Made by a program: the position numbers and the translations under genes. This document shows positions 1 through 64,000 of a stretch of DNA of 64,000 nt, one piece after another. Under the pieces are notes generated by a model. The model worked only from the letters and a program-made list of their open reading frames with translations, made no database searches and had not been told where the DNA came from. Origin of the DNA: Acidobacteriota bacterium (GTDB lineage Bacteria > Acidobacteriota > Terriglobia > Acidiferrales > UBA7541); contig QHYZ01000064.1 in the NCBI GenBank assembly GCA_003225295.1, positions 1 through 64,000 of the forward strand. Direction: 5' to 3'. Within the stretch, counting starts at the first letter, position 1; each line of letters opens with the position of its first letter.

Positions 1-173
1 CGAAGCTCCGGGAAGACGTGGAATACAGAAAAGAAGTAGCGGAGAAGGTTGGGTTGGGTTGGGTTTTACGTTTTCTACGAAAAACCCCTCAGTTGTACCT
101 GTTGTACCCAAATCCGGGCCAGAAGTCACAGTAGAAAACGCAGCGTAAAGCATTGAATTGAGAGGGGAAATAA
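1..173. other. left-edge non-coding stretch with short repeats
   Basis: No gene is supported here. The stretch holds three GGGTT units around 49-65. A perfect 10-bp inverted repeat is present, CGTTTTCTAC at 69-78 and GTAGAAAACG at 131-140. Two direct copies of GTTGTACC lie between its arms, at 92-99 and 101-108. It borders the 3' end of the tRNA-Pro gene, but no second copy of a tRNA end is visible, so a call as an attachment site is not justified. Confidence 0.35.
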
Positions 174-251
174 TGGTCGGGGCGAATGGATTTGAACCAT
201 CGACCTCCTGGTCCCGAACCAGGCGCGCTAGCCAGGCTGCGCTACGCCCCG
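174..251 (-). tRNA. tRNA-Pro (anticodon CGG)
   Basis: Read on the minus strand, the acceptor stem CGGGGCG (245-251) pairs with CGCCCCG (178-184). The anticodon arm is CCTGG-TTCGGGA-CCAGG, giving anticodon CGG, which reads CCG proline codons. A T arm with the loop GGTTCAAATCC is present. The discriminator A and an encoded CCA follow at 174-177. It stands alone, upstream of no other RNA gene in view. Confidence 0.96.
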
Positions 252-444
252 ACCGACATGCTCAGGCGTGAACTTCCTCCCGAGCGGCACCATCAGATTA
301 ACATAGCTCCGCGGCGCGGGCTACACCGACGAAGTTTCTCGCGTGGGTTCTATGGGCGAACGAGTGCCTGCGCACAGCGCCGATTTCCCGACTGCGGCGG
401 AGCCCTCCCGCCGCCCTCCAGCCATCCGCGCCCTCTTACGTCAC

Positions 445-487
445 AAAAAAGGAAATGCCGCCGGAGGGCCGATGCCTTCCAGCGGCA
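445..487 (-). terminator. intrinsic terminator after first receptor gene
   Basis: On the minus strand, TGCCGCTGGAAGG pairs with CCCTCCGGCGGCA across the loop CATCGG, with one G-T pair and one mismatch. It is followed by TTTCCTTTTTT. It lies 24 bp past the stop codon of the receptor gene ending at 511, so it should end that transcript. Confidence 0.8.
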
Positions 488-510
488 GGTTGAAGTCAAT
501 GCTTCGCGGA

Positions 511-3500
511 CTAGAACGAATAGCGAGCGCCCACCTGCATCACCCGGGGCTGGCCCTGAATCTGGGTGAAGTTTGACCAGTTGTCCGGGGGGTTCAGCCC
601 GCGTAACGCTGGATCACGGGCTACACCAGATCCCGTGCGGGTCCCGTCAATCAATCCAAAACTCTGATGGTTGGCAACGTTGAACACATCCCAGCGGAGC
701 TGGAGGTGGTGCTTCTCGCTCCAGGGCATGTTGAAGGTCTTCGCTAACCCAAGATCCACGTTCGTGTATCCCGGGAGGCGAATGTAATTCCGTGGGCCTG
801 TTTCGCCGGGGTAAGCGTTGCGGAAATTCTGGTAAATCGTCTTGATATCGCAACCGCTGCCGCCGAAGAGTTTTGGTGCACCAGTACCAGCGGGGCCTGG
901 CGTTCCAATACGGGTTGGGCAAGTGTGGATCGGATTTATGGGAGTGACGTTGGCCTGGTCGTTCCAGTTCGTTGCCCATCGAGCGTCGTCGAAAGGTGAT
1001 GCAACCGGCAGCCCGGTGTTCCAGCGGAAGATGCCCGCGAGTTGCCATCCCCCAAGGACCGCCTGCACCGCCCGATTGTCCGTGTTCATAAGCGCCCTGC
1101 CCTTGCCAAACGGCATCTGCCACACGGCGGAGGCGTTGATGACGTGCCGGATATCGAAGTCGGAGCCGGCGTAGTTGTCCCGCTGGCGGATGGGATTCTC
1201 GATAAATGGGCCGCTGTTGTTTTGACTGCCGTAGCCAAAGTCCGTCTGCAAACCGGAAGAGTCATCTAACGAGTGGGAATAGGTGTAGTTGAAGTCCAAG
1301 GTCAAACTACTAAGGCGTTGCCGAAGCGAAACCGCCAGAGCATGATAATTGGAATTCCCAATCGTGCTCCACGCGGATAGCGCTCCATATTGCGGCTGCA
1401 TGAACCGAGTGGGTAGCCCAGCATCGAAAAGGGCTATATCGACCTGAGCTTCCGCATCTGTCCAGTCATTGCCAGAGAAAAAAGCAAATGGGTTCGTGGG
1501 GTGCCCACCCCCGCCCCGGCTCTGCAGCCCATAGAACACCTGTGTAGGCGTCCAAGTTGAAGGAAAGCCGGCCTGGATGTTCGGATCATTATTGAAGAGG
1601 TCCACCAAATTAGCGGGGAAAAGGTTATCGAAAAACGGGATGGATGCGATCTGGGTGGCACTCACGTCTTGCTGGCGCTGCTTTTCCAGGATCGTGGCGG
1701 CCGTGTACCAATCCATCCCACTCTTCGGATCACGAACGTTGTTGAAGGCCATGGCGTCCCGGCGAGCCAGCAGGCTGCGTGCCATTCGCCCGATGTAAGA
1801 GACGGACAGTGTAGTGCCCGCGCGCATTTGACGCTCGTAGGTCAAATTCCAAACGTACTCGGTGGGAGCATGTAGGCTTGAATCTACGCCTGTCTCGATG
1901 CGTTCTCCCTCGTCGATCGGCTGCGACAACGGGAATTGTAGATTGGCAGGCACGACGACATTCGGCAGTGACCGGATGTCCTGATTGAAGCCGGTAAAAG
2001 AGGGCGCCAGATTGCCGGCGACGGTATCATACGTATTCGCCGGGGTCGTATAGTTCGAGGTAAACCCAAGGGTGTTATTCAAATCCCAGTCCACCGCCAG
2101 AGCCTGGCCGTAGTAGTCATTGGTTATGGCGAAGCCCCCACGTACGACTGATTTGCCGCTGTCTCCAAATAACGAGTGCAGCAGCCCGCCAGAATAGTTC
2201 GGAGACCAAGCCACGGCGATGCGCGGTTGGAAGTTGTTCTTGTCCCAGTTGTACATCGACTTTCCGCCATTGACGGGGCCGGAGCGATTGATAACGACTG
2301 GGTCGCTGAAATTGTTGCCTTGAGCCGCGGCAGCGAGGCGCTCCTGAAAATACGTTCCAAGAGGCACTGTGGGCTGCACTTCAAACCCATTCGACTCGTA
2401 CACGGGACGTTCCAGGCTGTAACGAAGTCCCAAAGTGAGGGTCAGGTGAGGACGAATCTTCCAGGAGTCCTGGAGGTATTCCTCGTAGACTTGCGTGGCA
2501 AAGTCTCGGGTAGTGGGCACACCCGCAGCTAATAGACTACCATCCTTGCCGAAGGTGAAGTCCGCGGTATACTGCGAGAACCTCCCTATAATGGCCGTGG
2601 CCGCGGCTTGCACTTCCGAGATTGAGTTCAGGGCTTGGTCGCAGGGTGGGGGATTAATAGTCACCCCATTCGCATCCTTACAAGGCCTATCATCGCCAGG
2701 CAGATGATTTGCGCTTAAGTAGCTTTGGAAATCGTTCGAAATATGGTCGCCGGCACCGAAATAAAACGAAGGGTTGGTGACCGCATTATCAAACGCATTC
2801 GAGAAATCTACACGGCTGTTGCTAATCAACCGGATGTTGCCTCCAAACTGGACGGTGTGCCTTCCATGGATCCAGGAAACATCATCCGTGATGTTGTGGA
2901 CGGGTGTCACACGGGTGAGTGTGTGGGTTTCGCCATTGGGTTGGAACACGAAACGGAATCTGATGTCATTCCCGTTGCTGTCACCGCCTTGGGTGAATGC
3001 CTGGCGCGTTAGGCCGTACCGCAAATTATTCACCCACCTGTTTCCGATGGTCCAGGTGTGACCGACAGCCAATCCCCGTGGATGGCTCCACACCCCTGGG
3101 GAAGGCGTATCAGGGAAGTACTGTGCATTAATCTGATGATCATCTATGTAGTTCAGACGGACGAAAAGATTCTGTTTACTGTTCACTGTATAATCAAATC
3201 TTGCGATATGCGAGTTTAGCTTTACGGGCGTGGGAGCGTTGAAGCGGAAGCCACTTGTATTCAACTGGTCGCCCACAGTTGTATCGTTCGCCGGATACTT
3301 AGCAGCGGCGGCAGCCAGTGCAGCCAGCGCGTCCGAGTTTATGCCAGCCGCTTGATACACCTGCTGATTCTGAGCAAGATTGAGCGAGGCTTGCGGCGTT
3401 GTGTTGCAGGTCGCATCTGTGCAATACGTATAGTTGATGATGCCTTGACCCAAATTCGGTAGTGGGACAGTTCTTGTCACACCTGTCGATGTGGCGTCAC

Positions 3501-4458
3501 GGCGGCCTTCGTAACTGTAGAAAAAGAAAAGCTTGTTCTTTAGGATCGGACCGCCGAGTGCCCCGCCAAACGTATTCCGAACCAATGGCGTACGGGGAGT
3601 CCCCGAGGCGTTGCTGAACCAGTCGTTCGCCTCGAAAGGTGTACCTCGGTAGAATTCAAACGCCGCTCCATGCCAATTGTTCGAACCGGATTTCGTAACC
3701 AGATTGATTTGTGCACCGGATGAACGACCCTGGTTTGCGTTTCCATTCGCCGTCGTGACGCGGAACTCTTCTATCGCCTCCGAGTTGAGACGCAGAACCG
3801 GGCCCGACGTGATACTGCCCCCAAACTGGCCGATCACCTGACTGTTGTCTGATGCGGCTATCGAGGCATTTCCAGTTTGCGCGTTGTTGATATCCACGCC
3901 GTCCAGTGTAACGTTCGACTGGTCAGCACGCGACCCGGTGACGTAGCCCTCCTGAGTCGTACCGGGCTGCAGACTGAGTAAATCCGACAGATTTCGCCCT
4001 TCCAGTGGAAGCTGAGCAATCTGAGTCGAGTCGAAGACGTTGCCGAGCGAGGCATCCTGTGTGTTGATGACGGCGTCTTGAAGGCTGGCCCTAACCTCGA
4101 CCACTTGACTGATGGTCCCTACGCTCAATTGCGCGTTGGTCTCGGTTTGCTTGCCGATTAGGGCTCGCACATTGTCGATGATTGTCTTGCTGAATCCCTT
4201 GACCTCGACCTCAAGGCGGTAATCGCCCGGCTTGATCAAGTCAAACACATACGCACCTGTATTCGTTGACTCCACGCTGCGCGTGGCGTTGGTCGCAATG
4301 TTTGTGATCGTGACCTTCGCGCCAGGCACGCCTTTACCCTGTTGGTCTGTGACAATTCCACTTATGGCAGAGGTCCCAGTCTGGCTCTGTAACGTCGACG
4401 CAAAAAATAGCACGCTAGCCAGCACCGCGAAATTGACAATGAGAAATGGCCGCTTCAT
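511..4458 (-). CDS. Oar-like TonB-dependent outer-membrane receptor (copy 1)
   Basis: A protein of about 1315 residues, presumed to sit in the outer membrane and import or bind large ligands using TonB energy. The signal peptide is MKRPFLIVNFAVLASVLFF and onward, ending near LQSQTG. A carboxypeptidase-regulatory-like beta-sandwich follows (about residues 28-110, with GIVTDQQGKGVPGAKV). Then comes a plug domain with the QLPLEGRNLSDLLSLQPG and SNVTLDGVDINNA motifs, and a long beta-barrel ending in the C-terminal Phe of RVMQVGARYSF. No TonB box was recognised. The ATG at 4458 is chosen because AAGGAGCAG precedes it; an upstream ATG at 4494 has no comparable site. It is a paralogue of the next gene (4850-8863) with a related promoter. 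The ligand is unknown. The family is strongly expanded in Acidobacteria. Confidence 0.93.
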   Translation of the reverse strand: MKRPFLIVNFAVLASVLFFASTLQSQTGTSAISGIVTDQQGKGVPGAKVTITNIATNATRSVESTNTGAYVFDLIKPGDYRLEVEVKGFSKTIIDNVRALIGKQTETNAQLSVGTISQVVEVRASLQDAVINTQDASLGNVFDSTQIAQLPLEGRNLSDLLSLQPGTTQEGYVTGSRADQSNVTLDGVDINNAQTGNASIAASDNSQVIGQFGGSITSGPVLRLNSEAIEEFRVTTANGNANQGRSSGAQINLVTKSGSNNWHGAAFEFYRGTPFEANDWFSNASGTPRTPLVRNTFGGALGGPILKNKLFFFYSYEGRRDATSTGVTRTVPLPNLGQGIINYTYCTDATCNTTPQASLNLAQNQQVYQAAGINSDALAALAAAAAKYPANDTTVGDQLNTSGFRFNAPTPVKLNSHIARFDYTVNSKQNLFVRLNYIDDHQINAQYFPDTPSPGVWSHPRGLAVGHTWTIGNRWVNNLRYGLTRQAFTQGGDSNGNDIRFRFVFQPNGETHTLTRVTPVHNITDDVSWIHGRHTVQFGGNIRLISNSRVDFSNAFDNAVTNPSFYFGAGDHISNDFQSYLSANHLPGDDRPCKDANGVTINPPPCDQALNSISEVQAAATAIIGRFSQYTADFTFGKDGSLLAAGVPTTRDFATQVYEEYLQDSWKIRPHLTLTLGLRYSLERPVYESNGFEVQPTVPLGTYFQERLAAAAQGNNFSDPVVINRSGPVNGGKSMYNWDKNNFQPRIAVAWSPNYSGGLLHSLFGDSGKSVVRGGFAITNDYYGQALAVDWDLNNTLGFTSNYTTPANTYDTVAGNLAPSFTGFNQDIRSLPNVVVPANLQFPLSQPIDEGERIETGVDSSLHAPTEYVWNLTYERQMRAGTTLSVSYIGRMARSLLARRDAMAFNNVRDPKSGMDWYTAATILEKQRQQDVSATQIASIPFFDNLFPANLVDLFNNDPNIQAGFPSTWTPTQVFYGLQSRGGGGHPTNPFAFFSGNDWTDAEAQVDIALFDAGLPTRFMQPQYGALSAWSTIGNSNYHALAVSLRQRLSSLTLDFNYTYSHSLDDSSGLQTDFGYGSQNNSGPFIENPIRQRDNYAGSDFDIRHVINASAVWQMPFGKGRALMNTDNRAVQAVLGGWQLAGIFRWNTGLPVASPFDDARWATNWNDQANVTPINPIHTCPTRIGTPGPAGTGAPKLFGGSGCDIKTIYQNFRNAYPGETGPRNYIRLPGYTNVDLGLAKTFNMPWSEKHHLQLRWDVFNVANHQSFGLIDGTRTGSGVARDPALRGLNPPDNWSNFTQIQGQPRVMQVGARYSF

Positions 4459-4633
4459 AGACTGCTCCTTTCGCGCACCATGATTCAAGAACAAATCAGA
4501 ACTTAGAAGGAAGGTGCCGGAAAAATGAGTAGCGATGCCGACTCACCGCCGAGTCAGGACCCTTATATATTAATGTAAATGATCCCCGGGCAACCTTACC
4601 TACCACTCAGGTAAATCTATCGTTGAGGTAGCT

Positions 4634-4661
4634 TTTAGAACAAGTTGCCTAAATAAGTCAA
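4634..4661 (-). promoter_or_regulatory. sigma70-like promoter of first receptor gene
   Basis: On the minus strand, -35 TTGACT (4656-4661) and -10 TCTAAA (4634-4639) are separated by 16 bp. The same two boxes with the same spacing occur upstream of the second receptor gene, which supports the call. The predicted leader is about 165 nt and includes a block (about 4582-4634) that is also conserved in the paralogue. Confidence 0.55.
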
Positions 4662-4767
4662 GTCAAGTTATTTCGATTTAATTTCGATTTTTCTTACGCG
4701 CAGAGCCTGCAAACGACCACGGATTCCTCGCCCGTTGCACTTCCCTCACCATGCTCTGGAGAACATG

Positions 4768-4804
4768 AAAAAAAACCGCCGGGAGAGTTTCGCTCCCCGG
4801 CGGT
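4768..4804 (-). terminator. intrinsic terminator after second receptor gene
   Basis: On the minus strand, ACCGCCGGGGAG pairs with CTCTCCCGGCGGT around a short GAAA-type loop and runs straight into eight T residues (4768-4775). It lies about 45 bp past the stop codon of the receptor gene ending at 4850. Confidence 0.88.
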
Positions 4805-4849
4805 CGACTGTTGTCACGGATTTTAGGCCCGCAAATGTTGGACCACCGC

Positions 4850-7800
4850 TTAGAACTCGTACCGCAACGCGAATTCCATCACGCGTGGTTTGGTTGACAG
4901 CCTCGTGTAATCTGCAAACGTCGAGCCGTAAACATCCAGGAAGGAGTTGAGGCTCAAGGGGTCGAACCGCCTGGAGTTGGTAACGTTGAAGACCTGCCAC
5001 CGGAGTTGCAAACCGTGACTCTCCTTCCAGGGCATCTTCCAGCGCTTCGCAAGCCCCATATCCACGCTGAAGAAGCCCTGGCCGCGGAGATTATTCCGTT
5101 GACCGGCTTCCCCGGGGAACGGCTCGCGAAACGCGCTCGCGTCATTCGCCAAATTGGAAAAGACATTGACTTCCCCTATGTGGTCAGGGTTATAGAACGC
5201 ACCGGTCTTGACCGGCGCCGTCTGAATACCATTTCCAGAGAGGTCCCAATCTGTCGGCCATTGGAACCCATTGCCAACACTGAACGGAAAGCCGCTGGTC
5301 CATCGGCCGACGCCGGAAAGCTGCCAGCCGCCAATCACGGCATCAAGCGCCTTGTTCGCGTTTCGAGCGAAGGTCCTGTTTCGTCCAAATGGCAAATCCG
5401 CCACCCAATTCGCTGTGATTTGATGCGTGGCGTCAAAATCGGAGACGCCGCGGAACTGGTACGGGCTCCAGGCATTCTGGATCTGTCCCCCGTTTCCACC
5501 GATTGTGCCCACCCGCTCCGCGTCGGAAGCAAGGTCGATTGATTTGGAGAATGTATAGTTGAAGTCAAATTGAATTCCATGGGAAAAGTTGTGTTTCAGG
5601 TCAACTTGCATGGCATTGTAATTGGAAGTTCCCATGGATTTCCAGACGTAAAGGGTCGCGTACTGCGGGTTGTAAAAGGCGTACGACCCCACGCCGTTGG
5701 CTGCTAGGTAGGCGTTGTCCGGGCTGGCCCCAGCCGCCGGGAAGTAGGAGGCACCGGAAGCGCCAGCAAGTCCGAAATAATCGAGGATAAGGAGCCCGGT
5801 GGTCTCGTTCAGGTTGTTGCCGCAGAACAGATCGAAGGCTGCCACAACCGGAATTTGTGTAGAGGTGCCACCGCACGAACCCAGCAAATAGGCGTCGCCG
5901 GGTTGCAGCGGCTGAAGTACGTCTGCCCAATATTGCATGACTTTCGGACTCACTTGCGATGGATCGAAGCTAGCCGTGGGCGCTGAGTTGCCGCTCGCGA
6001 GCTGTTGACGATAGATTTTGGCCAACGCCGTGACCGCGGTGAAATAGTCCAAACCGGACGCTTTGTCTTTCAAGTCGAGTGGCGTGGCCACATCCAACTG
6101 CATCAGGAGGCGGCGCGCAAGCCTGCCCACATAGGCAACTTCAAGGGAGAAACCCGATGGGAGTTCACGTGACACAGAGAGATCAAACGTGTAGGCATAA
6201 GGAGTTTTTAACGACCCATCGATACTCGAGCCAATGAAAAAATTCCCCGATGGGAAGGTCTGAGGGAACTTCGGTGCCGGAGCCGGCAGGAAGATCTGGG
6301 TGCCATTCTTGTCCGTTGTCGGGATGGTATGAATATCGGCGAGTCTTGGCGCATTGTAAGGCGACTCGAATCCCGCGGGATTGGTCAGCCCCGTGGAGAG
6401 TCCGAAAGAGCCACCCGAGCTAAAGTCATCCGCGATGCCTTGGCCGAAGCGGTCAAACACCACTCCGGCTCCAGCGCGGATCGAGGTCTTTCCTTCTCCA
6501 AGGAGGCTGTGGAATAGCCCCCCACTTGGCCTCGGCGCCCAAGCAAAAGCCACACGTGGCGCGAAATTCTTCTTATCCCAGGGGTAATAGCCAGCCTTCC
6601 CATTCGCTTTTCCTGACCAGTCGAAAGCCACCGGCGGATCTCTGAAAGAAGCGACGCCGTTGAGGCCTGCTTGCGCACGGTTGAGAAACCAGTTGTCCAA
6701 ATTGAAGGTCGGCTGCACCTGCAACTTGTTCGTTTCCCAGGGTGGCGAGAAGAGCGACCAACGCAAGCCAAGTGTCAGTGTAAACGTCGGCTTGATCTTC
6801 CAACTATCCTGACCGTAGAACTCGTAACCGTTAATCCCGTAGCGACGCTTAAGAGGCGCGCCCTCGGGTAGGGGGCTTCCGTCTCGCTGGAAGTTATACT
6901 TTGCATCCACTTCCGTGACCATGCCCAACAAGGCTTGCATTGGGAAATCATAGGAATTAGCGAAACTGGGGTCCACAAAAGGCGTGCCATTGGGTACGCA
7001 GGAATTCGGATTCGACGTGGAACAGGTGAGCGCGGGATTCAAGGGTGAGTTCTTCTGCGCATATCCGGACAACGTTGTCCAAGAGGCATTGGCGCTGCCG
7101 TCGCTGAACGATGACTGAGTGCTGTCGCTGGGCGTCCGCGTGAAAGAAAGCAGCGTTCCGAATTGCCAGGTATGTTTCCCGTGAATCCAAGAGAGATCGT
7201 CCGCAAAGCTGTGAATTGGCCGTTGAAAGCTGTGCGTTCGAGTGACCGCACCGCTCTGATCGTTCAAGCCGCGGAAGAAAATCCAATCCTGGTTTGAATT
7301 GCCGATAATCCCAACACTTTCCCGGATGAAACCATATCGGAAGTTATTTACGAGCGAGTTCCTGAGTACCCCGCTGTAGTTGGCAATGAGGCCCCTGTTG
7401 AAGTTCACATTGGAATGCGCAGGCGCCTGGCCAGGGAGAAATGGAGCATCGGCATTGCCTCGGCTCCGCAACGCACCGGTCAAGGAAATCCGATGCTTGG
7501 CGTCGCGCGTAATGTTGTAGTCCATTTTAGAGATGTAAATATTCTCCTTGGCGGAGATCGGCCCACTAAAATTGAAACAAGTATAGTTGAGGCCGTCGCC
7601 TGCGTTGTTGCAATTGGATTTCGGCCAGGTGTTGAGATATTGGAGCACCGCCTGGCTCGGTCCAATGTGGAGCGGGTCCATATTGGTGATCTGTGCCGGC
7701 GTGAGCGCATTGTTTCCCGGTGCGATCGTAAACGTGTCTGTCTGGGTTGGGGTGACGAAATTGGGCACGCTGATCGTCCCACCAGGGCACAGCGTGGCAT

Positions 7801-8863
7801 CGAAGCATGAGTATTGGATGACGCCATCCTTCATAGCGGCAGACGGAACTGCATCTGTCACGCTAGTGGCCTCGGCGCGACGCGTGGCTTCGAAGTTCAT
7901 GAAAAGATATAGCCGGCCCTTCTTGATCGGGCCACCCAGTGACGCTCCAAAGATGTTGCGAATGAGTTTCGGTGGTGTGTTGCAAGAGCCATCGCTGAGC
8001 GGCGTTCCGTTATTTATGCAGTTCTGGATCTCCCCGTTCTTGACGAAGAAGTCGTTCGCGCTCGTATAGGTGTTGCGGTGGTATTCGTACGCCGAACCAT
8101 GAAAATTGTTCGTTCCGCTTTTGGTCACCATCGACACCTGTCCACCCGAGGTACTCCCCTGATCGGCGTTGTAGTTCGATGTGGTGACACGGAATTCCTG
8201 CACCGAGTCCAGCGTTACCGGCAGCACCGAGGTGAAAGCGTGTCCGTCCTTATCATTCACCTGGACGCCATCCACGGTAACGTTGCTCTGGTCGCTGCGT
8301 GAGCCGTTTACCGCCCCGTTCCGCGTGTCAAAAGTCGGCACGTCATCGCGGTTGCCTGTGAACGCCACACCGGGCTGCAAGCTGAGCAAATCGGGAACAT
8401 TACGGCCCTCCAGCGGCAGCTCCTTCACCTGATCTTCGCCGAAGGCGTTTCCGATCGAGGCATCCGTGGTATTCAATGTGGCCGCCAGCGCCGAGACTTC
8501 CACGATTTGTGACGTTGGTCCGATTTCGAGTGTGGCATTGACGGTCATCGGCAGGTTCACTAACAGTTGTAGGTTCTTCTGCTCATATTTCCGGAAACCC
8601 GCCTTTTCGATCGTCAGAGAGTAGGTGCCCGGTGGCAACGCCAAAAATTCGTACTCACCGGTCGTGCTCGTCTGCATCTCGCGATGGAACGCCTGGCTCG
8701 CATTATCCAGCGACACCTTGGCATCGCCCACGCTTGCACTGGTCTTGTCCGAGACCGTCCCGCGCACCGAAGTGGTGCCCGTTTGTGTCCAAGCACAACT
8801 GACCGATAGCAGAAGTATGACAAAGGAAATCGAGAGATTGCGCTTCATTGAAGACCATCCCAT
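4850..8863 (-). CDS. Oar-like TonB-dependent outer-membrane receptor (copy 2)
   Basis: A 1337-residue paralogue of the receptor at 511-4458. It has a signal peptide (NLSISFVILLLSVSCAWTQ), a carboxypeptidase-regulatory-like domain (GTVSDKTSASVGDAKVSL), a plug (LPLEGRNVPDLLSLQPG, SNVTVDGVQVND) and a beta-barrel ending RVMEFALRYEF, with the usual aromatic last residue. The barrel contains loops absent from copy 1, for example a Cys-containing stretch around residues 390-440, which suggests a different ligand. The ATG at 8863 is preceded by AAAGGGGTAG at the same distance as in copy 1. A second in-frame ATG at 8848 would also keep the signal peptide. Each copy has its own promoter and terminator, so they are not an operon. 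Confidence 0.93.
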   Translation of the reverse strand: MGWSSMKRNLSISFVILLLSVSCAWTQTGTTSVRGTVSDKTSASVGDAKVSLDNASQAFHREMQTSTTGEYEFLALPPGTYSLTIEKAGFRKYEQKNLQLLVNLPMTVNATLEIGPTSQIVEVSALAATLNTTDASIGNAFGEDQVKELPLEGRNVPDLLSLQPGVAFTGNRDDVPTFDTRNGAVNGSRSDQSNVTVDGVQVNDKDGHAFTSVLPVTLDSVQEFRVTTSNYNADQGSTSGGQVSMVTKSGTNNFHGSAYEYHRNTYTSANDFFVKNGEIQNCINNGTPLSDGSCNTPPKLIRNIFGASLGGPIKKGRLYLFMNFEATRRAEATSVTDAVPSAAMKDGVIQYSCFDATLCPGGTISVPNFVTPTQTDTFTIAPGNNALTPAQITNMDPLHIGPSQAVLQYLNTWPKSNCNNAGDGLNYTCFNFSGPISAKENIYISKMDYNITRDAKHRISLTGALRSRGNADAPFLPGQAPAHSNVNFNRGLIANYSGVLRNSLVNNFRYGFIRESVGIIGNSNQDWIFFRGLNDQSGAVTRTHSFQRPIHSFADDLSWIHGKHTWQFGTLLSFTRTPSDSTQSSFSDGSANASWTTLSGYAQKNSPLNPALTCSTSNPNSCVPNGTPFVDPSFANSYDFPMQALLGMVTEVDAKYNFQRDGSPLPEGAPLKRRYGINGYEFYGQDSWKIKPTFTLTLGLRWSLFSPPWETNKLQVQPTFNLDNWFLNRAQAGLNGVASFRDPPVAFDWSGKANGKAGYYPWDKKNFAPRVAFAWAPRPSGGLFHSLLGEGKTSIRAGAGVVFDRFGQGIADDFSSGGSFGLSTGLTNPAGFESPYNAPRLADIHTIPTTDKNGTQIFLPAPAPKFPQTFPSGNFFIGSSIDGSLKTPYAYTFDLSVSRELPSGFSLEVAYVGRLARRLLMQLDVATPLDLKDKASGLDYFTAVTALAKIYRQQLASGNSAPTASFDPSQVSPKVMQYWADVLQPLQPGDAYLLGSCGGTSTQIPVVAAFDLFCGNNLNETTGLLILDYFGLAGASGASYFPAAGASPDNAYLAANGVGSYAFYNPQYATLYVWKSMGTSNYNAMQVDLKHNFSHGIQFDFNYTFSKSIDLASDAERVGTIGGNGGQIQNAWSPYQFRGVSDFDATHQITANWVADLPFGRNRTFARNANKALDAVIGGWQLSGVGRWTSGFPFSVGNGFQWPTDWDLSGNGIQTAPVKTGAFYNPDHIGEVNVFSNLANDASAFREPFPGEAGQRNNLRGQGFFSVDMGLAKRWKMPWKESHGLQLRWQVFNVTNSRRFDPLSLNSFLDVYGSTFADYTRLSTKPRVMEFALRYEF

Positions 8864-9023
8864 AAACTACCCCTTTCGCACACCACTATTGAAGACAGAC
8901 CAAACACAGAAGAGAGGCACCTGCAAATGAGAACCGATGCCGGCTCAAGGCCTTGGACGAGATATGTATGAACCCCGGGCAACCTTCACCACCGCTCAAC
9001 TGAATCTAAATATTGACGTAGCT

Positions 9024-9051
9024 TTTAGATCAGCTTGCCCGAGAATGTCAA
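9024..9051 (-). promoter_or_regulatory. sigma70-like promoter of second receptor gene
   Basis: On the minus strand, -35 TTGACA (9046-9051), a 16-bp spacer and -10 TCTAAA (9024-9029). Box sequence and spacing match those upstream of the first receptor gene. The flanks also share CCCCGGGCAACCTT (plus-strand reading, from about 8973) and TTTCGATTTA (near 9068). Confidence 0.55.
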
Positions 9052-9079
9052 GCCAAGTTGCTGCGATATTTCGATTTAT

Positions 9080-9571
9080 TTCACTTTAATGCAGTTCTTT
9101 TACACATGCAGGTATGGACGGACCAGTACCCGTCCTGCCCTCGTGCCGATATCTCCAGCAACGATCAGATTGCAGGAATTCCAACCTCCTCAACCTCGCG
9201 TGTCAAGATTGCGCCGCCAGGGTTCGCTTGCACTTCGCTACCTTCGTTCGCTCTTATTCACTCAACGCATTTCCTTTCATACAGTTCGCCTCCCGGCTGT
9301 CGAGCCGTACTCCAATGTTTTGTTGAAATCTCTTGTATTTATAGACTTACGCACTCTTTTGCACCCGCGGAGCCACAGGATGTCCTTGAGGATCACACCG
9401 TTCGGCACTCTTCTCCTCTTCTCCTCCCATGGAGTGCATACCCCCCTTCCTTAGGCTAAAATGAAAAAAGGGATTTGGACTGCGGGGAGGGATGCTGCCT
9501 GCTTTACGGGCACAGCAGATAGGCGGGGGCACTTTTTTGGAGCTCGGTCTCGGAAAAAGAGTAGATGCTCA
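9080..9571. other. intergenic region, no gene recognised
   Basis: About 490 bp between the upstream region of the second receptor gene and the serA stop codon. Open frames here are short, overlap one another in several frames and show no recognisable domain. The serine- and proline-rich translations look like chance reading of pyrimidine-rich DNA. No convincing hairpin terminator for serA was found. Confidence 0.5.
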
Positions 9572-11164
9572 CTAGCCCAAGTGCAGGAGTTTGGCCTCCG
9601 TGACGGCCGGAATCGCACGGATTGGACCAAGGATCGAAGCCGACACCTCGCCGTCGACGCGAACAAGGGAAATGGCATCGGCCCCGCGTTGGGCATCACG
9701 GCGTCCGAGTGCGAAGGTAGCGATATTGACGCCGAGCTTGCCTAGCGTGCTTCCAATCTGGCCGATGACGCCAGGTTCGTCGCGGTTTCTCAAGTAGAGA
9801 ATTGTGCCCTCCAGCAGAGCTTCCAGCGGAATCCCTTCGATCTGCAGCACTCGCGGCGAGCCGTCATGCAGTACTGTACCTTCGACTGTAAATCCTGGCG
9901 CTGCTCCGGTTTTTTCGGGCAGCGCGGAGACTTCCAGCGTGTTCGGGAAGCCGTGTTCGCGCCTGCGAGTCTCTTCTTCCACGATCAAGCCTCTTGCGGC
10001 TGCCACCGCCGGCGCGTTGACAACGTTCACCTTTTCGTCCAGCACGACGTTGAGCACCCCCGCTAATATCGCGCTGCGAAGCAGATGCGTGCCCACTTCA
10101 GCCACTTCGCCTGCATACCGAATACGAATCCGCGCCGGCCTGGACGCCGCCGCCTGCGAAACCAGCGAGCCGAGTCGCTCTGCCAATTCCAGGTACGGCC
10201 GCACGCGCCGGTACTGGTCCGCTGACAGCGCCGGCAGGTTCACGGCGTTACGAATGATTCCCTCCGCTAGGTAATCCTTGATCTGAACGGCTACCTGTGT
10301 GCCGACCTCTTCTTGCGCTTCCGCCGTCGAGCCCGCCACGTGCGGCGTGGCAATCACATTCGGGAGCCCCACGAGCGGCGAATTCGTCGGCGGCTCCTCC
10401 ATAAACACGTCCAGCGCTGCTCCCGCGAATTTCCCGCTCCTCAAGGCGTCCGCCAGGGCCGCTTCGTCAATCAGCTCTCCACGCGCGGTATTGATCACTC
10501 GCGCCCCTTTTTTCATCTTCTGGATGGTGGCGGCGTTAATGAGATTCTGAGTCGCCGGGCTGAGCGCGGTATGTAGCGAAACGAAGTCGCTTTCCGCCAG
10601 CAGCTTTTCCAGAGGCACCAGTTCGACGGAAATCTCGTGCGCCGCTGCCTCACTGATGTACGGGTCATACGCCAGCACGCGCATGTCAAAGGCCTCAGCG
10701 CGCACGGCGACTTCGCTGCCAATTCGCCCCAGACCGATCAAGCCGAGAGTCTTACCTCGCACTTCCGTTCCCGCGGCGGATGACTTTTCCCAGCGTCCCT
10801 CGTGAATGGCTTTGTCCAATCGCGGCACCTGGCGCGCCAAGGCCAAAAGCAGCGCAAAGGTATGCTCCGCAACGCTGATGGCGTTTCCCCCGGGCGTACT
10901 CATGACCAGCACCCCGCGCTTGGTGGCTTCGTCCAAGTCGATGTTATCCACGCCCACGCCCGCGCGGCCTACGGCGCGCAATTTCTTCGCCCGGTCCAGC
11001 AATTCCGCAGTGACCTTCGTTGCGCTGCGCACAATCAGAGCATCCGCATCGGCGATCTCCGCGTTTAGAGTATCCTTGGTGGCAAGCACGATGTTCCAGC
11101 CGGGCTGCTCCTTTAGCAGGTGCACGCCCCGATCGCTGATTTTGTCCGCGACGACAACTTTCAT
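9572..11164 (-). CDS. serA: D-3-phosphoglycerate dehydrogenase
   Basis: Catalyses NAD-dependent oxidation of 3-phosphoglycerate to 3-phosphohydroxypyruvate, the first step of phosphorylated serine synthesis in the cytosol. At 530 residues it is the long form. It has a substrate-binding domain split around a Rossmann domain (GLGRIGS near residues 144-150), catalytic Arg in NTARGEL (about 228), Glu in VFMEEPP (about 257) and His in ATPHVAGST (about 275). An intervening ASB domain (about 320-450) and a C-terminal ACT domain (LYLRNRDEPGVIGQIG, about 455-530) suggest feedback control by serine. The ATG at 11164 gives MKVVVADK, the usual start. It is divergent from the YqeY-like gene. Confidence 0.96.
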   Translation of the reverse strand: MKVVVADKISDRGVHLLKEQPGWNIVLATKDTLNAEIADADALIVRSATKVTAELLDRAKKLRAVGRAGVGVDNIDLDEATKRGVLVMSTPGGNAISVAEHTFALLLALARQVPRLDKAIHEGRWEKSSAAGTEVRGKTLGLIGLGRIGSEVAVRAEAFDMRVLAYDPYISEAAAHEISVELVPLEKLLAESDFVSLHTALSPATQNLINAATIQKMKKGARVINTARGELIDEAALADALRSGKFAGAALDVFMEEPPTNSPLVGLPNVIATPHVAGSTAEAQEEVGTQVAVQIKDYLAEGIIRNAVNLPALSADQYRRVRPYLELAERLGSLVSQAAASRPARIRIRYAGEVAEVGTHLLRSAILAGVLNVVLDEKVNVVNAPAVAAARGLIVEEETRRREHGFPNTLEVSALPEKTGAAPGFTVEGTVLHDGSPRVLQIEGIPLEALLEGTILYLRNRDEPGVIGQIGSTLGKLGVNIATFALGRRDAQRGADAISLVRVDGEVSASILGPIRAIPAVTEAKLLHLG

Positions 11165-11326
11165 GAGGCCTGGTCATCTCCTGCGGGTTCTTCCGGCACT
11201 TTACGAGCAATCCAAAGTAGCGAGCCAATCGCGCGCTGTCAAATAAGTACGGCTCAGGCCGCTGCTAGAAGCTCCTTCGCGGCGGATTTCCCGGTCTGCT
11301 ATATTCAAGGGAGCGAGGAGCTGCAG

Positions 11327-11782
11327 ATGAGTCTTGCCGAAAAAATCCAGAAGGACCTGGTCGACGCCATGCGCGCCAAAGACGAATTGCGCCTCAGCGT
11401 CCTCAGAGGAATCAAGGCGGCCATCAAGCACAAAGAAGTCGAAAAGATCCGCACACTCGACGAGGCCGAGTCCATTCAGATTCTGCAAACGCTCGTAAAG
11501 CAGCGCAAGGAATCGATCGAGCAGTTCACCAGAGGCAACCGCCCGGAACTTGCCGGCAAAGAAACCAAAGAGCTGGCCATCATCGAGTCTTACCTTCCGG
11601 CTAGCGCCAGTGAGGCCGAAATGGATGCGGCGGTCACCAAGGCGATCTCCGAATCCGGTGCGAATTCCATCAAGCAAATGGGCGCGGTTGTGAAGGCCGC
11701 CAAAGCAACTCTGGAGGGCAAGGCCGTTGATGGCAAGGTCCTCAGCGATCGCGTGCGCGACCGCCTCTCGAAACTGGGCTGA
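11327..11782 (+). CDS. GatB/YqeY-domain protein
   Basis: A 151-residue helical protein with the whole YqeY family sequence: MSLAEKIQKDLVDAMRAKDE at the start, LRLSVLRGIKAAI, then KQRKESIEQF and a C-terminal segment resembling the tail domain of GatB (ISESGANSIKQMGAVVKA, VDGKVLSDRVRDRL). The family is linked to tRNA-dependent amidotransferase by homology, but the role of stand-alone YqeY proteins is not established. The ATG at 11327 has GAGGAG seven bases upstream. An open frame extends further 5' but lacks family similarity. Confidence 0.9.
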   Translation: MSLAEKIQKDLVDAMRAKDELRLSVLRGIKAAIKHKEVEKIRTLDEAESIQILQTLVKQRKESIEQFTRGNRPELAGKETKELAIIESYLPASASEAEMDAAVTKAISESGANSIKQMGAVVKAAKATLEGKAVDGKVLSDRVRDRLSKLG

Positions 11783-11804
11783 GAATTCGCAGCATTCATA
11801 CGGT

Positions 11805-12443
11805 ATGCCGCTCCCGGAAACCATCACGATGCGCTTCACGGAAGAGGACGCCGGCTATGTGACGGTGCGGCCGGTCGTGAAGCAAACGTTTCGCCTTGCC
11901 GAGCTTGCCGACATGGTCGTGAGCGTGACGGGCAAGAATGTCTCGCGTGTTCAGCAGATTTTCCGCGCCGGCACAGTGGTTTATAACGGTTATCGTTACT
12001 GGTGGGACGGCTTCGCTGGTGACGAAAACGAAATCACGGGAGTCCTTGCACTCTTTCCCGATGACGATCCCTCACGTCTTTTCCACCCTGCTCAAGTAAC
12101 CTCCATCACTCTTGAAATCGGCGGTGGGACTCAGCGCTCCCTGGTTGACGTCGCGCGCCGCGAAGCGTCGGCAAAGAAACTGTTTCACAAGCGCAGTCCC
12201 TGGGAGATATTGCTCAAAGCAGCTCAAGATTCGACGCCGCGCTACGAGAGGTACTCGCACGCAGAACGCGCCGACGTCTATCGTGTGCACCTCTCTTCCG
12301 AGATAGCCGCCTCGCTCTTGAAGCAAGTACTGGACGTTTCACCGCGTGCTCTGCAGAAGAAATTGACAGCCCGGCAGCCGCCCGCTGCCATGCTATTCTT
12401 TGTCCCCCGTAAGAATTCTGTTGGGGCAGAATCTCCCCCATAG
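11805..12443 (+). CDS. conserved hypothetical protein
   Basis: About 212 residues, no signal peptide or membrane segment, family not recognised. The N-terminal third has FRLAELADMVVSVTGKNVSRVQQIFRAG, which reads like a helical, possibly S4-like or nucleic-acid-binding segment, followed by VVYNGYRYWWDGF. The middle is basic (RREASAKKLFHKRSPWEIL). It starts 22 bp after the yqeY-like stop and ends just before the DoxX gene, so the three may be co-transcribed. An internal ATG at 11829 (MRFTEED) is an alternative start. Confidence 0.65.
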   Translation: MPLPETITMRFTEEDAGYVTVRPVVKQTFRLAELADMVVSVTGKNVSRVQQIFRAGTVVYNGYRYWWDGFAGDENEITGVLALFPDDDPSRLFHPAQVTSITLEIGGGTQRSLVDVARREASAKKLFHKRSPWEILLKAAQDSTPRYERYSHAERADVYRVHLSSEIAASLLKQVLDVSPRALQKKLTARQPPAAMLFFVPRKNSVGAESPP

Positions 12444-12456
12444 GATGGGAATCGCG

Positions 12457-12960
12457 ATGATTCTTCCTTCCAGTGCCGACACGCGGAACAGCTATTCACT
12501 GGCCCTGCTGCGCATCGGTGTAGGTATTCTTTTTGTGATTTTCGGCCAATACAAGGTTTTCGGCACAACATTTACTCTTCACGGCGGCTTTCAATTCTGG
12601 ATCAACAAATTCCTCGAGGGAGGCGCTTACCCTTTCATGGCGCCCATTCTCCGTGGCTTTGTCCTTCCGCACGCTACGAGCATCGCCTTCCTGGTAGCGT
12701 ACGGCGAATTGGCCATCGGGCTCGGGCTCGTTCTGGGCGTCTTGGTGCGTTCCGCAAGCTTCTGCGGTCTCCTCTTGATGCTCACCATGCTCTTCTCTTC
12801 GGACTATCCCGGTGCGGGAGCGCCCTTCTGGCAATACTTCGGCGCAAGCCTGAGTCATTCAGTGTTCGCGCTCTGCTTCGCCGCGTTTCTAACCGGGCGC
12901 GCGGACTCCATGTGGTCATTGAAAGCGCTGCGGAAAAATCAAGCGAGCGCAAGTGGATGA
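12457..12960 (+). CDS. DoxX family membrane protein
   Basis: About 167 residues with four predicted transmembrane helices (ALLRIGVGILFVIFGQYKV, HATSIAFLVAYGELAIGLGL, SFCGLLLMLTMLF, SHSVFALCFAAFLTG) and the DoxX pattern of a helical bundle with a conserved Gly/Glu in helix 2 (YGELAIGLG). The family is associated with quinone or thiosulfate oxidation and oxidative stress, but no specific substrate can be assigned. Start: ATG at 12457 with AGGATGGGAA upstream; an ATG at 12445 lies just after the preceding stop. It is convergent with the DUF3857 gene, whose stop lies 6 bp away. Confidence 0.85.
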   Translation: MILPSSADTRNSYSLALLRIGVGILFVIFGQYKVFGTTFTLHGGFQFWINKFLEGGAYPFMAPILRGFVLPHATSIAFLVAYGELAIGLGLVLGVLVRSASFCGLLLMLTMLFSSDYPGAGAPFWQYFGASLSHSVFALCFAAFLTGRADSMWSLKALRKNQASASG

Positions 12961-12965
12961 TGAGA

Positions 12966-15002
12966 TCAGTGAGCCGCAGGTTTTAGCACTGCGGTATTCC
13001 GTTCGTCGCCGGCAATGACGCGATAGAGCTTCTTCAGGTCCTCGACCTTGCCAAGCGGCACGCTCAACTCTTTCACTTCAAACGTCCGGGTATACTTCAG
13101 GGTGTTCCCGTTCACTTCCGTTTTACTGTGGTAGCTCGCGAAACTATAGTCCGCGTTCACCGGCGGTGGCAGGTCGTCAACCTCGTAACCCGCCGGCAGC
13201 GCGATCTCAATGGTGTCCGTGTTCTTCATCGGCCCATCGAATTCCACGGGGTACATGCGTGGCTCCTTTTTCTCCAGAAGATCGCTGGAATTGGAGCCCA
13301 GGACCCGGGGCCGCACCAAGAGCAGGTTCCCAGCGGTCTTGGCATAATTTTGTGCGACCAAGGAATACTGGTATCCGAATGGCTGGTCCAGTTGATTCAA
13401 GTTGGAAAAAGACGCTTTGGTAAGTTGAAACGCGGAAAGTGAGTGAGAGATCATACTCTCAATGAACTTGACCCGGTCTGCATCTTTGGTGACCGATTTG
13501 AGACTTGCACGCTGCTGCGTCCCATAATCACCGTTGCGTTGTTCAACAAAATCGCCGCTCAATGTTCCATTGGGAGCCAGCATCAGCTTCGCCGTCCGCA
13601 CAACCCCATTTAACGCGGCGGGCAGTTGAGGGAGCATTATCAGCTCGCCGCCGTCCGCGGTGACAAGCAAAGCGTAGCTTTCCTGCAATTCACCTCGCAG
13701 GTGCCCGAACGGCGTAAATTCATCGGTGGGATCGAAAATGAGCAGGCGGCCCAATTTCGGATGAGCAATAATCATGTGCAGGGACGGATCGTTTAGCTGG
13801 TCAGGCAAGCGGATGGCCAGAATGACGTGGTCAAACCATCGCGTGGCGGGAGTGGCTGGAGTGATGGTGCCGCGTTCCGTATTGATGACCACATAATAAG
13901 ACTCCACGCCAATTTCGTTCAGCATGGTGCCGAAGAGCGTGGCTTTATCCTTGCAGTCTCCATATTTGTGAAGGAAGACTTCGGGGGCGGGATGCGGCTG
14001 CCAGCCTCCAATCCCAAGCTGGATGGCCACGTAGCGGATATCTTTCTGCATGAATTGCGCCAGCACCCTCATCTTGGCGAGGGTTGTCGGAGCATTTGCG
14101 GTGATCTCCGCGGTCTTTTTCTTGATTTCCGGAGAAGCCTCCCGCCTCCCGTTGGTCAGGCTGGTCTCCCATTTCCCCATGGCCTTCCAGTCTGCGAATC
14201 CATTGTTCTGCCCACCGGCGCTGCCAAACAATGAAACAATCATGACCCCGGCGATACCCTGCCAGGGGGGCATTCCGCCCTCCGGCTTGATGGCTTTGAT
14301 ATCATTTACTACCCATTGCCACTGGCCGGCCCCGCCGGAAGCCGTCACTTCGGGATGATTCAGCCAAACGGCCTTGTACTCCCATCCTGCCGGGAGCTGG
14401 AGGGAATAATGCGCCTCTCGAACTGGCACTTCCACTTTTTGGAATGCCCAAACATCCTGCATGACGTAGGGGCGCAATTCCTGCTCAATCTCGTAACCGA
14501 CGATATTGCCGGGATCCGCGGCCGGAATCGTCAGAATCTTGGACTTGAGATCGGTCATCAATTCCCCGTTTTGCACGCCCAATAGGGCCGTCTCGATGGC
14601 CTCTTTCTCTTTCACCTCGTAGTCCTTTCCCTGCGAGGGAATACACCAGCCATGGAGATTGTTGATTTTTGTCTCGGCATCGAAATCCGCGCGGAATGTG
14701 CCGTAATGCCGGCCATCGGGGCGTAGGATTTTATAGACCCGGCGTTCCACTTTTTTTATTTTTCCATTGGACTGGACACTGAGCGTGTCTTCGGAGTAGA
14801 GCAGCACGGCGTTTGTCTTTTCGTCGTGTTCCGGAAGAGCTGCATTTGCAGCTGCGTGCATCCATTGAGGAGCATCGGCGCATCGAGCGGCAGGGATCGT
14901 CACCAGAAGAGAAAGGAACAGCCCGGCAAGGTACGGTACTCGTCGGACGCGCCTAATTTCCTCCCGGGGTGCCCATCGGTAGCAACACGATTTGTTGGTC
15001 AT
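12966..15002 (-). CDS. DUF3857 / transglutaminase-like protein (cysteine intact)
   Basis: About 678 residues, probably exported: a hydrophobic stretch VPYLAGLFLSLLVTIPAARC lies after a basic N-terminus. An N-terminal DUF3857 beta-rich domain (about residues 60-250) is followed by a transglutaminase-like core. The core's catalytic Cys is in YGDCKDKATLFG (near residue 350) and its His in RWFDHVILAI (about 45 residues later). A C-terminal beta-sandwich completes the protein. Family members are thought to act on peptides or polysaccharides in the periplasm, but no reaction is proven. The ATG at 15002 has AAGGAG upstream, and the gene overlaps the end of the upstream paralogue by 50 bp, so the two are translationally linked. 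Confidence 0.9.
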   Translation of the reverse strand: MTNKSCCYRWAPREEIRRVRRVPYLAGLFLSLLVTIPAARCADAPQWMHAAANAALPEHDEKTNAVLLYSEDTLSVQSNGKIKKVERRVYKILRPDGRHYGTFRADFDAETKINNLHGWCIPSQGKDYEVKEKEAIETALLGVQNGELMTDLKSKILTIPAADPGNIVGYEIEQELRPYVMQDVWAFQKVEVPVREAHYSLQLPAGWEYKAVWLNHPEVTASGGAGQWQWVVNDIKAIKPEGGMPPWQGIAGVMIVSLFGSAGGQNNGFADWKAMGKWETSLTNGRREASPEIKKKTAEITANAPTTLAKMRVLAQFMQKDIRYVAIQLGIGGWQPHPAPEVFLHKYGDCKDKATLFGTMLNEIGVESYYVVINTERGTITPATPATRWFDHVILAIRLPDQLNDPSLHMIIAHPKLGRLLIFDPTDEFTPFGHLRGELQESYALLVTADGGELIMLPQLPAALNGVVRTAKLMLAPNGTLSGDFVEQRNGDYGTQQRASLKSVTKDADRVKFIESMISHSLSAFQLTKASFSNLNQLDQPFGYQYSLVAQNYAKTAGNLLLVRPRVLGSNSSDLLEKKEPRMYPVEFDGPMKNTDTIEIALPAGYEVDDLPPPVNADYSFASYHSKTEVNGNTLKYTRTFEVKELSVPLGKVEDLKKLYRVIAGDERNTAVLKPAAH

Positions 15003-16923
15003 CTCCACTCCTTACGGACTGATAGAAATTACGCAGCGCAAGGTAATATTTTTGTTCCAGGAAAGTTAGGTCACTTCTGAGATGCCGTTCCAGATGAAGA
15101 GAGCCTTTGTCATTTTCGATCTTCATGCTGTAGGCCACGACTCTTGCGTCGGTGTTTTGCGGTTGCGGCACACTGCTTACTTGCCAACCGAGGGGCAGCC
15201 CAATGCGAACATCATCGGTTTTCTCGTACTGGAAACGAAAGTACAGCGGATGGACCCTGGTGGAATGCTCCAACATGTGTTTTTCAGGGCCGCTGAATAA
15301 GCCCACAGGCAACAGCGCACGCTTTCCCGCGCCGGAAACCCAGCCGGGAACCTTCAAGGAGTATTCGGCCACGAGCGTCAGCGTGGAGCTCGTCCATTCC
15401 GGCTTGTTGGTGAGTTCGACTTCGATCCCCGCAGGAACGATTTCCTTCACGTAGTCTTCCAGGAGCTTCTTCGAGTGGGCTTCGTCCTCGTTGCGCTCTG
15501 CAACTCTCCGCCACAGCGCCTCCAGACCCGTGAAGGTAACCGTGAGCTTACCTTCGAGCGACCCGTCCGAGGTTAGATTCAAATCCGCCTTGCGCACAAT
15601 TTGCGATGCCGAACTCTCGGGTAACGCGGTGGTTACCCAGGTGCCGCCATCTTTGTCCAGCTTCAAGCCCACGGTACCCGCTTCCGCCCAGGGCAAGAGG
15701 CCGAATGGCGCAAACGCCGAGCCGGGATCGAAATACATATCCTTGCCGTTCAACTTCACCAGCACAACGTTGGTGTTGAGGTCCCGGGTTCTCATAATAT
15801 TGGGTTTGAAGAAATGATCATCGCGGGTGGCGATCCTGACCGGAGACGCGTCGAACCCGCCCGCGCGCGCAAGTCCCAGAAATAACCAGGTGATCTGATA
15901 ACCGTCGCCATAGCCCCGCTTCCAGACATCCTCGACGTTGTTGATCTCTTTTTCCTTGGCGCGCTTCTGTTCCTGTTCGGTTTTTTCGATTTCGTAAGAA
16001 GTGTTACGGATTTTCTGGACGCGCGCATAGATTTTCTGCAATTTGACATCCGGTGAATCACTGGGGGAAATAATCTCCGCGACGGCTTGTTCCATGGCCT
16101 TGCGTTTATTGACGAAATTCTCGGCCACGTCGCACATCTTTTTTCCCTGCTTTTTCCAGAACTTTTCCGGCTCTTTTTCGAACCCATCTTCGCTGTAAAC
16201 GAAATCCACACGGAACCTCATCGCGCCTTGCGGTGGCATGTCGTCTTCCTCTTGAAACGCAGGAATGTCTTGCACCTCCATGTGAATCAACTTGGCGTCA
16301 TTCGACGGCGGCTTGGTGCCTTCCGGCAAGCCGTTGGGCCAGCTCCATTGGAGGGCCCACTCGGCATAGGGCTTGAGCGTGAATTTGGCGCTCTTGCTGA
16401 ACAAGTCGTCGCTCAATACCCAGTTCGAATTGAAGACGTAGTATTCCGCGAAGTCGATCATGTAATGGTATTCAATGATGCTGCCCGGCTGTACATCGGA
16501 GAGTGTGAAGGTCTTGGCCAGATACTTGATGCCGCGAGCTTTGACAATTTCTTTTTCGTAGACTTTGCCGTCAAAGTTGACGATCGAGCCGTCGGGCCGA
16601 ATGGTGCGGGCCCGAATGCTATGAATGTCCCATTGGCCCTTGACCAGAGGGATTTCCACGTTGGCGTACTTACGGCCTTCTTCGGTGAATATTTTTTCCC
16701 GCACATAATTGTATTCATGGGGCGTTCGAACCGAACTGTCGTCCCGGTCAACCTGACGGTAGAGAATGATGGCCGGAGCGCCAGGCGCTTTTGGCTCGCC
16801 GGTCATTTTGAGCTCTTCGGGCAAGATGGGCTGCCATTCGTCGCCGGCACTTACCGGCTGGGCGCGTCTCACGGCAGCCCCCAATAGCAACAGAGCGAGC
16901 ACCAACAGGCGGCGAGAGCTCAA
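14953..16923 (-). CDS. DUF3857 / degenerate transglutaminase-like protein
   Basis: 656 residues, paralogous in layout to the gene at 12966-15002: signal peptide (LLVLALLLLGAAVRRAQPVSA), DUF3857 domain, transglutaminase-like core and C-terminal beta-rich domain. The catalytic position reads YGDGYQITWLFLG near residue 341. A Gly codon (GGT, plus strand 15901-15903) replaces the Cys, and the region of the expected His reads LNTNVVLVKL. The core is therefore predicted to be catalytically dead. The start is TTG at 16923, chosen because GGGAGG sits seven bases upstream and the signal peptide follows directly. It is the first gene of a two-gene unit and probably a partner or scaffold for the active copy; that is inference. 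Confidence 0.88.
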   Translation of the reverse strand: MSSRRLLVLALLLLGAAVRRAQPVSAGDEWQPILPEELKMTGEPKAPGAPAIILYRQVDRDDSSVRTPHEYNYVREKIFTEEGRKYANVEIPLVKGQWDIHSIRARTIRPDGSIVNFDGKVYEKEIVKARGIKYLAKTFTLSDVQPGSIIEYHYMIDFAEYYVFNSNWVLSDDLFSKSAKFTLKPYAEWALQWSWPNGLPEGTKPPSNDAKLIHMEVQDIPAFQEEDDMPPQGAMRFRVDFVYSEDGFEKEPEKFWKKQGKKMCDVAENFVNKRKAMEQAVAEIISPSDSPDVKLQKIYARVQKIRNTSYEIEKTEQEQKRAKEKEINNVEDVWKRGYGDGYQITWLFLGLARAGGFDASPVRIATRDDHFFKPNIMRTRDLNTNVVLVKLNGKDMYFDPGSAFAPFGLLPWAEAGTVGLKLDKDGGTWVTTALPESSASQIVRKADLNLTSDGSLEGKLTVTFTGLEALWRRVAERNEDEAHSKKLLEDYVKEIVPAGIEVELTNKPEWTSSTLTLVAEYSLKVPGWVSGAGKRALLPVGLFSGPEKHMLEHSTRVHPLYFRFQYEKTDDVRIGLPLGWQVSSVPQPQNTDARVVAYSMKIENDKGSLHLERHLRSDLTFLEQKYYLALRNFYQSVRSGDDQQIVLLPMGTPGGN

Positions 16924-17270
16924 AATAAGCCTCCCATTTGGAACGGGCAGATATGCAGAATTCGACGGAAGGCGGGAAAGGAGGCGGACCTTGCACCTCG
17001 GAGAATTGACCGCCCGGCGGTCATCGGTAGCATTGACGCATTCGCGGTGGCCCGCGAAGTGCGGCGGTCCCGTCCCATGAACATTGTTGCTGACCTGAGC
17101 AACGTATACCGCCGGACATTACAAGGATGCTATCGCCCTGTCAATAGAGCTGGGAAAACCGCTTCCCCGTCGAGCGGCGAGGATTCTCTTCCCCACCTCG
17201 CTCACCTGCGGCATAATCCCCCCGCACAGGGCAGTATTGCGATCCGCTTCCGCCAAATGGGGAGGATTCA
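16924..17270. other. divergent intergenic region with 15-bp palindrome
   Basis: About 347 bp between the divergent DUF3857 and OPT genes, so it should hold both promoters. The clearest element is a palindrome at 17008-17022, GACCGCC-C-GGCGGTC, with perfect 7-bp arms. No promoter boxes stood out well enough to call. Confidence 0.4.
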
Positions 17271-19469
17271 GTGAGTGAACGTCCATGGAGTTCCACGGCA
17301 CCCCCGGGTGAATTCCGCACCTACGTACCGGCCGAAGCAACCCTCAAGGAATTTACCATTCGCGCGGTGATTCTTGGCGCGCTCTTCGGACTGCTTTTCG
17401 GCGCGGTGACGGTGTACGTGGGCTTGCGCGCCGGGCTCACGGTTTCCGCTTCGATCCCCATCTCCGTGCTGTCCATCAGCATCCTTCGCGCGTTCGGCCG
17501 CTCCACCATTCTCGAAAACAACATTGTGCAGACCACCGGCTCAGCGGGGGAATCGCTTGCCGCCGGGGTGATGTTTACGATTCCGGCGCTGATCTTTCTG
17601 GGCTTTGGCTCCGAATTCACATTTTGGCGGATTTTTCCGCTGGCGCTTCTGGGGGGCTGGCTCGGCGTGCTCTTCATGGTGCCGCTGCGGCGTCAGCTTA
17701 TCGTCAAGGAACACGGAAACCTGGCATTCCCTGAAGGGACTGCCTGCGCGGACGTGCTGGTCGCCGGGGAACGCGGCGGCTCCTTCGCGGGCCGCGTTTT
17801 CTGGGGACTCGGCCTCGGCGGTGCTTACACCTTTCTGATGAACACCGTGCAAGCCTGGACGTCCCAGCCGGAAAGCCGGCCCAGCTGGTTCCCGGGAGCG
17901 AGCTTTCGAGCGGCCATCACCAGTGAATATCTGGGCGTCGGTTACATCATCGGCCCCCGGGTTTCCGGGATCCTCTTTGCCGGCGGCATCATCTCGTGGC
18001 TGGTGATGATGCCGGCCATCAAATTTTACGGACAGCTGGCCGGTAACGCGCCGATCTATCCCTCCACCATTCCCATTCCACTGATGACGCCGGACGACAT
18101 CTGGCGAAGTTATATCCGCCCGATGGGCGCTGGAGCGGTTGCCGCGGCTGGATTGATCACCTTGCTCCGTACACTGCCGACCATCATTTCCGCGCTGCGC
18201 GCCGGACTGAAAGACGTGCGTGCGGAAGGCGCAGGGCAGTCCGCGGCATCCAACAGAATTGACCGCGACATTCCCATGCGGACCGTAGTCCTCGGTTCGA
18301 TGGTCATCATCGCCATGATGTGGGTCTTGTTGACCTTTTATCCCATGCAAGGGGCGAGCACTTTCTGGTATCAAAACCTCTTCGCGGCCGTGTTTGTGGT
18401 GGTGTTCGGATTTCTTTTCGTCACCGTGGCGGGGCGCATCAGCGGCCTGCTCGGCAATTCCTCGAATCCTATCAGCGGCATGAGCATCGCGACGCTGATG
18501 GCCACCTGCGCGATTTTCTTCCTGGCGGGATGGACTGCGCCCAACTATGCCGTGCTCGCGCTCATGATTGGCGGCGTGGTTTGCATTGCTGCCGCCATTG
18601 CCGGCGCCACCTCGCAGGATTTGAAAACCGGCTATCTCGTCGGCGCCACGCCCTTCTGGCAGCAGATGGGGCTTCTCGTGGGCGTCACCGTCTCCACCGT
18701 GGCCATCGGCGCGACCCTGAATCTGATGAACAAAGGCCTGGAGAAATACATCCCCACGCCAATTCCCGTAGACATTCAGTCTTTGCCATCCGGTGTGAAA
18801 ATCGAGCGCGATTCGTTCATTTACCAAAACAAGAGCTACGTTTTGATCAATTCTCTCGGGTCGCATGAAATCCCCGACGGTGAATACCTCTACGACGCGA
18901 GCTCGAGACAAATCGAGTTTCAATGGGCGCAAGGCATCGGCAGCGACAAAGCTCCCGCGCCGCAAGCACGCCTGATGGCTACGGTCATCAACGGCATCCT
19001 CAATCAGCGCTTGCCCTGGCGATTGGTGCTCATGGGCGTCGCCTTGGTGATCGCGGTGGAAATTCTCGGCGTTCGCTCGCTGGCTTTTGCCACCGGCAGC
19101 TATCTTTCCATCGCCACCACCGGAGCCATGTTTGCCGGCGGCCTGATCCGCTGGCTGGTGGAAGCCACCACCAAGAAGAAGGACGAAAGCGAGGCCAGCC
19201 CCGGGGCGCTCTATTCCAGCGGGCTGATCGCCGCCGGTGGCGTTTTCGGCCTGCTCGGCATCATCATTAATCTTCTCGAGGACCCGGAGATCTTCAATCG
19301 CGTGCCGCATTGGGTTTCTTCGCTTCTGGCTCTTCCCTGGCGCGCCGACCTTTTCGCTTTCGGCCCCAAAGTGATGGGACCGCTGGCGACCAGCAATCTT
19401 TTCGGCGTTTTCATGTTCGCGCTTCTGGCCGCCTCGCTCTTCTACTTTGCCCGCAAGAAGCTGAACTAG
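17271..19469 (+). CDS. OPT family oligopeptide transporter
   Basis: 732 residues with about 14-16 predicted transmembrane helices, placing it in the inner membrane. The first helix contains GALFGLLFGAVTVYVGLRAGLTVSASIPISVLS, and ENNIVQTTGSAGESLAAGV follows, both hallmarks of the oligopeptide transporter superfamily. Prokaryotic members are proposed to import small peptides, and some homologues carry metal chelates, so the substrate is not fixed. A soluble insert around residues 500-560 (SLPSGVKIERDSFIYQNKSY) separates the membrane halves. The GTG start at 17271 is preceded by GGGGAGG. It precedes the rhomboid gene by about 50 bp. Confidence 0.92.
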   Translation: MSERPWSSTAPPGEFRTYVPAEATLKEFTIRAVILGALFGLLFGAVTVYVGLRAGLTVSASIPISVLSISILRAFGRSTILENNIVQTTGSAGESLAAGVMFTIPALIFLGFGSEFTFWRIFPLALLGGWLGVLFMVPLRRQLIVKEHGNLAFPEGTACADVLVAGERGGSFAGRVFWGLGLGGAYTFLMNTVQAWTSQPESRPSWFPGASFRAAITSEYLGVGYIIGPRVSGILFAGGIISWLVMMPAIKFYGQLAGNAPIYPSTIPIPLMTPDDIWRSYIRPMGAGAVAAAGLITLLRTLPTIISALRAGLKDVRAEGAGQSAASNRIDRDIPMRTVVLGSMVIIAMMWVLLTFYPMQGASTFWYQNLFAAVFVVVFGFLFVTVAGRISGLLGNSSNPISGMSIATLMATCAIFFLAGWTAPNYAVLALMIGGVVCIAAAIAGATSQDLKTGYLVGATPFWQQMGLLVGVTVSTVAIGATLNLMNKGLEKYIPTPIPVDIQSLPSGVKIERDSFIYQNKSYVLINSLGSHEIPDGEYLYDASSRQIEFQWAQGIGSDKAPAPQARLMATVINGILNQRLPWRLVLMGVALVIAVEILGVRSLAFATGSYLSIATTGAMFAGGLIRWLVEATTKKKDESEASPGALYSSGLIAAGGVFGLLGIIINLLEDPEIFNRVPHWVSSLLALPWRADLFAFGPKVMGPLATSNLFGVFMFALLAASLFYFARKKLN

Positions 19470-19522
19470 CCGATCACCAAACCCGCTTTGACGCCCGCGA
19501 TTCGCCGACGTACACTGCATCT

Positions 19523-20302
19523 ATGGGGACCAGAATCGGTGGGCGGGGCTACAACTTCGACTGGCGCAGTTTCATTACTCCGGGCGTAAAACTCCTCGTA
19601 TTGGTCTGCTCCGGCGTCTTTCTCTTGCAGACTCTTGTAGCCCTGCTCGCTCCTCCCCTGACCATCTGGCTGCTCAAGTGGTTTGCATTGATTCCCGAAG
19701 CCGTCACGCATCACATCCCTCCGCGCATTTGGCAACCCTTTACTTACATTTTTCTGCATGGCGGCCTTTTCCACTTGCTCATCAACATGCTCATGCTCTG
19801 GATGTTCGGCCGCGAACTCGAACTTGTCTGGGGGAAGCGCCGTTTTCTGAATTATTTCTGCATCTGCGGGGTAGGTGCGGGGCTCATTGAGCTTATGGTC
19901 AAAACGATTCCCGTTTTCTTTGGAAGCCTGCCTTCGGTAATTCCAACCATCGGCGCCTCCGGCGCTATTTTTGGCATTCTCATGGCCAACGCGGTGCTCT
20001 TCCCCGACCGCCGCATCTGGCTGATTCCCCTGCCAGTCACCATTCCCATGCGTCCTTACGTGGCGGTGATGGGGGCTATCGAATTCTTCTCTACCATCGG
20101 CTCCGGCGGAGACAACGTCAGCCACGTCTGTCATCTCGGCGGCATGCTGGTTGGCTACCTGTATCTGCGCCGCGGTTCGTTCTTATACAACGTCCGCAAT
20201 ACCGTCTCTGACTGGCAACACAAACGCAATCGCAAGCGCTTCGAGGTTTACATCAAGCACAAGAAAGAACCGCCCTCGCGGCCCGACAACTGGGTAAATT
20301 AG
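19523..20302 (+). CDS. rhomboid family intramembrane serine protease
   Basis: 259 residues, an inner-membrane protease that cuts transmembrane substrates. Six helices are likely. The segment QPFTYIFLHGGLFHLLINMLM is the conserved first part of the core, the nucleophile is Ser in GASGAIFG (about residue 146) and the partner His lies in HVCHLGGMLVGY (about 204). The C-terminus is basic and cytosolic (WQHKRNRKRFEVYIKHKK). The N-terminal helix precedes the core, giving a compact bacterial type. ATG at 19523; weak ribosome binding site. It is convergent with pyruvate kinase. Confidence 0.93.
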   Translation: MGTRIGGRGYNFDWRSFITPGVKLLVLVCSGVFLLQTLVALLAPPLTIWLLKWFALIPEAVTHHIPPRIWQPFTYIFLHGGLFHLLINMLMLWMFGRELELVWGKRRFLNYFCICGVGAGLIELMVKTIPVFFGSLPSVIPTIGASGAIFGILMANAVLFPDRRIWLIPLPVTIPMRPYVAVMGAIEFFSTIGSGGDNVSHVCHLGGMLVGYLYLRRGSFLYNVRNTVSDWQHKRNRKRFEVYIKHKKEPPSRPDNWVN

Positions 20303-20345
20303 ATTGCAGAGACGGGAAGTCTCCAGTCAGGAATCGGTCTACCCG

Positions 20346-21770
20346 CTACGCCGGCCCGCCGATGATGTGAAACTTCATGAAGTTCGTCGTCCCGCGAATG
20401 CCCATCGGCGTACCCGCTACAATCCCGATCACGTCGCCCTTGCGCACCAGCCGCTCTTCGAGCAAGCGCTTCTCCGCGACCTTGGCCAGCCCATCCACCT
20501 TTTGCACGTCTTGAATCATCCTAGGAACCGCTCCCCAGACGAGCGCCATCCGCCGACGCGTCTCGGCTTCCGGCGAGAACGCCACGATCGGCACCAGCGG
20601 CCGGTAGCGCGACACCAGCCGCGCGGTAAATCCGCTGTGCGTAAACACGGCAATGAGTTTCAGATGCAGCTCGCGCGAGGCGTGGCACACCAGCTCCGCC
20701 ACGGTTTCCGCCACTTTCAATTGCTCCAGCGGTGCCGGACGCGGAAATTCTCGGATGCTAGCTTCCGCTTCTTCGATGATCCGCGCCATCATTCCAACGG
20801 CCTCGACGGGGTAGTTCCCCGACGCCGTCTCCGCCGATAGCATCACCGCGTCCGAGCCGTCGAAAATCGCGTTGGCCACATCCGAGGCTTCCGCGCGTGT
20901 CGGCCGAGGATTCTCGGTCATGGACTCCAGCATCTGCGTCGCAGTGATCACCGGGCGCCGGAACTCCCGCGCCCGCGCAATAATCGTTTTCTGCACCACC
21001 GGCACGCGCTCCGGATTCATTTCCACGCCGAGGTCGCCCCGCGCCACCATCACGCCGTCCGCGGCCCGCAGAATCGCATCGAGATTTTCAATGGCCTCCG
21101 GCTTCTCCAGCTTGGCGATCACCGGTGTATCCTTCCCGGCGCGGCGAATCAACTGTTTTGCCAGCACAACATCCTCCGGACGCCGGACAAAGCTCACGGC
21201 AATGTAATCCGCGCTGTGTTTTAACGCAAAAACCAGATCGGCGCGGTCTTTCGACGTCAGCGCCGGCACCCGCAACTTCACCCCGGGCAGGTTGATCCCT
21301 TTATGTTCCCCAAGCGCTCCGCCGTTCACCACTTCGCAAATCACTTGCTTGTTGCGAATCCGCTTCACGCGCAATTCGATCAACCCGTCCGAAAGCAGGA
21401 TGCGGTCGCCGCGGTGGACTTCTCGCGGCAAAGGCGTAAACACAGTATTGACCCGTGTCGAATCGCCCAGCACTCTCGCGGTGGTGATCACGAACTCTTG
21501 CCCCGCGCGCAGTAGCACTGGCCCGCCGCCCGCCAGCGGCCCGGTCCGGATTTTCGGCCCCTGCAGGTCGGCCAGGATGGCAATGGGTTTTTCGTGCTCG
21601 ACGGCCGCAGCCCGCAGCATGGAGATGTTTTTGGCATGCTCCTCGTGCGACCCGTGCGAGAAATTCAGCCGCGCCACGTCCATCCCAGCCCTCAACAGAC
21701 GGTCAATCATCTTCGGCGAACGGCTGGCCGGCCCGATGGTACAAACTATTTTGGAATGACGGAAGCTCAC
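20346..21770 (-). CDS. pyk: pyruvate kinase
   Basis: 474 residues. Converts phosphoenolpyruvate and ADP to pyruvate and ATP, the last step of glycolysis. Seen: KIVCTIGPAS at the N-terminus, RLNFSHGSHEEH, the B domain, AKLEKPEAIENLDAIL, the metal and substrate loop MVARGDLGVEM, ATQMLESM and the C-terminal allosteric-type domain. It starts at GTG 21770 (SFRHSKIVC), with no strong ribosome binding site. It lies alone between the convergent rhomboid gene and the M20 peptidase gene upstream on the same strand. Confidence 0.96.
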   Translation of the reverse strand: MSFRHSKIVCTIGPASRSPKMIDRLLRAGMDVARLNFSHGSHEEHAKNISMLRAAAVEHEKPIAILADLQGPKIRTGPLAGGGPVLLRAGQEFVITTARVLGDSTRVNTVFTPLPREVHRGDRILLSDGLIELRVKRIRNKQVICEVVNGGALGEHKGINLPGVKLRVPALTSKDRADLVFALKHSADYIAVSFVRRPEDVVLAKQLIRRAGKDTPVIAKLEKPEAIENLDAILRAADGVMVARGDLGVEMNPERVPVVQKTIIARAREFRRPVITATQMLESMTENPRPTRAEASDVANAIFDGSDAVMLSAETASGNYPVEAVGMMARIIEEAEASIREFPRPAPLEQLKVAETVAELVCHASRELHLKLIAVFTHSGFTARLVSRYRPLVPIVAFSPEAETRRRMALVWGAVPRMIQDVQKVDGLAKVAEKRLLEERLVRKGDVIGIVAGTPMGIRGTTNFMKFHIIGGPA

Positions 21771-21845
21771 GACAATAATTTTAGATCGCTTTCATTCCTT
21801 ACGCGAAGCATACGAAATAGTGGAGGATTGCGCAGCTCTTCTTCG

Positions 21846-23312
21846 CTAGTGCGCTACTGCGAATCCCTTAACAATCTTGACCAGCACATCGACACCCTTG
21901 TCGAACGCCGCCAGCGGTATCCGTTCATCGTCTCCGTGCATCCGTTTCAAATCTTCCTGCGCCAGCGGAAACGGCACCAGCCCGTAGGCTTGCACGCTGT
22001 GCAGCCGCAACTGCGCCGAATCCGTCAGCCAGGTGGATTGAAACGGCAGCGCCGGCGCTCCGCCGAATTCCTGCGTAACCACCTTGGTGATCAACCCATA
22101 AAGATCCGATTCCAGCGACGACGGCGGTGCCGCCAGTCCTGCGTTCGGCTGCACCTCCAGCCTTACCTGCGGATCATTCACCAGCTTGTTCAAATCGTTC
22201 AGGACGACATCAATCGTGTCTCCCGGCAGGAGCCGCACGTTCAGATTGGCCCGCGCCTCCGGCGGAATCACGTTATTCGCGAATCCCGCGGTCAGCACCG
22301 TCGGCGCAATGGTGTCCCGTAGCATGGAGTTCCACAGCGGGCTGGCATCGGAAATCACCCGCTGCGCATGCTCACCGCGATCCGAAGTTTCCATCGACCG
22401 AATCCACTTGCCAATCTCGTCATCCTCCAGCGGCGCCAGCCCCTCGAAGTATCTGCGCACAATCGACGTGAAGTGCACCGGTGCCGAATAATTCCCGATT
22501 TTTTCGACCGCCGCCGCCAGGTGTATCACGGGATTGTCCTTGGTCGGCTGCGAAGCATGCCCCGAAGTCCCCCGCGCGATCACGGCAATGTTGGCCGCCA
22601 CTTTCTCGCTGACCTGCACCCCGGTGTAGTGCACTTTCCCCTTGTTTACGAAGACGTTTCCGCCTTCGTTGATTGCGAACCCCGCCGCGAACTTATCCCA
22701 GTGCCCGGCAATCAGCATGCGCATGCTGGCGTCCCCGCCGGTTTCCTCGTCAGCCGTGGCCAGGAAAATCACGTCGCGGTTCAGATGCGCCATCGAACGC
22801 TTCAGTTCAATGAACACCGCCAGGTTCGCCGCCAGCATCCCTTTGTCATCAATGGCCCCGCGTCCATATATGTATCCGTCCTTTATCACCCCCCCGAACG
22901 GATCCACGCTCCACCGCGACTTATCCACTGGCACGGTATCCAAATGAGCCACCAGCAAGAGCGCCCTCGAAGACTCCGCCATTGCCGACCTCTGCAAGCG
23001 CGCCACCACCGCGCTCCGCCCCGGCGTCAAATCGAGCAGTTCCGCCTTAATTCCTTCTTTGGCCAGGACCCCCGCAACGTACATCGCTGCGATCTGCTCG
23101 TTTCCCGGCGGATTCGTGGTATTGATCTTGATGAGGTCCGTCAGCCAGCCTTCGGCTTCTTTGGTCATCGCCGAGGTACTCCCCATCGGCGACGGATTGC
23201 CAGGGATTCCCGGTCCCCCGGCGGGCGAAACCTGCGCTGCCATCGGAAAACTCGCGGCCATCGCCAACGCCGCCGCTCCCGCCATGCTCTGGACCATACG
23301 ATTCCAATTCAC
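21846..23312 (-). CDS. secreted M20 family metallopeptidase
   Basis: About 488 residues with a signal peptide ending near MAASFPMAAQ. The two-zinc M20 core is complete: LLLVAHLDTVPVD, YGRGAIDDKGM with the bridging Asp, and the catalytic Glu pair in TADEETGG, followed by a dimerisation domain and a final zinc-binding region (AFQSTWLTDSAQ area). Relatives are carboxypeptidases, dipeptidases and aminoacylases; the substrate cannot be set from sequence. The GTG start at 23312 is preceded by GAGGAGG; an upstream frame opening at 23375 lacks a ribosome site. Convergent or divergent partners are unrelated. Confidence 0.9.
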   Translation of the reverse strand: MNWNRMVQSMAGAAALAMAASFPMAAQVSPAGGPGIPGNPSPMGSTSAMTKEAEGWLTDLIKINTTNPPGNEQIAAMYVAGVLAKEGIKAELLDLTPGRSAVVARLQRSAMAESSRALLLVAHLDTVPVDKSRWSVDPFGGVIKDGYIYGRGAIDDKGMLAANLAVFIELKRSMAHLNRDVIFLATADEETGGDASMRMLIAGHWDKFAAGFAINEGGNVFVNKGKVHYTGVQVSEKVAANIAVIARGTSGHASQPTKDNPVIHLAAAVEKIGNYSAPVHFTSIVRRYFEGLAPLEDDEIGKWIRSMETSDRGEHAQRVISDASPLWNSMLRDTIAPTVLTAGFANNVIPPEARANLNVRLLPGDTIDVVLNDLNKLVNDPQVRLEVQPNAGLAAPPSSLESDLYGLITKVVTQEFGGAPALPFQSTWLTDSAQLRLHSVQAYGLVPFPLAQEDLKRMHGDDERIPLAAFDKGVDVLVKIVKGFAVAH

Positions 23313-23522
23313 CAATCCATCCTCCTCGTAACGGTTAGCCGCAACCCAGCCGCCGCAGTAAACGTTTTGCTTCAAATGTGCTTCATACTAACATGCAGGT
23401 GTGGGCGCTTGGCCACGGCATCGGCGTTACGTTGCCTAAATTCAACCGCATCTTGGCGACCGCGTCGGGGGCAAGAGTCATCGCCAGTTTGAAGTTTTTT
23501 GCTTGCTATCGAGGGGTGCATG

Positions 23523-24632
23523 ATGAAGGCCATTTTTTCGATAGGTCTGCTCGCGGCTCTGGCGACCGGTCTGGTCTTGCCGCCGGTCGAGAATCCCGTC
23601 CTTGCCCAGGCCCCCACCGGCCCGCAGGGCGGCTCCTCGCCGCGGCAGCAGAACCCAACTCCGCCTCAAGCAGCACCCGGCACGGCGCAGCAGCCGCCAC
23701 AAGCCGGGGTCACCATTGCCGTTGACGTGCCCATCGTCACGCTCGATGTGGTCGCCACCACCCAGCACGGTGACATCATCCCCGGTCTCAAGAAAGAAAA
23801 CTTCCGCATCCTCGACGAGGGGGTGCCGCAGACCATTACGAACTTCGCCCCCACGGACGCTCCCATTACCATGGTCCTCCTCCTGGAGTTCAGCAGCCGT
23901 GGCTATTACAGTTTTTTTTCGCAAGTCGGAAAGTATTGGGCAAGCGCGCTTTTTCCCAGTTTGCAGCAAAAGGACTGGATCGCCCTCGCGACTTTTGACA
24001 TGAAGCCCCGCATCGAAGTCGACTTCACACAAAATAAAGATGAAGTCATGCAGGGCCTGTACCATCTCTATTTTCCCGGGTTCAGCGAATCGAACGTGTT
24101 CGACGCTATCCTTGATACCGTGGATCGCCTGAAGGACGTAAAAGGAAAAAAGTCCGTGGTGGTCCTGGCTAGCGGCGTGGACACGTTCTCCAAGCACACC
24201 CTCGATCAAACCATGAAGCAGCTCCGTCAGAGTGATGTCACGATTTTTTGCGTCGGCCTGGGCCGCGCCTATCAGAATTTCGTCGATATGAATGGCGGAA
24301 TGGGCAGCATGGCTCGAATGAATTACCTGCAAGCGGAAAATCAACTGAAGACCTTTGCACAGGAGACCGGCGGCTACGCCTGGTTCCCTCAATTCGAAGG
24401 CGAGATGCCCGGCGTGTTTCGTGATGTCGCTGCATTCCTGCGCCACCAGTACAGTCTCTCCTACTCGCCGACCACCGGCGCGAAAGACGGCAAATTTCAC
24501 AAGGTTAAAGTGGAGCTGGTCGCACCCGACGGTGGTCCCTTGACCATCGTCGACCAAAAAGGCAAAAAACAGAAATTCCAGGTGTACGCCCGCGAAGGCT
24601 ATCAGGCGACCAAAGGTGGCGTGGGCGACTGA
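23523..24632 (+). CDS. VWFA-related Acidobacteria-type secreted protein
   Basis: About 369 residues. A signal peptide (AIFSIGLLAALATGLVLPP) is followed by a Pro/Gln-rich linker (about residues 35-65). Then comes a VWFA-related domain of the kind found repeatedly in Acidobacteria: VTLDVVATTQHGDIIPGLKKENFRILDEGVPQTI, then the alpha/beta VWA fold with GKKSVVVLASGVDTFSKHTLDQ. The classical metal-binding DxSxS is not intact (LLLEFSSRG). Function is unknown; surface adhesion or scaffolding is the usual guess. Second of two adjacent ATG codons (23520 and 23523) is chosen from the distance to GAGGGG. Confidence 0.88.
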   Translation: MKAIFSIGLLAALATGLVLPPVENPVLAQAPTGPQGGSSPRQQNPTPPQAAPGTAQQPPQAGVTIAVDVPIVTLDVVATTQHGDIIPGLKKENFRILDEGVPQTITNFAPTDAPITMVLLLEFSSRGYYSFFSQVGKYWASALFPSLQQKDWIALATFDMKPRIEVDFTQNKDEVMQGLYHLYFPGFSESNVFDAILDTVDRLKDVKGKKSVVVLASGVDTFSKHTLDQTMKQLRQSDVTIFCVGLGRAYQNFVDMNGGMGSMARMNYLQAENQLKTFAQETGGYAWFPQFEGEMPGVFRDVAAFLRHQYSLSYSPTTGAKDGKFHKVKVELVAPDGGPLTIVDQKGKKQKFQVYAREGYQATKGGVGD

Positions 24633-24690
24633 ACAAACTGAAAATAGCGGAATTTTCTGCTCGAGCGAGTTGTGATTACCCCTTTTCCCA

Positions 24691-25698
24691 TCAGTAACCG
24701 CGCGCAAAGTCAACGTGGTTGAACAATTCCCGTCCATCAAACCATCTCTCCAGCAATTCGATCAAAATAGTGGTCTGCCGGCCCCACAGCCTGTCGCTCA
24801 CACCGCTGGTGTGCGGGGTGATAAACAAATTCGGAGCCTTCCATAACGGGCTCTCGGCCGGCAACGGCTCGGTCCCTGTCACGTCCAGCGCCGCGCCGCC
24901 CAACGCGCCACTTTCAAGCGCCTGAACCAGCGCGGCTTCATCCAAAAGCGACCCGCGCCCAACGTTTACCAGTCTCGCCCCATGTTTCATCCTGGCGATT
25001 TGTGCCGTGCCGATCAGGTGTTTCGTTTCCAGGGTCTCGGGAGCTGAAATCAGCAGGTAATCCGCATCCGGCAAGGCATCTTGTAGTTTGGCCGCGGAAA
25101 AAATCCTTTCCGCATGGGTGCGGTCTCCTTCACCTGACCGCGTCACGCCCCACACGCGCATGTCCAAGGACCTCGCGCGCTTGGCCACTTCCCGCCCAAT
25201 CGAGCCGTACCCCACAATCAGCAGAATCTTCCCATTGAGCTCGGTCAAGTGTTGCGGCTTGTCCCAGATCTCCTGCTGAGACCATCGGGAGCGGTCCTGT
25301 CCCCGCACCGAATCAGGAAAATTCCTGGCCAGTGCGAGCAGCAGACCCAGGGTGTGCTCCGCCATCGGCACGGAGAAAATTCCGCTGGGATTCGTCACTA
25401 TGATTCCGGAATCCCGCAGTTGCGGATACATCAATTGCGCCACGCCCGCCGCCGTGGAGTGAATCCACTTCAGCTTCTTCGCGCCCTTCAATTGCTCGGC
25501 GCGCAGCGAGTAGCCCACAAAAATATCCGCGTCCGGCAGCTCATCCGCCAACCGCTCGTAATTCGGCAAATGCAAAACCTGCATCCCCGGCCAGCGCTTT
25601 CGAATCGCCTCGGTCATGGCAGGCTTGGGCCGCCACTCGGTAAAGGGATGCCAAACGCAAATCACAAGTTTTGTTTCTGTAGGTGTTGTGCGGCTCAT
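24691..25698 (-). CDS. D-2-hydroxyacid dehydrogenase, NAD-binding
   Basis: 335 residues of the D-isomer 2-hydroxyacid dehydrogenase family, which reduces 2-oxoacids or oxidises D-2-hydroxyacids. The Rossmann motif VGYGSIGREVAKRA is present, with the catalytic set Arg in VNVGRGSLLDE, Glu in GTEPLP and His in TPHTSG. No ACT domain, unlike serA at 9572. The substrate is not predictable; glyoxylate or hydroxypyruvate reductase activity would be typical. It starts 7 bp after the gpmI stop, so the two are an operon. Confidence 0.9.
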   Translation of the reverse strand: MSRTTPTETKLVICVWHPFTEWRPKPAMTEAIRKRWPGMQVLHLPNYERLADELPDADIFVGYSLRAEQLKGAKKLKWIHSTAAGVAQLMYPQLRDSGIIVTNPSGIFSVPMAEHTLGLLLALARNFPDSVRGQDRSRWSQQEIWDKPQHLTELNGKILLIVGYGSIGREVAKRARSLDMRVWGVTRSGEGDRTHAERIFSAAKLQDALPDADYLLISAPETLETKHLIGTAQIARMKHGARLVNVGRGSLLDEAALVQALESGALGGAALDVTGTEPLPAESPLWKAPNLFITPHTSGVSDRLWGRQTTILIELLERWFDGRELFNHVDFARGY

Positions 25699-25705
25699 TA
25701 TCAGG

Positions 25706-27262
25706 CTACAAAATGACGCGCAGGTCCGTTCCCGTCATATCCGCGGGCCGGGGCTGCCCGAGTACGCCCAGCATTGTCGGCGCAATGTCCCGCAGCGAAC
25801 CGCCCGGGTTCAAGCGTAACTTGTCGGCATCGCTCACCAGAATCAGCGGCACCGGATTGGTGGTGTGATAGGTGTGCGGTCCGCCCAGCGGATCGATCAT
25901 GGTCTCCGCATTTCCGTGATCCGCGGTGATAATCCACACTCCCCCGCGCGGCTTCAGCGCCTGATAGATCCGCGCCAGGCCCGCGTCCACTGCTTCGACC
26001 GCCTGGATGGCCGCTTCCAGTTTTCCGGAATGCCCCACCATGTCGGCATTCGCATAATTCATGATGATGGCGTCGAACTCGTCCTTCTCGATTGCTTTCA
26101 CCACCGTGTCGGTAATTCCCGCCGCCGACATTGCTGGCTTCAAATCGTAAGTGGCCACCTTCGGTGACGGCACCAGAATTCGCTCTTCTCCGCTGAACGG
26201 TTTTTCCACGCCGCCATTGAAGAAATACGTCACGTGCGCGTACTTCTCCGTCTCCGCCGTCCGCAAATTCTTGTACTGCAGATCCGCAAACACCTGCGCC
26301 AGGAGGTGCTCCAGTTTCTCCGGCGCAATCACGTATTTCAGCCACGGCCAGTTCTTGTCGTACTGCGTGATCCCTACGTAGAACAGATTCCTCGGCCGCT
26401 TGGCGTCCACAAACTTGTCAAAGTCCGGCGCCGCCAGCGCGTAGGTCATCTGTCGCGCGCGGTCCGCCCGGAAGTTGAAAAAAATCACCGCGTCATCGTC
26501 GTGGATCAGCCCCACGGGCACGGCAGAGGCTGCGCTTCCCTTGGTCACCACGATGGGCTTCACAAATTCATCCGTCAGGCCCGCTTCATAACTTCGCTCG
26601 AGCGCCGCAACCGGATCATCCGTCCGCGTTTCCGCTTGGCCATGAACCAGCGCGCGGTAAGCCAGCTCGACGCGCTCCCAGCGGTTGTCGCGATCCATCG
26701 CGTAATAGCGCCCCACCAGCGCGGCGATCTCGCCAACACCCAGCTCGCGCATCTTCTGCTGCAACTGCCGCAGGTAGTCGCGTCCGCTGTTCGGCGGCGT
26801 GTCGCGTCCGTCCATGAAACAGTGCACCAACACCTTTTCCACTTTTTGCTGCTTGGCCATCTCCAGTAGCGCGAACAAATGCTGAATATGCGAGTGCACC
26901 CCGCCATCGCTCAGCAACCCCGCAAAATGCAGCTGCCGGGCTCGCCCGCGCGCCATGGCCTGCTGAAACAGCGGCACGTTTTGCAGCTGATGGTTGGCGA
27001 TCAGCAGGTCGATCCGCGTGATGTCCATGTGCACGATCCGCCCCGCGCCCATGTTCATGTGCCCCACTTCGCTGTTGCCCATCTGCCCCTCGGGCAATCC
27101 CACAAATGGCCCCGAAGTATGGATCAAGGTGTTGGGAAAGTCTTTGACCAGCTGGTCATACGCCGGCTTCCGCGCCAGTGCGATGGCGTTGCCTTTCGTC
27201 TCCGCGCGGTATCCCCATCCATCCAGCACGGTCAACACAATTGGCTTCGGTCGTTTGCTCAT
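25706..27262 (-). CDS. gpmI: 2,3-bisphosphoglycerate-independent phosphoglycerate mutase
   Basis: About 518 residues. Interconverts 3- and 2-phosphoglycerate using two Mn ions and a phosphoserine intermediate. The alkaline-phosphatase-like core starts with [11 protein letters not shown] (Asp near 14), and the catalytic Ser lies in [10 protein letters not shown] (about residue 64). The inserted phosphotransferase domain follows ([23 protein letters not shown]), and the core returns with [12 protein letters not shown] and TADHGNAE metal ligands. Start ATG at 27262 (MSKRPKPIV); a GTG seven codons upstream is less likely. It is followed immediately by the hydroxyacid dehydrogenase gene. Confidence 0.95.
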
Positions 27263-27339
27263 AGTGGTTAAGAATACCTGCACTTCGCTGGCCGTGCCAT
27301 TTTGACCGGGCCGGCACCTGGCGGTCGACCGGAGGGGTG

Positions 27340-28224
27340 TCAGGCAACAACTGAGCGCATGGTCGCGGAGAATCGGGTGATGAGTTCATGCTTTTCGGAA
27401 AGCTTGTTCCACGCGATTCCAATTTGCCACTCCGCTTCGGGCATGGGCAGTTGATGATAGCTGACTCCGGGCACGCTCATGCGCATCGCGGAGCGAGGTA
27501 CCAGCGAGACTCCCAGGCCGGCGCGCACCAAATTGAGAATAGTAAACGTTTCATTAGCTTCCTGAATAATCTCTGGTATGAATCCGGCGCGGCGGCACAC
27601 CGCCAGAACGTGATCATAGAAGGTCGTTGATGCGGCCCGGGCGATGAGCAGGAAGGGCTTGTCTCGCAAGCAGGCCAGGCCATCTTTGGCGCGGTACGGC
27701 GTTGAACGGGGAACCGCCACAACCAGCCGCTCGCGGATGAGCGGCAAGCTAGAAAGTTCGGGGCGAGCCACAGGCAAACGGATGATCCCAATGTCGATCT
27801 GTTCCTCCAGCAAGGCTCTGGTTTGCGCCGGCGTGGACATATCGCGCATCTGTATTTCAACTCCCGGATAGGTTTTGCGAAACCGCAGGATCGTTTGCGG
27901 GAGAAGATCGGAAGCCGAGGCGATCCCGAATCCGATCCGCAGTGTCCCCGCTCGTCCCTCGGTTGCCTGGCGCACTCGGTCCAGCGCCGCTTGTGAATCC
28001 CGCAGCAAGCGCTCGGCTAGCGGGATGAGCACACGGCCCGCCTCCCTCAGCACGACCCTTCGGCGCGTCCTTTCAAACAGCGCTCCTCCGGTCTTTTCCT
28101 CCAGCTTGCGGATCTGCTTGCTTAGCGCCGGCTGCGATACGAACAAACGCTCGGCAGCCTTTCGAAAATGAAGCTCCGAAGCTAGCGTCAAGAATGAGCG
28201 CAATTCTTCCAGCTGAAGTGTCAT
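27340..28224 (-). CDS. LysR family transcriptional regulator
   Basis: 294 residues: an N-terminal winged helix-turn-helix ([38 protein letters not shown], residues 4-42) and a periplasmic-binding-like effector domain (about 90-290, with [18 protein letters not shown]). These proteins bind small effectors and usually regulate a neighbouring divergent gene, here the HAD-like hydrolase starting about 70 bp away. The effector is unknown. The ATG at 28222-28224 gives the canonical start. Confidence 0.93.
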
Positions 28225-28294
28225 GCCAATAAGTTATCACAGAGGCTCCAGGGATTCATTGGACGAAACACCACGAGTTGTCCAGAATCTTGCT

Positions 28295-28957
28295 ATGGAC
28301 GCTCGAAACCACCATCGGGTCGCCAACCAGCGAAAAATCAGCGCCGTGATCTTCGACTATGGCGAAGTTCTTTGTTGTCCTCCGTCCCTTGAGCATCTCG
28401 CGCGCATGGCTGAAGTGTTTCATGTGCGCCGAGAAGAATTCTTCCCGGCTTACATTGCCAGCCGGAATCCCTACGACGGCGGTGATATCGGTGCCGACGA
28501 CTACTGGCGTCAGTTCGCCGAATCGGCGGGCGTGGAAGTCCACCATTCGATGATCGGCAAGCTCCGCGAGTGGGATCTTGAGATGTGGAGCTCCATCAAC
28601 GCCAAGATGGTCGAGTGGTTGGGAGCCATTCACAGCGCCGGATTCAGGACCGCACTGCTCTCCAACATGCAATCGGACATGGCCGGTCATGCTCGACGGA
28701 ACTTTGCGTGGCTGCGCCACTTCGACTGCCTCACGCTTTCCTGCGAGGCGCGCGCCATCAAACCCGATTTGGCCATTTATCGGCGGTGTCTCGCCGCGCT
28801 CGGCGTTCCACCAAGTGAAACTCTGTTCATCGACGACCGGATAAGCAACATCGAAGCAGCCGAGATCCTGGGAATCGTTGGGCTTCCGTTTCAATCTATC
28901 GAAAAGCTATGTGACGATCTAAGGGACCTGGGCTTCCCCATTTCCCCGGTTATCTAA
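28295..28957 (+). CDS. HAD superfamily hydrolase
   Basis: About 220 residues. HAD motif I is VIFDYGEVL with nucleophile Asp and a Gly two residues later, the pattern of dehalogenase- and phosphatase-type subgroup IA members. Motif II is TALLSNM, motif III Lys in AIKPDLAIY, and motif IV acidic FIDDRISNI. The helical cap lies between motifs I and II. The substrate is unknown; a sugar-phosphate or haloacid-type role is possible. The start is uncertain (ATG 28295 without a clear ribosome site; the frame is open to 28223). It is divergent from the LysR gene. Confidence 0.85.
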   Translation: MDARNHHRVANQRKISAVIFDYGEVLCCPPSLEHLARMAEVFHVRREEFFPAYIASRNPYDGGDIGADDYWRQFAESAGVEVHHSMIGKLREWDLEMWSSINAKMVEWLGAIHSAGFRTALLSNMQSDMAGHARRNFAWLRHFDCLTLSCEARAIKPDLAIYRRCLAALGVPPSETLFIDDRISNIEAAEILGIVGLPFQSIEKLCDDLRDLGFPISPVI

Positions 28958-29015
28958 AACATGCGGTCTCGGCATCCCGCTGCTGGTACTGCGCTGAAGA
29001 CCGTCTGGGCATCCG

Positions 29016-30293
29016 CTACCCAGCCGAAAACTCACCAAGCGCTGCGAGCAGACGATCCACTTCTTCGGCGGTGTTGTAATGCACCAGCCCGACCCGCAGG
29101 ACGCCGCCGTGCTGCTCCACACCTAGGCGCTCGGACAGATTCAGCGCATAGAAATTCCCGTCCCAGGTGAAAATTCCGCGCTGGCCCAGAAAGGCAGCAA
29201 TTTTCGTCGGATGGTGGTCACCCAGCCGGAAAGACAGCGTCGAGCAGCGTTCCTCGAATCGCTGCCGATCGGTGATACCGAAGATGCGCATCCCCGGAAT
29301 TGCCGGCAGCCCCGAAATCAACCGCGTCAGCAATCCGCTTTCGTATTGGTGGGTCGCCCGGTAGGCCGCTTGGAGCGCGGCGCGGCGGCTTTTCACGCCG
29401 GCGTCCGAATGTCTTCCCAGCTCCGCAAGGTAGTCGACGGCCGCGCCAATCCCGGCAATCAACTCTTGCACTTGCGTCCCGGTTTCCCACGATTCCGGTG
29501 GAGTGTTAGTCGCCGGCCGCACCTTGTAGGGCTTAAACTTTTCCAGATGTTTGCGCTTTCCGTACAGCGTTCCCATGTGTGGCCCGAAGAATTTGTACGG
29601 CGAGCACGCCAGAAAATCGCAATCCAGGGCCTGCACGTCGATCAGCCCGTGCGGTGCATAGTGCACCGCATCGACAAACATCAGCGCGCCGGCGGCGTGC
29701 GCCAGTTTAGTAATCTCCGCAACCGGATTGATCGTTCCCGCTATGTTCGACGCATATCCAACGGCCACGAGCTTGGTCTTCGCCGAAAGTTTGTGTCGCA
29801 GATCTTCCATATCCAGCGTGCAATCGCTTTCGCGAATATCCACCTGCCGGATCACCACGCCTTTTTCTTCCAGCGCCCGCCACGGCGCGACGTTGGCATC
29901 ATGGTCCAGTGTGCTCACTACAATCTCGTCGCCAGATTTCAGTTCCCTTCCAATCGCTCGCGCCAGCGCAAACGTGATGGTGGTCATGTTCTGCCCGAAA
30001 ACAACTTCATCGCGGTCGCAATTAAAAAAATCCGCCATCGCCGCGCGCGCCGACAGGATCATTTCATCGGTTCGCCGGCTGGTCAGAAATGCGCCATTGG
30101 TATTGGCGTTGGCAGTTAAGAAATAATTCTGTACCGCGTCCATCACTTGCTTGGGCACCTGCGTTCCGGCCGGCCCATCCAAAAACGCTGCCGCCTGCCC
30201 GTTCACCTGCAGTTTTAGTGAAGGAAATTGTTCCCTCACCCAGGCAATATCAAATGTCCTGTTCCCCGTTTCGTGCATCACTGGTGTGCTCAT
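29016..30293 (-). CDS. cysteine desulfurase-like PLP enzyme
   Basis: 425 residues of the class-V aminotransferase fold. The PLP-binding Lys is in CSPYKFFGPHMG. Conserved Asp and His lie in FVDAVHYAPHG, and STLDHDANVAPW and NMTTITFALARA match the cysteine-desulfurase-like branch. The Cys-bearing mobile loop of true IscS/SufS enzymes is not evident, so it may be a selenocysteine-lyase or aminotransferase-like relative. No isc or suf genes are nearby. Start ATG at 30293, with a second ATG five codons on. Confidence 0.88.
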   Translation of the reverse strand: MSTPVMHETGNRTFDIAWVREQFPSLKLQVNGQAAAFLDGPAGTQVPKQVMDAVQNYFLTANANTNGAFLTSRRTDEMILSARAAMADFFNCDRDEVVFGQNMTTITFALARAIGRELKSGDEIVVSTLDHDANVAPWRALEEKGVVIRQVDIRESDCTLDMEDLRHKLSAKTKLVAVGYASNIAGTINPVAEITKLAHAAGALMFVDAVHYAPHGLIDVQALDCDFLACSPYKFFGPHMGTLYGKRKHLEKFKPYKVRPATNTPPESWETGTQVQELIAGIGAAVDYLAELGRHSDAGVKSRRAALQAAYRATHQYESGLLTRLISGLPAIPGMRIFGITDRQRFEERCSTLSFRLGDHHPTKIAAFLGQRGIFTWDGNFYALNLSERLGVEQHGGVLRVGLVHYNTAEEVDRLLAALGEFSAG

Positions 30294-30623
30294 CTTTTTT
30301 TTTATGGGCCGCCAAAGTGTGGCCGCATTCTCCGAGCCGCTAGTTTCTCATACGTTCCGTGCTCGTTGTAGGGCGCGCTCCGCTTTTTCCCGGGCTCACG
30401 CAGCGTGATTCGGAAGCGTACCGCAATTCTCTTTCGTTAGACCAAATTGGAAGCACTTTCTTGACCAACCGGTGGCCGGCAAAGCGCGGTGTTCCCGCAA
30501 GGCGTGGTAGCATATCGGCAGTTGTTCCTCACTCATGCCGCTTTGGCGCCGGCTATAAATCAAATGGGCGGCCGCGAAGCGGCCGGCTCCGCGCCATGCT
30601 TCTATGGAGAGAAGAGAGGTGCC
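30294..30623. other. intergenic region, no gene recognised
   Basis: About 330 bp between the divergent PLP-enzyme and PNPOx-like genes. It starts with a run of nine A/T pairs just before the PLP gene start (30296-30304). It also contains a GC-rich self-complementary stretch near 30570-30590 (GGCCGCGAAGCGGCC). No promoter was called. Confidence 0.4.
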
Positions 30624-31277
30624 GTGCCCGAAACCGTCCCCCCAACCGAGCGCACGCGCGTGGTGCGCGAATCCCATCGCGGCGCGTACGACCGCGAATC
30701 GATTTACAAGATCCTCGACGAAGGTTACGTGTGCCACGTAGGATTCGCCGTTGATGTCCAACCCTATGTGATCCCCACATTGTTCGCGCGCATCGGCGAC
30801 GCGATTTATTTTCACGGTTCCGCGGCGAGCCGCATGCTCCGCAATGCAAGCGATGGGATTCCTGTGTGCGTCACGGTAACTCTTACCGATGGCCTGGTGC
30901 TGGCCCGCTCCGTCTTTAACCATTCCATGAATTACCGCTCCGTCGTGGCCCTCGGCAAAGCCACCCTCGTCGAACAGCCGGAAGACAAGCTCGAAGCACT
31001 GCATGCTTTCACGGAAAAAATAATCCCCGGGCGCTGGAACGATGCCCGCCAGCCAAATGAAAAAGAACTAAAAGCCACGAGCATCCTTTGCTTGCCGCTC
31101 ACGGAAGCATCGGCGAAAATTCGCGTCGGCCCGCCGGAGGACGACGCCCCGGACTACGCGCTGCCGGTCTGGGCCGGTGTAATCCCTCTTCATCTCACGC
31201 CAGGCACACCGATCCGCGACAAGAAGTGCGATCCAGCTATTCCTACTCCCGGCTACGCGGCCGACTATCGGCGGTGA
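30624..31277 (+). CDS. pyridoxamine 5'-phosphate oxidase-like (FMN-binding) protein
   Basis: About 217 residues of the split-barrel flavin-binding family. Seen: RGAYDRESIYKILDEGYVCHVGF, VIPTLFARIGDAIYFHGSAASRM and NYRSVVALGKATLVE, matching the nitroimidazole-resistance / PNPOx-like group. The exact reaction is unknown. The GTG at 30624 is chosen because GAGAGG precedes it and the family similarity begins there, although the frame is open 45 codons upstream. The next gene starts 3 bp after its stop. Confidence 0.85.
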   Translation: MPETVPPTERTRVVRESHRGAYDRESIYKILDEGYVCHVGFAVDVQPYVIPTLFARIGDAIYFHGSAASRMLRNASDGIPVCVTVTLTDGLVLARSVFNHSMNYRSVVALGKATLVEQPEDKLEALHAFTEKIIPGRWNDARQPNEKELKATSILCLPLTEASAKIRVGPPEDDAPDYALPVWAGVIPLHLTPGTPIRDKKCDPAIPTPGYAADYRR

Positions 31278-31280
31278 GCC

Positions 31281-31643
31281 ATGGCTGAATTCACTCCCGC
31301 ACCCATCAAACCTATCGTGGGAATCACGGCGCTTCACGCGCTGGACATTCGCGTCGGCACCATCGAGCGCGTGGAGGAAATCCCGCGCTCGGAAAAACTC
31401 ATGAAGCTGACTGTGGATTTTGGCGACCATTCGCGTACCATTCTCGCGGGCATCAAGAAAGAGCGCGAAAACTCGCGCGAAATCGAAGGGCGTCAGGCTC
31501 TGTTTGTTGTAAACCTCGAACCTCGTAAGATGGCGGGCGAGGTATCCGCGGGCATGTTGTTTGACATCGGTTATGCCGACGGCGTCACGCCGGTTCTCTC
31601 CATGCCGGAGCGCGCCGTGCCGAACGGCCCACGCGCGGGATAA
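31281..31643 (+). CDS. tRNA-binding domain (CsaA-like) protein
   Basis: 120 residues consisting of one tRNA-binding OB fold: ALDIRVGTIERVEEIPRSEKLMKLTVDFGD, then ILAGIKK and GRQALFVVNLEPRKMAGEVSAGMLF. This is the domain found at the C-terminus of methionyl-tRNA synthetase and as stand-alone CsaA, which has chaperone and tRNA-binding activity. It is directly downstream of the PNPOx-like gene (3 bp) and is probably co-transcribed with it. Confidence 0.9.
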   Translation: MAEFTPAPIKPIVGITALHALDIRVGTIERVEEIPRSEKLMKLTVDFGDHSRTILAGIKKERENSREIEGRQALFVVNLEPRKMAGEVSAGMLFDIGYADGVTPVLSMPERAVPNGPRAG

Positions 31644-31663
31644 TTTTTGCTTGGAGGAGACCT

Positions 31664-33946
31664 TCACTTCGCGGCCGACAGTTTTTGGGCCGCGGTGGAA
31701 ATGAGCTGGGCTTCATCCTCTAAGACACGCGCGACAACAATAATCCTCTCGTCGGCCTGCTTCCATTGTTTTTGTTCGATGGCTTCGCGGACGGCAGGTA
31801 CGGTTTTCGCGGCGTAGCCGGTATAGAAACCCGGGGCGTAAAGCTGGTGTTTGAACCAGGGGCGATTGGGAAGGCCCTCGGCGGTCGTGAGTTTGCGCTC
31901 ACTATCGATGAGCAATTTGTTGACTTCGGCGAGCGACGCGGACCTGAGCATTGCTCCGCCGCTCGAATTGGCCCGCTCAACTGCCTTGCGATACTCCTCC
32001 GCGCTGCGCGTGAGCACATCCACGGCGTTCTCGAAGGGCGCGAAATTCAGGTGCGGCGGAACCGCTTCGGTGGAAGGCGGCACAAAAGGCTGCTTGGGGT
32101 CATTGGTGGCCATGAAAACGCCTTCTTGGATTTCCTTGTTGCGTTCACGAATGTCGTCCTGCATCTTTTGCGAAAGAGTTTTCAGCTCCTTCAGGTAGGT
32201 CTGTACGGTGTCCGCAAAGTCGCCGAACTCGAAAGGAAGCAAATCCGCGTCCGCCAGGCGCATCATGGCCGTGCCGCCGGTCTCGGCGAGGGCGCGGCCA
32301 TACACGAAATCCGTGTCGCTAAAGTGCGTGAACCAATAGAAATCATCGTAAATGGAGTGGTAGATGCCGCCGCCATCTTCACCACCGAACCCGATATTGA
32401 GGGAGGCCACGCCGTCGTGCTGAAGAAACGCGGTGTAGTCTGAGCCGGAGCCCAGCGCGGGGACACGAAGATCGGCGCGCCTGCGAACTTCTTCGCGTTG
32501 CTCCGGGGTTTTGGCATTGGAAATCTCTCGCAGTTGCTGGCGCTTCCACGCACTCAGTTTTGTTTCCGGGTCGGATATGTCGCGGGCGATATCGTTGCTG
32601 AATTTTTCAAGCGTGTGCGAGCCTTCGATACCGAGATAACCACGGCCATTGGCGTCAGAATTGATGTACGCGACGCCGTGGGCACGCAATTCGTCATAGT
32701 GCTGCTCGGCCCACTCGGTCGAGCCCAGCAGTCCGGGTTCTTCTCCGTCCCACGCGCAATAGATGATGGTGCGCTTCGGCTTCCAGCCGGACTTGACCAG
32801 CTCGCCGAGAGACCGCGCTTCTTCCAAGATGGCAATCTGTCCGGAGATGGGATCCTCCGCGCCGTTTACCCAGGCATCGTGATGGTTGCCGCGAATCACC
32901 CACTCATCGGGGAAAGTGGAGCCAGGAATCTTCCCGATGACGTCGTAGAGCGGCTTGATATCCCAGTTGGACTTCACTTTGAGGTGCACCTGCGCCGGGC
33001 CTGGGCCGAGGTGATAGGTGACGCCAAGGCCCCCGCGCCATCCTTCCGGAGCCACGCGCCCAGTCAGCGCGGCAAGCAGCGGCCGGGCGTCGGCATAAGA
33101 TATCGGCAGCACGGGAATCTTGGTGATCGTGCGTGCTTCTTCCACCTTCAACCGCTTGGCGTCTTTGGTGGCTCCCACGCCCGGAGTGAGCGGGTCCCCG
33201 GGATAAAACGGCATGTCCGCGACGCTGCCGCGCTGGACGCCATCCGGCGGGCGGTAGGCCCCGGAAGGGAACGTCTCTCCCGGGACAAATCCGTCCTCGT
33301 GCGGGTCGGAGTAAATCAGGCAGCCAATGGCGCCATGTTCGGCGGCAACCTTGGGCTTGATCCCGCGCCAGGAATGGTAGTAGCGCGCGATGACAATCTT
33401 CCCCTTCACGGAAACACCCATACGGTCTAGCTGTTCGTAGTCCTCGGGGATTCCGTAGTTGACGTAGACCAGCGGAGCGGTCACCTCGCCGTCGATCGAG
33501 TAAGCGTTATAGGTGGGAAGCTGCTCGGATTGCTGATTTGAGGTGAGGTCCCCGGGAAGAGCGGGTTCCTGGAGCTTGGCGACAAACTTCGGCCCGCCTT
33601 CGACAAGCTCAATGACGCGTTCCTTGGGCGTTGGAAAGAGAACGTCGAACTGCTCGATATGCGTATCGAGACCGAACTCCTTGAATTTTGCGGCGATCCA
33701 TTCGGCGTTCTCTTTGTCATAGGGAGAGCCGACGTGGTGCGGGCGCGCAGAGAGACGCTGCATGTAAGAGCGGAGATTGTCCGTGCTGGGAATGGCGCGG
33801 AGCTTCTCTTCCCACTGGCGCTCCGCCCGAGAAGATTCTGCAGAGTAGCCGAACAGAGGCTGCTCGTCGGCAGCGACATGATTGCCGAGGGGCGCGAGCG
33901 AGAGGCTGGCAAAAGAAAGGATGGCGAGAAGAGCTTGGCGGTTCAT
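31664..33946 (-). CDS. secreted M28 metallopeptidase, glutamate carboxypeptidase II type
   Basis: 760 residues with a signal peptide (LLAILSFASLSLAPLGNHVAA). Domain order follows human glutamate carboxypeptidase II: an apical protease-associated domain (about 130-320), the M28 two-zinc core and a C-terminal transferrin-receptor-like dimerisation domain. Zinc ligands can be seen in GNHHDAWVNGAEDPISG, DGEEPGLLGSTEW, INSDANGRG and GGIYHSIYDDF. It probably releases C-terminal or N-terminal residues from peptides in the periplasm; the exact specificity is open. Convergent with the tRNA-binding gene. Confidence 0.93.
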   Translation of the reverse strand: MNRQALLAILSFASLSLAPLGNHVAADEQPLFGYSAESSRAERQWEEKLRAIPSTDNLRSYMQRLSARPHHVGSPYDKENAEWIAAKFKEFGLDTHIEQFDVLFPTPKERVIELVEGGPKFVAKLQEPALPGDLTSNQQSEQLPTYNAYSIDGEVTAPLVYVNYGIPEDYEQLDRMGVSVKGKIVIARYYHSWRGIKPKVAAEHGAIGCLIYSDPHEDGFVPGETFPSGAYRPPDGVQRGSVADMPFYPGDPLTPGVGATKDAKRLKVEEARTITKIPVLPISYADARPLLAALTGRVAPEGWRGGLGVTYHLGPGPAQVHLKVKSNWDIKPLYDVIGKIPGSTFPDEWVIRGNHHDAWVNGAEDPISGQIAILEEARSLGELVKSGWKPKRTIIYCAWDGEEPGLLGSTEWAEQHYDELRAHGVAYINSDANGRGYLGIEGSHTLEKFSNDIARDISDPETKLSAWKRQQLREISNAKTPEQREEVRRRADLRVPALGSGSDYTAFLQHDGVASLNIGFGGEDGGGIYHSIYDDFYWFTHFSDTDFVYGRALAETGGTAMMRLADADLLPFEFGDFADTVQTYLKELKTLSQKMQDDIRERNKEIQEGVFMATNDPKQPFVPPSTEAVPPHLNFAPFENAVDVLTRSAEEYRKAVERANSSGGAMLRSASLAEVNKLLIDSERKLTTAEGLPNRPWFKHQLYAPGFYTGYAAKTVPAVREAIEQKQWKQADERIIVVARVLEDEAQLISTAAQKLSAAK

Positions 33947-34039
33947 GCATTCCCCCTGAAGTGGCGCTCGTATTTTGCCTGAAGTCGGAAAGATTGAAAA
34001 TGAGGGAATCCAAACACCCCTTCCCCAATGTCTTTCCTC

Positions 34040-34087
34040 AAGTGTTCCTTCCTAAGGGCATTAAGCTCCTGCTTAGAAGGAACACTT
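34040..34087. repeat. long inverted repeat (hairpin) in intergenic region
   Basis: AAGTGTTCCTTCCTAAG at 34040-34056 is complementary to CTTAGAAGGAACACTT at 34072-34087, with a single bulged base and a 15-nt loop. It lies in a 340-bp gap (33947-34287) between the M28 peptidase and GNAT genes, which otherwise holds no recognisable gene. No T tract follows on either strand, so it is not a classical terminator. It could be a mobile REP- or MITE-like repeat unit. Confidence 0.55.
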
Positions 34088-34287
34088 CTATACATTCTAA
34101 AAGCTGCTGACAGATTTCCAAGAAGGGAGATTCCAGCAGAACTTAGATTGTTTCGGTGGAGCAGCGAAGAAGACTTCGGAGCGAGCGACGTACGACGTTC
34201 GACTGGAGCAGGCAACAAGACACCTACTTTTTGATGGTTCCACGAACCCGGGCAAGAACGCTTCCTTTTGAATGTCTTATTGCCTGT

Positions 34288-34791
34288 TCAGCCGATCGTT
34301 TTGGACATGAGGATGTAGTGGCAGGGAACTTTGGCGGGCACGTCCGCAGCGAAAGGAGCGGTGCCGGTTTCGACGTAACCGAGGTGGCGATAAAAAGCGG
34401 GAAGGGGCGTGCGCGCGCTGATAACGCGGAGGTCGATCGAAATACAGCCAGCTTCGCGGAAGAAATTCTCGGCGGCATCCATTAGCTTGCGGCCCAAGCC
34501 GGTGCCCTGGCGCGATGCGTCTACACCGAGCAGGCCGAGGTAGCCACGGTCACCGCGTAGTTCGACAAAAACGCAGCCGGCCAGGGCGGAACAGTCTTCG
34601 GCAAGCAGGAATTTGCCTCTTACCATGTAAGCGCGGACGCCGTCAGGGTTCGTGCGATCGCCTTCGATGAAGGGTTGCTCGACGCGGAAAGCGGAGTTGA
34701 TAAAGCGGACAAGGGCGTCGACGTCGCCAAGATCTGCCGGGCGGAAGCGCAGGGCATCCCATGGAGAGAGAGATTTGGCGAGTTCGCTCAT
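34288..34791 (-). CDS. GNAT family N-acetyltransferase
   Basis: 167 residues with the GNAT fold: RFRPADLGDVDALVRFINSAF at the start, and the acetyl-CoA pyrophosphate loop GVDASRQGTGLGRKLMDAAE (R-x-x-G-x-G pattern). LPAFYRHLGYVETGT near the C-terminus is also typical. The substrate is unknown. ATG at 34791. Nothing in the neighbourhood points to a pathway. Confidence 0.9.
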   Translation of the reverse strand: MSELAKSLSPWDALRFRPADLGDVDALVRFINSAFRVEQPFIEGDRTNPDGVRAYMVRGKFLLAEDCSALAGCVFVELRGDRGYLGLLGVDASRQGTGLGRKLMDAAENFFREAGCISIDLRVISARTPLPAFYRHLGYVETGTAPFAADVPAKVPCHYILMSKTIG

Positions 34792-35048
34792 GCGCGCAGC
34801 AGCATTCTAACGCAGAGAGAGGATTCTGCTATCGAACGCCATAATCCATTGCTCAAAGGCAGACAACCGCTGGGTGGCAATGTGTGACCAGCCAGGACAG
34901 GTCTGTCGAACTCCGACTCTGGTGCCCGGCTTGAAGGAATCGCTCCAGATCCTTCGGCGATCCTCGTCGGATCGCTTCAGGATGACCACGCTTTCTGGTT
35001 TGCCAGACGAGCCGTGGCGGATGGATAGTGCTGCTAGAATCTAAACAA

Positions 35049-35732
35049 ATGCCAAGCTCCATGAAACAAGAAGGATGGTTCAAGCGGTGCGCTGCGCTTT
35101 CGGCATTCCTGGTGATGACCGCCGCCGCATCGGCGGCGCAAGTGAAGCCCGGGGATTTGTCGGCGCGGCAGGAGTTCTCGCACCAGCTGGTCAAAGCCGC
35201 GGTGGAGAGGACGCAACACGCGGTGCGCTACGATCCGGCGTATGTGCGGATTCCCTATCCCGGTGGCGACGTTCCTGCGGATACGGGTGTTTGCACAGAT
35301 GAAGTGATCCGGGCGTACCGAGCCGTGGGTGTCGATTTGCAAAAAGAAGTGTACGAGGATATGAAGAAGAATTTTTCGGAGTATCCGCGCAGAGCAAAGC
35401 GCCCGGATGCGAATATCGATCACCGACGCGTGGCGAACTTGATGGTCTTTTTCAGCCGCAAGGGAGAAACGCTGGCGATTACCGAGCGCGCCGAGGAGTA
35501 CGCGCCGGGCGACCTGGTCACTTGGGACCTGGGCGGGGCGGTGCCACACATTGGCATGGTGGTGGATCAAAAATCGCTGGCCAGCGGACGGTACATGATC
35601 GAACACAACATCGGGCGTGGGCCAAAAATCGAAGATGTCTTGTTAAGCTGGAAAATCACAGGCCACTACCGTTATTTCGGGCCGGCATCATCCGCGAGTG
35701 CATCTCGTTCCGACCAGCAGCAAGCTCGATAA
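35049..35732 (+). CDS. DUF1287 secreted protein
   Basis: About 227 residues with a signal peptide (CAALSAFLVMTAAASAAQ). The DUF1287 signature is complete: YVRIPYPGGDVPADTGVCTDEVIRAYR with a conserved Cys, KRPDANIDHRRVANL, and DLGGAVPHIGMVVD with a conserved His. The Cys and His are spaced as in NlpC/P60-like amidases, so a cell-wall hydrolase role is plausible but unproven. The start is unclear: ATG at 35049 or 35061, neither with a strong ribosome site. Confidence 0.88.
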   Translation: MPSSMKQEGWFKRCAALSAFLVMTAAASAAQVKPGDLSARQEFSHQLVKAAVERTQHAVRYDPAYVRIPYPGGDVPADTGVCTDEVIRAYRAVGVDLQKEVYEDMKKNFSEYPRRAKRPDANIDHRRVANLMVFFSRKGETLAITERAEEYAPGDLVTWDLGGAVPHIGMVVDQKSLASGRYMIEHNIGRGPKIEDVLLSWKITGHYRYFGPASSASASRSDQQQAR

Positions 35733-35846
35733 CGTGGATTTTGCAGAAGAGCTGAGCTCCGGCCGGCTTTCTCCTCGGTTTCGATGCGGAGCTGCTCGGG
35801 CCCAGCGACGCTAAATCGCGGGCCTGTATAGTAGTAGTATGGGAGT

Positions 35847-36086
35847 ATGGCGACACGAAAGATGACTTTCACGCTGCCGGAAGATCTGGCCGAGCAATTT
35901 GTGCGCCGCGTTCCAGCGCGAGAACGTTCCAAGTATCTTGTTACCGCGCTCAACGAAAAACTCTCCGCGCGCAACCGGGATTTGGTGGAGGCGTGCCGAA
36001 TCGCGAACAATGATACGGAGGTGCGCGCTATTGAAAAAGAGTTCGACGCCATTACCGAAGAAGCTGGCGCCATCCTCGAGTTGTAA
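35847..36086 (+). CDS. ribbon-helix-helix protein, orphan antitoxin-like
   Basis: 79 residues. The first 25, MATRKMTFTLPEDLAEQFVRRVP, read as the beta strand and helix of a ribbon-helix-helix DNA-binding domain, and the acidic C-terminal half (NNDTEVRAIEKEFDAITEEAG) resembles the toxin-wrapping tail of type II antitoxins. The 250 bp downstream contain no convincing toxin gene, so the partner is missing or decayed. Short spacing between GGGAG and ATG. Likely autoregulated if it is an antitoxin. Confidence 0.7.
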   Translation: MATRKMTFTLPEDLAEQFVRRVPARERSKYLVTALNEKLSARNRDLVEACRIANNDTEVRAIEKEFDAITEEAGAILEL

Positions 36087-36333
36087 TTACGCCTTAGCTC
36101 AATCTTGGCTACCATCTCCAAGTATGCATTTCCGTCTTCATCCCCGTTGGCAAAGACAAATCGGCAGAGTGGCGGCACGTTCTCGATTCGGAGATGGAAT
36201 AAATTTTCATCCTCTGTGGAGAAGCCGAGCTCAGCGAATCTGCATCACGGAACACCCCGGTGTACTCCGGACGACTGGCTTCACAACCGTCGGGAACACC
36301 GTTGTAGCCGTCAAATTTTCTGCGTCCGTGTGG

Positions 36334-37758
<1,425 letters not shown>

Positions 37759-38997
37759 CTAAGCCGATTCGGGTTCCTCGATGAGGGATTCCTGGCGAAC
37801 GACGACGACGATGCCGGAATCGGTGACGTGGAAGCGGCGTTTGTCGGCTTCGAGGTCATAGCCAATCTCGGTGCGCTCGGGAAGGCTGACGTGACGGTCG
37901 ATGATGGCGCGACGGATGCGCGAATGGCGGCCGATGTTCACGTGATTATAGATGATGGACGCGGAAACCTCCGAGTAGCTGTTGACGCGCACGTCGTTGC
38001 CGATCACGGATGTTTGTACGTGGCCGCCGGAAATAACCGAGCCACCAGCAACGATGGAATCGAGCGCCACGCCCATGCGCTCCGGATCGGCGAAGACAAA
38101 CTTTGCCGGGGGGTACTGGTGCTGCCAGGTGCGCAGCGGCCAGGCACTGTCGTACAGGTTGAAGACCGGCGACACGCTGACCAGATCCATGTTGGCGTCG
38201 TAGTAGGCGTCCAGCGTGCCCACGTCGCGCCAATACAGAGCATCTTTGCTGTTTTCATCGACGAAGTTGTAGGCAAAGACGCGATGCTTCGAAATAATGC
38301 GCGGAAGGATGTCCTTGCCAAAGTCGTGGTGCGACTTGGGATCCTCGGAATCGGCCAGCAGGATGGGGATCATCAGCTGAGTGTTGAAGATGTAGATGCC
38401 CATGGAGGCGTTGCAATGCCCGGGATGGTGCGGGGACTGTTTTGGCTCCGCGGGCTTTTCCTCGAAGCCGACAATGCGCCAGTTTTGGTCGACTTCGATG
38501 ACCCCAAACTGCCGCGCCGCTTGTTCGACAGGAATCTGAATGGTGGCGACGGTGACCTCCGCTCCGGAGTCAAGGTGCTGCTGAAGCATCTTCGCGTAGT
38601 TCATCTTGTAAATATGATCACCGGAAAGGATGAAGACGAACTTCGAACGCTCGCTGCCGATAGAGTAGATGTTCTGGTAGACCGCGTCGGCCGTGCCTTG
38701 ATACCACTGCTGCGAGACGCGCATCTGCGGCGGGAGGACCTCGATATAATCGCCGAGGCCGGCCAGGGGCGACCAGCCGGCGCGGATGTGGCGGTTCAAG
38801 CTAAGGGCTTTGTACTGGGTGAGGATGAAGATGCGGCGGAGATTCGAATTGATGCAGTTGGAGAGCGTGATGTCGATGATGCGATAGAGAGCGCCGAAAG
38901 GCACGGCAGGTTTGGCGCGGTCGCGAGTGAGCGGCCAGAGGCGTTCCCCCTGGCCTCCGGCAAGGAGTACTACGATGGCATCCCGCATATCGGACAT
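37759..38997 (-). CDS. glgC: glucose-1-phosphate adenylyltransferase
   Basis: 412 residues. Makes ADP-glucose from glucose-1-phosphate and ATP, the committed step of bacterial glycogen synthesis. The nucleotidyltransferase signature LLAGGQGERLWPLTRDRAKPAVPFG is at the N-terminus. FILSGDHIYKMNY, GFEEKP and YWRDVGTLDAYYDANM follow, then a left-handed beta-helix C-terminus (SVISGGHVQTSVIGNDVRV). It is usually activated by glycolytic intermediates. No other glg gene is in the window. Confidence 0.96.
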   Translation of the reverse strand: MSDMRDAIVVLLAGGQGERLWPLTRDRAKPAVPFGALYRIIDITLSNCINSNLRRIFILTQYKALSLNRHIRAGWSPLAGLGDYIEVLPPQMRVSQQWYQGTADAVYQNIYSIGSERSKFVFILSGDHIYKMNYAKMLQQHLDSGAEVTVATIQIPVEQAARQFGVIEVDQNWRIVGFEEKPAEPKQSPHHPGHCNASMGIYIFNTQLMIPILLADSEDPKSHHDFGKDILPRIISKHRVFAYNFVDENSKDALYWRDVGTLDAYYDANMDLVSVSPVFNLYDSAWPLRTWQHQYPPAKFVFADPERMGVALDSIVAGGSVISGGHVQTSVIGNDVRVNSYSEVSASIIYNHVNIGRHSRIRRAIIDRHVSLPERTEIGYDLEADKRRFHVTDSGIVVVVRQESLIEEPESA

Positions 38998-39402
38998 TGG
39001 TTGCCCCCTGCGGCGCGGATAGAGAAGCGGCTCATTCTAACAACAGAAACAGGGAAAAAGACAACCGAAGCCGGCGAGGGGCCCCCCAGGCAGGTACCGC
39101 CCGATCCCCGTCCTTTCACAATGGCTCCCGATTATCCTTGCGTCAATAGCGTATACAGGTGGTTATGGGGTGGGTTCAGTACCCCGGCGGGCGGTCAGGA
39201 ATACAAAGATTCCTTGACTTGCATGGCGGGAATTGATTAGAAGAGGCCAGCTACCTTTCAGGGTGCACCCGCGAAGCGGACAATACATGAGATAATCAGC
39301 ACCAGGGGCGGTGCCCGCAGCAACACACAGCCGGCAGCAGTTTGGCCAGCCAGAGGCGCCGCAAGATGCCAATCCGAACCGGATTGGGGGTGAATTAATA
39401 GC
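38998..39402. other. intergenic region upstream of rpsU
   Basis: About 405 bp between the divergent glgC and rpsU genes. No coding frame has recognisable similarity. A possible -35 TTGACT at 39214-39219 is followed by a poor -10, so no promoter is called. It presumably contains the promoters of both flanking genes. Confidence 0.4.
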
Positions 39403-39600
39403 GTGGCTGAAGTCATCATCCAAGAGAGTGAATCTCTGGAAAATGCCCTGCGGCGTTTTAAGCGCAAGGTGCAACAGGAAGACATCATCAAGGAAATCAA
39501 GAAGCATAGCTTCTACATGAAACCCGGCGAGAAGCGCCGGGCCAAGGAAGCGCTTTCGCGGAAGCGACTGCGCAAGAAGCAGCGGCGGGAAGCGGATTAA
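39403..39600 (+). CDS. rpsU: 30S ribosomal protein S21
   Basis: 65 residues, the whole of a small basic ribosomal protein that helps 16S rRNA find the ribosome binding site. The family pattern is clear: VIIQESESLENALRRFKRKV, then KKHSFYMKPGEKRRAKE and a very basic C-terminus ending KKQRREAD. It starts at GTG 39403 with GGGGGTG upstream. A strong terminator follows, so it is probably transcribed alone. Confidence 0.95.
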   Translation: MAEVIIQESESLENALRRFKRKVQQEDIIKEIKKHSFYMKPGEKRRAKEALSRKRLRKKQRREAD

Positions 39601-39606
39601 GACTTT

Positions 39607-39644
39607 GGGCGGTCCCGGTTGGACCGGGATCGCCCTTCCGTTTT
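39607..39644 (+). terminator. intrinsic terminator of rpsU
   Basis: GGGCGGTCCCGGT pairs with ACCGGGATCGCCC around a three-base loop (one internal mismatch), followed by TTCCGTTTT. It begins 7 bp after the rpsU stop codon. Confidence 0.85.
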
Positions 39645-39844
39645 CCACGCGGCTCGGCGCCGCACTTCCGAGAATCAGGCCCCCGTAAGGCAGAGCATTT
39701 GGGTTCGTGTTTCAGCTTCGTGCCCGTAGGCCCAAGGGATCCGCGCCCGGCGTCCCCGGATACTGGTCTCCTCAAGCATCTTGGCTCTCAGGTACAAAGT
39801 CCGCCCAATCTCCTGCCCGGCACGGGACCAGGGGAGAGCGGCTC

Positions 39845-40153
39845 ATGGAATACCACGACAAGGTGCTGAAGTGTTCGGAGTGCGGAGCTGAATTCATTTT
39901 TACCGCCGGCGAACAGATGTTTTTCGCCGACAAGGGCTTCAAGAACGAGCCGAAGCGCTGCAAGAACTGCAAGGCCAAGCGGGCCGAAGGCGGAGGGGGC
40001 GGGGGAGGACACGCCTCGTCGATGCGCTCGGAAACCAAGACGAATTGCTCGCAGTGCGGAAAGGAAACCACCGTTCCCTTCCGTCCCACACAAGGGCGGC
40101 CGGTGTTTTGCCGAGAATGCTTCCAGCAGCGCCGGGCGATGGGCGCGGCGTAA
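39845..40153 (+). CDS. zinc-ribbon protein with four CxxC knuckles
   Basis: 102 residues. Two zinc-ribbon units are visible: LKCSECGAEF with RCKNCKAKR, then NCSQCGKETTVPF with VFCRECFQQRR, joined by a Gly-rich linker (GGGGGGG). The first matches the small probable zinc-binding domain often found in Acidobacteria and Cyanobacteria. The second carries the CxxC-TTVPFRP-xxCxxC pattern. It is probably an RNA- or protein-binding protein; no function is established. ATG at 39845 preceded by GGGGAG. Confidence 0.88.
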   Translation: MEYHDKVLKCSECGAEFIFTAGEQMFFADKGFKNEPKRCKNCKAKRAEGGGGGGGHASSMRSETKTNCSQCGKETTVPFRPTQGRPVFCRECFQQRRAMGAA

Positions 40154-40494
40154 AGCAACAACTAGAACAATCCAGGGAATGCTTCGCGTGGGACGGATAG
40201 ACCTATCTGTCCCACTTTTTTCCGTTCCTTCAGCCGCAACTATATTCCATCAAAAACTGCCTATCCCCATGGGCGTCGAGTCGGGAAAGAGCTTCTGGCT
40301 TGTTTCTGCCCGCTCATCGAAGGGCATGTGCCGCGGCTCGCCACGAACGCCTCCGGGCCACAGCAAGACGCGCGCACCCAGGACGGCGCTGCCAACCGCT
40401 GCCAACCAGCGAAGCGTGCATTTTCGAGGCACGACGCGGTATGATATCTAACTCGGAGCCCCAAACGAGACCAAGAGACCCGGAGGGCCATCCC
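40154..40494. other. intergenic region upstream of the amidoligase cluster
   Basis: About 340 bp with no supported gene. A 10-bp tandem repeat GCTGCCAACC occurs twice near 40388-40407. TATGAT near 40440 could be a -10 box, but the -35 is poor. It should contain the promoter of the carboxylate-amine ligase gene. Confidence 0.35.
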
Positions 40495-41631
40495 ATGGCT
40501 CACCGCTTCACCATCGGCGTCGAAGAAGAATTCCAAATCATTGATCCCGCGACCTGCGAATTGCGTTCGCACGTCAGCCAGCTGGTCTCCGCGGCTTCCC
40601 CGGACATCGCCCAGCAGGTGAAGCACGAGCTGCACCAGTCCATCGTAGAGACCGGCACGCGCATCTGCGAGAACGTCAGCGAGCTGCGCATTGAAATGCA
40701 CCGCACCCGCGGCGAACTCGTCGCCGCTGCCGAACGCGCCGGACTTCAGGTGGCAGCGGCGGGCACGCACCCTTTTTCCAGCTGGATCGACCAGGTCATC
40801 TCTCCCGGCGAACGCTATCAGCATATTGTCGAGGAGATGGGCCAGCTGGCGCGCTCGCTGCTCATCTTCGGCATGCACGTGCACGTGGCCATGCCGGACA
40901 AACAGACGACCATCGATATGATGAACGGCGTAAGCTATTTCCTGCCGCACCTCCTCGCGCTTTCCACCAGTTCACCCTTTTGGATGGGCAGAAATACGGG
41001 GCTGAAGTCGTTCCGCACCACCGTGTTTCGCCGGTTCCCGAGGACTGGCGTACCGGAGCAGTTCGAATCCTGGAGCGCGTATGAAGATTTCGTAAACCTG
41101 TTGGTGAAGTTGAACTCCATCGACAACGGCAAGAAGATTTGGTGGGACGTTCGCCCGCACCCCACCTTCGGCACGCTGGAATTCCGCTTGTTCGACGTCT
41201 CCACGCGAGTCGAGGAGGCCGTGGCCATCGCGGCGCTGACCCAGGCCATCATCGTGAAGCTGCACCGCCTGTACCAGGCCAACATGAGCTGGCGGCTGTA
41301 CCGCCGCGCGCTCATCGAAGAGAACAAGTGGCGCGCGGCGCGATACGGCATTGATGGAAAACTCATCGACTTCGGCAAGGAAGCCGAAGTGCCCATGCGC
41401 CAGCTGGTTCCCGAATTGCTGGAATTTGTGGATGACGTCGTCGATGATCTGGGCAGCCGCAGCGCCGTCGAATACACGCACACCATCATGAACGAAGGCA
41501 CCAGCGCGGACCGGCAGTTGCGCGTATATCAGGAGACCGGCGATTTGCAAGCCGTGGTCCGGCATCTGGTTGCCGAAACGCGCGGCGGCGTCACCGAGCC
41601 GCGCACTTCCTCAGCACATGCGGTGAATTGA
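40495..41631 (+). CDS. carboxylate-amine ligase, GCS2 (YbdK) family
   Basis: 378 residues of the glutamate-cysteine ligase family 2 fold. Seen: FTIGVEEEFQIIDPATCELRS at the start, THPFSSWIDQ, FGMHVHVAMPD with metal-binding His, and RPHPTFGTLEFRLFDV. E. coli YbdK has weak glutamate-cysteine ligase activity, but stand-alone members in clusters are thought to ligate other amino acids or amines. The ATG at 40495 has CGGAGG eight bases upstream. It is the first gene of a run with two ATP-grasp-like genes, which suggests synthesis of an amide-linked metabolite. Confidence 0.92.
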   Translation: MAHRFTIGVEEEFQIIDPATCELRSHVSQLVSAASPDIAQQVKHELHQSIVETGTRICENVSELRIEMHRTRGELVAAAERAGLQVAAAGTHPFSSWIDQVISPGERYQHIVEEMGQLARSLLIFGMHVHVAMPDKQTTIDMMNGVSYFLPHLLALSTSSPFWMGRNTGLKSFRTTVFRRFPRTGVPEQFESWSAYEDFVNLLVKLNSIDNGKKIWWDVRPHPTFGTLEFRLFDVSTRVEEAVAIAALTQAIIVKLHRLYQANMSWRLYRRALIEENKWRAARYGIDGKLIDFGKEAEVPMRQLVPELLEFVDDVVDDLGSRSAVEYTHTIMNEGTSADRQLRVYQETGDLQAVVRHLVAETRGGVTEPRTSSAHAVN

Positions 41632-41672
41632 CGGCGATCGAAAGCGAAGCCGTTCCTGAAAGGAGCACGAAC

Positions 41673-42695
41673 ATGAAAACGGTTGGCCTTCTCTGCGGGC
41701 GGGAATACAGCTTTCCTCCCGCTTTTATCGAGCGCGTCAAGAAGCTCGGCGCCAGGGACGGCGTGACCGCCGAAATGGTGAAGCTGGGCGGCACGCGCAT
41801 GGGCGAGCCCGCACGATATAGCGTCATCGTCGACCGCATCTCGCATGAAGTCGAGTATTACCGCGGCTATTTGAAGCACGCCGTTCTTCAGGGAACCTAC
41901 GTCATCAACAATCCGTTCTGGTGGACCGCCGACGACAAATATTTCAACTACTCGGTGGCCTCCAAGCTGGGAATGGCCATCCCCAAGACCGTGCTCCTCC
42001 CGCAGAAGGGTTATCCGAGCAGCGTGGATATCACCGCCGAATCGCTCCACAACCTGGAATATCCCGTGGACTGGGACGGGCTGCTCGATTACGTCGGGCG
42101 GCCCGCCATCTTGAAGCCTTTTTCGGGTGGCGGCTGGAAGCACGTCTACAAAGTGAACAACAAAGAGGAACTCCTTGCCGCGTACGACCAGACTTCGCCG
42201 TACTGCATGACCCTTCAGGAATTCATTGATTTCAATCAGTACGTGCGATGCTTCACTTTCGGCAAAACGGACATCGTCCCCGTCCACTATGATCCCAAGG
42301 AACGCAAATACCTGGTCGACCATCAATACCTGACGCCGGAGCTCGGCGCGCGCGTGGTGAAAGATGCGCAGACGATCAACCAAGCGCTGGGCTACGAAAT
42401 GAATACCATCGAGTTCGCCGTCAAAGGCGGGGTGCCCTACGCCATCGACTTTCTGAATCCCGCGCCTGATTTCGAGCGCGCCCGCATCACGGAATTCTAT
42501 TTCGAGCATGTGGTGGAAAAAATGGCCCGGCTGGTGATCGACCGGGCCCTGAACGGCAAGGCTTCGAGTCCCTGGCCGCGTTGGGAAGAGATGCTCGGCA
42601 TCGGAGCAGCCGCGGGATTCATGGGAGCGCCAAAGAGCGCCTCCGCCGGGCAGAGGTCTGCGGCCGCTCCGGCGGGGTCCGTAAGGGGATCGTGA
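41673..42695 (+). CDS. ATP-grasp-like protein (RimK-type fold likely)
   Basis: 340 residues. The order of elements fits an ATP-grasp enzyme: a preATP-grasp-like N-terminus (VGLLCGREYSFPPAFIERVKKLG), NNPFWWTADDKYFNYSVASKLG, a lysine-containing nucleotide loop AILKPFSGGGWKHVYKV, a hinge MTLQEFIDFNQYVRCF, and an acidic and Asn-containing metal site in MNTIEFAVKGGVPYAIDFLNPAPD. The reaction is not known; such proteins usually form amide bonds from acyl phosphates. The ATG at 41673 is preceded by AAAGGAG, and the next gene begins 4 bp after its stop. Confidence 0.82.
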   Translation: MKTVGLLCGREYSFPPAFIERVKKLGARDGVTAEMVKLGGTRMGEPARYSVIVDRISHEVEYYRGYLKHAVLQGTYVINNPFWWTADDKYFNYSVASKLGMAIPKTVLLPQKGYPSSVDITAESLHNLEYPVDWDGLLDYVGRPAILKPFSGGGWKHVYKVNNKEELLAAYDQTSPYCMTLQEFIDFNQYVRCFTFGKTDIVPVHYDPKERKYLVDHQYLTPELGARVVKDAQTINQALGYEMNTIEFAVKGGVPYAIDFLNPAPDFERARITEFYFEHVVEKMARLVIDRALNGKASSPWPRWEEMLGIGAAAGFMGAPKSASAGQRSAAAPAGSVRGS

Positions 42696-42699
42696 TCGC

Positions 42700-44106
42700 G
42701 TGACCAGCGCTCCAACACCTCGGATCCTGCCTCGGTCTCCCGTTGAGGAGTGGCACGCCATTTTGAAAACTACGCTTGTGCGTTTGCCTGCGCTCCCGGA
42801 CGATTTGTTCAAGCGCATGCGCGGAGCCAAGCTTACCTTTGGCAATCGCGTTCATTGTCCTTTTCTGCGCCCGTTTTTTCTTTCCCCTGAAGACGAAGAG
42901 CGCGTGAGAACCGTGGCGGAGACCATCGCGGATCTCGGCGAGCGCATCACCAGCACAGCGCTCGAAGACAAGAATCTCTTTGCGCAGTTCCATCTGCGGG
43001 AGGAAGAGGAACGTCTTGCTCGGATTCCCACGGGATACGGGCGGGCCAGCACGGCCTCGCGCCTGGATGCGTTTTTGCTTCCCGACTCGCTCAAATTTGC
43101 GGAATATAACGGCGAATCGCCGGCGGGGGCAGGCTACGCGGAAGCGCTTGCGGAGATCTTCCGCGGGCTCCCGGTGATGGATAAGTTTCGGCAAGCGTAT
43201 GAAGTTCACTCTTACCCTCTCAGCGCCAAGCTTCTCGACGCTCTGGTGATGAGCTACCTGGACTGGGGAGGATCGTCCGCCAAGCCGCAGATTGCCATCG
43301 TGGACTGGGAAGACGTGCCGACCGTGAGCGAGTTCGAAATCCTCCAGCAACGCTTCGAGAAAATGGGCATCCCCACGCTCATTGCCGATCCGCGCCAACT
43401 GGAGTGGGACGGCAAATCGCTGGTAGCACAGGACAAGAAGATCGATCTCGTCTACCGCCGCGTGCTCATCAATGACATGGTGGCCAAGCCTCACGAGTGT
43501 TCCGCGCTGGTCAAGGCTTACGCGGCGAACGCCGTGTGTGTGGCGAATAGCTTTCGCTGCAAGATTCCGCATGTGAAGGCGTTTTTCGCCGTGCTGACCG
43601 ACGAGCAAAACGGCGCGCTCTTCTCCCACGGCGAGCGCGAGCTGATCCGCCGGCATATTCCCTGGACCCGCGTCGTCGCGGACGTCAAGACGGCACACTA
43701 CGGCCAGCCCATCGAATTGCTCGCCTTTATTCGTAAAGAGCGCGAAAACATGGTGCTTAAGCCCAGTGATGAATATGGCGGGGCCGGTGTGACCCTCGGC
43801 TGGGAAACCGACGAGGCCGCCTGGGACGCCGCGATCGAGCTTGCACTTGCCTCAAAGAACGGCGCATGGATCGCCCAGGAACGTATTCGCGTCCGCCGCG
43901 AAGTCTTCCCTTACATTGCGGACCGCGGCAAAGTCGATTACCGCGACATGCTGGTGGATTTCGCTCCGTACTTGTTCCGCGGAAAACTTTGTGGCTTTCT
44001 CACTCGCCTCAGCGCCACCGGCCTCGCCAACGTAACCAGCGGTGGCGGGCAGGTTCCGGCGTTCCGCGTGTCTGCGAATGGCCAGCGGGCCACCCAGGGA
44101 TATTGA
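42700..44106 (+). CDS. circularly permuted ATP-grasp-like protein
   Basis: 468 residues. Seen: FAEYNGESPAGAGYAEALAEIF, QIAIVDWEDVPTVSEFEIL, RRVLINDMV, a nucleotide loop MVLKPSDEYGGAGVTLG, and MLVDFAPYLFRGKLCGFLTRLSATGLANVTSGGG. This order, with the lysine-containing ATP loop in the C-terminal half, fits the circularly permuted / glutathionylspermidine-synthase-like ATP-grasp group. The substrate is unknown. It starts at GTG 42700, 4 bp after the preceding ATP-grasp gene, so the two are tightly coupled. Confidence 0.82.
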   Translation: MTSAPTPRILPRSPVEEWHAILKTTLVRLPALPDDLFKRMRGAKLTFGNRVHCPFLRPFFLSPEDEERVRTVAETIADLGERITSTALEDKNLFAQFHLREEEERLARIPTGYGRASTASRLDAFLLPDSLKFAEYNGESPAGAGYAEALAEIFRGLPVMDKFRQAYEVHSYPLSAKLLDALVMSYLDWGGSSAKPQIAIVDWEDVPTVSEFEILQQRFEKMGIPTLIADPRQLEWDGKSLVAQDKKIDLVYRRVLINDMVAKPHECSALVKAYAANAVCVANSFRCKIPHVKAFFAVLTDEQNGALFSHGERELIRRHIPWTRVVADVKTAHYGQPIELLAFIRKERENMVLKPSDEYGGAGVTLGWETDEAAWDAAIELALASKNGAWIAQERIRVRREVFPYIADRGKVDYRDMLVDFAPYLFRGKLCGFLTRLSATGLANVTSGGGQVPAFRVSANGQRATQGY

Positions 44107-44229
44107 TGAGCTGGCCTTGCCTGGCCGCATCTTCCGTCCATGTACCGGCCGAACGGCCAGGGTGAAAGATAAAGACCCACGGGAAGGCTGGCGCTAGAAA
44201 ATCCGCGCCATTCAAGTAGAATTAACTAG

Positions 44230-45255
44230 ATGAGATTTGCTTCCCCACAAAAGGAATTGATGCCCGGCGCGCGCAACGCCGTGGAAACATGCCTGGGCAT
44301 GCGCCCCGGTGAACACGTGGCCCTGATTGCCGATGAAGCCAGCCGGGCCGTGGCGGCCAGCATCGCCGCAGCTCTGGACGAGCGGCGCGCCCGCTATACC
44401 GGCTTGCTTCTGGAAGAGCTTGGACCGCGGCCGATGAAGGCTGCGCCCGCCGGTGTCCTCGACGAGCTGGAAACGGCGGATGTCGGTGTGCTGTGCATGA
44501 CGCCTCAGCCGGGTGAACTGGCTGCGCGTATGGCCATCGTGAGAGTGGTCGAGCGCCGCCAGATTCGTTACGCGCACATGGTCGGTGTCACGCCCGAGAT
44601 CATGCAGCAGGGCATGCGCGCGGATTACCGCCTGGTAGATCAACTGAGTGAGAAGTTGCGAGCGCGCATGCTTGGCGCTGAAACCCTCACGGTAAAAACC
44701 GAAGCAGGGACGAAGATTGCTGCGCATTTCGACCGCGGCCTCGACTGGGTGAAGACCAGCGGGCTCATCAGCCCACGCTACTGGTCGAACCTTCCAGCCG
44801 GCGAAGTTTTCACCACCCCCGCGACGGTGGACGGCACTTTTGTTTGCGACGCCACGGCCGGCGATCACTTCAACGGAAAATATGGCGACCTGCAGGCCAC
44901 CCCGTTGATGCTGGAGATCCAGGGCGCGCGGCTCATCGGCGTGACCTGTGCCCGCAAGGATTTGGAGCAGGAATTCTGGGATTACTGCCACACCGACGAA
45001 AACAGCGACCGGGTCGGCGAGCTTGCGTTCGGCACCAACCTGGGCTTATCCGCGATGATCGGTATTCTGCTGCAGGATGAGAAATTCCCGGGTGTGCATA
45101 TCGCCTTCGGCGATCCCTACGGCAGCCAGACTCACGCCAACTGGAAATCTATGACCCATGTCGACGTGCTTACCCGCAACTGCGACGTGTGGATTGACGA
45201 CGACCAAGTCATCGAAAAAGGCCACTACCAACTCGAACATTTGGGCCTGCGCTAA
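44230..45255 (+). CDS. M29-like (thermophilic) aminopeptidase
   Basis: 341 residues. The C-terminal half has the metal-site pattern of M29 metalloaminopeptidases: DRVGELAFGTNLGL, LQDEKFPGVHIAFGDPYGSQTHANW and HVDVLTRNCDVWIDD. The N-terminal half is an alpha/beta domain (MRPGEHVALIADEASRAV). Related proteins trim N-terminal residues from peptides. It is separated by about 120 bp from the ATP-grasp gene, same strand, and may process or recycle the product of the ligase cluster; that is inference. Weak ribosome binding site at ATG 44230. Confidence 0.85.
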   Translation: MRFASPQKELMPGARNAVETCLGMRPGEHVALIADEASRAVAASIAAALDERRARYTGLLLEELGPRPMKAAPAGVLDELETADVGVLCMTPQPGELAARMAIVRVVERRQIRYAHMVGVTPEIMQQGMRADYRLVDQLSEKLRARMLGAETLTVKTEAGTKIAAHFDRGLDWVKTSGLISPRYWSNLPAGEVFTTPATVDGTFVCDATAGDHFNGKYGDLQATPLMLEIQGARLIGVTCARKDLEQEFWDYCHTDENSDRVGELAFGTNLGLSAMIGILLQDEKFPGVHIAFGDPYGSQTHANWKSMTHVDVLTRNCDVWIDDDQVIEKGHYQLEHLGLR

Positions 45256-45293
45256 GATCCTCGCTTCAACCGCGAAACGATCACAAACAATTC

Positions 45294-46025
45294 TTAGAAG
45301 AGTTGCGAGACGTATTCTCTCATCTGGTGCTTCCAGTAGGGCCAGTCGTGGCCGCCCTGCGGGCCCCAGTTGTCCAGCGAATGACGGATGCCCTTGCTGG
45401 AGAGAACTTCTGAGAGACGGTAGGTAGGCCCACTGTTCTCCCAAGGACCCGTACCGGTGCCAAGGTGAATGTCACAACTGGCGATCTGCTCGTAGAACCA
45501 GGGGTCGCTGGCGTTCGAGAGGTAATCGACGGGATTGTTGAAATAAAAATTGTCGTCGTACATGCCGTCCATGAAGTTCCGCAGGTCGTAGACCCCGGAC
45601 ATGGCGAAGCAGCGTTTGATGACGTCGGGGTGCTTGAAGAGACTGTTGGCGGCGTGGTACGCGCCAAACGAAGCACCCATCGTGGAGATGGCCATGCCTG
45701 GCGACTGGCAATTATTCCAGATAAACGGAACCACCTCCTCGCGCAGATAGGAATCAAAAACCACTTGGACGTAGCTGCGGTGAAACGGGTGCGCGCTCTT
45801 GTTGTAAAAGCTCTGCCCATTGATCGAATTCACGGAAAAGAATTTGATTCTTCCGGCATCGATGAACTCCGCAAGCGCGCCGACCATGCTCTGGCCTTCG
45901 AGTTCCCACTCGTCACCGGCGCTGGTGGGGAAACCGAGGAGCGGCGGGCCCCAATGCCCGTAGACGACCACGCCCAGCTCCATGCCGAGCCGGTGAGAGT
46001 ACCAGCGGTGATATTCACGTTTCAT
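45294..46025 (-). CDS. esterase-D-like alpha/beta hydrolase
   Basis: 243 residues of the PF00756 esterase type. The nucleophile elbow is TMGASFGAYHAAN, the acid is probably near the stretch ending WFYEQIASCDIHLGTG, and the His is in GPQGGHDWPYWKHQ. There is no signal peptide, so it is cytosolic. Relatives hydrolyse S-formylglutathione, siderophore esters or acyl esters. Start ATG 46025 with AAGGGG upstream. It is convergent with the aminopeptidase gene (38 bp apart), making a role with the ligase cluster possible but not shown. Confidence 0.87.
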   Translation of the reverse strand: MKREYHRWYSHRLGMELGVVVYGHWGPPLLGFPTSAGDEWELEGQSMVGALAEFIDAGRIKFFSVNSINGQSFYNKSAHPFHRSYVQVVFDSYLREEVVPFIWNNCQSPGMAISTMGASFGAYHAANSLFKHPDVIKRCFAMSGVYDLRNFMDGMYDDNFYFNNPVDYLSNASDPWFYEQIASCDIHLGTGTGPWENSGPTYRLSEVLSSKGIRHSLDNWGPQGGHDWPYWKHQMREYVSQLF

Positions 46026-46175
46026 CGATTGCCCCTTAGTTGTTGCGGGGAAAAGAAGTATGCCAGCGGAGCAGGTTCCGGGCAATCGCTTCGGATGAAC
46101 GGAAGTTTCAATCCCCAGTGGCCTCCGCTAAGATGGGTGCGGACATTCTTCCATCCACGGGAGGAGTCAAAGCCC

Positions 46176-46717
46176 ATGGCTACCGCTTATGCTCTCACCG
46201 AGGAGTCTGCCGTTTTTCTCAACCGCATTCGCCTGGGTATATGGGAAGTTTGGCGGATTTTCTTTCGAGCGAAGCGCACCAGAGAAATTTCAGCGACTTG
46301 ACGGAAACGGTGAGGAAAGGCGGAACCACAGTCGCGCAAGGGGACAATACCAAGCCCAACGACGAATTGTGGGCGACCTTCGAGAGGACCATGGCACCGT
46401 TGACAACGGTGTCGGCCGGGTTCATCGCGGACCTGGCGGGCGCCAAGGAAGGAAAAGCATGCCAAGTCCTGGACATCGCTGCCGGGCATTGGGTGTTCGG
46501 GAACACCATTGCGAAACAGAATCCCAACGCCGACGAAGACCGCATAACCCCGCCCGTGGCCGCGGCCTTCAGCCTCATCATGCTGGCAGGAACTGACTCG
46601 GGCGACGCCTACACCTTCTCGCAATATGAGAAGATGTTCAGGAATGCTGGGTTCGCGAGAACGACAGAGCATGCCGTTCCGGAGTCGCCGCAGCAATTGC
46701 TTCTCTCGGAGAAATAG
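46176..46717 (+). pseudogene. decayed O-methyltransferase-like gene
   Basis: The first part (46176-46230) encodes MATAYALTEESAVFLNRI in one frame with GGGAGGAG upstream. From about 46235 the family-like sequence continues in another frame with YMGSLADFLSSEAHQRNFSDL. The SAM-binding motif is present but altered (VLDIAAGHWVFGNTIAKQNPNA). It is then joined directly to EDRITPPVAAAFSLIML, the C-terminal part of the catalytic domain. Relative to a full acetylserotonin-O-methyltransferase-like enzyme of about 330 residues, most of the N-terminal dimerisation domain and about 70-80 residues of the catalytic core are missing. It is very unlikely to be active. Confidence 0.75.
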
Positions 46718-46725
46718 GAAACCTC

Positions 46726-47253
46726 GTGAAGAACAAGAACAAGCGGATCACTAAAAAGAAAAGCACCGGGGCAAATCACGATCAGGCGTTGCGCGAGCAG
46801 CTCGTCGCTCTCCTGAAAGGCGGCGGGGCGCACGTGCACTTCATGGATGCGCTGGATGGTTTTCCCGAAGCGAAACGAGGAACCTTCGTCGAAGGCCTGG
46901 CGCATACAGGATGGCAGTTAATTGAGCACGTGCGCATAGCGCAGTGGGACATTGTGGAATTCAGCCGCGACGCCAAGCACGTCTCGCCTGGATTTCCCGA
47001 GGGCTACTGGCCGAAGACGCCCGTACCGCCGGACCAAGCCGCCTGGCAAAAGAGCGTCGAAGCATTCCAGCAGGATCTTGAGGAAATGATCAAACTGGTG
47101 AACAATCCGAAAACGGACTTGTACATGGTGATTCCGCACGGAGATGGGCAGACGATTTTGCGCCAGGCGCTGCTGCTGGCCGATCACAACGCCTATCACC
47201 TGGGCCAGCTGATCGATCTGCGGCGTGCGCTGGGTGCCTGGCCGGAGTCGTGA
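46726..47253 (+). CDS. DinB-like protein
   Basis: 175 residues. The four-helix DinB/YfiT bundle is suggested by a metal-binding His triad: His in LIEHVRIAQWDIVEF and two in LLADHNAYHLGQLIDLRR. These proteins bind a divalent metal; some are thiol-dependent transferases, but most lack a known function. The N-terminal 15 residues are very basic (KNKNKRITKKK). Start GTG 46726 with AGGAAA upstream, 8 bp after the decayed methyltransferase. Confidence 0.85.
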   Translation: MKNKNKRITKKKSTGANHDQALREQLVALLKGGGAHVHFMDALDGFPEAKRGTFVEGLAHTGWQLIEHVRIAQWDIVEFSRDAKHVSPGFPEGYWPKTPVPPDQAAWQKSVEAFQQDLEEMIKLVNNPKTDLYMVIPHGDGQTILRQALLLADHNAYHLGQLIDLRRALGAWPES

Positions 47254-47299
47254 GCAGCTGGTGAATCCCGCGTGCGGTTTGCGAAAGCGGAAACTAGGG

Positions 47300-47767
47300 T
47301 CAGTAAGACGTTTTGTTTTCCTGTTGCTTCCATGCCGAGAAAATAGCGAGGGAATCGTCGCGTAGAAGCTGCGTCATCGGAATGCGCCGCCCGGCGGGTG
47401 CGATATTCAGCTCATCATAGATGAAAGCGTCATCGAAACCGGCGTCCGCGGCGTCGGCAGCCGTTGCGGCGTAGAAAATTCGTGCGGGGCGAGCCCAGTA
47501 AATCGCGCCAAGGCACATCGGGCAAGGTTCGCAGGTGGTATAGAGTTCGCAGCCGCTGAGTTGAAAATCAGCGAGAACGCGGCAGGCCTCGCGGATGGCC
47601 ACGATTTCCGCATGCGCAGTTGGATCGTTCGTGCCAGTGACGCGGTTCGTGCCTTCAGCAATGATGCGGTCTTGTTTTACGATCACGGCAGCGAACGGCC
47701 CGCCGCTCGCCGTGCGAACGTTCTCGAGCGCCAGCGCGATGGCGCGCCTCATGAAGTCTCTCGACAT
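47300..47767 (-). CDS. guanine-deaminase-like nucleoside deaminase
   Basis: About 155 residues of the cytidine/deoxycytidylate deaminase fold. Zinc ligands are His and catalytic Glu in PTAHAEIVAIREA and the Cys pair in CEPCPMCLGAIYWA. The sequence AAVIVKQDRIIAEGTNRVTGTNDPTAHAE and the C-terminal FDDAFIYDEL match the bacterial guanine deaminase branch rather than TadA. It would convert guanine to xanthine. ATG 47767 (MSRDFMRRAI) is chosen over an upstream TTG. It is divergent from the molybdenum hydroxylase gene. Confidence 0.88.
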   Translation of the reverse strand: MSRDFMRRAIALALENVRTASGGPFAAVIVKQDRIIAEGTNRVTGTNDPTAHAEIVAIREACRVLADFQLSGCELYTTCEPCPMCLGAIYWARPARIFYAATAADAADAGFDDAFIYDELNIAPAGRRIPMTQLLRDDSLAIFSAWKQQENKTSY

Positions 47768-47973
47768 GCCCTGTTGTACCGCCGTGTTTAGAGAATGTAC
47801 TGTCCGGTCCAAAACCGCAATGCGCCACTTTTCCCGCTTCGCCTAACCCCCGACCCAGAGGCGCGGCATGCTTCGCGGCCGCCGGGCTTGCAAGAAAACG
47901 GATTGGCGGTAGGATGGAGCCTGGTATTACCTGATTTTGCAGCCATTTTCGTCCGGTGGCGGAGCGAGGGCGC

Positions 47974-50271
47974 ATGATTCATATCGACAATATTTCGAGC
48001 AGCGATCGTGAAACAGGCAGTGACCGGCGCGGATTCCTCAAAGGCATGCTCGGAGCGGGCGCATTTGTATTGAGCATTGGCCTGATGCCGGAGCAGCTGT
48101 TGGCTCGATCCGCAGATGCCAGCGCCTCGGATGGCATGACCAAGGCGCCCTTGAGGCCGAACGTGTATCTGGCGATCGATACGGATGGAACCGCGTACAT
48201 CATCGCGCACCGCTCGGAGATGGGAAGCGGAAGCCGGACGGCGCTGCCGCGCATCGTGGCGGACGAGCTGGATGCGGACTGGGCACGCGTGAAGCTCGTG
48301 CAGGCCACCGGTGACGAAAAATACGGCGATCAGGATACCGATGGATCGCATTCGGTGCGGAGTTTCTTCGACGTCTTGCGGGAGTCCGGTGCAACCGCGC
48401 GGCTGATGCTGATAAGAGCCGCGGCGGCCGAGTGGAGTGTACCGGCCGCGGAATGCACAACAAGTCCGCACACCGTAGTGCACAAACCGTCAGGGAAAAA
48501 ACTGGGTTACGGAGAGCTCGCGGCGGCGGCGGCGAAATTGGAGGTCCCGAAAAAGGAAGACGTAAAGCTGAAGCCACGAAACGAGTGGAGATACATCGGC
48601 AAAGGTACGACGAGCTACGACCTCAAGGACATGTGCACCGGTAAAGCCGTGTACGGGCAGGATACGCACATGGAAGGAATGCTGTATGCGAGCGTGGCGC
48701 ACCCCCCGGTCTTCGGCAGCAGTGTGAAGTCCGTCGATGACCAGGCGGCGCTAGGCCTCACAGGCGTGAAGCAGACAGCGACAATCGATGCATTTAAGCC
48801 TCCCATCGGCTTTCAGGCCCTCGGCGGCGTGGCGGTGTTGGCTGACAGCACCTGGGCGGCGATCGAGGGACGGAAAAAGCTGAAGATCGAGTGGGAGAAG
48901 AGCCCGCACAGCGTTTGGAACTCGGAGGCCTACAAGAAAGAGCTGCAGGATACGGCGCGGAAAGCGGGCAAAGTGGTGCGTGAGAACGGCGACGTAGAGG
49001 CGGCCTTCGCAAATGGCGGAAAGATCGTCGAGGCGGAGTATTACACGCCGTTGCTGGCGCATGCCGCGATGGAGCCGCCGGCCGCGCTGGCGGTATACCG
49101 CGACGGTAAAGCTGAAGTATGGGCGCCCACGCAAGGCCCCCAGGGCGCGCGGGATGCCATCGCGCAAGCGCTGGGATTGAAGAAGGAAGATGTGACCGTT
49201 CATGTGACGCTGCTCGGCGGCGGATTTGGCCGGAAGTCGTTTCCCGACTTTGCGGTGGAAGCGGCAGTGCTCTCGAAGAAAACGGGAAGACCCGTGAAAG
49301 TGGTCTGGAGCCGGGAAGACGATATCAAGTTCGATGCCTACCACTCCGTGGCGGCGATGTATATGAAGGCAGCGCTGGGACCCGATGGAAGGCCCACGGC
49401 ATGGTTGCAAAGGACCGTGTTTCCGCCCATCGGATCGACATTCGACGCCAGTGCAAATTATTCCGCGCCGGACGAACTTGGGCTCGGTTTCACGGATGTC
49501 CCGTTCGCCGTGGCCAGCTTTCGCGCGGAAAACGGACCGGCGACCGCCCATGCGCGGATCGGTTGGTTCCGGTCGGTGGCCAACATCTATCATGCGTTCG
49601 GAATTCATTCGTTTGCGGATGAACTGGCGCATGCGGCCGCAAGAGATCCGCTCGAATACCTCCTGCAACTGCTCGGACCAGATCGCGTCGTGCCAAGAAC
49701 TGAGCTTCCCAAAGAATTTCCGAATTACGGCGCGGCGTACGAGCAGTATCCCATCGATAGCTCGAGATTTCGCCGCGTGCTGACGCTGGCTGCGGAGAAG
49801 GCCGGCTGGGGAAGAGAGAAGCCGGGTAACGGATACGGGATCGGTCTGGCGATGCACCGCAGCTTCCTGACCTATGTGGCGACGGTAGTGCAAGTGCAGG
49901 TGGATGATGCGGGCCATGTGCACATCAAGCGTGTGGATACGGCCGTGGATGCGGGTACCGTCGTGAATCCGGAGATGGTGCGCCAGCAGTTTGAGGGCGC
50001 GGCGGTTATGGGAACGAGCTTGGCTCTTTACGGCGAGATCACGGCGACGAACGGCGCCGTTGACCAATCCAATTTCGATACCTTCCAGATGGCACGGATG
50101 AACAATGCGCCGCGGGAAACCAACATCTACATCGTGCCGAGCGATGCGCCGCCGGCTGGAATTGGTGAACCCGGGCTGCCGCCGTTTGCCCCCGCGCTAT
50201 GCAACGCGATTTTTGCCGCCACCGGAAAACGCGTCCGGGAATTGCCTCTTTCCAGGGCGGGCCTGGCCTAG
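47974..50271 (+). CDS. molybdenum hydroxylase large subunit (IorB / xanthine dehydrogenase family)
   Basis: About 765 residues, exported by the Tat route: [22 protein letters not shown] is a twin-arginine signal. It has the layout of single-chain IorB-like aldehyde or isoquinoline oxidoreductase subunits: an a/b hammerhead region with [10 protein letters not shown], the molybdopterin loop [14 protein letters not shown], and the catalytic Glu near the end in [18 protein letters not shown]. Such proteins need a partner [2Fe-2S] subunit, but none is encoded next to it. The substrate is unknown. ATG 47974 with GCGAGGG upstream; an ATG further upstream is possible. Confidence 0.9.
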
Positions 50272-50323
50272 AGCATCTCGCGAAGAAACCGTTTGTTGCG
50301 GCGGTGGGAGTTTTCAAGACGGA

Positions 50324-51400
50324 TCAAGAGACTCGGGACGAGCCCGGAGCGGTAGCCGTACTCGCGCGCACAACCAAACTCGGCTCAACAATGATTTCCT
50401 TTGGATAGGGCGCATTGGGGGGCGCCGTGATGCGCTGCAGCAGTGTCTCTGCCGCGATCACGCCCATTTCCCGCAAGGGCTGCCGAACGGTTGTTAGCGC
50501 TGGATTTTGAAAAGCGGCACTCTGAATGTCGTCGAAACCCACAACGGACACATCCTGGGGAACGCGGCGGCCGGCTTCACGCAGCGCCTGGACGGCGCCG
50601 ATCGCCGAAATATCATTGAACGCAAAGAGACCGGTGAAGAGTTCACCCGAGGCGAGAAGTTTCTTAGTGACCTGATATCCGAGCTCCGGTGAGGAAGATT
50701 CCCCTTCCAGCTGGACAACCAGGCGGTCTTTGATCTGAATGCCCAGGACTTCCGCCGCGCCCCGGACGGAGTCCCAGCGCACCGCAGTATCGGAGCTGAA
50801 TTCCTGCCCCTTGATGAAGGCCATGTTGCGATGCCCAAGCGCTGTGAGATGCTCCAGCGCGAGCGAAGCGGCCTGAGAGTGATTGAGAACAATATTTGTC
50901 ACTCCGGGGACATCGCGGTGGCCTGAGACCGCCACGAGCGGAACCTGGACACCCTCGGTAAAAGCGGTATCAACTGCTATCAGACCCTCCACCGCCCGCT
51001 GCTGCAGCAGAAGCGGATACTCTTCGATGAGCTCGCTGCGATGCCGGTGGCTCACCACAAAGTAGAAGTAGCCCTCCTCGAGCAGATGATCCTCAATCCC
51101 CGACATGACCAGGGCCGCGTACCCCTCGCTGATTTCCGGCACCACCACGCCGATGGTGTAGCTGCGCTGCTGACGAAGTGACCTGGCAAGCTGATTCGGT
51201 CGGTAATTCAGTTCGCGGGCGGCCTGACGGATCAAGTCCTGGGTGCGCTGGGGAATGGATTTTGCAGCCGGAGACCGGTTAATGACCAGAGAGACGGCTG
51301 CCTGTGAAAGCCCCAAGTGTTCGGCGAGCGACCTCAAACTGACGCTTTGTCTTGCGGGTTTTCGCGCGTGCGGGGCGGGGCCTGATTTGGAGCGCAGCAT
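50324..51400 (-). CDS. LacI family transcriptional regulator
   Basis: About 358 residues. The N-terminal helix-turn-helix VSLRSLAEHLGLSQAAVSLVINRSPAA and hinge helix (NYRPNQLARSLRQQRSYTIGVVVP) are followed by a periplasmic-binding-like effector domain (about 85-345). It is likely a repressor that responds to a sugar. It is divergent from the GH3 gene, and a LacI-type palindrome lies in the shared region at 51510-51523. A second copy lies upstream of the receptor at 57939-61436. Start ATG 51400 is a best guess; no clear ribosome site, and an ATG at 51460 is in frame. Confidence 0.92.
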   Translation of the reverse strand: MLRSKSGPAPHARKPARQSVSLRSLAEHLGLSQAAVSLVINRSPAAKSIPQRTQDLIRQAARELNYRPNQLARSLRQQRSYTIGVVVPEISEGYAALVMSGIEDHLLEEGYFYFVVSHRHRSELIEEYPLLLQQRAVEGLIAVDTAFTEGVQVPLVAVSGHRDVPGVTNIVLNHSQAASLALEHLTALGHRNMAFIKGQEFSSDTAVRWDSVRGAAEVLGIQIKDRLVVQLEGESSSPELGYQVTKKLLASGELFTGLFAFNDISAIGAVQALREAGRRVPQDVSVVGFDDIQSAAFQNPALTTVRQPLREMGVIAAETLLQRITAPPNAPYPKEIIVEPSLVVRASTATAPGSSRVS

Positions 51401-51497
51401 AGTGGGGTGTCCGGTGCGGTAGTTTCGCACATCGCACCGCAGCGGGACAAGCCCTACCATCGGGTCGCCAGCCGGCGTGACGCGCTATGCTACCTCC

Positions 51498-51526
51498 TTG
51501 AACTATCCGCTAAATCGGTTTAGTAT
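51498..51526 (+). promoter_or_regulatory. predicted promoter of GH3-GH144 operon
   Basis: -35 TTGAAC (51498-51503), 17-bp spacer, -10 TAGTAT (51521-51526), each with 4 of 6 matches to consensus. The LacI-type operator lies across the spacer and the first half of the -10, the classical position for steric repression. Confidence 0.5.
51510..51523. promoter_or_regulatory. LacI-type operator (site 1)
   Basis: CTAAATCGGTTTAG has perfect CTAAA/TTTAG arms and a central CG step, the hallmark of LacI-family sites. It sits in the divergent region between the LacI gene and the GH3 gene, overlapping the predicted promoter. Confidence 0.7.
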
Positions 51527-51727
51527 GCTCTTTTCAAACCCGAGCCGAAGTCCCTTGGCGCATCGGCGCCGGTCTGGATTCTAGAGGGTTAGCGATGCTT
51601 GTCTCGGTCTGAATCTTGGCCATGGGCAGTTGACCTGAGGCCTAGAGCGGACCGGCTTGTCGGCCGCCGAGGACCTCGGAACGCGGTTCGTTCCGGGATC
51701 CGACAGAATCACCGGAGTTTTTCAAAC

Positions 51728-54079
51728 GTGACTTCGCTGCCGCATCGTTCCGCAATCGTCGCGCTTGTACTCACATTCAGCCAAGCGGCGCTGGCGCAAA
51801 CGAAATCTTCTCCTTTCGTCGCGCGAGAGACGCATGTCCGTGCCAGCTTATCCGACCCAAGTTCCGAAAAAAAAGTGGAAGCCCTTCTTCGAAAGATGAT
51901 GCTCGAGGAAAAAGTTGGGCAGTTAGTCCAATACTCCGCCGGACAGCCGACCGGGCCTGGCACCGGTCGCACGGATTATGAGGACATGATCCGGAAGGGG
52001 GAAGTCGGGGCGCTATTTAACATTACTAGGGCGCGCCAAGTAAATGTCTTCCAACGCATCGCCGTAGAGCAATCCCGATTGCACATTCCTCTTCTTTTTG
52101 GCCTGGACGTGATTCACGGATTTCGAACGGAGTTCCCCATCCCCTTGGGTCTGGCCTCCAGCTGGGATCCGGAATTGGTGGAACGAACGGCGCGTATAGC
52201 GGCACGTGAAACATCCGCCAGCGGAGTTCGCTGGACATTTTCACCAATGGTTGACATCGCAAGAGACGCACGCTGGGGAAGAATCGCCGAAGGATCTGGT
52301 GAAGACCCTTATCTTGGGGCGGCCCTGGCCCGGGCTTATGTGCGCGGTTATCAGGGAGAGCGGCTGGATGCGGCTGACAGTATCGCGGCGTGCCCCAAGC
52401 ACTATGTGGGCTACGGCGCCGCGGAAGGCGGCCGTGATTACAATGCAGTGGAACTTTCCGAACACACTTTGCGGCAATTTTATTTGCCGCCATTCGAAGC
52501 CGCAGTCGATGCCGGCGCTGCCACCCTCATGAGCGCGTTTAATTCGCTGAATGGGATACCCACCTCCGCAAATCCTTTCACCCTGAAACAGATTTTGCGG
52601 AAGGAGTGGGGATTCCAGGGACTGGTGGATAGCGATTGGACCTCGGTCGCCGAACTCATGGCACACGGAATCGCCAATGATGGTGCGACGGCCGCACGCA
52701 AGGCCTTTCTCGGCGGTGTTGATATGGACATGGCCAGCAGTCTCTACCACGAAAATCTCGCGCAACTGGTGCGCTCCGGGGAAGTTCCGGAGGCCGCCGT
52801 GGACGAGGCCGTGCGGCGCGTGCTGCGCGTGAAATTCGGGCTGGGTCTGTTCGAACATCCCTATGCAGACGAGACCCGCGAAGCGGGGGCGATGGTTCAA
52901 CCCGAGAGTCTGGCTTTGGCGCGCACCGCTGCTGAAAGGTCCTTCGTGCTGCTGAAGAATGCGCGCTTCCCGGGGGAAACGCCTGTTTTGCCGCTCTCGG
53001 CCGACGCGAAAACCATTGCTCTGATCGGCCCGCTGTCTGACGATCCCCGCGACATGCTGGGTTGCTGGTCCGGGCAAGCGCGGCCCGAAGACGTCATCAC
53101 TTTGCGTTCTGCGCTCACGCAAAAACTTGGGGCGGAACGCGTTCGTTATGCAAAAGGGGCGGAGATCATCGGCGGATCGGCTGAGCAAATAGCAGAGGCG
53201 GTCAAAGCTGCGGAGCAATCCGATACCGTGATTCTGGCCTTAGGAGAAAGCGCCCCAGAGATGACGGGTGAAGCGGCGTCGCGCGCGCATCTCGGCCTGC
53301 CGGGACAGCAACAGCAACTTCTGGAGCAAGTCGTCCGAACCGGGAAGCCTGTCGTTCTGGTGCTGTTCAGTGGGCGGCCGCTGACACTTCCATGGGCGTT
53401 TGAACGGGTGCCCGCGGTTCTGGCCGCGTGGTTTCCGGGCGTCCAGGCCGGGCCCGCCCTGGTGCGCACAATTTTTGGCGACGCAAATCCAGTCGGGAGG
53501 CTGGTGGTGAGCTGGCCGCGAAGCGTTGGACAAGAGCCTCTGTACTACGACGCCCTGAGTACGGGGCGCCCGCCGGGTCAAAGCGACTTAACGCATCCCC
53601 CGAAGAATGGCACCGACAAATTCGTCTCGCGTTACATCGACGAGCAGAACACCCCGCAGTTCCCTTTCGGCTACGGGCTATCGTATTCCAGCTATCGCTA
53701 CGGGGACCTCAAGCTCGACAAGCCCCAGCTGAGCGCGAAGGCGCTGAATGAACAACTGAGCGAGCGAGCCGCAAGGACAGTTATGAGCGTCAACTCTGAG
53801 ATTACCAACACGGGAACACGAGCGGGGGAGGAAACCATCCAGCTTTACTTGCGGTTCGAAGGAACTAGCATCGCGCAGCCGGTCCGGGCGCTCTGTGGTT
53901 TCCAGCGTATTGCGCTTGCTCCCGGTGAAACGAAAAAAGTGACGTTCAATCTCGGGCCCGAAGCGTTTGCCATCTGGAACGATCAAAACAAGTTCGCCGC
54001 CGAGCCGGCGCGCATCACGCTGTGGGCAAGTCCGGACTCCAGTAGTGGTTCCGAAGCCACACTCCAAATCACAAAATAG
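51728..54079 (+). CDS. GH3 family beta-glucosidase (BglX-like)
   Basis: About 783 residues with a signal peptide (SAIVALVLTFSQAALAQ), so periplasmic. Domain order: a TIM barrel with the nucleophile Asp in GFQGLVDSDWTSVAEL, an alpha/beta sandwich with the acid/base Glu region LGESAPEMTGEAASR, and a C-terminal fibronectin-III-like domain (about 690-783). It removes beta-linked glucose from oligosaccharide ends; beta-1,2 or beta-1,3/1,4 linkage cannot be fixed by eye. The start is GTG 51728 with GGAG ten bases upstream; an upstream TTG frame gives no signal peptide. The GH144-like gene follows after 14 bp. Confidence 0.93.
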   Translation: MTSLPHRSAIVALVLTFSQAALAQTKSSPFVARETHVRASLSDPSSEKKVEALLRKMMLEEKVGQLVQYSAGQPTGPGTGRTDYEDMIRKGEVGALFNITRARQVNVFQRIAVEQSRLHIPLLFGLDVIHGFRTEFPIPLGLASSWDPELVERTARIAARETSASGVRWTFSPMVDIARDARWGRIAEGSGEDPYLGAALARAYVRGYQGERLDAADSIAACPKHYVGYGAAEGGRDYNAVELSEHTLRQFYLPPFEAAVDAGAATLMSAFNSLNGIPTSANPFTLKQILRKEWGFQGLVDSDWTSVAELMAHGIANDGATAARKAFLGGVDMDMASSLYHENLAQLVRSGEVPEAAVDEAVRRVLRVKFGLGLFEHPYADETREAGAMVQPESLALARTAAERSFVLLKNARFPGETPVLPLSADAKTIALIGPLSDDPRDMLGCWSGQARPEDVITLRSALTQKLGAERVRYAKGAEIIGGSAEQIAEAVKAAEQSDTVILALGESAPEMTGEAASRAHLGLPGQQQQLLEQVVRTGKPVVLVLFSGRPLTLPWAFERVPAVLAAWFPGVQAGPALVRTIFGDANPVGRLVVSWPRSVGQEPLYYDALSTGRPPGQSDLTHPPKNGTDKFVSRYIDEQNTPQFPFGYGLSYSSYRYGDLKLDKPQLSAKALNEQLSERAARTVMSVNSEITNTGTRAGEETIQLYLRFEGTSIAQPVRALCGFQRIALAPGETKKVTFNLGPEAFAIWNDQNKFAAEPARITLWASPDSSSGSEATLQITK

Positions 54080-54093
54080 GCAAGGATTCGCAA

Positions 54094-55416
54094 ATGATTG
54101 GCGAGCGCTCCCTTTCCCGAAGAGAAGTCATAAAGATTTGCGGAATCGGTTTGCTGGCCCGACCGCTCGTAACGCTGGCTGGTTGTGGGAAGCAAACGCG
54201 GCGAGCTTTCCTGGAGCCAAAAGGCGCGCCTTACGAAGGAACGGACGCCCAACTCCTGGACGAAATTCAGCGTGCGACTTTCCAATTCTTCTGGGATGAA
54301 GCAAGCCAGAAAACCGGACAGGTGAAGGATCGCGCTCTGGCCAATGGCAACGATTCACGGATGATGTCCAGCATCGCCGCCACGGGATTCGGCCTGACCA
54401 GCCTGTGCATTGGCGACCAGCGTGGTTATGGCAAGTCTCCTGAGATTGTTGAACGCGTGCAGAAGACGCTGCGATTCCTGGCCAACGATTTGCCAAACGA
54501 GCACGGGTTCTTTTTCCACTTCATTCACATGGAAACCGGCAAGCGCTGGGAGAAGTGTGAGCTGTCTTCCATCGATTCTTCTCTCTTGCTTTGTGGCGTG
54601 CTTACTGCCCGGCAATACTTTGCCGATCAGGAAATCAAAGATCTGGCGACGAAAATCTACGAGCGGATCGACTGGCCGTGGATGCTCGATGGCGCCTCGA
54701 CCCTGTCCATGGGCTGGACACCGGAATCGGGATTTTTGAACGCCCGATGGGAACACTACTGCGAATTGATGATGATTTATCTCCTGGCGGTTGGTTCGCC
54801 GACGCATCCGATCCCGGCGAGTTCATGGGATGCCTGGACGCGTCCGAGGATTCAATACCAGGGAATCGATTATATCTCCGGCAACGATCCGATATTCACG
54901 CATCAATACTCGCAAGCCTGGTTTGATTTTAGGAAGAAACGCGACGCCTACGCGGATTACTTCGAGAATTCCGTGAAGGCCACCACGGCGCACAAACTTT
55001 TTTGTATGTCCCTCGACGACAAGTTTCCGGACTACAGCGAAAGCCTATGGGGGATCAGCGCCTCGGACTATGTGAACGGATACACGGCCTGGGGCGGCCC
55101 GCCGCCGCAAGGGCCCATCGATGGAAGCATCGTGCCTTGCGCCACGGGCGGCTCTCTTCCCTTTCTTTTTGACGATTGTATGCGCGTCCTGCGGAATCTA
55201 CGCGGGCATTACCGGGAAAAGGCCTGGGTGAAATACAGCTTTGTTGATGCTTTCAATCCGCTAACTGGCTGGTATGACTCGGACGTGCTGGGAATTGACC
55301 TCGGTATCACCATGCTGATGGCGGAAAATCATCGCACTGGTCTTATCTGGAATACGTTCATGAAGAATCCCGAAGCGCAATCCGCAATGCAGAAAGTGGG
55401 ATTTCACACCGCCTAA
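54094..55416 (+). CDS. GH144-like glucanase lipoprotein (PF10091 / COG5368)
   Basis: 440 residues. The N-terminus SRREVIKICGIGLLARPLVTLAGC combines a Tat-like double Arg with a lipobox (LAGC), so it is probably anchored in a membrane. The alpha/alpha-barrel region begins LLDEIQRATFQFFWDEAS and continues with FIHMETGKRWEKCELSSIDSS, MGWTPESGFLNARWEHYCE and YTAWGGPP. This matches the glucoamylase-like family that includes GH144 endo-beta-1,2-glucanases. If so, it cuts beta-1,2-glucan and the GH3 enzyme finishes the oligomers. Linkage specificity is inference. Co-transcribed with the GH3 gene. Confidence 0.88.
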   Translation: MIGERSLSRREVIKICGIGLLARPLVTLAGCGKQTRRAFLEPKGAPYEGTDAQLLDEIQRATFQFFWDEASQKTGQVKDRALANGNDSRMMSSIAATGFGLTSLCIGDQRGYGKSPEIVERVQKTLRFLANDLPNEHGFFFHFIHMETGKRWEKCELSSIDSSLLLCGVLTARQYFADQEIKDLATKIYERIDWPWMLDGASTLSMGWTPESGFLNARWEHYCELMMIYLLAVGSPTHPIPASSWDAWTRPRIQYQGIDYISGNDPIFTHQYSQAWFDFRKKRDAYADYFENSVKATTAHKLFCMSLDDKFPDYSESLWGISASDYVNGYTAWGGPPPQGPIDGSIVPCATGGSLPFLFDDCMRVLRNLRGHYREKAWVKYSFVDAFNPLTGWYDSDVLGIDLGITMLMAENHRTGLIWNTFMKNPEAQSAMQKVGFHTA

Positions 55417-55431
55417 GCAGAACCGCCCAGG

Positions 55432-57684
55432 TCATATCGGTGACGCCTTAAGTTCATGCTCTCTCGCCGGCCGGCGGCGATTCTTTAGAGCCCCGCAGAG
55501 AACGCGCTCACGATCAGCTTCTGCCGCGCGGCCAGCCTTCCGATACGCTGCCTCCAAATCAAGATGGACGGAGAGCCTGGCGGGCTGCAGCCTGGTAACT
55601 TCTTCCAAATTGCGAATAGCTTCGGGAAAATTCCCCGACTGCAGCAGGGCCCGGCCAAGCTGGTAACGAGCTTCTACATGGTCTGGGTGATCCACAAGAA
55701 CGGAAAGAAACAGATCAGCAGCCTCACTCTGTTTGGATAAGCTCATCAAAGCGATCCCGAGCGCAAACTTGGCGTCGGCGTTTGCAGGATCAACGAGGAG
55801 TATGCGACGAAAAGACTGGGCAGCACGCGCTATTTCTCTCAGCTCGCTCCACAGCCGGCCAAATTGGATCAGACTCTCCACGCTAAGACGCGAGTCGGCT
55901 TTCTCCATGGTTTCCAGCGCGTGGGCCGCTCCGCGCTTATTCCCGGTCTCCGCGAGGGACTTGGCCCATGCAAATCCGAGTTGCGGGTCCTGAAGGGCGC
56001 GATCAGCGATAGGGGATATGGTTTGCGCCGTCTTCGCGAAGTCTTCGGCCGCAAAATAGGCCAGCGCGAGAACCACTCGCGCGTGAGCGTCACCGGGCTC
56101 CTCCGTAACAACTCTCGCAAGCAAGCGAATCGCTTCCGCAGGTTTGCCGACAAAAAACGCGGCCAGGCCCAAATTGCGCTGCAAGTTGGGAATTCTGGAA
56201 TCCCATCTCTCGGCCTCGCGATAATGCCTGAAGGCCAAGTCATACTTCTCCTGCAGGGCTTCCGCGGTGGCAAGGTCGTTGAACGAGGAGCCCAAAATAG
56301 CGCGCAGATGTTCTTCCCCCTTCCCTGCGGGACTCTGCGAATCGCTGGCCTTGCGCGAAACCGTCCGCGCCTCTTCTCCACCGTTCAGGCCCTGTCGCGA
56401 TGCGGTCGCAACTGAATTCCGGCTATCCGCCTCCGGGATATACGGTACAGAACCGCCAGCCACGCCCGCTCCGCTCTTCGCATTCTCCGAAGCCATTCTC
56501 CTCTGTCCTTCTGCCTGCTCCTCCCTCTGGAGTTCTCGCGCCTTCTGAAATAGTTTATCGCTTTCCGCCTTTCTCCCAGTGGACAACAGAATGCGGCCCA
56601 GACCAAAGTAGGCTTTCCGAATCGACAGATGTTCCGTGGGAATGTCATTCGTGGCGAGCGCAATGGCCTTACGGAAATATGTTTCCGCGAGACGGTTGGC
56701 ACCGCGGTCATGAGCGTTCAGTCCAAGATAAAGCCAGACTTCGGGAAGCGCAGGGTTCAACTTTGCCGCCAGCTGTAAGTAGCGGTCCGCTTCGTCGTAG
56801 TTTCTTTCGTTGGTGGCAAAGAAACCGAGCAGATAGTTGGCAAAAAAGTGGCGGGAATTAAGCTTCAGCTCCTCGTGCAAGTGCGATTTCACTTCAGGAG
56901 TGGGGTTCCACGCGTTGGACTGCAGCAGGGTCAGCGCCAAATAGTAGTGCCCCTCTGGTGTGCGGGGATCGAGCCGCAGAGCGCTGCCAAATTCCGACTC
57001 GGCTTCCGCGATCATCCCCGCCTCTCGATATGCCCGCCCAACAAGCACTAGCGACCAGCCGTGCTCCCCGGTGAGCGCCAGCAACTGCGAGAAGTCACCC
57101 GCCGCTTTTTGTTTTTCGCCAATCCCGAGATGGGCGATCCCCAGGGCATAGACTGACTCCGCGTCTTGTTTCAGCTCCAGGGAATTGCTAAGCGCCGCTG
57201 CGGCGCCTGCATAGTCCTCCTGCCGTAACAGGGCTTCGCCCTTGATGTTCCAGGCGAGGGCGTTTCGCGGATCCCTCTCGGCGGCAAGAGAAGACTGCTC
57301 TACCGCTTCGGCTGGTTTCTTGGCGTAAAGACTCACAATCGCGAGCTCCACCCGGGTTTCCGGCGTGTCCTCAAACTCCAGGGATTCCCGGCAAAGCTTG
57401 GCAGCCTCTTCATAGGCCTTCGCGTCCAGCCGGAGCTTGGCCATGTCCACAAGGCCAAGGGCGATCAGCTTCTCGCTGGCCAGACCGATAGCGCCAAGCT
57501 CGCCCGCCTTCCGCGCCTCCATCGCCGCCTCCAAGCGCCGTGAGAGTTCATCGGCAGCCAAGGCTGGTGGGACTTCGGTACTCTGCCGGGCGAGCAAACG
57601 GGAAGTTCCCGATCCGCAGAAGAAGAACAAGGAGAGGTAGCAAAGTAGAACACGATTCAATGAATGAGACGATCCTTCCACCAT
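55432..57684 (-). CDS. TPR-repeat protein
   Basis: About 750 residues of repeated helical pairs recognisable as tetratricopeptide repeats: for example AWNIKGEALLRQEDYAGAAAAL, PEVWLYLGLNAHDRGANRLAETYFRKAIAL, HYREAERWDSRIPNLQRNLGLAAFFVGKPAEAI and ARYQLGRALLQSGNFPEAIRNLEEV. A hydrophobic segment near the N-terminus (VLLCYLSLFFFCGSG) suggests export or anchoring. It probably scaffolds proteins; no partner is known. Start chosen at ATG 57684 because it lies downstream of the strong hairpin at 57766-57840; frames opening at 57765 or 57798 would place the start at or inside that hairpin. Confidence 0.82.
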   Translation of the reverse strand: MVEGSSHSLNRVLLCYLSLFFFCGSGTSRLLARQSTEVPPALAADELSRRLEAAMEARKAGELGAIGLASEKLIALGLVDMAKLRLDAKAYEEAAKLCRESLEFEDTPETRVELAIVSLYAKKPAEAVEQSSLAAERDPRNALAWNIKGEALLRQEDYAGAAAALSNSLELKQDAESVYALGIAHLGIGEKQKAAGDFSQLLALTGEHGWSLVLVGRAYREAGMIAEAESEFGSALRLDPRTPEGHYYLALTLLQSNAWNPTPEVKSHLHEELKLNSRHFFANYLLGFFATNERNYDEADRYLQLAAKLNPALPEVWLYLGLNAHDRGANRLAETYFRKAIALATNDIPTEHLSIRKAYFGLGRILLSTGRKAESDKLFQKARELQREEQAEGQRRMASENAKSGAGVAGGSVPYIPEADSRNSVATASRQGLNGGEEARTVSRKASDSQSPAGKGEEHLRAILGSSFNDLATAEALQEKYDLAFRHYREAERWDSRIPNLQRNLGLAAFFVGKPAEAIRLLARVVTEEPGDAHARVVLALAYFAAEDFAKTAQTISPIADRALQDPQLGFAWAKSLAETGNKRGAAHALETMEKADSRLSVESLIQFGRLWSELREIARAAQSFRRILLVDPANADAKFALGIALMSLSKQSEAADLFLSVLVDHPDHVEARYQLGRALLQSGNFPEAIRNLEEVTRLQPARLSVHLDLEAAYRKAGRAAEADRERVLCGALKNRRRPAREHELKASPI

Positions 57685-57765
57685 CACCCGCGTACCGTCG
57701 AGCCGTGCCGCCGGGCAAGAAGAATGCGATTTAGACAAATACCGCGGCGGGCCATACTCGGTCAT

Positions 57766-57840
57766 GGAAAAGGCCGCTCTCCTTTGGGCATCGGTCACGT
57801 TTCCATAACCCAGTTATGCCCGAAAGAGCGGCCTTTTTCC
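57766..57840 (-). terminator. long imperfect hairpin, terminator-like, between receptor and TPR genes
   Basis: GGAAAAGGCCGCTCT...TTGGGCAT (57766-57791) pairs with ATGCCCGAAAGAGCGGCC and a TTTTTCC tail (57816-57840). The stem is about 24 bp with a two-base bulge, around a loop of about 24 nt. On the minus strand it ends in AGAGCGGCCTTTTCC and would stop transcription from the receptor gene. It is part of the three-way pairing set with the hairpin at 57854-57882. Confidence 0.7.
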
Positions 57841-57853
57841 ACTTCCCATGAGC

Positions 57854-57882
57854 GCTCTTTCACGGAATCCCGGTGAAAGAGC
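57854..57882 (-). promoter_or_regulatory. second hairpin, possible antiterminator partner
   Basis: A perfect 10-bp stem, GCTCTTTCAC with GTGAAAGAGC, 9-nt loop. Its inner arm contains CGCTCTTTC (57853-57861), which is also complementary to GAAAGAGCG (57822-57830) in the adjacent terminator-like hairpin. The two structures therefore compete. Confidence 0.5.
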
Positions 57883-57938
57883 CAAGGTAACTCTGCGCAA
57901 TCCTGGAATTCCCCAGGCGGGGCCGGAGCAACTTCTCG

Positions 57939-60900
57939 CTAGAAACTCAGCCGAACTTGGAACTCAATCACGCGGCCGGCCAAAGCGCCGCTGGCTTGGC
58001 CAAAGTGCGGATCGTTGATGGACACGTTGCTGGCGTTACGAGCGAACGGGGTCAGGTTCAGCTTGTTGAAGAGGTTGAAAAAATTGGCGCGGAGGTCCAG
58101 CTTGGCCGATTCACTTTTGAAAAAGGGCACCGGCGTGGATTTGGCAAAGCTCATGTCAATCGTCTGGTACCGCGGGCCGCGGAACGAATTGCGGTGAATA
58201 AACGGCGGGCCTGTCGTGCAGACATCGAAGTAGGGCGTTCCAGCGACTGGGCCATTCGCTGCGGTGCAGTTTCCACCGGAGACGATGCCTGGGAAGTTGC
58301 CATTGGGCTGCTTGAGGGTGTCCGTGCTGTAGTCGCCTCCAGCTTTGCCGAGGTATGCCGCCGGGAGAGCCGGGCAGAGCGTGCCTCCAGCAGGGATGGG
58401 GGGGCAATTATTGCTTTCGATCGGCGACCAGGGAAAACCAGTGTGGTATTGGAAAGTTCCATCCACGTGCCAGCCGCCCAAGGCTTTCCCCACCAAGTCA
58501 TGGCGGTTCTTCAGAAGCGGGATGTCATAGAGCGCCGTAAACAGCATATTGTGGGTCACATCGAAGTCGGACGGCCCATAGTCATAGTTCTGGTTGAGCG
58601 GATAGAAGGGATCCCTGTTGCCTCCAGCTCCCTCCCAGGAGCCTCCGTCCATGCTGCGGCTATATTGATATTTGCCAAAGAACTGGAACCCGTGAGAAAA
58701 ACGCCGGGTAGCACTCACGTTCAGCGCGTTGAAATGGCCGTTCACATCAGTGGTGGGAAAATAGACAGGGGACAAAACCGGATTCACCTGGGGATAAACC
58801 CGGTTAAGGCCAACGATTCTCAGCATCTTACGACTCTGGCTGCCCTGGTAGCCAAGCGTCAAAATGAAATTTGCAGGCAGTTCATGCTGCACTTCCGTTG
58901 AGTACAGGTATACATAGGGGGTGCGAGTGGTCTGAGGAGCACCCCAGATCTCCACGTTGCCGCCGCCGACTGGCAGGCCGGTGGCCGGATTGAAAGTGGC
59001 GGCGATCAGCGGATTGGCAGGCCAGCTCAGCGGGTTGTTGTTCTGGCCTTCGGTGACAACGATCAGTCCGTTGTCGTAAGGCGGAACACCCCAGGAGTTC
59101 GCCGCGAAGTCATTCGCACTCATCGCGCAGCAGAATCCTTCCCGGAATAAGAAGGGAGGGTTCACCCTGCTGATGCCCGTCATGGTATCGGTGATGCGGT
59201 TGTAGGCCACCCCGAAACCGCCACGGATGACCGTCTTATTCATAAACTTTGAGGGTGTCCAGGCAAAACCTAGACGCGGCGCAAAGTTATTCTTGTCGGC
59301 AGGGTAGAGAGGGCCACCCACCTTCAGCGTCGCGGTCTGCAGGGGGTTGGGACCGGAGCCCAGGCTGAGATTGCTTTGGCGGCCAAATTTCTCATTGAGC
59401 GGGGCAAAGTACTCATATCGCAAGCCAACGTTGAGAGTCAGATTCGGCCTCAGCTTGATATCATCCTGCCCGAAGAAGGAATAGTCGTGCTGGCGGTAAT
59501 ATTTGTGGACGTCGGTAGGAGCACCCGTCCGCGGATCAACATTGATACCTTCGTAGATGGGAGTGCCATCCACAAAGTTCCAGATGCCATGGGCCACGTA
59601 TACGGGGCGTGCGGCCCCAAATTCGTAGTCATTGTTGTCCTGGTTTAAGGTGGCGGCAAATCCCGCCTTGAGACCATGGCGTCCCAGTAGTTTGCTGAAG
59701 GTGTCACGAAATTCGAACTGATTCTGCGCGAACACTCCCGGCGAGTTCGTCCCCTGGTTTGCGCCGTACGTCGTGCGGTCACCAGGAACGTCTTCAATCT
59801 GCCAACGCGGCAGATTCCACGCCACAGCCGAATTGCTCGCCAATTGGTTGGCAAAAAAGCGCGTCCAATTCAAGCGGGCCTCATTCATCATTGTCGAGGA
59901 GAGGGTGCGGTTCCAGATCAGGGCCACATACTTGTTCCGCGGGTCGAAGGTAAGGTCTGCCATCGGCCGGCCATTGGCACCAATGTCGCCGCCGACGCTG
60001 TTCAGAGGCGTGATGTAGAAACTGACTGCAAACAGATCTCTGGCGCGAGCGTAGTCCACCCGAGCATTGTACTGGTTGCCGCTGGACCGCGTGGGGGCTA
60101 CCGTGATGACTTTCTGAAAATCCGCCACCCCGTCGAGGCCGCAGGCCGTTGGATTTCCCGAGAAGATGTCCGCATACTGGCCGTAACTCATACTGCAGGT
60201 CCCTTGGGCTGCCGAACCCAAATCTACCCCGCCGGAAACGACCTGGCAGTTGGCGGCAGAGCCAAGCCCTACGGAATTGAAGTCTGAGCAACTTGAGGGC
60301 AAAACCTGCGCGATTCTTGGCTGCCATCCAGTTGCCGTGACCAAATCGCCCACTACTGTGCCCTTGCGATTCGCGGCCATCCATTGCTGCAAGGCCGGCG
60401 TCTCCACATACTGACCTCCTGAAAACTGAATGTCGCTGGTGCGGTCCCCTTCATAGGAAAAGAAAAAGAACACCTTGTCCTTCATGATTGGTCCGCCGAG
60501 ACTACCTCCAAATTGCCGCAGATTTTGGCGTACCTTTTGTGGCGACTGACCGTCCGGGCCGCCCCACTTGTTGAAAGCATTCAGGCCGGGAGAGTCATCC
60601 TTGAAAAAGCCGCTGCCATGGAGCTGGTTAGTGCCATTCTTAGACACAACCTTGACTTGGGCGCCGGTGTTCCGCCCATCCTCGGCGGAATAACTGTTCG
60701 AGACAACGGTCAGTTCCTCGATAGACTCTTGATTTGGCGTCAGAATTGCCGCACCGCCCCAAGTCAGGCTGTTGACGCTCGTGCCGTCGATCGTAAAATT
60801 ATTGCCGCTGTTTCGCTGGCCATTCGCGGTGACCTGTACCTGGTTTTCTACTGAGAAGATGGAAGAGTTGGAACCCCCCGGTCCGCCAGCGTTGGGCAAA

Positions 60901-61436
60901 TTCGCGGCGGTGCCGTTCGCGGCGCGAGCACCATCACCGAATACGCCTGGGGCCAAACGCAATAACTCGTAGGGATCACGACCGACTTGGGGAAGGCGCT
61001 CGAACTGCTGGGAGGAAATCGTCGTGGACAGGCTGGCGTCCTCCGTCTGTAGTGCGAGGGCCGAAGCGGAAACGGTCACCTGCTCGGTAACCGCACCGAC
61101 GTCCAATGTGATATCCAATCCGCGTGGCGCCTCTCCTTGCACTTCCACATCCTTCGAAGTGGACTTCTTGAAGCCTGCTGCTTCGACAGTGACAATGTAG
61201 TTGCCCGGTGGCAATTCGCCGATACGGTAAAAGCCTTCTTCGGATGTGGCTGTGTCACGCATCGCACCGTTGGCCTGGTTAGTCACAGTCACTTTCGCTC
61301 CGGCTACGGCGCCTCCCTTAGAATCCAGGACCGTACCCTGGATGCTAGCCTTGAACTGAGCGCAAACGCTGACGGCGAGAACGGCCATGTAGGCCAACGA
61401 CAGAAACATCCTGAGAGAGAATCTAGATAGGCTCAT
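57939..61436 (-). CDS. Oar-like TonB-dependent outer-membrane receptor (copy 3)
   Basis: About 1165 residues. Signal peptide (SLRMFLSLAYMAVLAVSVCAQF), carboxypeptidase-regulatory-like domain (about 25-110, GTVLDSKGGAVAGAKVTVTN), plug with NNFTIDGTSVNSLTWGG, and a beta-barrel ending FQVRLSF with a C-terminal Phe. It is shorter than copies 1 and 2 and differs in the plug (FERLPQVGRDPYELLRLAPG instead of LPLEGRN). It belongs to the glycan locus: a LacI-type site lies in its leader and four TTAATCCAGA repeats lie just upstream of its promoter. It may import oligosaccharides made by the GH144/GH3/GH31 enzymes. No SusD-like gene is present. Start ATG 61436 with AAGGAG upstream; an in-frame GTG at 61451 is less likely. 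Confidence 0.93.
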   Translation of the reverse strand: MSLSRFSLRMFLSLAYMAVLAVSVCAQFKASIQGTVLDSKGGAVAGAKVTVTNQANGAMRDTATSEEGFYRIGELPPGNYIVTVEAAGFKKSTSKDVEVQGEAPRGLDITLDVGAVTEQVTVSASALALQTEDASLSTTISSQQFERLPQVGRDPYELLRLAPGVFGDGARAANGTAANLPNAGGPGGSNSSIFSVENQVQVTANGQRNSGNNFTIDGTSVNSLTWGGAAILTPNQESIEELTVVSNSYSAEDGRNTGAQVKVVSKNGTNQLHGSGFFKDDSPGLNAFNKWGGPDGQSPQKVRQNLRQFGGSLGGPIMKDKVFFFFSYEGDRTSDIQFSGGQYVETPALQQWMAANRKGTVVGDLVTATGWQPRIAQVLPSSCSDFNSVGLGSAANCQVVSGGVDLGSAAQGTCSMSYGQYADIFSGNPTACGLDGVADFQKVITVAPTRSSGNQYNARVDYARARDLFAVSFYITPLNSVGGDIGANGRPMADLTFDPRNKYVALIWNRTLSSTMMNEARLNWTRFFANQLASNSAVAWNLPRWQIEDVPGDRTTYGANQGTNSPGVFAQNQFEFRDTFSKLLGRHGLKAGFAATLNQDNNDYEFGAARPVYVAHGIWNFVDGTPIYEGINVDPRTGAPTDVHKYYRQHDYSFFGQDDIKLRPNLTLNVGLRYEYFAPLNEKFGRQSNLSLGSGPNPLQTATLKVGGPLYPADKNNFAPRLGFAWTPSKFMNKTVIRGGFGVAYNRITDTMTGISRVNPPFLFREGFCCAMSANDFAANSWGVPPYDNGLIVVTEGQNNNPLSWPANPLIAATFNPATGLPVGGGNVEIWGAPQTTRTPYVYLYSTEVQHELPANFILTLGYQGSQSRKMLRIVGLNRVYPQVNPVLSPVYFPTTDVNGHFNALNVSATRRFSHGFQFFGKYQYSRSMDGGSWEGAGGNRDPFYPLNQNYDYGPSDFDVTHNMLFTALYDIPLLKNRHDLVGKALGGWHVDGTFQYHTGFPWSPIESNNCPPIPAGGTLCPALPAAYLGKAGGDYSTDTLKQPNGNFPGIVSGGNCTAANGPVAGTPYFDVCTTGPPFIHRNSFRGPRYQTIDMSFAKSTPVPFFKSESAKLDLRANFFNLFNKLNLTPFARNASNVSINDPHFGQASGALAGRVIEFQVRLSF

Positions 61437-61488
61437 GACTTGCTCCTTCACCCCAAAAAGAATCCTCGAAATGGCCTAGCACCCTCAG

Positions 61489-61502
61489 CTAAATCGGTTA
61501 AC
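61489..61502. promoter_or_regulatory. LacI-type operator (site 2)
   Basis: CTAAATCGGTTAAC matches site 1 at 51510-51523 in 12 of 14 positions and has the same central CG step. It lies about 11-24 bp downstream of the predicted receptor transcription start, a road-block position. The receptor is about 10 kb from the regulator gene. Confidence 0.6.
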
Positions 61503-61519
61503 TATCCTATTTGGCGGGG

Positions 61520-61548
61520 AGTATAGTCACCTGAAATTTGAATGTCAA
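61520..61548 (-). promoter_or_regulatory. near-consensus promoter of third receptor gene
   Basis: On the minus strand, -35 TTGACA (61543-61548), 17-bp spacer, -10 TATACT (61520-61525): 6/6 and 5/6 matches. The transcription start is predicted near 61513, giving a leader of about 77 nt. Confidence 0.75.
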
Positions 61549-61554
61549 CGATTC

Positions 61555-61602
61555 TTAATCCAGATTTAATCCAGATTCTTTAATCCAGATTCTTAATCCG
61601 GA
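61555..61602. repeat. four direct repeats of TTAATCCAGA
   Basis: Copies begin at 61555, 61566, 61580 and 61593; the last is TTAATCCGGA. Spacing is 11, 14 and 13 bp. They lie immediately upstream of the receptor -35 box, where activator sites are expected. In transcript orientation they read TCTGGATTAA. Confidence 0.7.
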
Positions 61603-61769
61603 TGCACGTCACTGCCGACGCGTGTTTCATGTTAGGGAATCCGCGTGGGCAAAAGGCCTCTAGTCCTGGGGTTTTACCTACAGGGAGGCAAGCTGAAGCT
61701 CCACCAGGATCAGCATTGTGCGGAGCAGGCGAAGTAGCAGCTGCACGTGCGCGCCTTCATAACGAGATG

Positions 61770-64000
61770 CTACGGGGTAACGGTAATCTGCTTGCCGGCG
61801 TAGTGGATGACCTTGTCCGGTTTGCCTTCGGCCAGGATGCCAACTCCGTGGTTCGCGCCGACGAAGACCACCTCGAAGCTGCGGTCGGCTAGCATCCCCG
61901 GAAACTCGCCCTGGCGTTCGGCGATCGTCAAAGTCTGTTTCCCTTCCTCCCAATGGAACTGAATCGTGGCGTATGCGCCCTTTTCATAGTTGTAGCCATC
62001 GTTCTCGTCTTCGTAGAGGGTAAAATCGCCATTCGCTCCCCGATAGATGCGCAATTCTATGGGGTCTTCCGGCTTCTCTGTGGACCATTCCTTTGCCGGT
62101 CCCATCGGAATGATCGATCCCGCGCGTACAAACAGCGGGAGCTTCTCTATCGGCGCAGCGGCATCAACCGTGCGCGGGCCTTCCACGGAAGTTCCCGTCC
62201 AAAAGTCGTACCATTTCGCCTTTGGCAGGTAAGCGCGCCTGGTATTCGCGCCCGGTTCAGTGACGGGATTCACGAGGAAGGCTGGGCCGAACATGAATTG
62301 GTCTCCGATTGTCGCAGTGCGCGGATCGGCGCGGAAATCCATCACCAATCCGCGCATGGGCGTGTAGCCCTGGCTTGTGGTCATCCACGCCAGGGAATAG
62401 ATGTAAGGCAGCAGCCGGTAGCGAAGCGTGTCATAACCTACAAGGATTTTCTGGGCGTCGGAACCATAAGACCACAATTCATTCTGGTTCGTGGAACGCG
62501 TTCCGTGCACTCGCACCAGCGGATTGAACGTGCCGAATTGAAACCAGCGAATAAACAGTTCGCGGTACTCCGCGTCGTCGGGATTGCCGGAGACGAATCC
62601 TCCAATGTCCGTCGTCCAATACGGAAGGCCGGAGATCGAATAATTCAGTCCCGCCGGTATTTGTTTTTTGAAAAACACCCAGTCCGAATTCACGTCTCCT
62701 GACCAGACGGCGGCGGCGTTTCGCTGCGCACCCGCGAACGCGGAACGGGAAAGAATGAAAACACGCTTTTGGTCGGACGCGCTTCTTTGGCCCTGATAAA
62801 CCGCACTCGTGGTCATCAACGGGAACATATTGGCGTATCGAGCGCCGTTCCCCAGGTAGGTCTTATTCGTCACCAGAATGTTGGTTTCCCGGTCCTCGGT
62901 TTCTGGTTCGGTGGTATCCAACCACCAGGCGTCCACACCGATCTTGAAGAGCGCCTGGTCCATCAAATTCCAGTAGTACTTTCGGGCTTCAGGATTAAAC
63001 GCATCGTATAGGCCCATTTGAGCCGGATGAAAAGCGCCGACTTTCGTCTTATCGATGAAAAAGCCGCGCTCCTCCATGGCCTCATAGGTTTTCGTGCCGG
63101 GACGGAAGTAGGGCCAGAAGGAAATCATCAGGTGGAATTTGTTTTTGTGGAGGTCTTCTATCATCCCCGGGGGATCGGGATAGCGGGCTTTGTCGAACAC
63201 CGGTTCTCCCATGGTGTACCACCAGAACCAGTCCTGCACGATATTGTCGGCGGGGATGTGCAGTTGCCGGTATTTGTGAGCGACGCCGAGCAACTCCTCC
63301 TGCGTGTTGTATTTATTCTTGCATTGCCAGAATCCATAAGCCCATTTGCCGAACATCGGTGGTCGACCGGTGAGCTCTCGGTATCCTCCGATGACTTTGT
63401 CGAACTCCGGACCGTACAGAAAGTAGTAGTCCAGTACGTCGGCGACTTCTGAGCTGAGATAAAGGGCATTGAGAAAGCGATTGTTGAACCGGCTGCGCGA
63501 AGCATTGTTCCAGAAGATTCCATAGCCATCGCTCGATAGAAGCAAAGGAATGCTGATGTTGGTGTTGTCCTGCGAAATATCCACGGCCTCGCCGCGGTAA
63601 TTCCAAACCCCCGCCTGATGCTGTCCGAGGCCGTAAAAGGACTCATAGGAGCCCCAAAATTTCGAATAAAGTTCTGCATGATAGGTCTGCTCGCCGTTCA
63701 CCACCGTCGGAGTCATGCTGACTTCATTCTGCTCGAACAGGGTCTTACCGGCGGAATCCTGGAAGGTGACACTGCTGTCCTTGCGCGCCACCACGACTTT
63801 CAGTTGCGAAGTGCTCACTACGATGGCGTCCTCGGCAGATTGCATTTCCCACTTCGTTGCCGGCCAACGGTCTTTGATCACCACGAATTCCGGGCGCGCT
63901 CGAAATGACGTCGTGGGCGAATAGCGCACTCGAATGATGGAGTCCGAGCACACTTCGAGCCTTAGCGCTCCGTATTCGAGCGCCAATTGCACGCCACCCG
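61770..64000 (-). CDS. GH31 family alpha-glycosidase, 5' end beyond window
   Basis: At least 742 residues are visible. The frame runs past 64000, so the N-terminus and any signal peptide are missing. A beta-sandwich N-domain (LRLEVCSDSIIRVRYSP) precedes the barrel. The barrel has YGFWQCKNKYNTQEELLGVA, VQDWFWW, the nucleophile Asp in DAWWLDTTEPE and the acid/base Asp in WSGDVNSDWVFF, followed by RYRLLPYIYSLAW. The family includes alpha-glucosidases and alpha-xylosidases. The FWQCK-type barrel entry resembles alpha-xylosidase relatives, but the specificity is undecided. It ends about 330 bp from the receptor start, same strand. Confidence 0.92.
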   Translation of the reverse strand, partial: GGVQLALEYGALRLEVCSDSIIRVRYSPTTSFRARPEFVVIKDRWPATKWEMQSAEDAIVVSTSQLKVVVARKDSSVTFQDSAGKTLFEQNEVSMTPTVVNGEQTYHAELYSKFWGSYESFYGLGQHQAGVWNYRGEAVDISQDNTNISIPLLLSSDGYGIFWNNASRSRFNNRFLNALYLSSEVADVLDYYFLYGPEFDKVIGGYRELTGRPPMFGKWAYGFWQCKNKYNTQEELLGVAHKYRQLHIPADNIVQDWFWWYTMGEPVFDKARYPDPPGMIEDLHKNKFHLMISFWPYFRPGTKTYEAMEERGFFIDKTKVGAFHPAQMGLYDAFNPEARKYYWNLMDQALFKIGVDAWWLDTTEPETEDRETNILVTNKTYLGNGARYANMFPLMTTSAVYQGQRSASDQKRVFILSRSAFAGAQRNAAAVWSGDVNSDWVFFKKQIPAGLNYSISGLPYWTTDIGGFVSGNPDDAEYRELFIRWFQFGTFNPLVRVHGTRSTNQNELWSYGSDAQKILVGYDTLRYRLLPYIYSLAWMTTSQGYTPMRGLVMDFRADPRTATIGDQFMFGPAFLVNPVTEPGANTRRAYLPKAKWYDFWTGTSVEGPRTVDAAAPIEKLPLFVRAGSIIPMGPAKEWSTEKPEDPIELRIYRGANGDFTLYEDENDGYNYEKGAYATIQFHWEEGKQTLTIAERQGEFPGMLADRSFEVVFVGANHGVGILAEGKPDKVIHYAGKQITVTP

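Follow-up and report, generated by a model that had tools for sequence, protein, structure and literature searches.

Five genes at positions 40495-46025 of the window, i.e., the whole stretch of 64,000 nucleotides of DNA that was analysed, appear to constitute a conserved module of variable gene order which, with the balance tipping slightly in favour, makes and then processes a small non-ribosomal glutamate-type peptide or a peptide-amine. From sequence and modelled structure, the locus, which originates from a subdivision-2-like lineage of the Acidobacteriota, is predicted to encode three ligases from three different families, two of them within the ATP-grasp superfamily, together with two hydrolase-type proteins. 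An earlier note on this DNA had regarded it as a good candidate for an uncharacterised pathway to a peptide-like or amine-conjugated metabolite, a view now supported by the recurrence of the genes, their invariant residues and the predicted folds of their products.

Layout of the locus

The coordinates given previously for three ligase open reading frames in a row, beside an M29-like and an esterase frame, were confirmed for all five, the successive gaps being 41 and 4 bp between the ligases, then 123 and 38 bp:

40495..41631, + strand: GCS2, YbdK-type carboxylate-amine ligase (PRK13515 family), 378 aa; assigned by PF04107, PRK13515 and homology to YbdK
41673..42695, + strand: GRASP1, putative RimK/ArgX-fold ATP-grasp ligase, 340 aa, anchor of the neighbourhood; assigned by predicted fold and invariant residues
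42700..44106, + strand: CPG-A, putative circularly permuted ATP-grasp protein of glutathione synthetase / YgiC / Gsp synthetase fold, 468 aa, GTG start; assigned by PF14403, predicted fold and invariant residues
44230..45255, + strand: M29-like metalloprotein (putative aminopeptidase), 341 aa; assigned by PF02073, invariant residues and alignment with AmpS
45294..46025, - strand: EST, alpha/beta-hydrolase (putative esterase), 243 aa, convergent; assigned by PF00756, invariant residues and co-occurrence with GRASP1

Promoter and terminator scans returned sites no more numerous than in shuffled sequences. A zinc-finger neighbour at 39842-40153 was seen solely among the window's close relatives and was therefore not counted as part of the module. 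A defence system was rejected, as none of the five proteins tested matched a PADLOC anti-phage family.

Family and fold of the five proteins

GCS2 reaches 209.6 bits against PF04107 in a family profile search (cut-off 21) and 527.9 bits against NCBIfam PRK13515 (cut-off 371), which places it in the latter family. Its likeness to the YbdK/GCS2 carboxylate-amine ligases extends to an alignment with YbdK (1r8g) over residues 3-347 (E 1.8e-54). In a 10-kb region around ybdK of E. coli K-12, no ATP-grasp, M29 or esterase gene adjoins it, whereas GCS2 is here part of a ligase module.

Pfam yields no match for GRASP1, and TIGR00768, the RimK family of alpha-L-glutamate ligases, only a weak one, at 32.7 bits for a cut-off of 143.4. 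Its predicted model (pLDDT 80.7) exhibits the RimK/ArgX fold over residues 2-294 at a Z of about 22, with RimK 5zct (Z 22.9, rmsd 2.6 over 260 residues) and ArgX 3vpb (Z 22.1) as matches; Foldseek additionally retrieved the graspetide macrocyclases MdnC, AMdnB and PsnB as well as LysW-linked ArgX/LysX. Residues K148, E247, D259 and N262, invariant among 19 aligned sequences, are candidate ATP/metal residues. While resembling RimK, LysX and ArgX in predicted ATP-grasp fold, GRASP1 differs from these ligases by a metal motif D-x-x-N in place of the canonical E-x-N. The plasmids searched for GRASP1 gave no match.

CPG-A stands just under the gathering score of CP_ATPgrasp_2 (PF14403; 31.9 bits for 32, E 9e-8). 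Along the whole chain, its predicted model (pLDDT 88.3) matches YgiC 7uk8 (Z 30.1) and glutathione synthetase 5oes (Z 29.7); more broadly, residues 14-458 share a predicted fold with eukaryotic-type glutathione synthetase, Gsp synthetase, YgiC/YjfC and fungal Cp1B (Z 25-30), with sequence identity of only 11-16%. R121, D123, E135, N137 and K354, invariant in 9 aligned sequences, are candidate ATP/metal residues, and the R-x-D and E-x-N motifs are presumably spaced as in Gsp synthetase. The description of both GRASP1 and CPG-A as ATP-grasp-like thus agrees with their predicted folds, and the suggested inspection of their active sites turned up invariant candidate residues in each aligned family; by sequence, the profiles of the two proteins did not align with each other. 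CPG-B, encountered in other Acidobacteriota, may be related to CPG-A, profile comparison being suggestive only (66% probability, E 5.6e-5), and a sequence search of the PDB with CPG-B found nothing. In PMC12568646, YgiC/YjfC are named peptidylpolyamine synthetases.

The M29-like protein scores 35.3 bits against PF02073 (cut-off 27), with a match restricted to profile positions 203-376 of 406. Six residues (E192, E264, H290, Y297, H310 and D312), which we take to be the metal-ligand/active-site set of Peptidase M29, are invariant among 12 aligned sequences, and the first three line up with the M29 aminopeptidase AmpS (1zjc). With a profile score above the cut-off and the metal-ligand set complete, the protein would belong to Peptidase M29. 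In a profile search of the PDB, the NicX-type dioxygenase 7cn3 ranked first, ahead of AmpS; its aligned segment lacks Glu counterparts of E192 and E264, both of which AmpS keeps, and the M29-like identity was therefore preferred over a NicX-like dioxygenase. EST reaches 38.3 bits against the Esterase family PF00756 (cut-off 22), and its S119, within GxSxG, and H226 are invariant in 12 aligned sequences. The names aminopeptidase and esterase, as originally proposed, accordingly stand at the level of family and fold and go no further.

Recurrence and co-occurrence of the genes

The neighbourhood around GRASP1 is conserved, with reshuffled order, in at least three phyla, namely (i) the Acidobacteriota, with GCS2-GRASP1-CPG-A-M29-EST in the lineage of the window and EST-GRASP1-GCS2-M29-CPG-B elsewhere, (ii) the phylum of an Obscuribacterales MAG, with CPG-A-GCS2-M29-GRASP1, and (iii) the phylum of a Chloroflexi MAG, with EST-GRASP1-CPG-A-GCS2. 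This bears out the conservation anticipated around the 41673-42695 protein. The survey covered the Acidobacteriota and these two MAG phyla, Pseudomonadota, Actinomycetota and other phyla lying outside it. From the genome-contig scan, the best 80 of 578 confirmed relatives were retained, and the resulting loci lean toward close relatives; some fetched loci represent genomes already in the set, and L064 and L132 share sequence. For the phylum of the Obscuribacterales MAG, 7 of 14 positive genomes were fetched, all among the 9 strongest, and for that of the Chloroflexi MAG a hand-picked 20 of 46, where M29 was missing from all 20 loci.

Considering matches above 100 bits within 6 kb of GRASP1, 83 related loci comprised GCS2 in 52 cases, a circularly permuted ATP-grasp gene in 48 (types A and B taken together), EST in 41 and M29 in 38, with 20 loci devoid of any partner. 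Where 6 kb of room was available on each side (41 loci), the respective counts were 26, 28, 21 and 21, and 7 without partner. The linkage of the genes exceeds chance. Partner protein distances correlate with those of GRASP1 (r 0.81-0.95; 0 of 500 permutations as high for each pair), as is also expected from shared species history. The cluster foreseen as conserved does recur, but its gene set is incomplete in some relatives and its distribution patchy, GRASP1 occurring in 31/36 genomes of the window's genus vs. 3/25 other relatives. Named carriers include Edaphobacter lichenicola M8UP30 (L104), Bryocella elongata DSM 22489 (L109) and Acidobacterium sp. S8 (L101).

Several other genes were met around the clusters. 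A GATase-like protein was present at 7 loci, with Cys165 and an HHPE motif conserved in the 4 sequences aligned. A putative molybdopterin-type oxidoreductase family recurs at 8 loci, most of them from organisms closely related to the window's, a putative transporter-like family at 4 and a putative ABC-ATPase-like family at 5, and an aldehyde dehydrogenase lies near one cluster (L131). A scan of 751 short ORFs in cluster surroundings at 103 loci (20-110 aa, at most 1.2 kb from core genes, leaving out ORFs of which over 30% overlapped a larger gene, and the 20 loci L138-L157) revealed no family that recurred beyond 4 loci, hence no conserved precursor or carrier gene.

At the genome scale, 109 evenly sampled genomes of Acidobacteriota were divided into 35 with a strong GRASP1 match and 74 others. 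Counting strong matches only, EST was present in 32/35 vs. 1/74 (p 5e-23, a value that overstates the significance since the sampled genomes are related). For the other partners, the figures were 25/35 vs. 5/74 (GCS2), 17/35 vs. 0/74 (CPG-A) and 7/35 vs. 0/74 (M29, 28/35 thus having no strong match). The limits for strong matches were chosen after score gaps had been seen, and weaker rows were dropped for 32 of 67 genomes with any listed match to GRASP1, 26 of 59 to EST, 2 of 32 to GCS2, 6 of 23 to CPG-A and 10 of 17 to M29. EST lay within 10 kb of GRASP1 in only 16 of the 32 co-occurring genomes and not in the other 16; some seemingly unlinked gene pairs may reflect contig breaks. Strong GCS2 was missing from 10/35 GRASP1 genomes and strong CPG-A from 18/35 (CPG-B being outside this count); the pathway proposed below is therefore not universal.

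Proposed pathway and competing readings

We infer the product, the substrates and the order of steps of the module as follows: (i) GCS2 would gamma-glutamylate an amine or amino acid, (ii) GRASP1, given its RimK/ArgX fold, would attach another amino acid to a carboxylate, (iii) CPG-A, or CPG-B in its place, would couple the carboxylate that remains with glycine, a polyamine or some other amine, a step modelled on glutathione synthetase and the YgiC/YjfC ligases, which do likewise, and (iv) trimming, maturation or recycling of the product would fall to the M29-like protein and EST, the GATase-like protein possibly having a related job in some lineages. The amidoligase survey of Iyer et al. from 2009 is reported to describe neighbourhoods where ATP-grasp and glutamine-synthetase-like ligases take part in predicted peptide pathways, the same general idea as here. 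No description of this gene set was found in the literature searched, that survey standing outside the comparison; its title (10.1039/b917682a) appears among the references of PMC4431377.

Going further, and doubtful at this stage, the product could be a previously unrecognised, widespread cofactor-like metabolite, i.e., an amine-capped gamma-glutamyl peptide, whether resembling glutathionylspermidine or some different peptide-amine, assembled by GCS2 and the RimK-fold and glutathione-synthetase-fold ligases; many Acidobacteriota would contain it alongside bacillithiol, and the phylum of the Chloroflexi MAG would have it too. The module as a whole, four to six genes that recur together in phyla for which soil MAGs are the main source of knowledge, points to a single missing small molecule. 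It supplies concrete enzymes for expression, and with named carrier strains the product can be sought directly.

Rather than building a small molecule, GRASP1 might act like RimK and tag a protein with glutamate or some other residue, with the M29-like protein and EST removing it. Its closest fold matches, RimK and ArgX/LysX, have proteins as substrates, but the clusters contain no conserved small protein among the short ORFs scanned, although a target might be encoded elsewhere, and GCS2 as well as enzymes of the glutathione synthetase fold typically work on small molecules; such protein or peptide tagging is improbable. Equally hard to favour is the salvage of amines or gamma-glutamyl compounds along the lines of the Puu putrescine pathway, where the amine is gamma-glutamylated, oxidised, then hydrolysed. 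GCS2 would perform the first reaction, and the GATase-like protein with its conserved Cys165 and HHPE, the aldehyde dehydrogenase near L131 and the oxidoreductase-, transporter- and ABC-ATPase-like neighbours would suit the remainder; however, these last three are each limited to few lineages, and three ligases are more than such a route needs.

GCS2 together with a glutathione-synthetase-fold enzyme also recalls the logic of glutathione synthesis, so that the small peptide could be a low-molecular-weight thiol standing in for the usual one. The window's genome has no match to the glutathione synthetase GshB (TIGR01380), a profile whose 299-bit cut-off is exceeded in 3/109 genomes, none with strong GRASP1; one GRASP1 genome (G118) has a match of 183 bits, below that cut-off. 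Bacillithiol synthase BshC, on the other hand, is above cut-off in 26/35 GRASP1 genomes (vs. 29/74 others), as it is in the genome of the window; the module product therefore does not replace bacillithiol, and a substitute thiol is quite unlikely, though the same cell might hold a second thiol. The Foldseek matches MdnC, AMdnB, PsnB and ArgX/LysX could point to a cluster for a ribosomally made peptide, a graspetide, or to a carrier pathway of the LysW type. This reading was rejected as very improbable, no conserved short ORF of 20-110 aa accompanying the genes across the 103 loci scanned and, in contrast to LysX/ArgX systems, no LysW-like partner being present in these GRASP1 clusters. Finally, chance adjacency of unrelated genes, despite the 20/83 loci with no partner within 6 kb, has next to no probability and was rejected on the recurrent linkage in differing orders across several phyla and the genome-wide co-occurrence of GRASP1, EST, GCS2 and CPG-A.

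Gene content and enzyme families of the module

Five genes, i.e., three putative amide-bond-forming ligases followed by two hydrolase-type proteins, form the module as described in the earlier note, and all five are real, with coordinates, strands and gaps checked (successive gaps of 41, 4, 123 and 38 bp):

40495-41631, + strand, GCS2, carboxylate-amine ligase, ORF confirmed
41673-42695, + strand, GRASP1, ATP-grasp protein, ORF confirmed
42700-44106, + strand, CPG-A, circularly permuted ATP-grasp protein, ORF confirmed
44230-45255, + strand, M29-like putative aminopeptidase, ORF confirmed
45294-46025, - strand (convergent), EST, alpha/beta-hydrolase (putative esterase), ORF confirmed

On sequence grounds, GCS2 is classed as a PRK13515/YbdK-type carboxylate-amine ligase. 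GRASP1 gave no match to Pfam, and its AlphaFold model (pLDDT 80.7) superposes on RimK (5zct; Z 22.9, rmsd 2.6 over 260 residues) and on ArgX/LysX entries (Z up to 22.1). CPG-A, which scores just below the CP_ATPgrasp_2 threshold (31.9 against 32 bits), yields a model (pLDDT 88.3) matching the folds of YgiC (Z 30.1), plant glutathione synthetase (Z 29.7), E. coli glutathionylspermidine (Gsp) synthetase (Z 28.4) and Cp1B (Z 25.0). The two proteins had been put forward as ATP-grasp-like, and in both the candidate ATP/metal residues are kept, namely K148, E247, D259 and N262 of GRASP1, invariant in 19 aligned sequences and assigned to this role by analogy, and R121, D123, E135, N137 and K354 of CPG-A, invariant in nine and spaced as in Gsp synthetase. 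In PMC12568646, YgiC and YjfC are named peptidylpolyamine synthetases, and the closest structures to Cp1B are YgiC, YjfC and homoglutathione synthetase.

As for the hydrolase-type proteins, E192, E264, H290, Y297, H310 and D312 of the M29-like protein are present in 12/12 aligned sequences, and E192, E264 and H290 align with AmpS. In a PDB search the dioxygenase 7cn3 scores better than AmpS. In EST, S119 and H226 are kept (12 aligned sequences).

Upstream of the cluster, a two-domain treble-clef zinc protein (zf_Tbcl; 39842-40153, + strand) recurs in close relatives. At 46181-46714 (+ strand) lies a shortened gene remnant, the counterpart of which at the same place in a relative (L035) encodes 342 aa and reads as methyltransferase-like; the remnant resembles it in two segments, at 48% and 75% identity, and lacks the intervening stretch.

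Recurrence and co-occurrence

Among the best 80 of 578 relatives of GRASP1, those closest to it (82-98% identical) come from MAGs titled Acidobacteria, several of them 'gp2', and from Candidatus Acidiferrum typicum. GRASP1 is carried by 31/36 genomes of the window's genus against 3/25 further relatives, and its distribution is thus patchy. The neighbourhood proposed as a ligase cluster recurs in Acidobacteriota and at least two further phyla. Within 6 kb of GRASP1 in 83 loci (L021-L023 and L031-L110), GCS2 is found in 52, a circularly permuted ATP-grasp (CPG-A or its stand-in CPG-B) in 48, EST in 41, M29 in 38 and no partner in 20; if only the 41 loci whose flanks extend 6 kb in each direction are counted, the figures are 26, 28, 21, 21 and 7, respectively. 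Gene order varies from lineage to lineage. In the phylum of a Candidatus Obscuribacterales MAG (L082), GRASP1 matches at E 1e-30 or better occur in 14/244 genomes, and the seven clusters examined, all among the nine strongest matches, contain GCS2 (7/7), M29 (5/7) and CPG-A (5/7). In the phylum of a Chloroflexi MAG (L047), matches at E 1e-60 or better occur in 46/201 genomes, and in 20 fetched loci GRASP1 lies beside CPG-A (19), GCS2 (14), EST (10) and M29 (0).

Position was disregarded in one even set of 109 acidobacterial genomes, where strong matches alone were counted, with limits chosen after score gaps were seen and weaker rows left out, and where GRASP1 is present in 35 genomes, accompanied by EST in 32/35 (1/74 others), GCS2 in 25/35 (5/74), CPG-A in 17/35 (0/74) and M29 in 7/35 (0/74). 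Weaker CPG-A matches occur in six genomes, all of one family. As the sampled genomes share kinship, p-values overstate independence; the 35 genomes are spread over 20 families, with at least one genome carrying both GRASP1 and EST in 20/20. Where co-occurring, the partner lies within 10 kb of GRASP1 for EST in 16/32, GCS2 in 15/25, CPG-A in 11/17 and M29 in 6/7. Contig breaks may explain some unlinked pairs; others have a long separation on a single contig or occur in assemblies of two contigs (G111, G143). Co-occurrence of EST with GRASP1 at separate sites is evidence for a functional link independent of adjacency.

Working scheme and alternatives

Enzyme classes and gene linkage come from the computation; each substrate and the step order are our inference. 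Most likely, GCS2 would produce a gamma-glutamyl amide, GRASP1 would attach an amino acid to a carboxylate, CPG-A or CPG-B would couple glycine, a polyamine or some other amine to the carboxylate that is left, and the M29-like, EST and GATase-like proteins would then trim, hydrolyse or recycle. The parts are members of known families and ligase-based peptide pathways are an old idea; a literature search, in which the likeliest survey (Iyer et al., 2009) was not covered, returned no recognised description of the module.

Salvage is a possible function, with oxidoreductase-like and transporter-like genes recurring near the module in a few lineages, and so is tagging. The module is unlikely to make a replacement thiol, since BshC exceeds its cut-off in 26/35 GRASP1 genomes (29/74 others) and in the window's own genome. 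Glutathione synthetase is over cut-off in 3/109 genomes (G137, G154 and G162, family f55), none with strong GRASP1 and all with cluster-type GCS2, a pairing that may suggest that the latter acts as a gamma-glutamylcysteine ligase; one GRASP1 genome (G118) has a match below threshold. Against a ribosomal precursor or carrier pathway, no conserved small gene was found in the clusters scanned.

Accessory and neighbouring genes

CPG-B, which may be a distant relative of CPG-A judging from sequence, replaces it in many Acidobacteriota. A GATase-like protein, with no match to Pfam and with Cys165 and an HHPE motif conserved in 4/4 aligned, is present in seven loci, and adjoins a PGM1-type ATP-grasp (PF18105) in L125, L127 and L137. 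In L058, L059, L060, L062, L069, L074, L075, L077, L080 and L086, whose MAGs carry the titles Pyrinomonadaceae, Blastocatellia or Chloracidobacterium, GRASP1 is mostly separate from its usual partners but has a PspA/IM30 gene in its vicinity (family tested with PF04012 in L080), and CPG-A is nearby in L060, L077 and L086; PspA operons with a glutathionylspermidine-synthetase-like ligase are reported in PMC11237479. A subtilase gene adjoins the module in two loci of Chloroflexi MAGs, L049 (tested with Pfam: S8 with CBM48) and L048 (same ORF family), as well as in L119, which comes from the same phylum as the Obscuribacterales MAG.
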